A DNA stretch of 64,000 nt from Gloeopeniophorella convolvens (lineage: Eukaryota; Basidiomycota; Agaricomycetes; Russulales), in NCBI GenBank assembly GCA_022496205.1, contig WTXD01000041.1, forward strand, positions 1 to 64,000. Reading direction: 5' to 3'. The position numbers and the translations under genes were made by a program. The notes under the pieces are model-generated. The model ran no database searches. It had not been told where the DNA came from and worked only from the letters and a program-made list of their open reading frames with translations. Below, one piece after another: positions 1-64,000 of this stretch (the first letter of the stretch is position 1; every line of letters begins with the position of its first letter).

Positions 1-450
1 CAGTGTCCTGGCGGCTCTGATTAGATTAGATATGGACCTAATGATCAAGGACTATCTTATCTTGTGTACATAATGTTCTAGACTTAAGGCTGTGCTCAGC
101 CCCACATTCATTTCCATGTTCTGGACTATTCTAGGGCATTCCATGACCCACCTTGTACTCCGGTACCCACTCTTACTCCGTTTCATGTGGGTCTCCTAGG
201 CTTTCTAAGCAGTGTTTATCACATGCTATCTGTCGCTCCTTACTGTATATAAGGACCTCTTTCTTCGCCTTTGTAGCCTCAGTCTTTTGACCTTCTCTGA
301 CTGAGGCAAGTACACTACCGCTCCTTTCACTTCTACCTTATGCTTACCTTACCTTGTAGTGTCACTCTGTGTCCTTCAGGTATTGCACTAATGTATAAGT
401 CTTTTGACCTTCTCTGACTGAGCGTCACTCTGTGTCCTTCAGTTGTCACT
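1..450. repeat. LTR-like remnant with internally repeated motifs
   Basis: No gene is seen here. A TATA-like TATATAAGG lies near 246 on the + strand. It is followed by a pyrimidine-rich stretch in which two motifs recur: TCTTTTGACCTTCTCTGACT near 282 and again near 400, and GTCACTCTGTGTCCTTCAG near 360 and near 424. A promoter-like box followed by duplicated leader sequence resembles a long terminal repeat, and decayed gag sequence lies immediately to the right. The orientation (+) opposes the adjacent gag (-), so this may be a different element that truncated it. The left border is outside the window. Confidence 0.35.
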
Positions 451-467
451 CCACCCTCTGCTGCACT

Positions 468-1673
468 TCAACAGTCATCAGTGATGGCAGCTTCAGTGCG
501 TGCAACGTCCCAATCTTGGTACCATTCGCGGAAGCGGCGAATGCCTTGTGGGTACTGGAAGAACTTGTTGATAGCGAGTTGTTTCTGGTCCGGGTTGGTG
601 AACATAGTTTCAAAGGCGTCGACAAAGGCTTTCCAGGTGCCGTAGGCTTTATTCGTGAGTGCATCATTCATGCGGACGCGAGCCCATTCTCCAGCACAGG
701 TGTTATTTTTAAAGTGAGTATAGGCGTCAGCGATCTTCTTGGTGTCGGTATTATACAGGTCTTCATTGAGCGAATAATAGTTGTTAAGATAAGAAAGGAA
801 TTGGCGGGCAGTGGCTTCTGCGCCGTCAAAGGGTTCTGGTGGGCTGCCGAGTAACTTGGAAGACATCTTGGGCGGAGCAGTAGTGGTTCCTTGTGATGGT
901 GGGTTTACTGGTGGTTTAAATGGAGGCGGTACTTGAGTCTGACGAGATGAAGAGGCAACTGGAGTCTGAGTCGGTCCGATACGAGAGACAGGAGGTGTAG
1001 GAGTCTGGACGAAAGGTACAAGTTCTTGAGGCTGAGACGGTGGAGGCGCAACTGGTTCAAATGATTCTTCAGGAATTGGGTTTTGTTGAGGAGATGGGTG
1101 ACGTTCCGGGGTACCAAAGCCTCCAGGTATGGTGCGAGGTGAGTTTGCAGCTAATGGGGTGCCTAATGGAGTAACTTTTCTGGAGATATGGTGGATGGTT
1201 TCTTGAGTAGATTCTAGGAGTTCGTTGACTTCGTCTGAGTCGTCTGAGGGAGGTGGTGTAGGTGGTGGTATGACGCGGGTTTGTTCAGGAGGGTCGAAGT
1301 ATACTGGTTGGTTGTTGAAGTATTGCCACCGCTTCCTTCCTTCGTTCCAACGGACCTTCTTGTCTTTGTAAAGTCCTTCTAAGGACGCCCAGGCATAACC
1401 TTGAAGTTGATTGGCGTGTGGATAGTAAGCGTTGAGTGCGTCGAGGACTGGTACTTAATAAGTGGTAAAAACTGTTTGCTTGGTTGCCTCGTCAAGGACA
1501 AGAGTTCGTCCGAGGACTGTGGCGATGGCGTAGATGTGTCCACTTTCTTCGTCAAGTCTGATTTTCCTAATAATACTTCTGAGAGGTAGATGTTGGGAGA
1601 TGTCAGTGATTTCTTCTGAGCTAGGGTCGTTCCAAGTGTTCTCTTTGATGTATCTTTGGAATTCGGTACTCAT
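468..1673 (-). pseudogene. Retrotransposon gag remnant (Ty3/gypsy-like), interrupted by a stop
   Basis: Reading from an ATG at 1673, about 72 codons end in TAA at 1455-1457. The same frame then stays open to 468 with coherent protein character. It has a proline/serine-rich middle (PPPTPPPSDDSDE, many PP and PS pairs), then a capsid-like region from about 866 down, including GSPPEPFDGAEATARQFL, WKAFVDAFETMF and GIRRFREWYQDW. PF[DE]G...A..F is the usual start of retrotransposon gag capsid domains of basidiomycete gypsy elements. The frame stops abruptly at 468 without a zinc knuckle, protease or reverse transcriptase, so the element is truncated. The premature TAA marks it as inactive. Element class is inferred from family resemblance. 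Confidence 0.7.
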
Positions 1674-1700
1674 AAAGAGTGATTCAGATGATAGGGAGTC

Positions 1701-3166
1701 CTACAACTTGCACAGTGTAGGTGTTGACATTGTGAAGATATGTGATGATGAAAGCGTGGTTAAGGATAGGACGACGTCGATCAATGGAATGGCGTTCAAT
1801 GTGGGCATAGTCTTCTTCGATGTGGTCGCGAAAGATTCTTGTAGATCGCTTCCACAGATAGCCTTCAAAGTGCAGAGGATCGCTAGTAAAGTTGGCGAGT
1901 TTGTGGAGATCGTGGGGGAAACTGATGATACGGAGTTGGCGACGATTGTATTCTTCTCTGCACCAACATCAGAAGTTGTGAAAACCAAGGTAGTTTCAGG
2001 TAGGCAAGGTTTGGCCGATGTAGATGATTTCTGGGTGGTGCGCAACATTATCACGTTGGATGTCGATGAGTCAGGTTCTACTGAGGTTTCTTGGATCTTC
2101 AGGGGTTGGCGTACGTTGTACTGGTGGTAATACTACTTGTGGTAGTGGTGTCGGAGGACGGTGTCTAGGAGACCGTCGACGATTAGGTCTGGATGCCAGG
2201 ATTGCGACAGAAAGACTCTGATAGTCTAAAATACAGGATACAGGAGGATCTGACTAGATCTCTAAATACTGGGTGTCGGTAAGGTCACTGGTGTCTTGTA
2301 GGTCGAGGTCGCTGATTGTGTGGATACTGGGGACGTCGTTGTCTGTTGTTTCTTGTTCTTTGTCGAGGCTGAAGTTGCTGACGATGCTTGGGGCGTTGTT
2401 CCAACTGTTTTCTCCGATGTCTGATTCAGGGGTTGCTGGAGGAATAAGAGGAGGTCGTCGTGGTACAGGATATAAGAAGTCGTTGTTTGATTGGACAAGG
2501 TCGAGGTCAAGGGATTACTTATGATCCAATGTGCGTCTTGCAGGTGCAAAGTATAGTTGCAGAAGGGGCTGGAGCGGATAGAGTAGAGAGGTACTAGAGG
2601 GTTTTCTTGAAGTAGGACAAGTTGAGCGAAGTGGAGACGAGTCTGGTACGGAGTAGTGATGAAGCGTTCAAGATAGTAGATTCGATGGCCGGTAAGGATT
2701 TTCTCGATGAGATGTTCTTTGTGGACTTGGATGATGTTCCACCAGAAGAGCTCGAGTTCTTGAGCCAGAGGTTAGTGGTTTGGATGGGTTCCCAGCGTAC
2801 ACCGCTAGGTCGTTGAAGGAACCATAAGAGGTGCTGTTCTTCTACAGCACTTTGGACGATGTTCCTTTCAGTGTTGAACCAGTGGCTGAGGTGTAAATCG
2901 TTGTCAAAGAGTTGTCCGAATGGGAGAGATCGTCGAAGTCTTGTTAGAACCGGGGTAAGCCAAGAGTCAGAGCGAACTAGAGTGTCGGTAGAGAAGTTGT
3001 GGACGCGAGCACAAGGGTCGTAGAACTGAAGTCGGATAATACAATGAAGGACTTGATAATATTTGTCAAAGAAGCGTCGGTAGGCTTGGTCAAAGGTTAG
3101 GCGATTGTCGTCGTTGTAAGGAATCAGATGGAGTCCTTCAAGCAATACTTGGGGTGGTGCTTCCAC
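1701..3166 (-). pseudogene. Retroelement-associated coding remnants
   Basis: Several open stretches lie in series on the minus strand upstream of gag. The longest (3166 to 2594, about 190 codons, no ATG at its 5' end) begins with PPQVLLEGLHLIPYND and has a serine-rich tail. The others are Thr/Ser-rich. Frame breaks and stops separate them, as expected of a decaying element. I do not recognise a catalytic motif: no RT YxDD, integrase HHCC or protease DTG. Assignment to the retroelement rests on strand, order and position between the proline-rich ORF and gag. Confidence 0.4.
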
Positions 3167-3632
3167 TGAGTTGAGTCTGAGTCAATAGTATCTCCCACAG
3201 AGGTGCTACACACTCTAGAAAGTAATTGGGCAGATACTACTACTGGTACAAGGTAGTCGACTTGGTTTACAGGAACTCTTCTACCGGAATTTGAACGATG
3301 GCGATGAGGTTAAGGTTGAGGGCAAGGAAGGGGTCGTCGCCTATCTCCTTGATGTTGTTGGGAATGCGGGCATAGGTGGTGAAGAGTTTAAGGTGGGGAT
3401 AGAGGCTGCAGGTGTCGTTCACGATGGAGTACCGGTTGTCAATGCGGATGAGGCGACCGTGGTTGAAGTGGAGGTTGCCTTCAGTGGTGAGAACGCGGCC
3501 GTCGAGGAAGTCGATATGGCGAAGGGGAATTCTTGCTCCTTCATAGAGTCGTTGGGTGCCAAAGGCGAGTTTGTTGAAGGTATGTATGAGGTGGTAGGTG
3601 AAGTCGTAACGGATGGCACCAAGTGGGAGTGC

Positions 3633-4793
3633 TCAACAGGGGGGAACGTACACGGTAACGGCACAGATATGTTGTGGTGTGTATGGTAGACCTTGTCCGT
3701 TTACACGTGTGGAAGGGATGGTGATGTAGTGCTTGGGAAGGATAATCGACCTGAAGGGGCGTACTTCAGGGAGGAATTCGTCAAAGTGGGTGAGGTAGTA
3801 AAGGGCGCTGCTGATGCGAGGGACGTGGAAAGGCTGGTGATGGTTGCCGATTGCTGCTGGATAACCGTGTAGGACTTGGGCGATGCGCTCGTGGTAGTAG
3901 TGGTTGGTGTGAGCGCAGTCAGGGGATGGTGCACGGCGAGGGAGAACGAAGTGGTTCTCAGCGTAGTCAGTGAGGTCCTCACTGAACTCAGAGATGGAGG
4001 GAGAGCGACGAGGTGGAGCCTGGTATGGAGGAGGTGCATGGTCTGGGATTTGCTCGACTGCGACGTCGACTAGGATTTCAAGGGCAGGAGCAGGTGCTGG
4101 ATTGGGAGCGAAGATTAAAGGGGATACCGTCGCTGCTCGTGAGGGTATGGGAGTTGGTACAAGATGAGGAGTAGGAGCAGGAGCAGGACTGAGCGCAGGA
4201 GTATGCGTCGACAATGCAGGATGAGGAGAAGGGGCAAGGATAGAGAGATGCGAAGGGGAGTAAAGAGGCGAAAAACACGACAAGCGAGGCTGGGGAGTGG
4301 ATACGACAGGGGAGGCTGGAGTAGGCTCGACCAAGGGGCTGGGAGCTTGTTCACCAGTGCGAGAGGGGCCAGGAGTGGGAGACTGAGGGATGGCTGAAGT
4401 GCATACTATTTCTGCAAAGTGTTCTTGCACCTGTTGAGCTCTGAGGCGGACTAGAAAGTCAAAGGCTGAATGATGAGGAGAGGGAGAGCGAGGTGATATT
4501 GTGAGAACGTCGAGGATTTGTCCTGGTTCGACGTCGATTGGGGATGGGGAGCGCGGATGATATGATGGAGAACTAGGTGTAGGCGGAGGATGAGAAGTGG
4601 AGACGAGAGGAGGGTACTGGAGTTCAGGAGACAGTCCGCGAGTGGGAGTGCCGTAGTCAAGGGGGTTGGACGGTCCAGAGGTGGGAGCGTCAAGGTCAAG
4701 ATAGGACGAGGGGCAAATCAGTGCCTGAGGTTGAGTACGGTCCGAGAGGAGCGCAGTCCAGGGTGCAGTGATTCCAGAGTAAGAGTAAGACAC
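3633..4793 (-). CDS. Proline-rich ORF of a retroelement remnant
   Basis: This is an open frame of about 386 codons with no ATG at its 5' end; the first codon is GTG. The N-terminal two-thirds is low-complexity and proline/serine/alanine-rich (PTPSSPSYHPRSPSPIDVEP). The last third is more ordered, with SALYYLTHFDEFLPEV and RSIILPKHYITIPSTRV, then a stop. A TATA-containing LTR-like stretch lies upstream at about 5000-5050, and gag sequence lies downstream on the same strand. I infer it belongs to the same decayed LTR retroelement. It could instead be a host pseudogene; no known domain is recognised. Confidence 0.35.
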   Translation of the reverse strand: MSYSYSGITAPWTALLSDRTQPQALICPSSYLDLDAPTSGPSNPLDYGTPTRGLSPELQYPPLVSTSHPPPTPSSPSYHPRSPSPIDVEPGQILDVLTISPRSPSPHHSAFDFLVRLRAQQVQEHFAEIVCTSAIPQSPTPGPSRTGEQAPSPLVEPTPASPVVSTPQPRLSCFSPLYSPSHLSILAPSPHPALSTHTPALSPAPAPTPHLVPTPIPSRAATVSPLIFAPNPAPAPALEILVDVAVEQIPDHAPPPYQAPPRRSPSISEFSEDLTDYAENHFVLPRRAPSPDCAHTNHYYHERIAQVLHGYPAAIGNHHQPFHVPRISSALYYLTHFDEFLPEVRPFRSIILPKHYITIPSTRVNGQGLPYTPQHICAVTVYVPPC

Positions 4794-4998
4794 TGGGGTC
4801 GCAGCTGATCAGAGGGTGTAAGAGACTGTCCAAATGTCAGGACTCACTCGCGGGGTGCGCGCAGAGAGGATAGCAGAGGGTTTGGAGAGCATCACAAGGG
4901 GGAAGCAGAAGATGAGCTGCGAGTATTGCAGATACGAGGGGGAACACACTAACAGTGCTATTGCAGTGCTAGGTACAGATGAGAGTGCCACAGATGGA

Positions 4999-5050
4999 CA
5001 GTCTGAGGACCACTGGGCAATACATGGGGGTCTTATATACTACTGGAGAC
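4999..5050. repeat. LTR-like promoter block, copy 1
   Basis: This block shares the order AGTCTGAGGACC, a CAA...ACATGGG stretch, then TTATATACTACT with 6399-6443. Read on the minus strand it is AGTAGTATATAA followed by leader sequence, a plausible TATA box feeding the proline-rich ORF and gag. Two diverged copies about 1.4 kb apart suggest LTR fragments of related elements. Confidence 0.45.
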
Positions 5051-5499
5051 CCCCCAGACGAATCTGGTCTAATTACTGATGGGGATTCCAGAGGGGATTC
5101 CCCATAGCCTCTCCTCTCTGATACGCTTCTTAGATTCCATCGCAGAGTGGGGCTTGAGGCCCCATGGAGTTCTTGATGATCAGAGTCCCAAAGAGGACGT
5201 ATGAAGTGTTTCACCTTAATCAAGGTTCTGGTTACTTTGGGACGAGTAATATGGCCATTCTGAGAGATCCCTAGTTCGGGATCTTGGGGGATTCCAGGGT
5301 TAATTGGCCATTAGGGAGTAGGGCGAGGAATGGGGGTGAAGGGTCACGTGATGCATTTCGACTTGTAGTCACAATGTGAGTAGTACGCGTCGCATTGTGA
5401 GCGACGCGTAAGGTGTTTACTGGTAGGGCTGGGTTCGCTCTAGTGTTCTGAGCAGTTCGACCTCCTTGAGGCCCTAGTGTTCGTGACAGCATGCAGAAC

Positions 5500-7160
5500 G
5501 AAGATTGAAGTCGAGGCGACTTCAGATGTAAGAGGGATGCAATGTCATGACTTGTACGATACTTTTTCCTTTCCCTCTTCGTCCCTGCATGTATGATACA
5601 AGTTCCGTTCTGTTATCTGACTTGAGGACGCTTATCTTTCATTCATCATACAATTCCTCCACCTATCTTGACGTGCCCCTTATGCTATTTGTTCACTACT
5701 GTACTTCTACCTAGAAGACCCACCTTGAGTCTGTTCTGACTTGGTATGACTTGATACTAGGACATTATGTAAACCACTCGACTCATAGTACTTAAGGCAT
5801 AGCAGTTGTACTCTAAGGCCTTAAGCCTGTTCTCCTTTGTCAATCGACAAGGTTATCAGGGAATCCACATGAGGGACTTGTTTGCCCAAGCATCGCGAGG
5901 TCTTCAGCTTTTGAACTCAACATACCGGAGGCCGATTGCCTCCATCAGTAGACATCACATCTTACCCAGGATCTTGTGCACCTTCTCATGCACCATCGAG
6001 GACCAGCTCACATCGAGACCGACTTACCAAACCTTGCTTGTCTCAGCCCTTGCCCGCTCAGCACACGCCAGCTCAGGCTGTGACAGGGGGGGGGAGGGGG
6101 GTTCATAGAGAACAGTGGAGTCACGCCATATGCATCAGTGGGCCAGGCTGTGGCGGGAGCTCCAACTCCGCACAACACCAGTACGGTCAAAAGAAAGGTT
6201 GTTGAGACAACCGGCGAGGCGTTCGCGCAGAGCAGAGTCTTGCGCCAACCAGCAACACAGGAGCGATCGCTAATTTGGCTACCTTTGTGCAAGGCAGCAG
6301 CGACTGAGTCAAACTGTAGAAGAAGCTGGTCCTCAAGATTAGAACTGTAGTCTACTACAGAGAGGCTGTTGGCACTCTTACCTGGTCCTCAAGAGGAAAG
6401 TCTGAGGACCTAAGTGCGCAACTACATGGGTTTATATACTACTAGAGGAGTGCTTACTAAGCGACTCCGCAGCTGCTGACTGAGCGACTTGGTGCTGACT
6501 GATGCACCTTACTCACGCTCACTAAGCCAGTTTCTCACACTACGTCATGCTCACTCAGCGATGACATCATGCGCAGCACAATCTAGACTACTAACAACCC
6601 AAAGTCCATGGCCTCTAGGCCCTTCTAGCCCATTCTAACCCTGGTATCCCACGGGACGAGTCACAAGGCGAGTCACATGTCGTCATGTGCAGCTTACGTA
6701 AGCCTGCACCTAACGCAAAGGAAATAATTCCCGTGGAATATGTACTTTTAGCACTTCTTCGATTACTCAACTAGCAGTGAAGGCTCAAGCCTGCTAGATG
6801 GTCCAGGAATCCTTCGAAAAGACGCGTCCGTGACACAGGCCAGTCTGTAGGGGACATATTGTAAGAGTCCATAGGGTCATGTGACCTATCAGCCCATATG
6901 AACAGTGCCAGATAGCCATGTTACCCTCACATGCAATGGGCTATATACCTCATTAGTATCTTAACTTCAATGCAAAAAGAGGGCCTGGTCAGGCAAGCCA
7001 TAACAGGCACCTTATCTCACTGCACTTCAATAGAAAGCATATGATTGGAGAGCTATAAGCACCTACAACAATTATGAGAAAGCACCTTGCAAGCAAGGCA
7101 ATACACCAAGTGAGGCTATCAACACAATATGAAATATCAACCAAGCATACTAGAACAATA
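5500..7160. other. Gene-free stretch with LTR-like fragments and a G-tract
   Basis: No convincing gene is seen. The stretch holds pyrimidine-rich LTR-like sequence (5540-5800), a poly-G tract at 6086-6101, a second LTR-like promoter block at 6399-6443, and a region of short CACTCA/GACTGAGC-type repeats at 6450-6570. Short open frames here have biased composition and no recognisable motif. It forms the border between the retroelement remnants and the urease gene. Confidence 0.4.
6399..6443. repeat. LTR-like promoter block, copy 2
   Basis: This is a diverged copy of 4999-5050 (AGTCTGAGGACC, CAACTACATGGG, TTTATATACTACT). On the minus strand it gives AGTAGTATATAA, then about 350 nt of possible leader before 6008. 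It is most simply a solo or partial LTR related to the one upstream of the gag remnant. Confidence 0.4.
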
Positions 7161-10100
7161 TCAAAATGTGTTGTATGTCTTTGCAAGTGGCAGACCCTCT
7201 GCTGGACCAATATCAGCTAGTTCACCATCAGCACGAACTTCATAGCTCTCTGGATCAACCGTCACATGAGGAGTGGCATTATTCCACTTCATGTCCTTTT
7301 TGCGTACGTCACGGCAACCGCGCACCGCCTCAGCATGCTTAGTTAACCCATAACTGGCGATGATCCCTGAATCAATTGACACCTTGGAGACGAAGTGGAC
7401 CGAGTTGTGGGCGGCTGAGGCAGCATACGCACCCCACATGGGCCTTCCGAAAAATGGCTGAACAGTGGGGATGGATGCATTTGCATCACCCATCTACAAG
7501 ATAAGAGTGTAAAGGTGGCCGCTTCGAAGCTGTAAGCAACATACCTGCGCCCACGCAATAACCCCAGATTTGAGCACCATCTCTGGCTTGATCCCGAAAT
7601 TTTCTGGTTTCCAGAGGACAAGATCTGCCAGAGCGCCCACAGCGACTTGACCAACCAGATGCCCGATTCCGTGAGTGATTGCGCTGAAAATCAGTACTCA
7701 GCCGACCGCGTACTGCCAGGGAACATCGTCTTACGGATTGATAGTGTACTTCGCGATATATCGTTTGACTCGCGCATTGTCGTGGCCCTCCGAGTCGCCC
7801 AAAGCGGTTAGGGGGCCTCGGAAAGCTCGCATTTTGCTCGCTGTGCGCCACGTACGAGTTACGACTTCCCCAACACGACCCATTGCTTGAGAGTCAGAAC
7901 TGATCATCGATATAGCACCTGAATCGTGGAGGACATCTTCAGCGGCAACTGTCTCGGCGCGAATGCGCGATTCCGCGAATGCCAGGTCTTCAGGGATCGA
8001 TTTATCCAGATGATGGCATACCATGAGCATCTGTATCCGCGGTCAGCTGTGCACGTGCGCGAGCAGCCCAGGCTTACATCCAGATGTTCGTCAAGAGTGT
8101 TCTTGGTGTACGGCCGTGTGGGATTTGTTGAAGAGGGCAAGACGTTATCTAACCCACAAACGGTGATGATATCCGGTGCATGACCACCACCTAGATAACA
8201 GTGAGTGACTCGAGGACTTGTGATACAAGAAGGTATTCGACCTGCTCCTTCAGTGTGATACGTATGTATCGTACGGTTACCGAATGCAGCAATCGTAGCT
8301 GGAGGTGGATGAGCAGAAGATCGTCGAGAAAAATATCAATGGCCCACTCTCCACAAAGCCAGATTCGTTCAGTGTATCAGTGTGAATGTTGACCTAACAT
8401 CCTTGCCGATCAGCGGCGGGCCAGATGACGTAGCACAGAATTGTCAACGCACCTGTACATCATACGCATCCCCTACATCGAGGCAGTTGATAATAGCTGC
8501 AGGGGTGGAGCCCCAATCCTCGTGAAGCTTCAAGCCTGCTGCTCCCGCTTTGACGATGTCCTCGAGAGCGGAAGGTCCGGCGTCGTTGCCCTTCCCAGTG
8601 AAGGCGAAATTCATGGGGAGACTGTCCGTGGCAGCTAGCATATGCTTCATGTAGAACGGACTCGGCGTGCAGGTAGTTGCATTTGTCCCCGCGCTGGGAC
8701 CAGTACCACCCCCAATCATAGTCGTTGTGCCAGCTGCAAGCGCTTCCATGACCTGCGTCGGTGAGATGTAGTGGACGTGGGCGTCAACCGCGCCTGCCGT
8801 GACGATGAGCTTCTCCCCCGCAATAGCCTCGGTACTTGAACCGACGACGAGCGCCGGGTGTACGCCGTCCATAACGTCGGGGTTACCAGCTTTGCCGATG
8901 CCTGCGATTCGCCCGTCCTTCACGCCGATATCCGCCTGAAAAGTTCGTATCGGCCAAGATCTTGGAATGACACAGTCCACCACACTCACTTTGAAAATTC
9001 CCGACCAATCAACGATAAGCGCGTTGGTGATAACGAGGTCGAGTGCCTCCGACGCCGGACGGTTAGTTGCCTGCCCCATGCCTTCACGGATAGATTTCCC
9101 TGTTTGCCGATCAGTAAAGATTAGACTGAGGGAAGATTTAGACTAACCCCCGCCAAATTTGACCTCATCACCGTATATAGCCTTCACAAGTCAGGATAGC
9201 GTCAGGGAATTCTAGAGCACGCTCACTTCGTCACGTTCCACTTCAATCCAAAGCTCCGTGTCTCCGAGCCGCACACGGTCACCTATAGTTGGTCCGAACA
9301 TGGCCGCATAGGCCTCGCGGCTGACGATAGTGTCCTCACGAACCTCTAATGCACCGGGTTCTGGCACAGAGAGGAAGCCACGTTGCAGTAGACGGGTGAC
9401 TATGCCATCTCGGGTGGCGTCGCTCAGCGGGCCCGATGCCAACAGATTGCCGCCAGAAATGACTCGAGCCCCCCCGATAGTGCAGAGTGTTACTGTCTTG
9501 GTGTCACCTGGTTCAAAGCGGACAGCAGTTCCTGCTGGGATGTCGAGGCGTTTCCCGTACGCAAGGCCACGATCGAAAGAAAGCGCAGCATTTGTCTCAA
9601 TGAAGTGATAATGCGACCCGATCTGCAACCCCTCCTGTTAGCTGTCCTGCCCAAAGTCTATGGGACACCAACCTGCACAGGCCGATCACCTGTGTTTGTC
9701 ACACGGAGACGGACCCGTTCCCGACCCTTGTTGATTATGATGCTGTCCTGGCGCACGACAAGTGCCCCTGGCAGTTTCTCTGGAGAGTAGAGTGATGCAT
9801 CGTACGACGGAAAGAGGTCGTTGGACGGGATGGGGAGGAATGAACCGTACAGTGCAGCTTCGAGATTGCCATCCTCGGAGCAGATGGGATCGTGCACGGT
9901 GACCAAGAAGACCCTATTCAAGAAATTGAACTAACGATAACACAAAGCGCGGCGCCATACATACCCATCGTTGAACGTCCCTTCGACCTGAATCTCGTGC
10001 AACAGTGCTGGCACGGAAGGCAGAACATGCCTTCTCCCCAGCACGCACTTTCCATATTGCATCAATTGTGCCACTGAGTGACGACCATCGCGTATAAACT

Positions 10101-10285
10101 CTTGAAGTTGAGAGGCGATAAGGGCTGTTGCCTCGGTCTGATTGAGCTGAAGGCCCCTAGCGAGGCGCTTCTGAGCAAGAAAGCCTAGCTAGGCGTCGTG
10201 TGCAGTCAGTAATAGACATGGATCTCTGCACAAGCACTACCTCGTGAAGGAGGACCTTCTCCTGCTCCCTAGGTAATAAGCGCAT
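7161..10285 (-). CDS. URE1: Urease (nickel-dependent, fused gamma-beta-alpha)
   Basis: Urease hydrolyses urea to ammonia and carbamate in the cytosol. The protein starts at an ATG at 10285 ([15 protein letters not shown]). A 52-nt intron leads to [20 protein letters not shown] (gamma domain), then the beta domain ([23 protein letters not shown]), then the alpha domain. Alpha motifs seen are [19 protein letters not shown], the nickel-binding [10 protein letters not shown], the carbamylated-lysine region [32 protein letters not shown] and the C-terminal [12 protein letters not shown]. The three bacterial subunits are joined in one chain, as in plants and fungi. At least seven introns of about 45-60 nt interrupt it. 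No UreD/F/G accessory gene is seen nearby. Parts of the 8030-8440 segment were not fully spliced by hand. Confidence 0.95.
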
Positions 10286-10746
10286 TCAAGACAAGCGGTG
10301 TGCCAGCATTGGCGAAGGCGCAGAGGCCCGATAAGGTCAGCTTCAAGAAAGCTATCAGCGGACCGAAAGTGGCCTAGGCATGGCTGGAGATCTCAGATCC
10401 AGATACACCGCCCTCCCATGCATGAGCGACCCCTACACTGACGCAGTGAGTTCAGGCTAAGTCCAGCCCGCCGAACATCACGTAAACCCGTATACGCAGG
10501 ACACAGCGCCCGGCACAACATCGAGACCATCGTAAATCCCAGTTTGAACGCAGACGAACCATCGAGGCCCCACTCGTATAGACTATACGCCCAAATTAGC
10601 TGAAGTGTCGCCCGGTTGCACACGGACACATACACCTGAGCCCCAAGCACAGTCAAGACCTTAGGCTATTCGGCGTGATGGTCGTGAATGTATATCATAT
10701 GATGCACGCAAGCTCTATCTCTATCAACGATAGCTCATCATTAACG
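10286..10746. other. Intergenic stretch between urease and the MFS transporter
   Basis: About 460 nt lie between the urease ATG (10285) and the stop of the transporter (10747). It should hold the urease promoter and the transporter 3' end. I see no TATA box of clear quality and no recognisable coding sequence. Confidence 0.4.
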
Positions 10747-12504
10747 TCACTGCCAAACCTTGCGCGGAAGTTTGGTCCCAAACAGAGTGGCGCCCAATGC
10801 GATAACAAGAAGAACAACATAAACCATACTGCCGCCGAGATAACCCTCCGCCATAGATAGAGAAAACAGAGATGTAGAGGCAGCTGGGCCAATGGCGCGT
10901 GTTATGGAAACAAGCAATTGCGCAATACCATTGGTCGCCCCCAAAGACGCCCGATTGGGAGCCGCTCCTGATATGTAAATGAAGACACAGCCTAAGTACA
11001 ACTCGTCAATTTGCGTCGATTATGCAGGAGAACGGCAACGACATACCATAGCACAGACTGAGACCCAAAGAAAACACTATCTGAAGCGCCACTGTTGCAT
11101 ACACAGCACGTCCAGGACCATATGTACGCGCGAGTGCGTTCATCACGGGGAACAGCGCAAACATAGGGATCGAGCATATCATTCCACCGACAAATACGTT
11201 CTTTGTACCCCAAAGATTGTGAGCACGCGCAAAACAGGTGACTTGAAAGACGCCATTGAGGATACCAAAGAACGCGAGGATGCGTCCGATCGCAGGCGGA
11301 TCGAGACCCAGTCCCCCACTCTCGATAGGCGTACTGAAGAACAGAGGTTGAATTGCCCGGTAGGCAATGTCAACTAGCGAAAGTGTTGCATAATTCACGA
11401 CCGACAACAGCACGCGCCGGGTCATCAGCCGGCGTAACGGATACGGCTTCTCCGCGTCGTCCACATTAGTCACCTCGGTGGGAGATGGTTCATCTGACTT
11501 TTTCTTCGTCAAGAGACTGGTCAGTGAAGCTGGAGAACGGACTGTCTGAAGAGGGCATCGGTAAACGAAGTCAAGCACCGTGATGGGATGTACCTCGCGT
11601 AAGAACACCCACGTAAAGAGCCAAGCCAGGGCTGAGAAAGTTGCTGGAACAGCGCACGGAAGAAAATAAGGATATTTCTCCAGGAAAGCCGAACTGCCAA
11701 AAGTGTCCGGGAAACGCTCAACAGGGTGTGACAGGGAGCCACCGATGATTGGACTGTCAGAGGCGTAGTGTCAGCACCAGAACGATCGCCGAACAGGAGA
11801 CATCACACACCCCAAAGTACCACCAGTTGACCATGAGATAGGCATATATGCATACACCTGCGGAAGATTTGTGGGGTCCGTGATCTCCGCAACGATGCTC
11901 TTCAGGACGCCAATGTTGCCGTTCAGCGCTCCGTTCAGACTCCGACTAGCTTGATGAGAGGAATGAATGCACATCGACGGGACAAGCGACATACCTCAGG
12001 ACTGCACCCCAGTATGTCCTTGACAGCCCGAAGCTATACATAGACAGCGATAGTCCGAAGAGCCCGGTAAGAATGATCGGCTTTCGGCCGACGACATCGG
12101 AAAGTCTGCTCCAGTGCAGAACAGTAAGGGCTTGAGTGGCGAAGAATGTAGATTGCTAGACAAAAAATTAGAACGAACCTCCCGAAGAGGAACGTTGGCA
12201 CTCACCATAAGGCCAACATAGTATCCTACACGGGATTCATCGCCATGGGTGATTCCTACAGTGCGCACAAACTACAGATCGAGTGAATACGTTTGAAGTG
12301 GAGTTATAGCATCGCTCGACGCACTTCTGGTGTGAAGGGATAGATGACCTGGGAGGTGAGTGGCTCTGAGAGCTGCAGAACCAGCAGGATCCAAATTTGG
12401 CCCCACGGCACGGGCGTCATCGGCTTTTTCGGCGCGGGTTCCGGTGCGAGGAGAGGGGTCTCTTCATCAGGAGAAGAGCCATCATTGCGGGTCGTTACAG
12501 TCAT
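10747..12504 (-). CDS. Major facilitator superfamily transporter (ZIFL/multidrug-like)
   Basis: This is a multi-pass membrane transporter. It starts at an ATG at 12504 with a polar N-terminus (MTVTTRNDGSSPDEETPLLA) followed by TPVPWGQIWILLVLQLSEPL, the first membrane segment. Later exons carry SLNGALNGNIGVLKSIVAEI and ISWSTGGTLGC. A central cytosolic loop (LLTKKKSDEPSP) precedes the second half (PYPLRRLMTRRVLLSVVNYA). The end reads GAAPNRASLGATNGIAQLLV and GTKLPRKVWQ. GNIGVLKSIVAEITDP and the APNRASLGATNGIAQ signature match fungal MFS proteins related to plant ZINC INDUCED FACILITATOR-LIKE and Tpo-type drug exporters. Several introns interrupt it. Substrate cannot be read from sequence. Confidence 0.88.
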
Positions 12505-13431
12505 AGTATGAAATGGACAAGAGATCCAGGACCTGCTGTACTAGCTATTTTAGTCGTGAGGAGGAAAACCAGTTGGCTCTTGTCGCTCTCCGTCTCTTTT
12601 AAACTCAAAGAATTTCTATGTAAGCATCGAAATCGGGCCGCGACACCGGGACAGGCGACTTGACTCACGCCTTCGTGTGGATCCGATTTGGTTACCTCAC
12701 CTTTGCAATTCATGACCTCATATGTCCTCACAAACACGCCGACTTGGTTGTTGGACACGATGGACCATAGCAGCACCCCCCAAATCGCAGATATACCACG
12801 CTGACAATAAGCCTCGAAACAAAGCCACCTCAACGCCCACGACCAGATTGCGAAATAAAGGTCAGTTCTGGTCTTCGGACCACGGGATCTGTAATATTTA
12901 AACGGTAATCGAGTCAGGACGTGTTCCATCTCATCACCGACACGTCTTAGAAGCCGAATGCCGTTCGGCCGCCTCGAGATGATTTCGGATAGCTGAGGGC
13001 TTCCGCTAGGCAGTGCGACAGAGTACGACCCACTGGTGGGTCCTTCAGTCCCTCTTGAAGCTTGATCGAGGATAGCCAGTCGGCTTCTTCGCCGTCGTTT
13101 GATGCCCTTTTCTGCCCGAATGTTTCGCCGACGTGGATCGCTGGTTCTCTTAGGCGTTGTAATTGGGGTCAAGATGACATGCTAGCCTGCTCTAAGTAGG
13201 GACATCACATTGTGCAACGCTAGCGAACATACTTAGGGCTTTCGTGTACTGAATATGTGCCTTGTACACACAGTCGGCCTTGTGCTCGACGGCCTAAAAT
13301 CGCTTCACCTCGCCCCCCCCCCCCCATCAGACGACTTTCTGGTACGGCTGGGCGCAAATGAGCGCTCTTCAACTGCTATTCTTGGCGGCACACCAGTTCT
13401 AAGATTGTGCTTCTGGCACTCACTTTTACAT
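12505..13431. other. Intergenic stretch with a poly-C tract
   Basis: This is the region upstream of the transporter, up to the tRNA. One minus-strand open frame (13172-12501) is long, but its first codon is TTG and its composition is not protein-like, so I do not call it. A run of 13 C lies at 13313-13325. No other element is recognised. Confidence 0.35.
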
Positions 13432-13503
13432 GGCGAGCTGGCGCAATGGTAGCGTGCTAGTTTCCGGCGCTAGCGGTTCTGGGTTCGAGTCCCAGGCTCG
13501 TCG
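13432..13503 (+). tRNA. tRNA-Arg (anticodon CCG)
   Basis: A full cloverleaf can be drawn. The acceptor is GGCGAGC/GCTCGTC with one G-U. The D-stem is GCGC/GCGT with loop AATGGTA. The anticodon stem is CTAGT/GCTAG with loop TTCCGGC, placing CCG at 13464-13466. The variable loop is CGGTT, and the T-arm is CTGGG-TTCGAGT-CCCAG. The discriminator is G13503. B-box GGTTCGAGTCC is present. A short T-run (CTTTTTG) follows directly and fits a RNA polymerase III terminator. No intron is present. CCG reads the arginine codon CGG. Confidence 0.95.
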
Positions 13504-13509
13504 CTTTTT
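13504..13509 (+). terminator. RNA polymerase III T-run terminator of tRNA-Arg
   Basis: The tRNA 3' end is followed immediately by CTTTTTG, a run of five T, which is sufficient for Pol III termination. Confidence 0.7.
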
Positions 13510-13801
13510 GCGCCTCAGTCATCCCCTGAGTTGATACGGCAGCGATCACCCCTCCTACTCGGCCAATTTGAATAAGTAAGGATATCGATTGCACTCGTGC
13601 ACCCTTGACACTGCACCTGCAATCATATGGACAGTTACCCAACTCAGGATTATGCTTGCTCGAGTGTTGGGTGTCAGGCTTCAGCTTCAGCTATTGGCCA
13701 GCCAGTCGCGTGCTTATATAATAAGTACGCTCCGCCAGTCACAGGTCACACTGTTGACTCCCGCGCCGCGGCGCGCCTGAACGGAGACACTAACACACAC
13801 C

Positions 13802-15300
13802 ATGGCTTTCTTCGGCGCCAGCTCTACATCCGCAAATGTCTCTTCAACAGCTGAGAAGGACGTCGAGGTCGCAGACCCCCCGCCGGACTCCATCTCGTCG
13901 TTGGCCTTCTGCCCCGTAGCTGACTTCCTCGCTGTTGGGAGCTGGGATAACAATGTCATTTGCCTCGATCCCCTACTCTCCTGCTCTTACTGATGACTGA
14001 CTAAATCCGTAGGTCCGAATATACGAAGTAGGCGCAAGCGGTCAAACCCAAGGCAAGGCGATGTACAGCCATCAAGGGCCGGTGTTATCCGTCTGCTGGA
14101 ACAAAGTGAGCAGGGACTTGGTGTCATGTCCAGGTGGTACAGCTTTTGAACAGGGCTTTTATAGGAGGGTAGCAAGATCATATCCGGGGGTGGCGACAAC
14201 GCTGCGCGCCTCTACGACATTCAGACGGGTCAGTCACAGCAGGTCGCGCAGCATGACGCGCCCGTGAAGGTCGTCAAATGGATCGAGACGCCCCAAGGGG
14301 GGATCCTTGCCACTGGGTCGTGGGATAAGACTGTTAAGGTACCTTTCTCGATTGTCTATACCTTTCTGATCGTTGACGTCTGAGAATCGCGCAGTATTGG
14401 GACTTGCGCACTCCGAATCCGGTATCGACGGTGCAGCTGCCCGAGCGGTGCTATACTCTCGACGTCTCTTACCCCCTCATGGTCGTTGGTACCGCAGAGC
14501 GTCATGTCCAGATCTTCAACCTCGCAAATCCTGCTACTCCCTTCAAGGTTCATCTACCACGCGCTTCCCGTCAGTGTTGTACTAAAAATAGTCACCGCAG
14601 ACGATGACCTCGCCGCTCAAGTGGCAGACGCGCGTCATATCTTGCTTTCCTTCTGGTAACGGTTTCGCAATGGGCAGCGTGGAAGGACGCGTTGCCATTC
14701 AGTATGTTCTTACCCCAACGAGTCTTCCTGTGCGATCTCATCTAAGTTCCCAGATACGTCGAAGAGAAGGACGCACAGTGCGTTTACCCGTTCCACGGCG
14801 TCTGAGCGGGGACCTGAGCAAAGATCTTCGTCTAGGAACAACTTTTCCTTCAAGTGCCACCGGCGAGACCAAAATCCTGCCTCAAAGGATCAATCTCTCG
14901 TCTATGCTGTGAACGACATCAATTTCCATCCAGTGCACGGCACGTTCTCCACCTGTGGTGAGTGTTGACGGCTGGCGTATCCGCGCTTGTCCGTACCTGA
15001 TTCCGCAGGTTCCGACGGGACCATCAACTTCTGGGATAAGGACTCACGCACGCGGCTGAAAAGTGGGCTTCCGTCTACGTTCTCGTCCCTTCGCTTGTTG
15101 ACAATAGCATGTTAGCATTCGACCCGTGCCCAGGCCCGGTCTCGGCATCGGCGTTCAATCGTACTGGGACGATCTTTGCATATGCGGTGTCGTACGACTG
15201 GTCGAAGGGCCATTCTGGTATGACGCCAGGGCATCCAAACAAAATCATGCTGCACGCAACCAAGGACGACGAGGTCAAGAAGCGCACTCAGAAGCGGTGA
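13802..15300 (+). CDS. RAE1: mRNA export factor RAE1/Gle2, WD40 protein
   Basis: RAE1/Gle2 is a nuclear-pore-associated beta-propeller that binds Nup98-type proteins and serves in mRNA export. The ATG at 13802 gives [20 protein letters not shown]. It is followed by [20 protein letters not shown] and LAVGSWDNN, matching the conserved start of this family. Further exons carry [100 protein letters not shown] and [20 protein letters not shown]. The chain ends in [13 protein letters not shown]. About eight introns interrupt it (for example 13955-14012), each inferred from GT-AG and phase. It converges on ERG3. Confidence 0.93.
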
Positions 15301-15587
15301 TCGTACCCCACCCAGTCGACCTGGTCTGTCGCAGTCGCGTATCTCTGTTTTTATCCTACATATATGATACACATCACTTTCCGGGGGGTCATCCTCATTA
15401 GGGACCGTAGCTGTGTTGCGGTTCGTTCCTTTTGCCAGGTTGATGCACACCTTGGTGCTGTGGCTACAAGACAAGACTGACTTCCGTAGGGTGATGTTTA
15501 CTCGTCTCGCGCAACACATCTATTAGTACGGTTGTAGATACGCACATTATAACGATAAATCATCAGTCATATCATCGATGAGTACAA

Positions 15588-16769
15588 CTACTCTGCCTTG
15601 CCGAGAACCTCTTTCTTTTTCGCCTCCTGAGCAGCGCGCACTTCCAGCAATGGGTCAAGTTCCGACATAGGCTGGCGGTAAGAGCCGCCCCACTTGTCTG
15701 CCCACGTGAAGTACTGTCCGTAGTTCACGGTGAAGTAAAGATGGTGCAAGGTGTGGTGCGCTGGTCCGTTGATGACCGTCTCGAGGACATGGCCAGTGAT
15801 CATGTCAGAGTCATGGATCTATTTACTTGCATCAGCTGAAATCGCCCCATGACGCTGAAGACAACTCACGAGGATGCTCCAGAAGTTGACGAATACGAAG
15901 AGGCCCAGGTAGACCCACCGATGGAGCGGGAAAAGGAAGATGAAGATGTGATATGGCACTGACTGGAGATAGCCGTCGACGGGGTGGAATGCGTGCGATG
16001 CGAACGGCGTCGGGACTGTAGCAAGAGAGTGAACAACCTGGCGGTGCAGAGTAAGAGGATGACGGGAGAACGTACTAAGCCACTTGTGATGCGGCTTGTG
16101 GATATGCTTATAGATTAGGGGGTGATGCAACAACCGGTGTACCCAGTAAATGCCGTAGTCGGTGAAAACCAAGAAACTATCGTCGTCATGTTAGCCTTGA
16201 AACACGGATGATACAAACAGTGCGACTCACAAGGGTATCGAGAAAAAGAGATACGCAAGCCCATAATCCTCCACATTATCGTACAGTTTTGAGTAGCCCA
16301 TGACCTCAGCTTGGAACCAAGGCAGAGTAAGGAGGGTCATTCCCGGGAAGGCTCGCATGCTACATTGCATTTCGAGCTTGACCTGATTTTTGAGGAACCG
16401 CGGATGGCTCATCATTTCATGATTGAAGATGTACTGATACGAAAGGCCAGCGAAGATGAAGTATAGGAGGAAGATGCCCATAAGGGTGATGACGGAGAGA
16501 GATAGCAACTGGCGTGGGACGTAGTCGCGAGGCCATGCGGAGATCCGTGTCAGAACAAAGGCGTTGTAGTTGGATGGTAGTGGGGGATGCGGGAGGAGGG
16601 AGACAAGATTGTGGTACCAGGTGGGCCCGGAAAGCGGCAACGTAACCGGCGCGGCGCTCGATTGGGACCAGTTGGCCTGAAGTGAGTTGGCGAAGACGGA
16701 CGCAGGGACGATGTGGGCCCAAGCTTTGTCGAGGAGATATTCGTCTGCGATGTCAAGTACGAGGTCCAT
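15588..16769 (-). CDS. ERG3: C-5 sterol desaturase
   Basis: This ER membrane di-iron enzyme introduces the C5-C6 double bond in ergosterol synthesis. Exons are 16231-16769, 16076-16176, 15870-16015 and 15588-15818, giving 338 aa. The three histidine boxes of the fatty acid hydroxylase superfamily are present: HRLLHH, HKPHH and HHTLHH. Between them lie [16 protein letters not shown] and [15 protein letters not shown]. The N-terminal half has several hydrophobic segments ([20 protein letters not shown]). [20 protein letters not shown] is typical of ERG3. The tail is charged ([18 protein letters not shown]). It is divergent from the aspartic protease gene, with about 650 nt between their ATGs. 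Confidence 0.93.
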
Positions 16770-17425
16770 GTTGATTTAGATGGATGATGGCGGTCTCCTC
16801 CCGAACGTTCCCGCTGCCGACGTATTTATGCCCGCGGGAAAAGTCAGACCACTCCCAATTTCTTAACTGCATCTTGTTTGCTGACTCATCACATCCACGT
16901 CGGCCCGGCCGAAGGCCTTCCAGGTTGAATCCAGCCACGCAAGCGCAAGCTTGCTCTGGGCAGCTGCTTGGCCTGCATTCTCATGATCTTTTCGTCATCA
17001 CCCTGTCTACGTCGCCTTTTCGTCGCTCCGTATCCGTCGCGTTCTCAACTCGACCGATGATCGATGAACAATTGCATTCTACTATGTGCGCTCTGTCGCC
17101 TGCAACGCATCTCTGCAATTGTTCTGATCACGTGTGCCCATTGGCGTCTGTATGGCAACCGTTCTTTTCTTCAGACACATGAGCCGTCCGACAACAAAGA
17201 TAGAACATGCGGACAGACCTTCCGCTGTGGCATGTCAGCTCGTGGCTGCCACAGCCGGCCCTCTTGTCTAGCGGTTGCCATACCTTCACCCCGTATATAA
17301 GACACGGCCCCGCCTCTCTGCTTCCTCACCCCCTCCGTTCCTTTAACCTCCATTCCTTAGGCTGGTCCTCCCTTTCATTTTTCTTGGGTGCACCGTAGAC
17401 CTACATATCGTCTATCGTCAGTACA
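16770..17425. other. Divergent promoter region of ERG3 and the aspartic protease
   Basis: About 650 nt lie between the two start codons. No gene is seen. A TATA box (TATATAA, 17294-17300) faces the protease. No sterol-response element was confidently identified. Confidence 0.5.
17294..17300 (+). promoter_or_regulatory. TATA box of the aspartic protease gene
   Basis: TATATAA lies 126 nt before the ATG at 17426 and is followed by pyrimidine-rich sequence (CTTCCTCACCCCCTCCGTTC) usual at fungal transcription starts. Confidence 0.6.
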
Positions 17426-19082
17426 ATGCAGCTCGTCTCTCCCTTTATTGCGCTTCTGGGAAGCCTCCTTGCCCTCTCCGTACTTCAGGCCAATGCCATT
17501 CCACTGGCCCCCGAACAAATCGGCATCGTCACCCTCCCTCTGAAACGTATTGCCATGCGTCAGGATCTTCACCCTCAGGTCGTACGTATCTTTATGTCCA
17601 TTCTCCGTTCCAGGCCGCCGTAATGCTGCTGCTCAGAACCTTCAACGCCACATCAATCGTTCTCACCGACGCCTCGCTCGCATGACTGGTCGCGAAGAGC
17701 CATCATCAGAGCTTCTCCTTGAGAGGCTCACCAAGCGCAAGGCACACATAGATGGCAGCGGTTCTGCCCGCATCGGTTATGCTGGTGCCAAGCTTGGACT
17801 TGCAAAAGGCCCACCGGAGGTGTCTACGAACGCTCAGTGCGTGCCGGTGCTATTCCCATCTGCCAGATCGTACTCACAAACCCCCAGGGAAAAGCCCGCC
17901 GCAAATCAAGCCAATGTCTTTGCCGTGGGTCAAGACGGCAACGACGGTTTCAGTTCTGTCGATGCTCAGGCCCTGGCCGATAACACGCTTACCCCTGCCA
18001 ACACTCCCACTGATTCTGATTCTCTTGGACTTGATATTGAGGAGAACGATGTTGGTTACATCGCGACTGTTCAGATGGGTACGCCGCCTCGTGATTTCAA
18101 GCTCCTTATGGATTCCGGGTCGGCCGACCTCTGGGTTGGCGCTGAGGGATGTGTATCGGCCAGTGGAGGAGACTGCGTGTGTTTCATCCTTACGGCAGTC
18201 TGTTACGGTGCTGATCTATCTCTGGGCATACAGGGTAACCATGTCTTCCTTGGGTCACAGTCGTCGTCGTCGTTTGTGGACACCCAGAAGTCTTTCCAAG
18301 TGACCTATGGCACCGGCGCTGTTGCTGGTGATATCATCACGGACAACCTTGCTTTTGCCGGCCTCCAACTTCCAGGCCACGTTTTCGGTGTTGCCACCGA
18401 GGAGTCCCTGGATTTCTCGTCTGACCAGACAACGTTTGACGGGCTCATGGGCCTTGCCCAGAGCCTTCTCTCGCAGCAACAAACGCCAACACCTGTCGAA
18501 GCTCTTGCGAGCGCTGGGCTGATCAAGGAGGCAATTACCTCCTACAAGATCTCTCGCCTTGCCGACGAGAAGAACGACGGCGAGGTCACCTTTGGAGGAC
18601 TCGATACGAGCAAATTTGACCAAACAACCTTGGCCACCCTCCCCAACGTGAACACCCAAGGCTTCTGGGAGGGTGCGCTCGATGACGTGTCTGTGAACGG
18701 CCAGGACCTCGGCTTGCAGGGTCGCACCGCGATCCTCGATACCGGCACCACCTTGATGATCGCGCCTCCCGCGGACGCTGCCGCCATCCACCAGCAAATC
18801 CCCGGTAGCCAGTCGGACGGTCAAGGCGGCTTCACGGTCCCGTGCACGAACAATGCGACCGTCACGCTTACCTTCGGCGGGCAGAACTTCGACATCGACC
18901 CGCGCGACATTGCCTTCTCGCCGATTGATCCCAACGATCCCACGGGAGACTGCGCATCCGGTATCTCCTCGGGAGAACAGAACGGTGCCAATGAATGGCT
19001 GGTCGGGGATGTCTTCCTGAAGAACGCGTACTTCTCCACGGACGTCGGGCGCAATACGATCCAGCTGGCGAAGCTCGTATAG
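17426..19082 (+). CDS. Secreted pepsin-like aspartic protease (polyporopepsin type)
   Basis: This is a predicted secreted acid endopeptidase. The ATG at 17426 gives a signal peptide (MQLVSPFIALLGSLLALSVL, cleavage near ANA-IP), a propeptide of about 130-150 residues, then the catalytic domain. The first catalytic Asp lies in LLMDSGSADLWVG (DSG rather than the usual DTG), the flap Tyr in YGTG, and the second Asp in AILDTGTTLMIAPP. The C-terminus is WLVGDVFLKNAYFSTDVG. Introns are 17582-17636, 17837-17887 and 18177-18233. The last two are multiples of three, so unspliced message stays open. The spliced product is 497 aa. It matches basidiomycete A1-family proteases. GDC|GNHVFLGSQ across the third intron restores the family consensus. 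Confidence 0.92.
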
Positions 19083-19957
19083 ACGATGGTACACGCACTC
19101 CATTTGCTCATTCACAGTCACTCACTGTACGTCGGATGGATGAGGTACATCATGTTGCTGCTATATCTAATCACGCGCGTCCCGGTTAACGTGCATATGT
19201 AACGCTTTCGTCGTCTCATCATTAGTCGCTGTACCCAGAATAGCACATTTGTGTATTATCAGACCAGTAACGGAAGCTGCTTACCGCAGCTAGGGGGGGG
19301 AGGGGAGGGGGTTGAGGCGCACTGGCAGCATGCTTCGCGAAAGTACGTTGTCACGTAGGCAGGCGGCAAAAGACCTGTCCCTATCAAGTTGCATGACGAC
19401 AATGGCCCCTCAGACCGTCCAGTAGCCATGCGCAACGAACGATGTTCATGGAGAGCGCCCGTGTCCCGCGATGGGTCGGGGGAACGCGAAGGGGCGGCGA
19501 TGGAAAGAAGGTACCCTATTGGCGGATAGAGTTGCACCAGACCGCTTCGTGAAGAGCCGTCAACAGCAACCTGAGTAAAACATCCTAGAGGCGCGGTGAG
19601 CGCCACCGTGGCGCTGATCGAACTTGACGCGAGAACGGAGACCCAACTACAGCGATCATTACACTCGATGTAACCTTGACGAGGTCCCCACAACAGATGT
19701 TTCTACGGAACTACGTCCACCAGACAGATGGCCGAGTCCAATGTCCGATTGTTAGTTTTGTTCCGTCTACATGTATAGTCGTGAACGCCTCTGCTGCATC
19801 CTTCTCGCCTCATTACAACTATCTTACACATGCACTGTCACCGCGATCTCATCTTCATTGGAATTACGGAACCAAAAAGGTGAAACTAGTGCAGAGGGTC
19901 ACGCCAGTGATGACAATGTGGGGCTGGCATATTGCAACCAGACCACTGTGTTGCCGT
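19083..19957. other. Intergenic stretch with a G-rich tract
   Basis: This lies between the protease stop and the degenerate F-box gene. It holds a G-tract (19293-19311) and short open frames without recognisable motifs. No gene is called. Confidence 0.35.
19293..19311 (+). repeat. G-tract with quadruplex potential
   Basis: Eight G, then A, four G, A, five G. The long first run can supply two G-blocks, so a four-tract quadruplex is possible. It lies about 210 nt beyond the protease stop. Confidence 0.5.
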
Positions 19958-20982
19958 CTAAAAACGTGTATGCAAATACCCGCCGAGCGTACTGGGCAGT
20001 CGCAACTGTGGATCGGCTCCAGTAATTTCGGTAATGGACCTCTCACAGCGAACGTAAGCAACGCGTCTTCGCAGAGCAATGTCCAGACGTGCGAGTGAGA
20101 CCCTCCACTCGTCCAGGAGGGGGAAATCGTTTTGATCCGGTGCGCAGAAAAAGTCTAGCTTGACCTCCCTCCCAGTGTGCCAATCCCAGATGATCAACCC
20201 CCATGAGATACTGGGCGGTGTAGCTTGCCAGCTGACGAGGGCGGCGACGCTCTCATGGCATATGGCGAGGCTCGCCACGAAGGCTGAAGTCAGATCGTCT
20301 GGAAGCCGTAGCGCATTAGCATGGCCCCTTAAATGGTGGGATTGGCTGGTCCCGAGAGACAAACGTGAAGACGCTGAGACCTAGAATGCAAATCAGTGAA
20401 TGAATGCCTTTATGCTTTGCCGGGAGATGCGAGGTCCCCACGCATGGTAGACAGGAACATCTCGAGACGCGTCCATGCAGGATATTCCTAACTGGAGCAA
20501 CCCTGGCTCGAGGGTCCATTCTTTTCGAGCAACACCTCGTAACTGAGATCCCACGCGGAGGAGGTGGAGGCCCTCGCCCGAGTTGAAGGACAACCTAGAT
20601 GCAAGGATGCCCCCAGAGATGACCTCTGGTTCCATTGGTGTGGGGAACTAGATGAAACCTTTGTCGGACCAGTTCAGCTCGCTCCATGCTAAATTGAGTT
20701 GCCTTAGTCTGGTCAACCTTCCTCTCGACCCCAGTGATCCCATTGTAAGGAGCCATCCTACATCCCACATGCTGCCAAGGCGATATTGTGGTTCTACAGG
20801 GCACTTGACGACGTAGTTGAGACGATGGAAAACCTGACGATGAACAAGTGATAAGAAAACGAATAATACGGTGGCACAAAAAGTTCGGAACGCACCAAAC
20901 GGCAAATGAGTAACATTCTGTGGTCCAAGAAGAGAAAGATACTGACAAGAGCATCATCTAGTAAGAGGATCAGAGAAAACAT
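19958..20982 (-). pseudogene. F-box protein gene, apparently degenerate
   Basis: The first exon, from an ATG at 20982, reads MFSLILLLDDALVSIFLFLD then MLLICRLV. An intron (20834-20895) joins it to VFHRLNYVVK, a typical F-box (DD.L..IF.FL...L..CRLV...F). Downstream, LTRLRQLNLAWSELNWS and VISGGILASRL follow the pattern of the large Agaricomycete F-box family. Near the end is ISWGLIIWDWHTGREVKLDF, also typical. However, a TAG at 20648-20650 falls in frame between NWSDKGFI and FPTPMEPEV. The region near 20330-20400 is recognisable only in pieces spread over different frames. I read this as a pseudogene; an unusual intron could rescue the stop. Confidence 0.6.
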
Positions 20983-21674
20983 CTTCCTTGAAGTATTTTT
21001 TAAGAAAGTCTTCAGACCTCGAAATCCGGAGGGAGTGATAGGATGTAATGGAGTGCCACCAACTTGTGTCAAGGTGGGGTCAGTACTTCAGTACGTCCGC
21101 GCAGTGACGACGTCGACAGAGTCGGAGTCGGAATATCTTACACGATTCACCAGATCATATGACCTCGCATGCGCATCTACAGAGATCTACAGTATGTTGC
21201 TGTCAACGGCAGTCGGGGGCCTCGGTAAATCGCCCGTGGCTCATGCACATGGCTAAGCTATGTTTATTAAGGTACTCGAAAAAACCCCAGGGAGCTCTTG
21301 GACCATCCTAGGATCAGCAATCCCTTGAGCAGTGTGTGCCGATCCTCCAATGAACGGCATTCTCGCGATCGCGGTTCGCAGCGTTGTGCTCCCTTTAAGA
21401 CAACATCACTCTGTAGACCGAAGGTGCTGATACAATCACATAGATACAATCACATATGTAGTGAACAGGAACGCACTGAGATCCAATCAGAGGTCTTCTT
21501 TTGCTTCGAAACAAGAGAATGGCCCCGCGGTCTACCGTCACCGTGTCTGAATACAGTGACTTGACAGGTAGCAGACGACCAAAAGGGACGGTAAAGCAGG
21601 CCCGGAGTCGGGGTCACAATCTGAATCTGCGCAGGGGTTGGAGTGTACAGGGTGTGCCAAGCTTGGACGAGCAC

Positions 21675-22352
21675 TTAGATAACGCGCCTTTCGCATCTCG
21701 TTTCATCGTGGACGCCCCGACAGTTGAGGTCACAGTATGGCATGGTACATTTCTTACACTTGTAATTGCCCCAATACCCACAGACTGAGCACAGCAACCG
21801 GGTCGGTTCCCTTGATGGTGCAGCAGCGGCAGTCAGGTAGGTGGGTACGGAAGGGGGTAAGCTAGCGATGCCCTAGTGAGGTTGTAATGAATTGGCACTT
21901 GTAACGATAACGGAGGCTACACACCGATTCGTCAATGAGTGTCGCTAGGTTCTTCCTATATAGGATGGCTGTACGAATATTCATGCTGGACTTCTTCCTT
22001 TTGGCGCTAGGTCCAGACAATTGCCGCTTATCTGAAACAGTCTGGCGAGCACGGCCCTTGGTAGACTTGCCATCTTGCTCGTCTTCATCCATGCCCGGAT
22101 ACGAAGTAGATGGCTCTGCATAATTTGAGCGCTACGAAGAGAACGGTGTTTCGATGAGGTAATGCATCGGAGGCGAGCGGAGGCGAACACACCTCTAGCT
22201 CGTCGAGGTGTCGTCTGGTGCGCTTTGCGACAACTTCAGCGTCGAGTGGTTGGGTCTCTTGAGTTTTCCTGACGGCTAGAGACAGTAGAGCGGTCTGTGA
22301 GGATACTATACGTATTCCGTGTTCAATTATGCGTACGTTGTCGTCTGGACAT
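21675..22352 (-). CDS. VPS71: VPS71/ZNHIT1-like HIT zinc finger subunit of the SWR1 complex
   Basis: Vps71 (human ZNHIT1) is a subunit of the SWR1/SRCAP remodeller that deposits H2A.Z. Exons are 22193-22294, 21925-22131 and 21675-21872, plus a short unresolved first exon, possibly starting at ATG 22352 (MSRRQ). Exon 2 ends in RTRRHLDELE and joins SNYAEPSTSYPGMDEDEQDG. Exon 3 carries KRKKSSMNIRTAILYRKNLA then TLIDES. The last exon has PPSVPTYLTAAAAPSREPTR followed by the HIT finger: CSVCGYWGNYKCKKC, YC, C, H and C in TRCERRVI. The C-terminal Cys/His pattern and the preceding YLTA..APSR.P.R.LC match ZNHIT1 closely. The start is uncertain because the only clear exon 1 join needs a 31-nt intron. 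Confidence 0.85.
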
Positions 22353-22514
22353 GCTATGTAACAGCCGAGAAGGTCGGCCGAGGGTCGATGTATGAGGCTG
22401 AATAAAGCAAAGCGATCAAGGCGAAAGCGATTTCGCCATCGAATCCCACGGACATTTCACCAAAGTCTTGCCCAGCGGTTAACGCTCGCCGTCGTCTCTT
22501 TCTCCTCACCACCG
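22353..22514. promoter_or_regulatory. Short shared promoter of VPS71 and the lyase-mevalonate kinase gene
   Basis: The two divergent genes have candidate start codons about 160 nt apart, so they must share regulatory DNA. No clear TATA box is seen, as expected for housekeeping promoters. Confidence 0.5.
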
Positions 22515-25500
22515 ATGACCTCCGCAACCCCGAATCAGGGCCTTATCAGAAACCATGAACTGCCGACACCCGAGCCAGAGTCTCCGTTCCGTCCGCGCAA
22601 GCCGTATCGCTTCGGTACTCTCTGTGCGACTGTAGACAACCCCGATCAAAAGGATCAATATGGGTCGAGTTCTGTTCCCATCTACCAGACTTCCACCTTC
22701 AAGGGTGTAGATGGTCAGTACGACTATTCGAGGAGTGGGAACCCCACTCGAAGCCATCTCGGTGAGCATCGCGTTCTTCAGCTGCGCTACGGCATGTGCC
22801 CGCTTCGCCCCGCTCAACTTGGATTACAGAGCACCATGTCGCCAAGATATCTTCGGCCGTACATGCTTTCGCTGTATCCTCTGGAATGGCCGCGCTAGAT
22901 GTCATCCTTCGCCTCCTCAAGCCAGGAGACGAGGTCATCGCAGGAGATGATTTGTACGGTGGCACGAACCGCCTCCTCACGTACCTCAAAACCCATGGCG
23001 GTGTAGTTGTACACCATGTTGACACGACTAACCCCGCAAATCTCCATGCGCACATCAAGGCTGGGAAAACTGCCATGGTTCTGTTGGAAAGCCCGACTAA
23101 TCCGCTCCTTAAGATCGCTGACCTCGCGACCATCGCGGCTCAAGTCAAGGAACGCGCCCCCGATGCGCTGGTCGTTGTTGACAACACTATGATGAGCCCC
23201 TACCTGCAACGCCCCCTCGAATATGGGGCAGATATCGTATACGACAGCGCCACGAAGTATCTCAGTGGACACCATGATCTTATGGCCGGAATCATCACGT
23301 GTAACCGCGATGATGTCGCGAAGGTCAGCTATCTCGCCGTCAGTTGGTGAAGAGGACTTGCTGACGGATGAGACCTGTGCATAGCAAATTGGATTTGTTA
23401 TCAATGCAGTTGGCAATGCGCTCACACCATTCGACTGCTTCCTTCTGTTGCGTGGTGTCAAGACGTTAGCTATCCGCATGGAGCGCCAACAAGCCTCCGC
23501 GATGGCCGTTGCGACTGTGCTCGACCGTCTTGGTTTCAAAGTTCATTACCCTGGGCTAGCGAACCATCCCGGAAGGGAGGTTCACGAGCGCAACGCGGAT
23601 GGTTACGGTGCAGTTCTCTCCTTCACCACAGGTGACAAGGCGCTTTCGGAACGCATTGTCGGTGCCACGCGATTGTGGGGCATCTCTGTGTCTTTCGGTT
23701 GTGTCAATTCGTTGATCAGCATGCCCTGTGTTATGTCGTATGTATTCTACGTCTTGACTACGAGCACGGTCTAACCCCGTCTGTCCATCCAGTCACGCGT
23801 CCATTGATCCTGCTGTGCGCGCTGAGCGTGGTTTGCCCGAGGATCTTATTCGCCTGTGCGTGGGTATTGAGGACCCTGCCGACCTCATCGACGACCTCGA
23901 GCACGCTCTCCTCGAGGCTGGCGCCATCACTGTCTCTGCCGGTGCTGACCAACACCAATTCGTGCGCGCTACAGTTCCCCGCGGAGGTGTGGCCATCAGC
24001 CGCGCTGTTGAGAAACTCGCCTACAATGAGCGCCCAAGGAAGAGGGAAGACCGCGAATGGTTCGTCAGCGCACCTGGGAAGGTTATCTTGTTCGGAGAGC
24101 ATGCTGTCGTTCATGGTGTTGTGGGTTATGATCCCATCTATCTTCCGGACCTCTGTGCTGATTAATATTCAGACTGCAGTTGCCGCTTCGGTCGATCTGC
24201 GCTGCTATGGCCTCTCATCACCTCGTCACGATGGCAAGGTTGCACTGCGCTTCGCAGACTTGGGCAATTTTTCGCAGGAATGGGTCCTTGACGACCTCCC
24301 ATGGGATAGTGTCACGTCTGTCGGCGTCGGTGACCTGCACCCAGAGGCACTTGATCCCCGGCTCGTCGATGCTATTCAACAACGCGGGCTGCCACCCGAC
24401 ATAGATCAAAATCAGCAAGCCAAAGCCGCCGCAGTAGCTTTCTTGTATCTGTACATGGTCATGACCCACGGTGGGGAAAGGTGACGATCGGCAACCTCCT
24501 GGCCGTGGCGACAGTCGGTGCTGACTTTGATTACGTTCAGGCCATCCTTCAGCTTCACTGTGAGATCAACGTTGCCCGTCGGGGCAGGTCTCGGTAGCTC
24601 TGCCTCTTTCTCCACTTGCGTTGCGACTGCTCTTCTCCTCCTGCACCAACGGATCTCGCTACCTGCTCTCCCAGAACCTTCACGAGAACCTGATCGAGGG
24701 AACGATGATCCCGGGCATGTCCATGTCTCCCATGCCGGGCGCCGTGCCCTCCCACACAAAATCGCAGAGGAGGTCAACCGATGGGCTTTTGTTGCCGAGA
24801 AGATATTGCATGGGAACCCGAGTGGCGTAGATAATTCGGTCGCTGTATTTGGAGGAGCGCTTGCATATACTCGACCTGGGTTCGGACGAAAGAGCGGGAT
24901 GGAGACTATCCAGGGGTGAGCTCTTGGACATATAATGGGTGACCAAAAGCTATACAACTCACTTGATTTCTGATACAGGTTCAAGTCCTTCCGTTTCTTG
25001 CTGACAGATTCGCGCGTTCCGCGAGACACTAAGAAGCTTGTAGCTGGAGTGGCTGCGAAGAAACAAGCGGTACGTCGACCTTGCATGCTGTCCAACCCAC
25101 AATACCTGGTTCACCTGACGTTGCTATTGATGCAGGAACCAGAACTTGTCGAGCGCACCCTCGAGGCTATTCAAAGCATCAGCAATGAGGCTCGCCGCGC
25201 TCTCGGCGATCCTGAACTACCGCGAGATGCTCTGCTTTCCGCACTCGCAGCGCTCATCAACGAGAACCATGCCCACCTTGTTACCCTCGGAGTCTCGCAT
25301 GCTGTTCTCGAAACCATCAGGGCTCAGACCGCAGCTGAGCCGTACTGCTTGAGCACGAAGCTTACCGGTGCTGGCGGCGGTGGATGCGCTGTCACCCTCA
25401 TCCCAGATGGTGAGGAATCCTTTTAAGATTCATTTTCTAGTTGTATACTGACAACGAAACCTAGATGTGAAAGACAATGTGTTGGATACACTGAAAGCTG

Positions 25501-25724
25501 CCCTTACGGATTCGGGATACCGCCCGTACCTGACATCCGTCGGGGGCAGCGGCCTCGGCATCCTCTCGCCTTATGATCCAGCGAACTACGCACCAGAAGC
25601 CCCTCTTACGCCTCCTGAGAACTCGCCGGATGAACTGCCCTCGCTGCGTGGAGCCTTCCAGGTTCAAGGAACCGAGGAACTGTCCGCGTGGGCGGAGCAG
25701 CGCGGCCGTTGGTTGTACGTCTAA
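22515..25724 (+). CDS. Cystathionine beta-lyase-like / mevalonate kinase fusion protein
   Basis: Nine exons form one continuous 909-codon frame: 22515-22761, 22830-23323, 23385-23737, 23793-24120, 24173-24480, 24541-24915, 24979-25069, 25136-25409, 25465-25724. Residues 1-410 are a PLP-dependent Cys/Met-metabolism enzyme: SVPIYQTSTFKG, YDYSRSGNPTRSHLEHH, SSGMAALDVI, the PLP lysine in SATKYLSGHHDLMAG (K225), and LIRLCVGIEDPADLIDDLE. Residues 411-454 are a linker with no Met. Residues 455-909 are mevalonate kinase (ERG12): VSAPGKVILFGEHAVVHGV, PVGAGLGSSASFS, HGNPSGVDNSV, KLTGAGGGGCAVTLIP. The junction lies inside exon 4 (23793-24120), with no stop and no in-frame ATG between the halves. Enzyme 1 belongs to methionine biosynthesis (cystathionine to homocysteine); enzyme 2 phosphorylates mevalonate. 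Lyase versus gamma-synthase is not certain. Confidence 0.9.
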
Positions 25725-26962
25725 TCGGTAGTTGATTCGAAAGTAGAAGCAGGATAAGCTGTCCTGGACTCGGAAGCTCTTGAAATTCACCAGTTTCTGA
25801 AGCGATCTTATTCGGTTGGCCGTGTTTGGAACTTTTCAGGAATCCCTCGCGGAAGATCGAGTGTTAAATCCGGGGTGAATAGAAGATGAACTGGTTCGTT
25901 ACTAAGGGGGTCTGAAAATCAACCAGAAGCCAGGGATGCGTTGGGGAGAGGTAGAATTGACCACAGTCTCGTCGCGGATCCTCGCTCTTTGCGAAAGATT
26001 CGTTAAGCTTGTGTTAATCATCCGTGTAGAGAGGTGTAGAGCCGGGGGTCCGCACCCTGCCGACGGCGCGTACCCTCCCGACGGCGCGCCCTTTATGTAC
26101 ACGTGTGCACGTCCTCACTGGCACAGATTGGTCGCACATTTCGAAGACACATATGTTTCGATCAATTTCAATTCACGGACGTTGGGAAGACCATCTCAGG
26201 AGTTGAATGGGAAATGTGGGAGATGGTGCACATACCATCGCGCACGTCCGGAGCTACGACTGAAAGAAGCCAAAAAGAAGCTTACGTTTAATTTCGGCTG
26301 TGGCGGACCGCCAAATTCCGGGCCCGGTGAGGAAAGTCGAAGGCTTCTCAAAATTGTAGACCCTTTCTCGCGCCTCCGAGAGCACAGGCGGACCTTTAAT
26401 CCGCTCCTTTACCCGGTGTTGTAGCGAGATTTTCCTCACCGACAACATCAAATTATGGGGCGGTCTCGCACCGGGCGTGCCTAGCATGGCTCAGGGCTGC
26501 GTATACCAATTTTTGTGTGTTTTCGATGTCGTCTTCAGTGTCTACACCTCAACTCGACTACACTGTCCAGCGAACTGCGCTCATATGAACAGACGTCAAT
26601 AAAGTGCCTACGATTTTGAGAAACGCTTATAATTAATAGCAGTTGAACGTAACGTTGAATGAACCTGCAACGCGTGTGGCGTGCATCTCGGAGTCGACTT
26701 GGCGTTCCAATTCTCATGTCTTTATTCCAAGTCGACCACCCCCGCCCTCGCCGTCGTGCCGCTACCCGCACACCGCGCTTCCACGTCTGCCTCTGCCTTC
26801 CCCGTTCAATGCTCTGCCTCGTCCCCCTCCTCGTTTCTGCCCTCCTCGCCGCGCCGGCATCTCTCTCCACCCCATCGCACTCGCTCGCGCATCTCCCGCT
26901 GTGCAGTGCTGGGACACGACCCGGCGATGCCAGCGCGGCGTAGGGACGTACTGTACCCTCCT

Positions 26963-26991
26963 CGCCCCGCCCCCTCCCCCCCCCTCCCCCC
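26963..26991 (+). repeat. C-rich tract
   Basis: CCCCGCCCCCTCCCCCCCCC is followed by TCCCCCC. On the minus strand this is a G-rich tract with several runs of four or more G, capable of quadruplex formation. Confidence 0.5.
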
Positions 26992-29671
26992 TTTGATGGT
27001 CAACGTCGCACAGGCCGTGGCGCGGAGCGTGTAGCCTCGACATGGCATGAAAGTGCGCAAATACGACGACCCGCTCACGCCAGCTCCCTGCTTCCCGTCT
27101 CCGGCGACAATGCCACCCCCGCCCTTCCGCCTTGCACCGCACCGCGTGCTGGCTGGAAGCCTCATGTCGTCGCTCTCCCTGCTTCACCACGCGCCTGCAT
27201 CTACTACCGCAACCCCGCCCGACATGTCTGCATGCCCTTTCTACTTGTCCGATTATTTTTCTAACATATGTATTGAGACTGGCAACAGAATTTTGAGATT
27301 GAATAGAGTCTAACAAGACAGTCTGAGCCAATGAAAAGGCATAAAAAGACAAGCAAAGCGAAACATGAGAAGGTTATAAGAACATAGCGCCTTGAATATC
27401 CTAAGCAGATTAAAGGACCCAATCGGTGGCCTTACGCAGGTTGGACACACAGGTCTGAACAACGAGATGGAAGTAGATAACGGCGTGGGCGACCTTTGGA
27501 TTTTGTGATTGCGCGCGGACCACTGGTCATGAGGGTGAAGCAGAAAGACAAACGCGAATAAGGGGGTGCGCGCAGAACATAGGCGCAGTGAACCGATAAA
27601 TAATAGAATCGGGTACGGGAGGGAGAGCTTTTCGTGAGCGCTGTCAGGAAAAAAGGGAATATGAGACGAGGAAAACGAGACACGAATGCGACATATCTGA
27701 CAGGAGGAAGAAAGGACGGGGGACAACGAGGTGCCACCACACCGCTCTTCCCGCACGCCAGGCGGCATGAGGATAACCTTCCTCTGGCAGCGGAAACGAC
27801 CGCTTGCGAACGCAACTCGTGCGCACGGTAACCGTTTTGGTGTAGACATGGGCACGGGGCACCACAGTGTGGGGGGCGGGGCGCCGCGATGCTCTTGTGA
27901 GGGACGCAAAAGGCAAAGTCTGAGATCCTGATAGAAGTGCCACGGTTCTCGTGATAGACTCGACTTTCTGGCTCGGAGGTCCATCGACTTGCAGAGCCTC
28001 CCGATGTCTATTCAATACAAGACGGACGTGCAACCGAGAGTCCGATTCGCTCGGTGCCCTTCCGAGGTAGCACAGATCCTCCACAGTGTACTTACTAGGC
28101 CAAACAAGTTTACTAGACCGATCATATCAATAGTGGATTCGCTATGGACTCGAGCATCAGCGTGCACCAGGATATTCCCATTCGAATCAAATTACGGATA
28201 CTCACCAAGTTCTTGCACATGCCATTACACGAGACACAATGTCACGATGTTCGCGAATTCGCACATAGCGCCAAGGACGCAATTCGTGGGAGCCGAGTGC
28301 GGCGAACCCATTATGCAGATACTTGCCTCAAGCCGGACGAATCGTTCAGCAATCGGGGGGACCAGGTGCATTTGAGAACCGCGAGCCTGAAGCTGCAGGA
28401 AGCTGCCTATTAGAAGGCCGGGTAGTAGATTGGACCCGCAGTCCATTGGCCGTTCAAGATACTGCCGACCAACTGTCGGCATATAGTACGCGCAAGCGTC
28501 GACCTCGACAATCACATTGCCCGGGTCTTGCGATCGGACTTGCCCTCGAAAAAGTTCTGAATGATACCGGCTGAGCTGCCGCCAGAATTGATATGACGGC
28601 AAGTTCGTCCACGCACCGTTTCTGCAAGTACGAGCCGAATGTTGATTCAGTGTGTTCCCGAATTAAGAAGTGCGTATATTTTGGGGGCGGTCGTGAACAA
28701 GTAGAGCGCCGCTAAATTGACGATAAGACCCTATGATCAAATTCTACGTAGAACGGCCGGTATGGATGAGTGTCAGTTAGTCTCCAAGTTACAGCGAAGA
28801 CCTATCTGGCAGAGGTCGAGGCTCATCTCGCCTTCAGGTGGCAAGTCAACGTACTAGTCTCCACGTGCTGACCTTGGAGATCATATGTATAGATGGTAGT
28901 CGATCCATTCGATCATAAAGTCAACGTCCGCCATCGCAGAGAATCAATTTCAAGTCACAATTGAACCACCAGATCCGACATCCCAGATCCAAATGAAGGC
29001 GCTTCGGAGATACGGCTCCTGCATACCTGGCTTGGAGTCACTAGTCACCGGTCACCAGTCACGTCCGGTCACACCTAGCCGATATTGTTAGCGCCGAAAG
29101 CCCGGCCTTCAGCTTCAGCCAAGGAAGAAAGCTTCCGGACACGGACAGGTTGATGGGACAGCGAATGGCAGTACGATACGGCAAGAAAATCCGTCTCTTT
29201 GTCATTCGGCCCCCTGCACCCAGGAATCACCACCGAATCTCGGGAGATCTGGCATCGGTTCGGCCCATGATCCAGCTATCTCGACCGCAGGGCACGTTTC
29301 CGGATATGGCGTCGTGCAAGGCTCTGCCATCACTACACTGGTACAAGCTGGGTGCGTTGAAGTTGTCCGCATTACTTTTGGAACGTGTTACGGCTCCGGG
29401 GTCTAACTGTTGCGCACTGCTTTATATGTAGGGGACGGTGCGTTCTCAGCACCCAACGCCAAAGCAGGCTCCGTGATTCGGTGCTTCATGATCACCTCTT
29501 CTTCATCTTGACGCATCTCTTGTGTCCAATCCAGAGACAAGGTCGGAAATTGTAATCAGCCCCGGGCGGTGACAGGATCTTTCCCCGGAGTCTGAGGCAC
29601 TCTGCGGTTTTTTGGCCCTCATCCCTCTTAACCCAAACGGGCATCGGTGCCATGGACCCTGATACCGCCCT

Positions 29672-29678
29672 GTATAAA
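29672..29678 (+). promoter_or_regulatory. TATA box of the sesquiterpene synthase gene
   Basis: TATAAAA at 29673 lies 70 nt before the ATG at 29743. Its position makes an upstream ATG-like start at 29647 untenable and supports 29743. Confidence 0.7.
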
Positions 29679-29742
29679 AACCCACCCTGAGGGTGGTTGC
29701 CAAACTCCATCCTCGAAAGCTGCGCCGCGATCGTTCACTGCC

Positions 29743-30879
29743 ATGTATCCCTCAGCAAAGTCTTTCTACCTTCCCAATCTCCTTGCTCTCTCCACCCCTT
29801 TCAAGGGATCTACTAACCCCCACTACACGAAGGCAGCGGCCGAGTCTCGCGCCTGGATCAACAGCTATAACATTTTCGCAGATAGAAAGCGGGCATTCTT
29901 TATCCAAGGGTGCAACGAGCTCCTGGTCGCCCATACGTACCCACATGCAGAGTACGAGGAGTTCCGCACCATCTGCGACTTCGTCAACTTGCTCTTCGTT
30001 GTCGACGAGGTCAGCGACGACCAGAACGGTGCCGATGCACGTAGGACGGGCGAAGTGTACCTGAATGCCATGAAGTACCCTGGATGGACCGATGGTTCAA
30101 AGCTAGCAAAGATAACCGGGGAGTAAGTGTCGGTTGTCGAAGCTATCAGTGACAAGCTCTGATTGTGATCCACAGGTTCCGCGAACGGCTCACACGCACT
30201 TCAGGGCCTTGCTCTTTCCGGCGTTTCCTGAAGCACTGCGAGGACTACATCGATGGCGTGGGGAGAGAGGCTGAATACCGGGAGCGCGGCGAGGTACTTG
30301 ACATGGAGTCCTTCAAACACCTCCGACGCGAGAACAGTGCCATCCGGCTTTGCTTTGGGCTTTTTGAGTTCAGCCTCGGCATTGACCTCCCCGACGAAGT
30401 TTTTGAGAACCCGGTATTTCAGAACCTGTACTGGGCTGCGGCAGATATGGTCTGCTGGGCAAACGTACGTCTCACTCTATCCTATGTCATCACAGAGTCT
30501 CAGCGTTGTGTCACAGGATGTTTACTCGTACAACATGGAGCAGGCCAAGGGCCACACGGGAAATAACATCGTGACTGTGCTCATGAAGGCCAAGGGATGC
30601 GACCTGCAAGCCGCTAGCGACTATGTTGGCGAATATTACGCCGGTCTCATGGAACGCTACCTCGCCAACCGCGAGCAGTTACCAACATTCGGACCCGAGG
30701 TTGACGCCGACGTGCGGCGCTATGTGCGTGCGATGGAGAACTGGCCTATCGGCAATTTGGAGTGGAGTTTTGAGACGAACCGGTACTTTGGCCCCCTCCA
30801 TGATGAAGTCAAGCGCACACGTCTTGTTGTCCTTACGCCACGGGAAGACCCCGACGGCGACAGCGACTTTGAGGAATGA
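29743..30879 (+). CDS. Sesquiterpene synthase (class I terpene cyclase)
   Basis: Class I cyclases ionise farnesyl diphosphate and cyclise it in the cytosol. Exons are 29743-30122, 30176-30464 and 30517-30879, giving 343 aa, the usual size for basidiomycete enzymes. Motifs: FVVDEVSDD (aspartate-rich Mg-binding motif), [15 protein letters not shown] (the NSE triad N-D..S...E) and a C-terminal NRYFG carrying the conserved Arg-Tyr pair. The helical core includes [20 protein letters not shown]. The start [18 protein letters not shown] resembles Stereum/Coprinopsis-type sesquiterpene synthases; the product cannot be predicted from sequence. No P450 or oxidoreductase neighbour is seen, so a complete biosynthetic cluster is not evident. 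Confidence 0.93.
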
Positions 30880-33417
30880 TCCAATTTTACCTTTCACCCC
30901 CAATCACAGCTACGTCTCTCCAAACACATACTTATGTGAATTGACTGCATCGCGCTTCCTTATCACACATCATTGCAGTCTCGTTTCTGACTATATAAGT
31001 ACCTACATGTTACAGAGTATTTCGTTCGCCGCCTATGTAATGCATCTATCTATCTAATGTACACTAACTAGGTTATCTCATCTACGTTCCATGTGCGACT
31101 GCTGTGCGACTGACTGACTTCCTATGTTTCGATACGCATCTAACTCACCCCGCCCGCCCGCCCGCCCGTAGCGGCCTGTTGTATAGGGGTCCCTGTTGAT
31201 GACAAACGCATGGGGGTTAGCGCGATGCTTTTCCGATCCCTCTACGCAGCATCACTAGACTAATACGGGCCTCGGAACGCAGTTACTCGTTAGTGTCAAC
31301 TCACTGTCCCCGCTCGAGACCTTAATGATCGATTGCAACGCCCGAAGATTCCGTGTAAGGATACGGTATCCGATATTAGCTGTAAGCCAAAGGCTCGTGA
31401 CCACTGCAGAATAAATATGGGTGCCAGCGTCACCTGCTCAATGTGCCAACTACTAACGAAACGCTCGGTGGCGTGACTTACGCAGTGCACCCATCTTGAT
31501 ACATGCTGTGAGGCGCTTGGCAGTGCCGCCTTTTGCCCGTGTGGGTGCCCTTGATCTAATGGTCTCCGCGATCCGTGGGATCTAGTACCTGCCGAAGATT
31601 TAATATAGGCGCAGACCTAATTCCGCAGGGTGCGGGGTTAGGGCGCTCATAGACACCCACACGCCTGGCGCACTGTTCTAACTTCCGGAGGGTTGAAGAT
31701 TATGCACAGGACTTCCTCGGAGAGTCAGTGACGTTGGACCAGGAACCGACACGACTTCTTCTGAAGATGCCGGGCGCTAAACGTCGCTGATCATGCTACG
31801 AGCGAGCGGATCAAGCGCGGTGTTGACGTCGAGATCAAAGTATCTTTCAAGCACCTTCAAGCCCGGGTTCTGACTCGTTCCTGTACCAGCCTCGGGATTC
31901 ACCGTCCAGACATCTGTCGATTAAGAGAGTATGGAAGCGCCGGAGCAACGCCCCCCGGCTTCGAACCATCGGATAGGTACACAGCACGATGGATGCCGTC
32001 ACGGACCGGAACATCGGGACATATCCACAACCCACGCGCGCCGAGCGCTCTTTGCATGGCCATTTCACGTCCGAGAGGTGGATCGCGTCAGCCCCCAACA
32101 AATTGGTGTTACACGCCCATGCAAAATGGCTGCACAAAGGTTTGGAAATCACTAGAAAACTTTTGTTGCACAGCCTTGCAAACGCCAACATTCTGCGGAG
32201 TGATGGTCCCGATCATTATCAGAGTCACAACGGATCGTTAGGTTCCTCGACTTACAGTTACTTCCTCCCCGCAAGCGTTGACGAGCGACAGGCACACTCT
32301 ATCATCGGGGGCGGTAAGGATCCGAGAAAGAATACGCTGAGCCGCGCCTGCCAAGTGATGCAAGGCTGGCATAAGCATCCCTCCGCCTCTCCACTGGCCA
32401 GGTTGCGGCTGTGAAATGGCCTCATCCAGCAAATGCCAATGTAGCTCCCGATTGGCGGACTCGATCTGTGCGTTGACGGCATTCTCCTCCTGAATAATAT
32501 TGATCCTTGGTTCGCCCTATCTTTGACCCGTTGAGGAAGGGTCAAAGAGGGACCTTGTTTGATACAACACACGAAGACTGGTCTGAAGGGACATCAAAAG
32601 ACAGAATTCGTAAGATCGTGACACCTAACTGTATGCTTATGAGAGTAATTGCATGGTGGCTCTCCTGTGATAAGACTTGTGTCCTAAAAACAGTCAAGCT
32701 CGTCCACATGCAATAGAACCCCAATCGTTACACAATTATCATCCGAACAGGCACATAGCACGGCGGGCCAAGGTGGAAAAGCGAAGTCTGTTGGCTCAAC
32801 TGACAGGACTTAGAACTGCTTGCTACAAGTATCCAAGTAGGGCTCGTCGTAAGGGGCGAAGCGCGTCCGGGGAAATGGAAGCCTGAGTGGATGAGACCAT
32901 CAGGCAATTGGTATCTGTCTGTTGTATCCACACATCACGGCCGCCTGGAGGCGAAATAACGAACCGGGGGACACGCGAGGGAATGTCCAAGGCGTTAGCA
33001 GACAAGCTCTTCTGCACGCAACCTCGGATCTGCCATCCTCTCTGAATCGTGCAAGCATCGTGGCTAGTGGCGTGGCATTAGACCCCCCTGTGCTCGATTG
33101 GCAGGTCCTGATTATCAACAGCCGCTGCAGAAGGATGAAGGAACAATCTCCAGGGCGCTCCTCACGAAGGATGTCTACAACAAGGAGTCTTGAGTGAAAC
33201 AGCAGACCTTACTGGACGGGTGCCCAAGGCACAACAGCGCTTCCTGATCCGAGGACCTACAGCAGACACAGCCAAGAAATCTAGAAAGACAGCTGCTTGT
33301 GCCAGCGCGTTGGTAGATATTACATTACTGTGAGAAGAATAAGAATGGTAATGAGCTCAATAAGAAAGCATCGATGAGTATGTGTAGGGATATGCGGCAT
33401 AACCGTCGGTTGATGCT
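30880..33417. other. Intergenic stretch with a CCCG repeat and unassigned coding-like fragments
   Basis: A CCCG tandem tract lies at 31147-31168. On the minus strand, 32520-31790 contains short coherent stretches such as ESANRELHWHLLDEAI, HHLAGAAQRILSRILTAPDD and NPGLKVLERYFDLD. They are separated by stops and do not match a family I recognise; they may be a decayed gene. The rest (31200-31760, 32550-33417) shows nothing I can name. Confidence 0.35.
31147..31168 (+). repeat. (CCCG)n microsatellite, G-quadruplex-forming on the minus strand
   Basis: CCCC followed by four GCCC units and G. On the minus strand this is five G-runs of three or more separated by single C, a strong quadruplex pattern. 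It lies about 270 nt beyond the terpene synthase stop. Confidence 0.7.
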
Positions 33418-34346
33418 TCAGAAACAGATGCGGTAGCTTGCGTAGCGCCCACTGGTTTCACTGGGACGTGTGATTTTGACAACTTGACCTCGGCGTAAGC
33501 CGTAGTATCGCGCAATGGGATCTGCAAGCTGTATACGGGGTAGCTGAGTTTCTTTCAAGCGACTAGAGACTTCTTAGAACGCAATTAATAGGCGGAGTGA
33601 GCGTACCGGCTACGTACTATCGCTCTAGAAGGGCCTTTTTTTGTTCTGGATCAAGGACTTCGTGTCTTGGAACTAGTCGGTGGTGTGTGATATTTACGAG
33701 AAGATCCGCCTCCGCGAATTCTTCTAGCCTGAAGCGCGACTGCATCGCGGTTATGACCTTCGAGGGTTACTCAAGTCTCAAACCCGCGAAATCAGAGCCA
33801 TGAAAACAGTAGTGCACACCTTTCGCGCAGAGGAGGTCATGGTCCCCGGGAAGATAATGATACCCTTGGAGATGTTCTTCTCTTCGAGAATGTTCAGCAA
33901 CCTGAGAGCGGGGATGGAGATGTGAGATAATGATACTGAAAACACGGAAAAGGGTGCGCACTTCCTCATTGTCTTGACACCAACACTTTTCTCATCGGAG
34001 AAAAACACGAAAATCTGATTTGAAGGGTCCGTCCGGGAGTTGGTGAAGAAATTCAGCTGGTTCCGGCTATAAAAGAGGTATGGCAGGTAGCAGGTGAGAA
34101 TCACGCATATGTTTCATAACATAGAGGCGCACTCCACGCTACCCCCGTTGTTTGCGTATTGTGCCTTGAAGTCGGCGAGAGACATGTTGATCTCTTCATC
34201 CGCAACTTGATAACCCTGCGAGTCCACGCCTTCAGCCAGAGGTCGAATAGAGGTCACAGAGAGTTTTTCTGCACCCTGTCTTTGACAAGTTCGTGTATTG
34301 TGCGGTTGACTTTCCAGAGGGCAGCCGAATCGTCTCCGTCAGACAT
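33418..34346 (-). CDS. RPB5: RPB5/RPABC1, shared subunit of RNA polymerases I, II and III
   Basis: RPB5 sits in the jaw of all three nuclear RNA polymerases. Six exons (34275-34346, 34121-34215, 33962-34066, 33820-33901, 33618-33757, 33418-33562) sum to 212 aa, the usual family length. The order is [93 protein letters not shown] and [20 protein letters not shown]. The highly conserved C-terminal domain follows: [20 protein letters not shown] and [23 protein letters not shown]. All exons are short. The exon 2/3 junction uses a weak donor (GTTATG) and is the least certain splice. It is divergent from WDR82. Confidence 0.94.
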
Positions 34347-34575
34347 AGTGAGCAAGAGCAAAATGCGAAATGTGATCTATTGTAACTCCGCCTTCACGTT
34401 GAACGCGCGCTAACGCGCGCGTCGCGGCCTGTCGCAGCCGGCGCCGTGAGCGCGCGAGTTCGAGTCCGCCCCCTTCCGCAATGGCACCTCCTAACCCCAC
34501 CAACGGACTCGTGTCATTACCCCTCACCAACGTCCTCATGGTTAGGATATATCTACCCAAAATACAACTTTACTG
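34347..34575. promoter_or_regulatory. Bidirectional promoter between RPB5 and WDR82
   Basis: These 229 nt separate two divergent ATGs. The stretch contains a CG-alternating inverted repeat (CGCGCGCTAACGCGCGCG, near 34405-34422). There is no TATA box near either start, as is common for housekeeping pairs. Confidence 0.55.
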
Positions 34576-35825
34576 ATGGACAGCACACAGACGAAGCTGA
34601 AGCCTGCAAAGATATTCAAGGCCGCCGTCGACCCTACACCTCCCCCAGCTCCAGGAAGCCGTGCCCCTGTACAACAACGACATATCACAGGCCTCTGTTT
34701 TGACGATAGGGGAGACCAGCTCATCACCGCCGCGGAGGACGAGACTTTTAGATTGTATAACTGCAAGACCGGCAAGCAAGTCTTTCACCCACGTTCTGTC
34801 TTGCCACAAGGTCCAACTGATAATAGCTCTCAGACCCACGAAAACCCTTCATTCAAAGAAGTACGGTGTCGACCTACCGCGATTCACTCACAAGAACACT
34901 GCCATCATCTATGCGTCGACCAAGGAAGACGATACAATCCGCTACCACTCGTTGCACGATAATAAGTATCTGCAGTACTTCAAGGGTCACACCCAACGCG
35001 TTATTTCTCTCGAGATGTCACCGGTCGACGATGGCTTCATGTCGGGCTCAATGGACAAGACTGTGCGCCTGTGGGATCTGCGTGGGCCCCAGTGCCGCGG
35101 GCTCCTCAGCTTACCTGCGCCCTCGCTCGTCGCCTACGACGCCACCGGTGTCGTCTTCGCCGTCGCTGTCAACCACTACGAACGCATTCTTATGTATGAT
35201 CATGCAAACTACGACAAGGCGCCGTTCCTTACCATCACGCTTGAAGACCCGACGTTAGCACGCGTGAGCTTCCCTCCGCGCGCCATCTTCATGACGTCGA
35301 TGGCATTCTCGAGCAACGGCAAATATCTCCTTGTTGGTTGCTCAGGCGATGCGCACTACATTATCGATGCCTTTGAGGGGCACGTTCTCGCGAAGCTGGA
35401 GGGACACATCGGGCTGGAGCGCCGCAGACTGGACACCCCGGTCAGCATCGAGCCGCAGAGAGGATGCTCTGGTGAGGAGGTGTCGTGGACACCGGACAGC
35501 AAATACATTGTCGGTGGTGGTCTTGATGGACGCATCTGCGTGTGGGACGTACAAAATCTTCCTTCTCGCGAAGGGCCCGTGGATCTCAAGCTTGCACCGA
35601 TGCGCATACAACCCCTCGCCAAGATGGATGGGCACCCGGGACCCCTGCGTTGCGTTCGATTCAACCCGCGTTTGGCGATGATGGCCACTGCAGGCGGTGA
35701 ATTAGTACGTCCTCTACCATATCACTGTTGCGTGTGCTCAAAAAGATCAGGCCTTTTGGATCCCAGACCAAACTGCTGACGCTGAGGAGGTTGCTAAAGA
35801 GCTGCTGAAGAAAAGTGGAACCTGA
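34576..35825 (+). CDS. SWD2: WDR82/Swd2-like WD40 subunit of COMPASS
   Basis: Swd2/WDR82 is a beta-propeller subunit of the COMPASS H3K4 methyltransferase and, in yeast, also of the cleavage/polyadenylation factor. Exons 34576-34775, 34834-35704 and 35751-35825 give 381 aa. Diagnostic runs are LYNCKTGKPTKTLHSKKYGV, DDTIRYHSLHDNKYLQYFKG, VISLEMSPVDDGFMSGSMDK, TVRLWDLRGPQCRG, IDAFEGHVLAKLEGHI, VSWTPDSKYIVGGGLDGRIC and AFWIPD. The GKP.KTL.SKKYG join is obtained only if the first intron begins with GC (see findings). The N-terminus is about 30 residues longer than in animals (AVDPTPPPAPGSRAP). Confidence 0.93.
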
Positions 35826-36122
35826 GTTGACCGTATCCTATAATACGCTGCCGCTACTATGTATCATGCATGCCTCTGAAAGTAGCAGATCTAGCATACA
35901 CTCATGTACCAAACCCCCAAGACCTAAGAACTCGTGGCAATTGTCGCCAAAGTTTTGTCAGTCATGTGACCCTACCCTCCATGACACGGTACACCGAAAG
36001 CGGAAATGACGTGGCGGCTCGTGCTCCTCTCACAACACCAACCACCCCTTTGATTCTCACTTCCCAACTACCTCGGATTGGCACTGGGACAAGGCTAACG
36101 GTCTTCTGGATATTGGTTTATA

Positions 36123-37211
36123 ATGCGCATTCGGTCTCTATTTGCAACGCTCACTCTTTTGGCGACTACCGTTCTTGCGGTCGAAATCGTCTGTACGTCT
36201 ACTATGACCGTGTCTCCTTCCATTCGTCCCGACGCTGATTTCTGGATCCACTGCAAGCGTCCGAACCGGAAGATGGAGAGTTCCCCGACTTTCCTATCGA
36301 AGATCCTGTACTTGCGGTCACTGCATCGTTCCCGGAGAACAATCCGTTCGGTCGTCAGTTTCCAATTTTTTTGCTTTGTCCGATACGGTACTCATTGCAT
36401 GCAACGCCACTAGATGTCGTCAATGGCGAGAACAATAAATTGTTCTTGATTGTGGAGAATAAAACGGGCAAGAATGTCACGCTGCTCAGCGTAGCCGGCG
36501 AGTTCCTTAACCCGGACACGGAGAAACTCATCAAGGCCGTATGTACTTCGTCTGCCATGATGTTATGGTCTAACAGGAGTCACCGTTTGCGTTTTAGGTG
36601 AACAACCTGACATATGGCATTCACTTGCCGAACACTGCACGGATCCAACTTCCGTATAATTTTCACAGCGAGTCAGTGCTGTGCCCTGTTTCAAATCATT
36701 GATCCCCTCCAATTGACCGCCCCGCTTAGGTTCAAAACCGGTGAAATCAAGCTTAGCGTGTGGCTGGAGCACATTATCGATGGCGAGAGACAGAAGATCT
36801 CTGCCTTCGATTCCATTGTCAATGTGGTGGAGCCAGAGCTCTCTGTCTTCGATTTCAAACTGTAAGCCATCCATTCCCCCGATAACACCGAGATGCTGAA
36901 GTGGCACCTCCAGCTTGAGCACCTATGCGGTTGTCCTTGCCATTCTTAGCGGTCTTGGCTATGTCGCGTACCTCTCCTTCGTTCCTCAGCCCAAGCAGAA
37001 GAAGACCAAACCGGCCGTTTCTGCACCCGTTGGCACTGTGACCGCAACTGGCGCAGGTGGCTACCAGGAAGAATGGATTCCGGAGCACCACTTGCGCAAG
37101 TCCAAAGTTCGGAAAGGCGGTGTAGTAAACTCTGGGGACGAGCTCAGTGGGTTGAGCGGCGGTGAGGTGAGCGGCACAGAGGGCAAACGGCGCGGCAAGC
37201 CCAGGAAATAG
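36123..37211 (+). CDS. Translocon-associated protein alpha (TRAP-alpha/SSR1)
   Basis: TRAP-alpha is an ER membrane glycoprotein next to the Sec61 channel. The ATG at 36123 gives a signal peptide (MRIRSLFATLTLLATTVLAV). The lumenal domain has an acidic start (EDGEFPDFPIEDPVLAVTAS, ENNPF), VNGENNKLFLIVENKTGKNV with a potential N-glycosylation site NVT, NPDTEKLIKAV, NNLTYGIHLPNTARIQLPYN and LSVWLEHIIDGERQKISAFD. One membrane segment follows (TYAVVLAILSGLGYVAYLSF). The cytosolic basic tail ends RRGKPRK. Five or so introns, one after the signal peptide and one after EKLIKAV, were placed by GT-AG and phase. The yeast homologue is Irc22. It converges on the complex I gene with about 175 nt between stops. 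Confidence 0.88.
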
Positions 37212-37385
37212 ACGTTGCTGTGACAAAATGCTACGCATGTAGTGCATGCTTTGGATATTATCTGAGGCAGTCGTCGATCTGAATCCACTCTCATTTGGTG
37301 CAAGAAAAGAGAATGATAGGATATGGACAAGGAAACCTAGTTACGAGTTGCCAGCAGTGTTGAAAGTTGACGTCTCTACAACACG

Positions 37386-37717
37386 TTATACATCGACCTG
37401 CTTGTAACCTTTCACCTGGAACACTGTTAGACGGAGGTCACAAAAAGAACACCGGCAGGACACACCCTGTTCTCGTTGAGGAGGGTGATGTATCTCTCCG
37501 AAAGCTCACGGCAAGACTCGTAGTGGTTGACACCTTCCGCACGGTAACAGCTCTGAAGTTTGTCACGGACGATGCGTGCTTCCATAGCTCGGACCCAGGA
37601 TTCGCGCACGTGCGCGTCGCGCGCAGCAATCTGTGCTTTAGATGAAGGCATTGTCAGCGTGCTGGACGAGAAGGCCGAACCCGACGCACCTTTGAGTTCT
37701 GCGGCTCTGTCGCTCAT
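37386..37717 (-). CDS. NADH:ubiquinone oxidoreductase 12 kDa subunit (NDUFB10-like)
   Basis: This is an accessory subunit of mitochondrial complex I. Exons 37466-37717 and 37386-37415 give 93 aa. The core SWVRAMEARIVRDKLQSCYR, AEGVNHYESCRELSERY and the C-terminal NENR|VKGYKQVDV, formed by splicing out 37416-37465, match the fungal 12 kDa family. Conserved Cys in SCYR and SCRE fit the twin-cysteine pattern of intermembrane-space subunits. The start at 37717 (MSDRAAELKG) is preferred by length. A later ATG at MPSSKAQ would give about 71 aa. Confidence 0.85.
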
Positions 37718-38156
37718 GGCAAGGTGGTTGTTTGTTGCGGTTTGTTGCAATTCCGATGAACGAGTACCGGACCGGCGTGCCGGCCCTTCGGCTCGGCTCG
37801 GAGTGCTGCAATAAGTACTTGCTACTACCAAACGTGCACGAAGCTCAGCGGCTGGATTTAGTCACCGCCGAGTACCATGTCGGCAAGCGTCTTGTCATAC
37901 AATCTCTTTGTTTCGGCACTATGCGCAATCGCTGTTGAATATCGTCTCCTTGCGATGGCCCGTCTGAAGTCCGATTCACGTCAGCTTCCAGTTCTCAGAG
38001 CTCATTGGAAGCTCGGGCTCCGGGGGGGCCCGCCGAGCATGTGTTAATTGATAATTAGTGACCGGGCGCAATGCTAGTACATTGATGCTACATCCAATAT
38101 ATATAGAGCCAGCCTGTCTTCTTCCACCACATCTTCCACTAATTGCTCTGGCAAGT
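37718..38156. promoter_or_regulatory. Divergent promoter region of the complex I subunit and enoyl-CoA isomerase
   Basis: About 440 nt lie between divergent starts. A TATA-like run (AATATATATAGAG, 38096-38106) faces the isomerase about 50 nt before its ATG. No other element is recognised. Confidence 0.5.
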
Positions 38157-39269
38157 ATGTCCTCCGCATCCAGTATTCAATTCCCCAAGGATTCCTCGCC
38201 ACCACTGCTCACCCTAACGCGACGTAGGTTTGTCATCTGCAGACCCACGGACAATTCTAATTAAGCTCTTCACAGCCTCTCCAGCGCTCTGGCAGATAGA
38301 GTTGCACAATGGGGTGGACAACCGCTTAACAAAGATCATGCTGAATGATGCACTCAAGCCAGCTCTCGCAACGGTGGAGCGTGAATGGCGCAAGGAACGT
38401 GCGGAGGGTAAATCCAGGAAGGACAAGGATGCTGGAACGGCTGCCCTTATTATCGTCGGCCGCCTGAGCCAAGATAAATTCTTCAGCAACGGTGAGCGAC
38501 ACATCTTGCTGTTCATTTGGCTACTCTCGAGCATGTCATCCAGGTTTTGACTTCCCCAGCGTTCTCGCCGATCCAGCCTGGTTCCCAGGTAGGCGTCACC
38601 CATTCGATCCCTCCCACTATCAACTGAAGCCTGTTCATCTGCAAAGCGACCTTTGACCCGTTACTTCTGCATCTCCTAACCTTCCCGAGTAAGTCCGAGT
38701 CATCTTTCCGTGATCCAGCGTCTGTTATGGCCATTCAATGCCCCACAGTCCCGACCGTAGCCGCCATCAACGGTCACTGCTTCGCCGCAGGCGCCATGAT
38801 TGCGCTCGCGTGTGACTATCGCGTCATGACAGATGGCGCTAAACGCAACGCGTGGATGTGCATGAATGAGATAGATTTTGGTGCAGCCTGGCCTGTTTCG
38901 TTCGCTGCCCTCGTGCGCGCCAAAGTGTCTGCCATTCGCAAGATGGCATTCGAAGGACACCGCTTCACTCCCTCAGAAGCTCTGAATGGAGGCCTCGTGG
39001 ATGAAATTGTTGCAGGGGGGACGCAGAGCGTGCTGAAGAGGGCACGCGAGCTTGCTACAGAGAAGGCACCAAAGGCACGCGAAGGCGTGTGGGGGGTGAT
39101 CAAGGTTCGTGCACTTCGACGCGAGCATATGGGCGAGTGCTGACAGTCTCGGTACTCGTCGCAGGCGGAGATCTATCGTCCGGTAATTGAGCTGGTGAGG
39201 TTGAGCGTTCCAACCCTCAATGTTGCTGCGGACGAGTCTGCGGCCCAAGTGAGGTTAGCGAAGCTCTAG
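38157..39269 (+). CDS. Peroxisomal enoyl-CoA hydratase/isomerase family protein (ECI-like)
   Basis: Crotonase-fold enzyme, probably a delta3-delta2-enoyl-CoA isomerase of fatty-acid beta-oxidation. Exons are 38157-38223, 38276-38491, 38544-38588, 38647-38688, 38749-39104 and 39165-39269, giving 276 aa. Motifs: WQIELHNGVDNRLT, TFPIPTVAAINGHCFAAGAM (CoA-binding/oxyanion region), LACDYRVMTDG, MNEIDFGAAWPVSFAALVRA and EALNGGLVDEIV. The chain ends AKL, a PTS1 peroxisomal targeting signal. Two exons are only 45 and 42 nt. Hydratase versus isomerase cannot be decided without catalytic-residue alignment; the INGHCFAAG and NEI.FG patterns favour the isomerase group. Confidence 0.9.
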
Positions 39270-41817
39270 ACGGAACATGGGGCCATCGACGCGCCCAGAC
39301 CCGCAAGATTATGGCATAGTGTGTAGATAGCGGAATGTGAGACAGCGATCGGGAGGGGAGCTATATCTTTGGCACGTCCGACCGCCAAAATCTTGCACAT
39401 GGGGAGAGTATTCAAAAAGTACCTACCAACCCGCATTCTGCGGACAACTCGACATCCGACTCGCATGAGGTCGGCGGAGATCCCAACTACTTCAGTGCAA
39501 CTACAATCATGGCCTGCAAGGTTGTCTGGCACACTCCACCCAGTGTGCACCTTTGACGCTAAACCCGGTATGCATCTGCTCGGCCCGAAGAGTACATCAA
39601 CTTACATAAGAGCGAAGCGCTTGGTGCGAAAGCATTCGGGCTCGGCCGTCGCGGACACCCGTTTTCCGCGTGGCCCAGTCATTGGTCACTGGTCACCACC
39701 ATCATCATCACGGATTGTCACTGCTCCCTCTACTATGACCTTGTCCACGGGCTCCGCCGTGTGGCACTGCTCAACGGCGCTTTCTCAGCTACAAGAGGCC
39801 GCTTACTCGATTTCAACAACATCGATATGGATCGCCACGGAGGTCATATTCGCGGCGGCGTTCATGTACTGATTCTCCATGCATCATCAGGCTCAAACTG
39901 ACGGTTTTCATCGCCGCTCAGTCACTGAAACGCACACTTTTCCGCAGAAGTTCGTGGCGGTGTCTTAAGGTAGATATCCTCCATGTGGTCGCCAGTGTGC
40001 TGTGCTGTGACAGACAGCAGCTCACTCATCGATCTGCTGTATGTCTTCATCTGGCCGTCATTAGACCATCTGGTACCAGCATGCGAGTAACGAGCAGAGC
40101 GAAGCGCACGCATTTCATCTATGCTATTCTTGTAGACGCCGATCAGGCATGTTGCCGCCAGCTGAGAGATGCCGCTTGTTGGGTGGAGATCTGTCGCTCC
40201 TCTTTGGGTTTGGTCTTCGACTTCTGCTCGAAATCATTGTCTCTATATGTGTTCCCTACACCTAGGTCATTACGCAAAACGCTCCGACTGGCTAGCCATT
40301 AAAGCCTTATGGTGGGTCTATACATCGTGACCCCACATCTCTGCTGCTTTGGACACAGACGGTGTGTATCGAAGATGTCCGACGGAGGATGTGGTCCTGA
40401 GCGAAAAATGCAGGGTCGTGACTACCCTTAGTGCACAAGAATCCATCTTCGATGTGCAAGTTTGTGTATCAGAGGTGGCCTTTGGCGGACCCGCGGCGAG
40501 ATATCGTACCCCGTTGCCGGAATTCCGCGCTCAACGGCAGCGAAAGCGCGGCCGCTTGACAATGGCTGTGACGGAGCGGCGCGGCGGAGATTCGGACCCC
40601 ACGGCAGCGCGACTCGGAATCGGACGCCACCATACCCATCCCGACATGTATCTTCGGCCGCCACCTTGCATGCGCTATCAAATTATCTGTATTGGATTGA
40701 CGAGGAGCTTTGGTTTCCATATGCTGCTAACGGGCTGCGCAGAACGTGTGATTCAGGCTGGGTGAAACTCTAAGTATCTGGCGGACAGCTACAACTGGGC
40801 TTGGGGACTCGGACAGCATTGCGCACCTGGATGCTAACGGGCGCCAACTCGCTACACCAACGCCACACGTTTCAGGCGAGGATATTCCAGTGAGAGTCAC
40901 TGGCACTGGATCTGCTGCAACGGATAAATTTATCTGTGGATCAGGCTATCGCCTCATCTCTGGGACTCCGAAGCGACAGGGAATTTACATATCCTAGGTT
41001 GTAGTCACACCAGAAGGACTGTGACAAGTAGGCTCAGAACAGCAGTAAACGTGCCCTACTCAACCGTTATCCACAGATTGCACCCCGGAGAATTCTGTGC
41101 CCCTACCGCCCGCAAATGTGGGGCGGCGATCACTGCCTGGGACCTTGGCCTTCAACTCGGGACTTCCTCGACCTCCTCGGAGAGATGGCTCCCGTTCCCA
41201 TGCGGGGCCCCAGCGGCGTCCCGCCAGTGGCTTCCAAAGTTCAACTTACCGTATGTCACCGCCGGAAATTCTGATCACCCACGAAGCCAGTTCTCGGTAG
41301 ATCAGGACAGGGACGGGGACGCACTGCGGGCAGAACAATAAGCTCGCAATAAACAGTACCCGAGGACCTCGGCCATCGTGGATTTTAGTGCTATATGGTG
41401 GCATTACGATTTGGTCTGTCTGGAGGGGGCTGAGGGACAATTCGCTGCCTCTTGCTCCGCCCGTGGAGATGATGATAATATCAGGGTAGTCTCGAAGGAA
41501 TAAACCAGGAATACCCAGGGTGCCGGGTGTAATGGCAATGGAGCCACCATATGGTCTGTATTGACGGCAGTACACCTGACTCTGTCAACAGGCCCGTTCA
41601 ATATCAGTACCAACCCCGAGATGGATGACGTGCTGCCGAGTTCAGGGCGAGTCCAAATCGCCCGAATGGCACTGGTACCACAGTCCTTGTGGGTTGCGAG
41701 CAGAGTCCGGTTGAATTATAACGAATAGAGTTAGCTTCATTCGGCTAGATAAATCGGATCAAGGAAGGAAACAACGGCAACCCTCATTCTAGGACCTTAA
41801 GAATTTATACAACTATT
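39270..41817. other. 2.5-kb stretch without a recognisable gene
   Basis: Only short open frames on both strands are seen. None has a domain signature or plausible splice partners. Short GGTCACTGGTCACC-type repeats occur near 39685. It may hold degraded sequence. Confidence 0.35.
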
Positions 41818-43110
41818 TCACTCCGTTGAGCCAAATGGCCAGAGTACTGGGGTATTTCTAAGATGAACCTTGTTCAGCAAGCGCAGCGCAGGTTTGTATC
41901 TGTGACTAACCGTTTATACTTCTTCCAAGCTTCGTCTTTCCCCCACTTCTTCTCCGCTGAGAGCTGTTTGCGGTGTAATCAGTCAGTTGTACATACGAGG
42001 CAATGAACTCAGCGAACCTCGAGCGGCGGGATACCGGAAACCTGGTAGCCGGTCAGGGAAGTGCCGAACAGAGAAAAGGTGGACACACATAACGCAGCAA
42101 GAAGTACGTGAACAAAGGACTCGCAGCAGAAAGGGCAATGCTGCCTCTAGGATTGTGGGCAGTTTGAAGAGACGCGATGGAGAGTGCCCATATTCCCGTC
42201 CAAATGCCCACTTCTCCAATGTAGCTACGAATCATCACCATCAAAATCGGCGCTCGCCCAAAGACGAGATACTTACTTGGGATGGCGGCTGATGCTCCAC
42301 AGACCGCTGGAGATGAATTTCTCATCATGCTCCTTATTCTTCTGTGCTTTGCGCCAGGCGGCCTTCTGCCTATCTGCCACACTTTCGATTATTAGTGAGC
42401 CTGCAAACAGACCCACAGCAGCATAATCGCGGAAAGTCAAGGCAGGATGGAGGTGAGCGGGGAGCGTGTTGATCTGTCATCATCAGGTTTCGGTCTTTCT
42501 TTATTTTCAAGGGCGAACGACACGCACAAGATAAACAGGCAGGCCGACAATCAGAACCCAAGATGCTGACGATAGGTAAGGTACTAACGAAGTTCAGGTG
42601 AATCTCAAAGCATACCTTGAGCCATCCACCACACCGTGAATGTAAATGGCTGTTTCTTTGCCTCCATAAAGCGGAAGTCTCCGTGCGAATCGAAAGCTCG
42701 CTGTACGTGTGTCAACTTCAAGTGGCTCCCGGAGTCGTCCCGAGTGATCACTTACCTGTACTAGAAAGCTACCCAGGCGGACGGTCCAGACTCCAAGAGC
42801 GGCTGTGATGAGAAGTTGCCTTGGCGCAAAGCTGGTGATGGGAGGAAACGGAACATTCCGGGCGCCTTCCCAGAATCGCGCTTTCAAGACCGGGTAGTAC
42901 AAAGAGACGAATGCCGTCGAGATAAATCCAAGGGATCCCCCTAGATCGAAATATTTGTCGGTCTTTTGAGGGACGAAAATCGCAGCGAGGACTGAGATAG
43001 GGTCAGACTCGTAGAGATTTTGGGAGAGCATCGCTAAGATATTGAGCCTTACCTGCTTGCAGACCGAATGCGCCGCTGACGACGGGCAAGAGCCTTGAGA
43101 ATGCGTTCAT
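41818..43110 (-). CDS. DUF1295-family membrane protein (steroid reductase-like)
   Basis: Multi-pass membrane protein of the DUF1295/3-oxo-5-alpha-steroid dehydrogenase-like family; function unproven. The ATG at 43110 gives MNAFSRLLPVVSGAFGLQA, then after an intron VLAAIFVPQKTDKYFDLGGS, FAPRQLLITAALGVWTVRLG and SFLVQ. Next exons read RAFDSHGDFRFMEAKKQPFT and FTVWWMAQG, LIVGLPVYL, AAVGLFAGSLIIESVADRQK, EKFISSGLWSISRHPN, then YIGEVGIWTGIWALS. The end is KKWGKDEAWKKYKR then NTPVLWPFGSTE. R.GSFL..R, SGLW..SRHPNY.GE and the Y(K/R)..TP.L.P tail are diagnostic. At least seven short introns are present; the boundaries of the penultimate exon are approximate. Confidence 0.85.
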
Positions 43111-43579
43111 GATTGTGTGCTCGGGGTAAGAGAAGAGCAACAAGGTTGGTACCGCGCATCCATACTTATGGGGATCACAGCTGGCATTTCAAGCCAGGTC
43201 GAATGCAGCAATCCTGGAGCCGTAAACGCGTCGCGATGGTGCGGTCACGAGACATGACAATTGACATTGAAGTGACGTCCTCCCTGCAGATCGGCCTGCA
43301 GGTGTTCAATGTGACACCCGCTTCCCACCGCGCTGTTCGGAACAGCATGTCGACCACCGACCGCGACTGGAATTCGGGCCCAGGGCTCATCCAAAATCCT
43401 CCTGATACCAATAACGAGTCGGACTCTCTGGAAAGGCCACCGTACTACAACTGGTCGCCAGACGACGGCGCGTTCACACCCAAATACTTATACTAGGTAA
43501 CAGTCGTTTCGTTCCTTAGCCACACACGCAACTTGCAGCTCAACGATACCGCGCGCGAATAGCCAATGCTGGTGTGGTA

Positions 43580-44266
43580 ATGGCGAGCCCATATCAGGAG
43601 CCACGGAACATACACAACGTCTTCCCCATCGTGACCGCAGTTCGCTTTGAGGTGCACGGGGATCCCGTTGATGCGAAGTTCTGTCATTGCACGGTTTGTC
43701 AAGTGCTGCACGGTGAGTCCGTCATTGCGTATGTAAGGACTGCATGCCCCTTCCCCATTCTCGGCTGCTTGGATGGAAACCAAGCTTATATCACGCGGAG
43801 CTAGGTGCCTCATTTCAATGGGCGGTGATCTTCCCAAAGATGACTCGGTCGCATGTCGGACACGAGGCCCCGTTATTCACCGCTGCCTGTCCTTGCATAT
43901 ATCCAGACTTCTTTCCGGCTCGTGCGAGACGAGAAATCCGGTCTCCACTTCTTCAGCGCCGAGAAGTAGCCCGAATAGAGGCTGCACACTGGTGCGGGTG
44001 CTAATCGTGGTTCCAGACCCGACGGGAGCACATCACCTCCCGGTGAAGGTAGCATCGCGCCTACTAGCTAACAGCTCGACTCAAGAGCCGACCTAGGTGT
44101 CATGCAACGCTCGTCGTGCGCCACTTTTCGACGAAGGCCGTGGCATGGTCCTGGCGTGTCCAAGAGCCTTCTATTTCTCTCCCGGCTCGGTTCCGGATGA
44201 TTTCTTCCCATCCTGTCACACATATCTTACGGGCAGCACATCATGGACGTGCCGGACGGACGGTAA
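43580..44266 (+). pseudogene. GFA/DUF636-family gene, probably broken
   Basis: The GFA (glutathione-dependent formaldehyde-activating, CENP-V-like) family are small zinc proteins. AVRFEVHGDPVDAKFCHCTV then CQVLHG shows one Cys cluster. An intron joins HG to ASFQWAVIFPKDD. LPVK joins VSCNARRAPLFDEGRGMVLA after an intron ending near 44097, and DDFFPSCH follows. The expected C-terminus HISYGQHIMDVPDGR is present, but in the other frame because CACACA at 44217-44222 has one CA too many. The usual N-terminal C.C of the family is also missing (PIVTAVRF), and the middle join at about 43970 does not keep frame. I conclude it is a pseudogene, divergent from the DUF1295 gene. Confidence 0.6.
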
Positions 44267-44653
44267 TCGCCCCTCGACTCCGACGCAAAAAATCTGAGCT
44301 CATGATACCTAACTTTACCAGCCCAGATTTTGAAGGACACAAGGACAAGAGCGTAAGCTTGTCCCGCACTCCAGATGCTTGGGGAAGAGCTGATCGACAG
44401 CAGCGCCGCATTCAGGAGACGCGAAGACGCTCCGGAGATCGAAGTTAGTGAATTGATTTGCAAGTATTACACCTACACCGAGTACAGTACGAAAGAACCA
44501 CGACCACAATTCGATGATATGCAGCAAAGCGAAGGACACTCCCCACCATCCTCTGCGGAAACGCTAACAACAGAGTGGGGAGATACATCTACGGTTACAA
44601 GGAAGCATCGAGGTATTATAGCGAACATGTACGGAGAGAGCAAAGATAATAAA
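44267..44653. other. Intergenic stretch between GFA remnant and histone acetyltransferase
   Basis: About 390 nt, including the 3' end of the MYST gene on the minus strand. No gene or repeat is recognised. Confidence 0.35.
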
Positions 44654-48629
<3,976 letters not shown>

Positions 48630-49927
48630 CTACGACATGCAATACGCGAGGCGGGCGGTGCTGACTGCGTCTGGCGTAGCGGGCGTACAGCTCGGCGCTG
48701 TGGACGGTGAGCGCTGGATGATATTCGTCGTCGAGTTGGCCGTCGAGCTTGTGTTTGCCCATGTTTGCGCCCGAGACCCCAAGGAGTAATGACATCTTTG
48801 CGGTTTCCCGGGGTCCAGCCGAATCGCGTCGTCGCGTCGATTGATCAGGCAGGCCAATTGAGGCAGGCAGGCTCGGGGCACAGAGCTCCCGTTTCATGTC
48901 CTTCTCTCGGAGTGCCGTGCATCCTTCGACACTGGTCTCGAACGTGCATCCCCCTGCGCGTAGCTCACAAACACGACTCTGTGCGCCAGATTTGCAACGC
49001 CACTGTCACCGGGACACCATTCAGGGCCCCTGCAGCCACACCGACTGTCTGTCGGCCCGGAACTGCATGCAATCGTCCCAAATGTAGACATTATTGCACG
49101 AGGCACCGCCGAGCGGCGACCACCTCGCGGCCGTGAGCCCGAGATCAGCCACGCATCCCAGCAAGCGCATTCCTAAGGGCGAAGATATCATGACATCCCC
49201 CAGTCCCCAGGTTCCTGAAGAGGGATAAAAGCAGCGAGCGGTGGAAGAGAGCGCAGAGTCCGATCCCCGCAACCCCACTGGCCAGGTTCGGGCCCTCTGC
49301 AAATCAGCCTTCGCGTGCGCCGTCATGCCGACTGCTCTGGACGCCCCTCTTGCGGTGGCTCGATTCCATATCGCGCAAGTGCCTCGGCGTGTGCCGTCTC
49401 GTGGTGCCTTTTGCAAACCTGACCGCGCCATCGGGTTTGATGTGCCATTGCCGAGCGAACAATGCGCCGGCAGTGTTAGAAACGCATTCTCACAGCCCAC
49501 GTTCGTTCCAGGCTTCTCTGCGCACGGATCCTGGGCGGAGACCTGCAGAGGCTGGCGCTGTCCGGACCGTGTCGCCCTCAATGCACGTGACCTCTAATGT
49601 GAGAGAGATGGGGCCGCTGGCAGCAGTCGCACATCTAGGCGAACAATGTATCGTATGGGAAGCAGCAGAGGTCGCGAGGGGACGAGTCGTACTGCCATAC
49701 GGGCCCCTGAAGATGTCTTTTTGTATTGCTGAGGGAGGAGAGGGGAGTGCCAACGTAAAGTGGGGTGGCAGCGTGACCAAATACGATCAAACAGGGCGCA
49801 GCGGGCTCGGTGCTTTCCAAGGGCTTTCACATTGCTGGCCAGCTCTGCCGCATCGCCCAATCTTGCCCCCCAATTTGTCACCGTCTCCTACCCCCATCCG
49901 AGGCCTCCCTCCACGTCGCCCTCGACG
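48630..49927. other. Divergent promoter region between the MYST HAT and the LAMMER kinase
   Basis: 1.3 kb with open frames on both strands but no recognisable domain. It may hold an extra 5' exon of the HAT: a minus-strand stretch MGKHKLDGQLDDEYHPALTV begins near 48763. No TATA box stands out. Confidence 0.4.
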
Positions 49928-51915
49928 ATGCAGACCGCAGTCCAACCTTTACCGACCCACCTGATGTCTTCCTATCAACGACCCTCCATCTCGGGTGTCG
50001 TCAACAGGAACTCCACCATGCTGCCTACGCCTCCGGTCGCAACACGCAAGCGCAAACGCGCCCATCAGTATACCGTCTCTTATTCCGAAGTACAGGAAGT
50101 CGACACGGACGGTAGACTCAGAGATATCATCGTCATCGAGGACACGCCGCCACCCCCCACTGCTTCTCCCGCCACCACCTCCCGCACCAACGGCTACTCT
50201 ACATCTTATCAACCCCCGACCTTTACAGGGCCGATAAGGACAAGAGCTCGCGCCGCCTTGGAGGCACAAGCCGAATCTTCAGGTTCCTCATCCATCGCTC
50301 TTCCCGTCCCCGCACCCAAAAAGAGGAAACGTGAACTCGATGAGGCGCCGTCATCCGCAAAGAAGGCGCTTCCGGCTACCCTGCCTTCCTCTAGCACAGC
50401 CAATCACACAACGTGGACAAATGGCGGCGGTGTTACATCAGTAACGGTCTGTACACATATACTTCGAGGCTGCACGGTCTCTGACAGCCTGTTTGAACAG
50501 ACACCCAAGCAACAGGTCTCATGCGACGATAAAGAGGGCCATTACATTGTCACCCCAGATGACATAATATACAAGCGCTGTAAGGCTTCTTTCGCCGTGT
50601 TTTACCCTCCCCACATCTCATCCCGTCGTTCAGATCGCACTGTTCGTTTACTGGGACAAGGCACTTTTGGTAAAGTTGTTGAGGCGGTCGACATCGAAAC
50701 CAACAAGCGGGTCGCCATCAAGATTATTCGTGCTATTCAGAAATATCGCGAGGCAAGCCGTATTGAAGTTCGTGTGCTGCAAAAGCTCAAGGAGCGCGAT
50801 CCCACCAATCGCCAGTTCGTTCCTTTCGGATCACGTGTCTCTGGACCTGCATTGATCGTGATCCCTTTTTTAGCAAATGCATTCATCTATTGAACTGGTT
50901 CGACTATCGGAACCACGTATGCTTGGTCTCCGAGCTGCTCGGCATGTGTGTGTACGACTTTCTCAAGGAGAATGATTTTGCCCCCTTCCCGCGCGACCAC
51001 ATTCAGTCCTTCGCACGGCAATTGCTTGGCAGTGTAGCCTGTGAGTATATCATTCGTTGTTAGTTCGCCAGGATCCTAACACTGTTCTTTTTTTCAGTCT
51101 TGCATGACTTGCACATCATTCACACAGATCTGAAACCGGAGAACATTCTGCTTGTTCACAACGACTCACGGGTGGTGCCAATTCCTACGCCTGGGAAGGT
51201 GCGTCTGCCGCCTCATATGCGCACATACACACAGCTGTTAACGCATATCACGCAGCGCCACGGCCATCGGTCGAAGCGCATCCTACAATCAACGGATATC
51301 CGACTAATTGACTTCGGATCCGCTACGTTTCAAGACGAGTATCATTCAGCTGTCGTCGCTACTCGGCATTATCGCGCGCCCGAAATTATTCTAGGTATGC
51401 TGATGCATACAAGCACGCAATTCTTGGTGATTCACCTCGCTCTCCAGGACTTGGCTGGTCGTACCCTTGTGACGCGTACTCCCTTGGCTGCATTCTGGTG
51501 GAGTTCTATACCGGGATGGCTCTCTTTCAGACGCACGATAACCTCGAGCATCTCGCCATGATGGAAATGGTCATGGGCAAGATGCCTGAGAATGTTGCAC
51601 GGGAGGCCGTGAACCACAAACCCGAGTTCTTCAAAGAAGGCCCCAAATTGAACTGGCCGTCACCGAAGACGACTAAGCAAAGCCGCAAAGATGTCCGTGC
51701 AACGCGCAGTCTTCAGGTTTGTCGCTCTTGTCATTAGTTTGGAGCATTTGTATTGATAGTCTCTGCAGGAAATTATCCCCCAAACGGACATGATGAACGT
51801 CCATTTCTTGGACTTAGTCAGGAAGCTGCTCATGTTCGACCCGAAGCAGCGGATCACAGTCCGCGAGGCATTGCGACACCCATATTTCTCCCAAACCATT
51901 CCCCCGGAGCTATAG
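49928..51915 (+). CDS. LAMMER/CLK-type dual-specificity protein kinase
   Basis: CLK/Kns1/Lkh1-type kinases phosphorylate SR splicing factors and act in stress signalling. The ATG at 49928 starts a disordered N-terminus with nuclear-localisation-like KKRKR. The kinase domain begins at RTVRLLGQGTFGKVVEAVDI. VAIKIIRAIQKYREASRIEV carries the ATP Lys. CIHLLNWFDYRNHVCLVSEL follows, then catalytic HTDLKPENILL, LIDFGSATF (DFG) and VATRHYRAPE. Next are DAYSLGCILVEFYTG and the signature EHLAMMEMVMGKMP. It ends EALRHPYFSQTIPPEL. Introns include an in-frame one after SVT and one splitting YKR|YRTVR. Confidence 0.93.
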
Positions 51916-53717
51916 TATTCGTCCTCGCGCACGTCGCCCCGCAGTTTTTCGCATGGTCTTATAGAACTAGCATCCCTGGCCGGATCGAACCTTTTCATCT
52001 GTTCTCTCCCCATCACTGTCTTGTATCGTCTACGCACCTGTGTCTGCGCTCTCCCCCAGCTCTCCACCGCCATCAATGCCCCATGCTCCGACAGCCCCCC
52101 TTCTCTCTGGAACAAAAATCCAGGCGGTTTGTACTCTTACTGCATCGCAATGCCCTCTAATCCTCACCTTTTTACCCTTCTTTTGTGCTTGCTTATACTT
52201 ATGATACTCGACTGCCACCCTTGATTACTCGGTTGTTTGCCTCCCCACGCGCCGAACCTGGAATCCACCCGCGCTCATGTTTTTATATGTGTATGCCAAT
52301 GAGATAGAAAAGGCAAGATACGAATGCGACTTCGTGTGTACCCCCCTTGGTCCAACCGTCCAATGCACCGCAAGCCCTTGGAGCCGACCGAGCCTCAGTG
52401 ACGGAGGTGGTCGTCGAGCACACGCGACCAGCACCGACGTCGCGGAAGACACCGTGATCGCAAGCCCGATCAAGCTGCCTCGGCCCTGTGCCTGCGCAAT
52501 GGTTCGACAATCTGTCTTTTGCGCACTCATCGCTAATGCTGCGAGTCATCTGACTATCCCAGGAGACCACCGCCTCGCGGGCCTCGCGCCGCGCGCGCCG
52601 ATGCCCCGCTGGCCGCTGCAACGCCGGGGTCATTTCGACGCACACCGAGCGCGCCGCTGGGCGCCACTTTAGGTTATGATCTATGAAGGACGACTCCTGC
52701 CACCGGCGCAACCACAAGTGTCGTGGCGAGGATGCGGAGTCGCCAAGGTGTCAACTGGGCCCGGACTGGGGCGATATACTTGCCACAGCCCCGTATTGTC
52801 ACATAATCTACGGACTCTACGCAGTGGCTGCCATGTCGTCTCGGAGGTGAGAATGACTTGAAGCGAGAACGCGATCCCGCATCACGCTTAACATCATCGG
52901 TCACAGGATTCAGATACACACAGCCTGGCCCACTGTCAACTACCCACAACGGCAAAATCCATTCTCTGTATCCCACAGAGCTCCACTTGGAGGCTGGGCT
53001 CACTCCTTACCCGGCCATAGGAGCAACGGGGTATAGTACGCTTAGTACTAGACACCACCCTGAAGAGCATGATACTTCACTGTAATATACCCCAATGCAT
53101 TTGATCTGACAGAGATAGCCCCTGCCCTGCGTGCACAGGCGTCGGTGTCAGTACGAACTACTTTTTAGATATTGCAGGTGCGCATTCATAACGTAGTAGA
53201 CGATCGGTGGCTTGTCCTCGACGACGGATTTTGGGCTTCGGACTGACATAGTCTGATCAAGTGCGGGTCGGAGCAGGCTAGTACCTTCGACTCGCATTCG
53301 TCGACTGCTTGGCAGATAGCAGACGATCGATGAATCGATGACTGGGTAGACAAATCGCGGCTCTGAAAAGTTCGTCGTCAGCCGAGTACCTTTCCTTCGG
53401 GGCCGGGGTTGGTCTGGTTCGGAGTCCCCGAGCTGGTGTCGGAAGGGGTACCGCGGGGATGTTGTGCGGCATTTGAAACGGCCGGAAGTAATACGGGAGG
53501 GGGTGACGTCGTCGGCCGGGAAGCTGCTGGGCTCGGCCGAAAGACAGGCTAGGCCGAATAGGACCGAATCTGCCGTCCTGAAAAGACGCTCGCTCATGAT
53601 GCATGATCAAGCGCGGGCCGACTGGAATCGGACATGACTCGAAATTTTGCAGCACTTGAAAAGCCCCACCGCTTGTAGCTCTTACGCCCACTCTCTAACC
53701 TAACCATCTATTCGAAA
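51916..53717. other. Intergenic stretch without a recognisable gene
   Basis: 1.8 kb including the kinase 3' end and the homocitrate synthase promoter. Open frames on both strands lack motifs and plausible splice partners. Nothing else is seen. Confidence 0.4.
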
Positions 53718-55288
<1,571 letters not shown>

Positions 55289-56902
55289 CGCGCCGGGCCA
55301 TCTGCGAAAAGCTGGCGTATAGCTGGCACCGTGTCTGCACGGGTCCATTGTGGAGTTAGTCGGTCTTGTAAGTTTACACGAGCGAACATCATGTAGTCCC
55401 TCATTTTGTACGATACCATTCGTTATTGCAGCTATCCTCAGAGAAGGGTTCTCTTGCTTGATGCACTCTATGTATACGAAAAAGCTGCAGCGCAGCGGTT
55501 CGGATTGGGCAAGAGTACGAGCGCAAGATCCTTCGCCTGCCAATTTCTGGTCCTGGATGAGGCCGGGCGCCATGGAGCTGCGGTCGCTACTTTGGAAACG
55601 GAAATCTCACCGGTGCCATTGGACCTGGTTACTCCGGTAGACTCCGGTCACTGTCAATTGGTCCGCTCAGCGCACCACGCGAAGTGAGCAGCTGTTCCCA
55701 TATTCAGGATACCTACCCAACATTGATGGATTCGCTGTGAATGCCTGGGACGGCAGGTTCGTCATCATCTGAGTCTGAACGCACCGTAATACGTCATTCA
55801 GTCAACCTCCAGCACGGCATCATTCACTCCAGGAAAACGCACGGGGCTGGGGCGTAAGAGGGCGTAAGTGACACGAGCGCTGTGGGTGGCAAATCAGAAG
55901 TCGAAAGCCGACGTGGCCCAATCAGCTTCGACGCGACGACTTGGCTCGAGCGACGGGTCGAAAAGGCTCAGGTAGAACAAGCTCCGATGCATTGGTAGCG
56001 ACGGAGGTGAGCAAACCGAGTTGGCCGTGCTCCTCGAGTCGAGTGTAGCGCGCGCGGCGGTGCCACTGCGAGCGTCGGACGATCATACTTAGCGTCAGTC
56101 CGAGAGCTGCGCAGAAGTGGCTGTCAAGTGGGGTACGTGGCCCTGCACCGCGCCTGAGCGAGTCATTGTTAGATGTTCGCTGAGCGTGCCAAACACGGCG
56201 CTCGGAGAGCCCGGCAGCACAGCGGCACGCCACCAGCATGGTGGGCCCAGAGAAACGGTACGGCGCGTCGGAACGAATGCTTTGCGCGCGGCAACGACGC
56301 GCTCACTTCTCCCGGGGTGCCCGCCGCCAGCGCGGTGCGGTGCGTACCTCCGGAAACACGTACAAATGACATGCGGCCTCACGAAGACTCACAAACCCTC
56401 GCTACGAAGGAGGAGCGGGACGTGCAGCGACAACAACACCCGCCGGACCCTTCGACGGTGTTCGGTGCGGCACCCGGGCTTCCGATCCGGAGTGCGGGTA
56501 TAGTCTCGGTGGAGCTGGCACGGCGCGAGGCGGTCTCCGGCGACGTACGCAGTGTAAGGAAGCCTCAGGGACGCGCCTCGCGTTCTGTCGCAGCCAGTCG
56601 CCCGTTGTGCGCGAGGGCTTGCCGCCGCTACCGGTTGGCCGGGGGCGTGCTCTATAAGTACAAGCGGAGTTAGACTTGAGTTGCATGCGCTCGGCAGAGT
56701 AACGAATGTCACGAGCGCGTGCCTTCCCTGGCCTGGCGTTGGGACTCCGGCAGAGCGCTGTCATATAATAAGTAAACCACCTGGCCAGTGGCAGGCCCAC
56801 ACACGACGGCGTCCAGCGTCCACCCCCCGTCCACTCTTTTTCTGGGCTCTGTGTTCTCCAGTGGTAAGTGAAGCTGGACAACTGCGTTGGGCGATTTTGA
56901 CC
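55289..56902. other. Intergenic stretch without a recognisable gene
   Basis: 1.6 kb. Open frames between 55920 and 56710 are Arg/Pro/Ala-rich on both strands, as expected from GC-rich non-coding DNA. No gene is called. Confidence 0.4.
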
Positions 56903-58404
56903 ATGGCTGGGGTCAACATTCCCGAGACGCTTGGTGTGCCCTTATTTCTCCATATCGATGTGCGGGCGCCTCCGAGCTCATCGCACCCATTCGCAGGGAC
57001 CTTGACGATTGGAGTCTTTTGTGGGTATCCACCTAGTCAAATCGTGTTCACCTTCCAATTTTCTGCTGCTCAGTGAACGCTCTTCTGTATGGGATTGTGC
57101 TCCATCAATGTCTGGCCTTCTGGTATCGCCGACGTGAGTCCCGCGTCTTCTCGGCGAGTGTGCTATCTTGAAATCAGCTAATTTTAGGTTTCAAGGATGA
57201 CTTTGGACTCAAGTGAGTAAAGTCGGTGCAATCGGCCGGTCAACCGGCGTTGAAACGAGTCTCATCGCAGTTTGCTTGTGGCTGGCCTCCTCGCGTCACA
57301 TACTTTTCACCTCACCGGGTGCGGGCGTCTCATCACGTCTTTTGCAGCGGGATGCTGAGAGTCCCCTACAGCCTGTGCTATGTGATCTGGGATTATTCGT
57401 ATGTTGGCTTGCGAAAACGACGAGGTCACTGCTCACGACCGTCATAGAGTGACGAACTACGGCGATCCCGTGATAGTACACAGTGAGTTCGGGTGCACTG
57501 AGCGGCGCTGCCCGCGAAGCGACTGACAGCGTTCAGAAATTCTATGGCCTATGTCCTTCACGCCGCTGATAATGTCAACACAATACTTGCCAACAAATAT
57601 CTACATGGCCCGGCGGTGAGTATACTAAGACGACGGCCATATTCCACTGTTGATCGATGTGTCTTCAGATTGTACAGTCTCACGCGCAGCTGGTGGCAGC
57701 TGGTCCTCACCATCTCGGTATCCATGGTCTCCTGCGCATTTGGCTTCCTAACGAGCATTACGGGCTGGCAACAACGCGTGTGAGTGTCTCCTTCCTGCCG
57801 CTCATCGAGAAGTGTCCTCACCGAGACACAGCGCAGCGGTTCATGGCCACCCTTCGACATCGCACCAGGTATTGGTCATTGCCTGGCACAGTCTGCAGGT
57901 CGCCACTGCCCTTCTGATCACTGGTGCCCCCAACCCCTCGCTATCTCGCGGGGCGCTGCTGACAACCCCGACAGGTCTTCTCACATATGCCCTCTGCAAG
58001 TCGCGCGGCAGCAGCATCCTCATTCGGTCAGATGCCGTGGTCAGCTACCTCATCGTCGGCGCAATCCAGACCGGCCTGTACGCTACCGTCTTTGCCACAG
58101 CGACCCTGGTGACGTGGGTGGTCTGCGAGAACACAACCGTCTACGCCGTCTTCGGCATCAACCTGGGGCTCATATACACCTCTGTGCGTGTCCACCGCCT
58201 ACGCTCTGCTCCCCTGGGCCTGGCTGACGCCCAATTGGGACATGCAAGGCGCTCATGTCCACGTTCCTCAGCCGTGATGGGCTCGGCGACGAGAGTACGC
58301 CCAACTCGCGGGTCTCACAGGCCGACAAGCACGCCCAGCCCGTCTCGCCGCTCTACGTGCAGAGCTGCACCGGGCAGACGCACCCGGATAGGGAGAGTGT
58401 TTGA
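56903..58404 (+). CDS. DUF6534-type seven-helix membrane protein
   Basis: Function unknown. The ATG at 56903 (MAGVNIPETLG) is followed by very short exons: 56903-56933, 56997-57020, 57074-57133, 57188-57212. These join into ETLGTLTIGVFLNALLYGIV and LHQCLAFWYRR-FKDDFGLN, typical of the family. Further exons read LLVAGLLASHTFHLTG, LCYVIWDYSVTNYGDPVIVH, ILWPMSFTPLIMSTQYLPTN, WWQLVLTISVSMVSCAFGFL and VVSYLIVGAIQTGLYATVFA. The last join gives IYTSALMSTFLSRDGLGDES, matching the family end (..SLM..LNSRD), with a hydrophilic tail to 58404. The pattern of hydrophobic segments and NYG.P agrees with DUF6534, abundant in Agaricomycetes. Some middle splice sites are approximate. Confidence 0.78.
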
Positions 58405-59517
58405 CGCCGACAGCCCCTTGACGCGTGACGCGTGATGAATGATGACGATACTCGGGTACCCCGAGGGCGCGCGCAAGCTGCAGCTCCTGCGCGGCGTCCG
58501 TATCGCCGTGTCGCACGTCGCCCGGAGTTGAATCTGGACCTCTATTACGGCGGCGCGACCGCCGCCATAGGCGTGTAGAAGCTAAGCGCTAAGTGTTAAT
58601 CCTGCGTGCAACGCTATGCCACCATGTACACCATTGTAGCAATGTGACTCCGTATAACATGTACACTGGCACGCGCTGAGACGGATATCTTTCGGTGCCC
58701 TTTTGTTCGCCCAGTACTACTAGTAATCTACCATGCCCGCCCACTTTGCACGCACGCCGCATGCACGCTATCGCCACGAGGCGCGACGTCACTCACGCTT
58801 CAAGCTTCCCACCCTACGTGCGCTGCGCCCGATTGGACGCGTTCCCAGCATGCGCGCCGAAGCCCGGGATGCGCGCGCGTACAGATCGGAGTGAGAACCT
58901 GGGTGCGCCTCGCACGTATATACGCCTCGCGCTGCAAATCGATTAGAGCAGGTCAACCAAAGAGGCATGCGGCAAGCCATGCGCGGACTCGGTGTGTGCG
59001 GGCAACGAGTCATCGACGTCCTCTAAAATGCAAAACCTTGTGGTCACGCGGCGCCGTTCCTGGCGAGGAACCTTCCAGGGCCGACCCGCGAAGGGGCTGC
59101 TAGAACGCACGCAAGAGAAGGCAGGTCATATGTGCGCGCGGCGGTGCCTTGGGAGCTCCACGTACCATGCTTCCTGCGTGACCCACCATCTGTTCCACGG
59201 CAACACGCCGGGCGTTCCCATGCCATACGTGCCCCACCGACCGCAGGGCCAGCGACAAGAAAGATGGATTAGAGTTGCTACAGTGAGTGGATATGCTATG
59301 CACCGGAAGGAAAGGGAATAGATATAAATTAAGCAAACAAGAACAGCGGGAGGATATTGCGTTAAAAATGGGGGGAGACCGTCGTGCGGGAATTTTGGGT
59401 CACAAAACCGCCGCGCGATCTGTGACGCGCGGTATACTGTATCAGAGCGAATAAAGGAAAAGAAAATAGCAGCGAGAGTGAGAACTGGAGGTGCCATGGA
59501 AGAATGTCGTGATGTCA
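58405..59517. other. Intergenic stretch between DUF6534 gene and histidine kinase
   Basis: 1.1 kb with short open frames and no motif. Includes the 3' end of the histidine kinase gene on the minus strand. Nothing further is recognised. Confidence 0.4.
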
Positions 59518-62500
59518 TCATGTGATGCCGAGTCTACCGAACATCTCTAAGAGCGTCTTGAACGCGACTGGCTTGACGAGGCTGGGGCTACGTCAGCGCG
59601 CTGCTCGGTGGGGACCGTGCGCCGATGCCACGCACTATCCATCAACGCCCGCCTCGAACGCCCGTCTCTTATCCTCCAATGACGACATCCCTGTGAGGGC
59701 GAGAATATACGAGGACCGACGGCCGGTTCGCGACGCCTCGATCCTTCTGATTTGCGCGGTGGCACCGTACCCTGGACGTGCATTAAGCCAAACGGCCATA
59801 GATAAGAGCGTGCGCGTTTTTCGCATACCGTCCAACACGGGCATGGATAGATCGAGCAGGATGACACTGTAATAGAAGGGGGGCAAGAATGGATCAGGGG
59901 CGCATGGCGAGGGCACTAGGACGCACTCGAAATGTCCGTCGGTCTCGAACAAGCGGACGCCTTCGTTTCCGTCCACCGCCTCGCGGTACTCGTATCCCTG
60001 ACAGAGAAGAAGATCCAGCTCCACCGAAGCGCAGATCATAGTGCCAACGGACCTTGCTGGACAGCCACCGTGTTCTAAGCAACCACGCATCGTCAGGACC
60101 GTCCCCTCGGCACCCCCACAACCGGTCGAGACCACTCACAGCAGATTGCGCAATATACTGTTATCCTCCACGACGAGCACCCGGACGCTCTTCTTCGCCT
60201 CGAGTGCGCCCACCGACGACTTGAGCAGCGACCCGCCCGTATCGCCCACCGGGATCGTCGGGCTCGTCGGCCCCAACGACTGGCTGAGCGCGCGCGCGCG
60301 GCCCGGCGGCGCGTCCTCCTCCTCGTGCGGCACGGGCATCCCGCTCCACGACGCGACGGGGTGCACCGTGACCGAGCGCGGGCCCAGCACGGGGCGGCGC
60401 ACCGCCGCGGGTGCCCCGCCAGGCCCCGGCTCCTCCGAGTTGCGCCGCGTGACGCCCGCGGGGCCCTGCGCGCCCGCGCTCTGCAGCGGCGAGGCCCCGC
60501 GGTGCTCGTGCGACGACACCGCGGGCGTGGGCGCGGGCGACGAGTGGCGGCTGACCTTGAGCGCGGTGAGGCAGAGCTTGAGCTGCTGGCGGAGGCGCGA
60601 AGGCCCGCCGGGCTTGTACTGGATGCGGCAGTAGCCGCCGAGGCGCTCAAACTCGGTCACGGTCGCCATGAGGTGCTTCTCGCCGCGGTTGGCGGAGAGG
60701 ATGACGAAGGGGCGGCGCACGTCGCGCTGCTCGATCGCGAGCTGCAGCGCGGAGAGGTCCTCGTTGAGGATGGCGATGTCACCCCGCGCGCCGGGCGGCG
60801 CGACCTGGAACCCCCACCACGCGGTGACGTAGTGCGTGAGCACGCGGCGGAGGAGCTGCACGCCGCGGTGCGGGTCGTCCAGGCCGAGCAGGCTGACCTT
60901 GGCAGGGTAGCCGTGGTTCAGCGGGTCAGATGCACGGGCCTCGTGCTCGGCTTCGTCCTCGACGGCCTCGGCGGTGAACGTGACCTTGATCTCGGTGCCC
61001 ACGTTTTCCGCGCTCCACACGTCGACCTTGCCATCGACGCCTTTGGACTGCACGATACTGTTCACGATAGCGAGCCCGAGCCCCGTGCCCGCGTGCATCG
61101 GGTTCTCCTGCGAAAAGGGGTGGAACAGCTGGTTCTAGACGCAGAGCAGGCGGAGTCGTCAGCTCCAGGCCCCACTCCACACGGGAGCCTGCCGGCGCCC
61201 ACCTTGAGAAAGTCCTGGCTGATGCCCTAGCTCGGCGTCCCGCCGACGTCAGCCCTGTCAGTGTGGACCCGCTCCAGACGCACCTTTCCCGTGTCGATGA
61301 CCGCGAGCTCGAGCTTCACCTTGCCCGGAGGCAAGTCCGGCGTCGCCGGCAGCTGGCGCAGTATGACATGTATATACCCGTCCTACCACCCCAGCGTCAG
61401 CGCCACCCTCTCGCTCAAAAATGAAAATTAAACAGTCGACCGACCGTCGTGAACTTCAAGCTGTTCCCAAACACGTTCATCAGCACGCGGCGGATGCCGC
61501 CCTTCTCCAGCTTGAGCAACCACCCCTGTCCGGCGCCGGCCACGCACTCAGCGTCCAAGGACTCAACATGCGACGGAGAACACAGGACACTCGCCTCTGG
61601 CCGGTCGCCAATCTCGATGACGATCTCGACGAGCTTGCTGCTCCCGTCCTGGCGGCGCGGCGGCGCGTAGAACGTGCCGATCTCCGACTCCTGCTGGCGC
61701 GGGAGCGTGCGCGCGCGGTGGCCGATCCACGAGCCCTCGACGGCCTCCTCGATCAGCTGCAGCACGTCCATCCTGCACACACACACGTGCATCAGTCCCG
61801 GAACGACGCAGATGACGCATCGGCACGCACTTGGAGGTGCGGATGACGTGCTCGACGCCGCCCGCCTTGGCGTTCCCGCTGAGCTTGGTAAAGTCAAGCA
61901 CATGGTTGACCGTCTCGACGAGCGACGTGCCGCACGCCTGCACGGTCTGCAGGAACGACGTCTGGCTGTGGTTCAGCTGCGTGTCCGCGAGGAGCTCGGC
62001 GGCGGCAAGGATGCCGTGCAGCGGCGTGCGCAGCTCATGCGAGATGCTGGGTCCCGACCGCACCGTGAGCACCGTGTGTGCGCGCGCGTGAGCAGGAGGA
62101 GGAGGAGAGCGGGCGCGCACTTGGAGATGAAGAGGCTCTTGGCCTTGTCTGCGAGCGTCATGCGCCGCTTGAGCACCGCCGACAGGATAATGACGCCTGC
62201 CACAGCGTCAGCCACGCCCCTGCCAACAGTCCGCCGGGACCACGCACCGATCGCCCGCAAGTACGACAGCTCGTGGCCCTCGAGCTGCAGCGTGCCCGTC
62301 TCAGCACTGCGCGCACGCGCGGGGGCACCAGGACTCACGTATCGCCGGCCATGCTCGGACGAGTTGTACGCGCAGAGCATTGCGAACGGGCGCTTGTCAA
62401 TGTTGAAGATCGGCACGCCTGCACCAACATCAGCACCAGCACACCACCCATACACCGCATCGCAGGACTCACACAGCGCATACTGCGTGCCGGCGGGGAC

Positions 62501-64000
62501 GAACGCGCGGAGCGGCGCGGGGACGAGGCCCTCGAACGCGCGGCCGTCGGGGTGGCGCACGAACATGTCCCACACGCGCACGCACGCGTCGCCGCTGACG
62601 TGGTGCGCGCGCGTGTCCTCGGCCGAGTGCACGGCGAGCGCGACGGCCGCCTCGGCCGCGACGGTCTCGAGGACCTCGCCGTGCGACATGTCCATGACGA
62701 GCGCGCCCTCGACGTCGAGCGTCTTGCGCACGAGCTTCGCCGCGCGCTGGTACACGCGGTCCATCGAGAGCGCGCTCTGCGCGCCGACGGCCGCCGCGTC
62801 CGCGCTCGCCTCCGAGTCGATCTCGAGGCACTCGCGCGTGAACTGCTCCATCTGCAAGGGAGGGGGAGAAGGACGGGCCGCGCCGGCGTCGGGGCCTGTG
62901 TGTGTCGGGGGGGCTGCGAACCGCTTACCGACGTCTGGATCCGGTCCCGGATCCGGAGCTGGATCTTGTCGCGCCAGAGCTCCATCTCGCGCATGGCGAT
63001 CGCCTGTAAATGTCGCCCCGCCCTTAGCGATGTGCGCGCCCATTAGCCACCGCTCGACTCACCGCAAACTCCTTGAGCGTGTGCCGCTGCCGCGGGCTAA
63101 ACTCGCCGCGCGGCGCGTCGTCCATAATCGCGAGCGTGCCGACGTTGTACCCGTCCTGCGTGCGCAGCGGCGCGCCGGCATAGAACCGGACGTGCGGCGA
63201 GCCCGCGACGAGCGGCTGCCTACGGTCAGCAGGCTGCGTGCGCGCGAGGGAAAAGGGGAACGCCCTCACGTTCTTCGCGAAGCGCCAGTCCGCGTGCGTG
63301 TCGAGCACGACCATCGGTTCGTCGCCGCTACGCCGTGCCACGCTGTCAGCCGCGCCGCAGAAAGGCCCCGAGGCGGCCGCCGCTGGGACGCACCGCTGGA
63401 GGATCGCATGCGCGCAGATCGAGCCCGTCCGCGGAAACGCCTGCACCGTCCAACCCGCTGCAAGGTCATACGCACGCACGCCGGTCACCCGCGATGCCAC
63501 GCGTAACCGCATGCCAAAGCGCACTCACATGCAGACTTCATCCACCTACAGCAAAAAAAAGGGGGCAGCCACGCGCGCATCAGCCACTGTACGCGCCACG
63601 TCCGAGCCCAGCAGCGCACGCACTGTTCGCTCCCGTCAATGAGACTGATCACGACCGTCTTGGTGCTAAACACGAGCCGCGTGAGGTGCTCGATGCGCTC
63701 AAAGTTCGTGTCCGGGCCCGTGTTCCAGATGTTGAACTGGTACAGCGCGCGGCGACGCTCGAGCTCGTCGGGCGGGTACGGCGGCGCAAGGTAGCCGAGC
63801 TCGAGGAACATCGCCTCCTCCTTGAGCGCGCGCGCCGCGCCGGCGTCCACCGCGCGCGGGGGCGGGGGCGAGCCCGCCGCCGGCTCCTTGTACGGGAGCG
63901 GCGTCGACGTCTGCCGCGTGAGGTTCACGCGGCGTGGCGCGGCAGGCACGCTCTGCACGCCCGCGGTGGCCCCTGAGCCTGGCACGCCAGGAGCGTCCCG
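59518..64000 (-). CDS. Hybrid histidine kinase with GAF domains (5' end outside the window)
   Basis: Phosphorelay sensor, truncated at the right edge; the frame is open to 64000. Order from the N-side: a GAF-like region (NIWNTGPDTNFERIEHLTRL, VISLIDG, SICAHAILQR, VRFYAGAPLRTQDGYNVGTL); a second GAF-like region (YQRAAKLVRKTLDVEGALVM, HVSGDACVRVW); HisKA with the phospho-His in SISHELRTPLHGILAAAELL; HATPase (NVFGNSLKFT, GTGLGLAIVNSIVQSKG); a 200-residue linker; and a receiver domain (VRVLVVEDNSILRNLL, phospho-Asp in ILLDLSMPVLDG, YILALTGMSS, SLVKPVAFKTL). The stop is at 59518, reached by splicing the last intron. About eight introns are seen. Very GC-rich exons (60,100-63,900) contrast with the neighbours. 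No HAMP repeats or transmembrane segments are seen, so it is probably cytosolic. Confidence 0.88.

Follow-up and report, generated by a model that had tools for sequence, protein, structure and literature searches.

A protein in which a cystathionine beta-lyase leads into a mevalonate kinase has been known since 2012 and is widespread in basidiomycetes; the papers that describe it are cited here from the available portions of their texts. Liu et al. (PMC3342255, 2012) named the fusion 'metC-MVK', reported it from 12 basidiomycetes but not from Laccaria bicolor, and inferred its origin in the ancestor of Basidiomycota. In their survey it was the only match to both enzymes, with an average length of ~886 aa; a 16-aa insertion was noted in the kinase of seven fungi. 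Lignosus rhinocerotis has a lyase/kinase fusion of 918 aa, GME67_g, as its sole mevalonate kinase candidate (PMC4129116, 2014). In mycelia of Pleurocybella the fusion was found as an mRNA unigene, and the authors call for more study (PMC3720577, 2013). A sequence-only reading of the locus treated below had held that no bifunctional protein of this kind was described; these three papers contradict it.

The literature on the fusion yielded no tests of its activities or of its purpose: neither enzyme assays nor western blots nor junction peptides turned up, and in the portions available, the Pleurocybella unigene (PMC3720577) is the one transcript report. For Xanthophyllomyces, four peptides spanning the kinase domain led to the naming of a gel spot as mevalonate kinase (PMC3224108); as the available text gives the spot without a mass, it does not favour a single chain and is no clear evidence against one.

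The gene and its two halves

The gene considered here comes from Gloeopeniophorella convolvens (Russulales, Agaricomycetes) and lies on a contig of 231,255 bases (C341) in a genome of 36.7 Mb. Introns included, it occupies 22515..25724 on the + strand of the window, by which we mean the whole stretch of 64,000 nucleotides that was analysed. Nine exons (22515-22761, 22830-23323, 23385-23737, 23793-24120, 24173-24480, 24541-24915, 24979-25069, 25136-25409 and 25465-25724, all +) alternate with eight introns of 52-68 bp, all GT-AG, and the spliced chain has 909 aa and a mass of 97.8 kDa. That nine exons make one 909-codon frame had been proposed from the letters of the DNA, and the proposal is borne out: the translation is identical, letter for letter, to a public protein of this species (P0001), whose database name is 'cystathionine beta-lyase' only. 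An alternative acceptor for intron 5, at 24552 (905 aa), was dropped for 24540 (909 aa) after comparison with P0001, with which the 909-aa model agrees in full. Modest further support comes from the RPSF stretch retained by this model: 81 of 211 relatives have it in its strict form, and 103 of the 211 under a looser pattern. Upstream, on the opposite strand, lies a HIT zinc finger frame (PF04438; 21675-21872, -), and the two genes appear to be divergently arranged.

The lyase half comes first (22515..23928, +; about residues 1-410), encoded by exons 1-3 together with the 5' part of exon 4. It matches the Cys/Met PLP enzyme family (PF01053) over residues 41-404 with 433.8 bits, and its score of 539.9 bits against the cystathionine beta-lyase model TIGR01329 exceeds the curated equivalog cut-off of 487.5. 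By sequence alignment its best solved relative is the Arabidopsis cystathionine beta-lyase, 1ibj. The motif SATKYLSGHHD occupies residues 222-232 (codon start 23246); the lysine of this motif is the one that binds PLP in the family.

The kinase half (24058..25724, +; residues 454-909) runs from the end of exon 4 to exon 9. It scores 210 bits against the mevalonate kinase model TIGR00549 (curated equivalog cut-off 163.05), exceeds the cut-offs of PF00288 and PF08544, and aligns with the mammalian mevalonate kinase 1kvk across nearly its whole length. WFVSAPGK begins at residue 454, GLGSSAS at 593 and GAGGGG at 810; APGKVILFGEH and NPSGVDN are also present. The three GHMP motifs are in place. 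With both curated cut-offs passed, the identities first proposed for the two halves stand, as does the statement that the motifs of each are intact. A C-terminal tail peculiar to the fusion was considered and rejected: a Trp lies within the last 16 residues of 209/211 fused proteins, but equally in stand-alone kinases (29 of 31 named ones), and is therefore not special to the fusion.

Between the halves stands a linker of about 45 residues (23929..24057, +; residues 411-453), wholly within exon 4. One open frame joins lyase and kinase, as the sequence-only reading had it, and its further claim of a junction inside exon 4 that holds no stop codon, in-frame ATG or intron agrees with the spliced translation. 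The only ATGs in 23929-24066 stand at 24026 and 24057, neither of them in frame; the in-frame Met codons that flank the junction are those of residues 360 (23721) and 364 (23733) in the lyase and, next, 569 inside the kinase. The first intron past the junction, intron 4 (24121..24172, +), falls within the kinase half, and so no intron separates the two enzymes.

Linkers could be parsed in 201 of the 211 relatives (10 were left unparsed) and measure 36-132 residues, with a median of 46; P0001 has 48 by the same count. Most of the linker is variable, with one exception: Arg423 of P0001 is invariant in 44/44 aligned relatives, and Tyr, Phe or Leu stands two residues before it. In a predicted structure of the whole chain, built with 44 aligned sequences (mean pLDDT 79.4, pTM 0.55), short strands are placed at 410-412 and 421-423, the latter including Arg423, and are followed by a low-confidence stretch, 427-444. 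The two predicted strands are taken as a hairpin after the last lyase helix; the Arg423 element may belong to the lyase as such and not to the fusion. Compared with known folds, the model gives target-normalised TM-scores of 0.84 (2r3v), 0.86 (1kvk) and 0.80 (1ibj); we take 1kvk and 2r3v to be the rat and human mevalonate kinases. The lyase half is the weaker part of the model (pLDDT below 50 at residues 45-74 and 347-367; rmsd 10.3 on superposition with 1ibj), and the low pTM means that the placement of the two halves relative to each other is not fixed by it.

Distribution and copy number

A search with the whole chain gave 1328 matches, and every one of the best 120 listed has Pfam labels both for PF01053 and for one or more GHMP kinase domains (120/120); chains matching both families, which the sequence-only reading had proposed to look for among related proteomes, are thus found. 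Candidates in this search were restricted to 0.55-1.75 times the query length (~498-1584 aa), so that taken alone it cannot show that split forms are absent. Separate genes with a stop at the junction site, which the same reading had named as evidence against a fusion, were not seen in the listed relatives; the available text of PMC3342255 names Laccaria bicolor as an exception.

A profile built from six divergent members reached further. The best 120 of its 3179 matches include Ustilaginomycotina (Malassezia, Ustilago, Tilletia), Pucciniomycotina (Puccinia, Microbotryum, Sporobolomyces) and Dacrymycetes (Dacryopinax), all with both parts by Pfam labels. Fused proteins thus span three basidiomycete subphyla: Agaricomycotina, Ustilaginomycotina and Pucciniomycotina. 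Lineages were looked up for four named species; going by species names, we take all named fused proteins among the best 120 of 1328 and the best 120 of 3179 to be basidiomycetes, some rows being unnamed. No named member of Tremellomycetes or Wallemiomycetes was found among the matches listed.

From the listings of both searches a set of 211 proteins (813-1249 aa) was drawn, and in all 211 the lyase motif lies ahead of the kinase motif. Ten motifs were sought in this set, with these counts: PLP lysine 211, TNP 211, S[VIL]S[FL]G-type 210, DNT 205, GIE 203, YxRxxNPT 195, GLGSS[AG] 210, HGxPSG[VI]DN 209, TGAGGGGC 209 and PGK...GEH 205. All ten are present in 172 of the 211; the gaps in the other 39, where at least one is absent, are probably faults of gene models or the effect of strict patterns. 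Four Lentinula fusion proteins (P0140, P0145, P0146, P0156) are without some stretches, GLGSSAS among them; they may be decayed copies or the outcome of poor gene prediction. In Malassezia, two fusions, P0261 (1210 aa) and P0262 (1249 aa), are labelled by Pfam with PF00155 and PF00266 as well, and exceed the remaining named Malassezia entries of that listing (830-863 aa) by ~350-400 aa; an additional fusion event or a merger of gene models would account for this.

A search with the kinase half, which admits stand-alone kinases, returned 7229 matches, and among the best 120 listed there was no named full-length basidiomycete stand-alone kinase. These 120 rows divide into 28 in which lyase residues precede the kinase start, two in which a lyase motif is present and the kinase start is missing, 39 whose kinase start lies in the first 120 aa with no lyase motif, and 51 that are without the kinase start motif. 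Of the 39 early starters 30 are named, and we take none of these to be basidiomycete. The other nine are unnamed: P0126, P0127 and P0168 start with lyase tail or linker, and P0154 and P0181 begin in linker-like sequence; P0222, P0229 and P0240 seem from their sequences to resemble non-basidiomycete kinases; P0190, with unrelated sequence upstream of the kinase, is a possible stand-alone exception. The 51 rows include two stand-alone kinases that the start motif missed (P0204, from Basidiobolus, and P0232, unnamed), three unnamed proteins of 408-420 aa that begin downstream of that motif (P0147, P0161, P0173), and two that are named mevalonate kinase and are without it (P0141, Inonotus, 308 aa; P0202, Rhizoctonia, 309 aa); the remainder were taken as fragments.

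A tree of the kinase parts separates the 25 fused sequences from the stand-alone kinases of other fungi, all ten of which group together with a support of 0.944; a single fusion that preceded the divergence of the subphyla would give this pattern. With the root placed on the stand-alone kinases, the two rusts diverge earliest and Pucciniomycotina are split up, in conflict with accepted taxonomy, perhaps through a long-branch effect. Distances in the lyase half and the kinase half are correlated (r 0.873 over 300 pairs of the 25 sequences, a value reached by none of 2000 permutations), but such correlation is expected for any two genes of the same species, and all it shows is that no later exchange of halves took place.

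Within its own genome this gene is the sole match to the kinase half; the lyase half finds this gene and, more weakly, pieces on two other contigs, C212 (37-42%) and C381 (30-44%, over short stretches). Models of cystathionine gamma-synthase/lyase fit the C212 piece better than beta-lyase does, and the C381 piece is best fitted by O-acetylhomoserine sulfhydrylase; both are part-genes that score below cut-off. Further PF01053 pieces on C57, C13 and C372 match the broad family only. The other GHMP matches are a homoserine kinase (C334), a diphosphomevalonate decarboxylase (C383), an ispE-like gene (C146) and a gene on C2 that galactokinase fits best, below its cut-off (a partial exon). A second copy of either enzyme was not found in this genome by an exon-by-exon search in which only the best candidates were scored, a procedure that a diverged copy could escape.

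At C146:334767-336083 (+) (the same as L009:835-2151 and L017:4768-6084), outside the window, an uninterrupted frame of 439 aa matches the model for ispE, which is the MEP-pathway CDP-methylerythritol kinase, with 205.7 bits against a cut-off of 138.7. An importin-repeat frame lies ~1.7 kb upstream and a P450 frame ~1.7 kb downstream, so that the contig looks fungal; two further frames nearby have no Pfam match. IspG (PF04551) and IspF (PF02542) found no match in this genome. This looks like an orphan MEP-type kinase in a relative of mushrooms, perhaps of bacterial origin; a search of the literature yielded no account of it.

Working of the fused chain and competing explanations

Judged on its sequence, the gene is very probably a basidiomycete metC-MVK whose product is a bifunctional chain, with two independent active sites held at 1:1 and no channelling between them. 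One polypeptide with two independent sites would be the simplest reading: the lyase half would use PLP to convert cystathionine to homocysteine, pyruvate and ammonia, and the kinase half would phosphorylate mevalonate with ATP. Cystathionine beta-lyases of this type are tetramers; the lyase part might likewise build an oligomer and bear the kinases on flexible linkers. Any coupling would be one of amount and place, with one promoter and, because the chain is single, both activities in a 1:1 ratio. The products of the lyase and the mevalonate used by the kinase have no common reaction, and substrate channelling is not expected where two reactions share no metabolite.

As a hypothesis, the promoter might answer to sterol status. 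In Ganoderma lingzhi, SREBP directly targets the mevalonate kinase gene, whose expression goes up on SREBP overexpression (PMC9810662). The available text of that paper does not mention cystathionine; we infer that the target is likely the fused gene, because proteins of other Ganoderma species are fused and in view of the distribution in PMC3342255. If so, sterol control would extend to methionine synthesis there, and with a similarly responsive promoter in G. convolvens the supply of homocysteine would rise with sterol synthesis. An SREBP motif at 22486-22496, just upstream of the start codon, was set aside as uninformative for this gene, since the window holds 64 matches (18.9 expected). 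A more ambitious proposal makes of the fusion a phylum-wide regulatory device, in which sterol sensing by Sre1/SREBP sets both enzymes, the supply of homocysteine and methyl groups tracks sterols, and the Arg423 element provides a docking site for the kinase or passes the state of one half to the other; we think this unlikely. Targeting to peroxisomes, where yeast Str3 resides, was also considered as the reason for the fusion and set aside for lack of support: 0/211 fused proteins have a PTS1-like C-terminus, and 0/211 have a PTS2-like stretch among residues 1-40.

The remaining alternatives concern whether the two enzymes really stay together. A separate kinase might also be made, from an internal promoter with a start at Met360 or Met364, from a 5' exon elsewhere or from a non-AUG codon, and the fusion would then be one of two products. 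Both Met codons are indeed in frame at the end of exon 3, and 75 of the 201 parsed linkers of relatives contain at least one Met; but the other 126 have none, which argues that there is no conserved internal kinase start. Here, moreover, no in-frame ATG lies between residues 364 and 569, the two at the junction being out of frame, and a start at 569 would remove the conserved PGK motif near the kinase N-terminus. We regard a separately made kinase as quite improbable. The chain could instead be cut after translation, at the flexible linker, to release free lyase and free kinase. The low-confidence stretch within the linker and the wide range of linker lengths among relatives would suit such a cut, and Arg423, near the lyase, could in principle be part of a protease site; a fusion kept throughout a phylum hardly suggests a need for separate enzymes, though this argument is weak. 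Cleavage of this kind seems very improbable to us.

Least credible of all, to the point where it can practically be dismissed, is an artefact of annotation or assembly that merged two neighbouring genes. Automatic gene models do merge neighbours, but the junction here sits within a single exon, so that a misplaced intron is no explanation. The same order of parts recurs in many other named species and in the Pleurocybella mRNA unigene (PMC3720577); its occurrence in every one of the 211 relatives excludes chance or a merging error.

The preferred reading, a bifunctional metC-MVK with independent sites, has practical consequences. Two unlinked enzymes of core metabolism, apparently single-copy here, seem to have remained joined ever since the common ancestor of an entire fungal phylum. 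In studies of mushroom sterol or methionine genes the two enzymes are best handled as one locus, as a knock-out of either would remove both; databases often label the fusion protein by its lyase alone. Tests of why the fusion has been kept were not found in the literature on it.

Comparison with described enzymes

Set beside stand-alone enzymes, each half of the chain is familiar. The N-terminal half resembles the Arabidopsis cystathionine beta-lyase (1ibj) in sequence and in its PLP motif, and a fold search also finds 1ibj for this half, though with an rmsd of 10.3; unlike the fusion chain, that lyase has no kinase attached. The C-terminal half has its fold and GHMP motifs in common with stand-alone mevalonate kinases, both those of solved structure (1kvk, 2r3v) and those of Mucoromycota and Ascomycota. 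Among the named non-basidiomycete rows, 30 in all, the kinase motif is found in the first 120 residues, with no lyase motif ahead of it.

The described fusions come far closer. GME67_g of Lignosus rhinocerotis (PMC4129116) is, on the available text, the same fusion in another species, with 918 aa against 909. The metC-MVK of PMC3342255 has the same lyase-then-kinase order, a similar length (~886 aa on average against 909) and the same standing as sole copy of both enzymes; in the portion of that paper available, nothing essential sets it apart from the G. convolvens gene, which adds another species.
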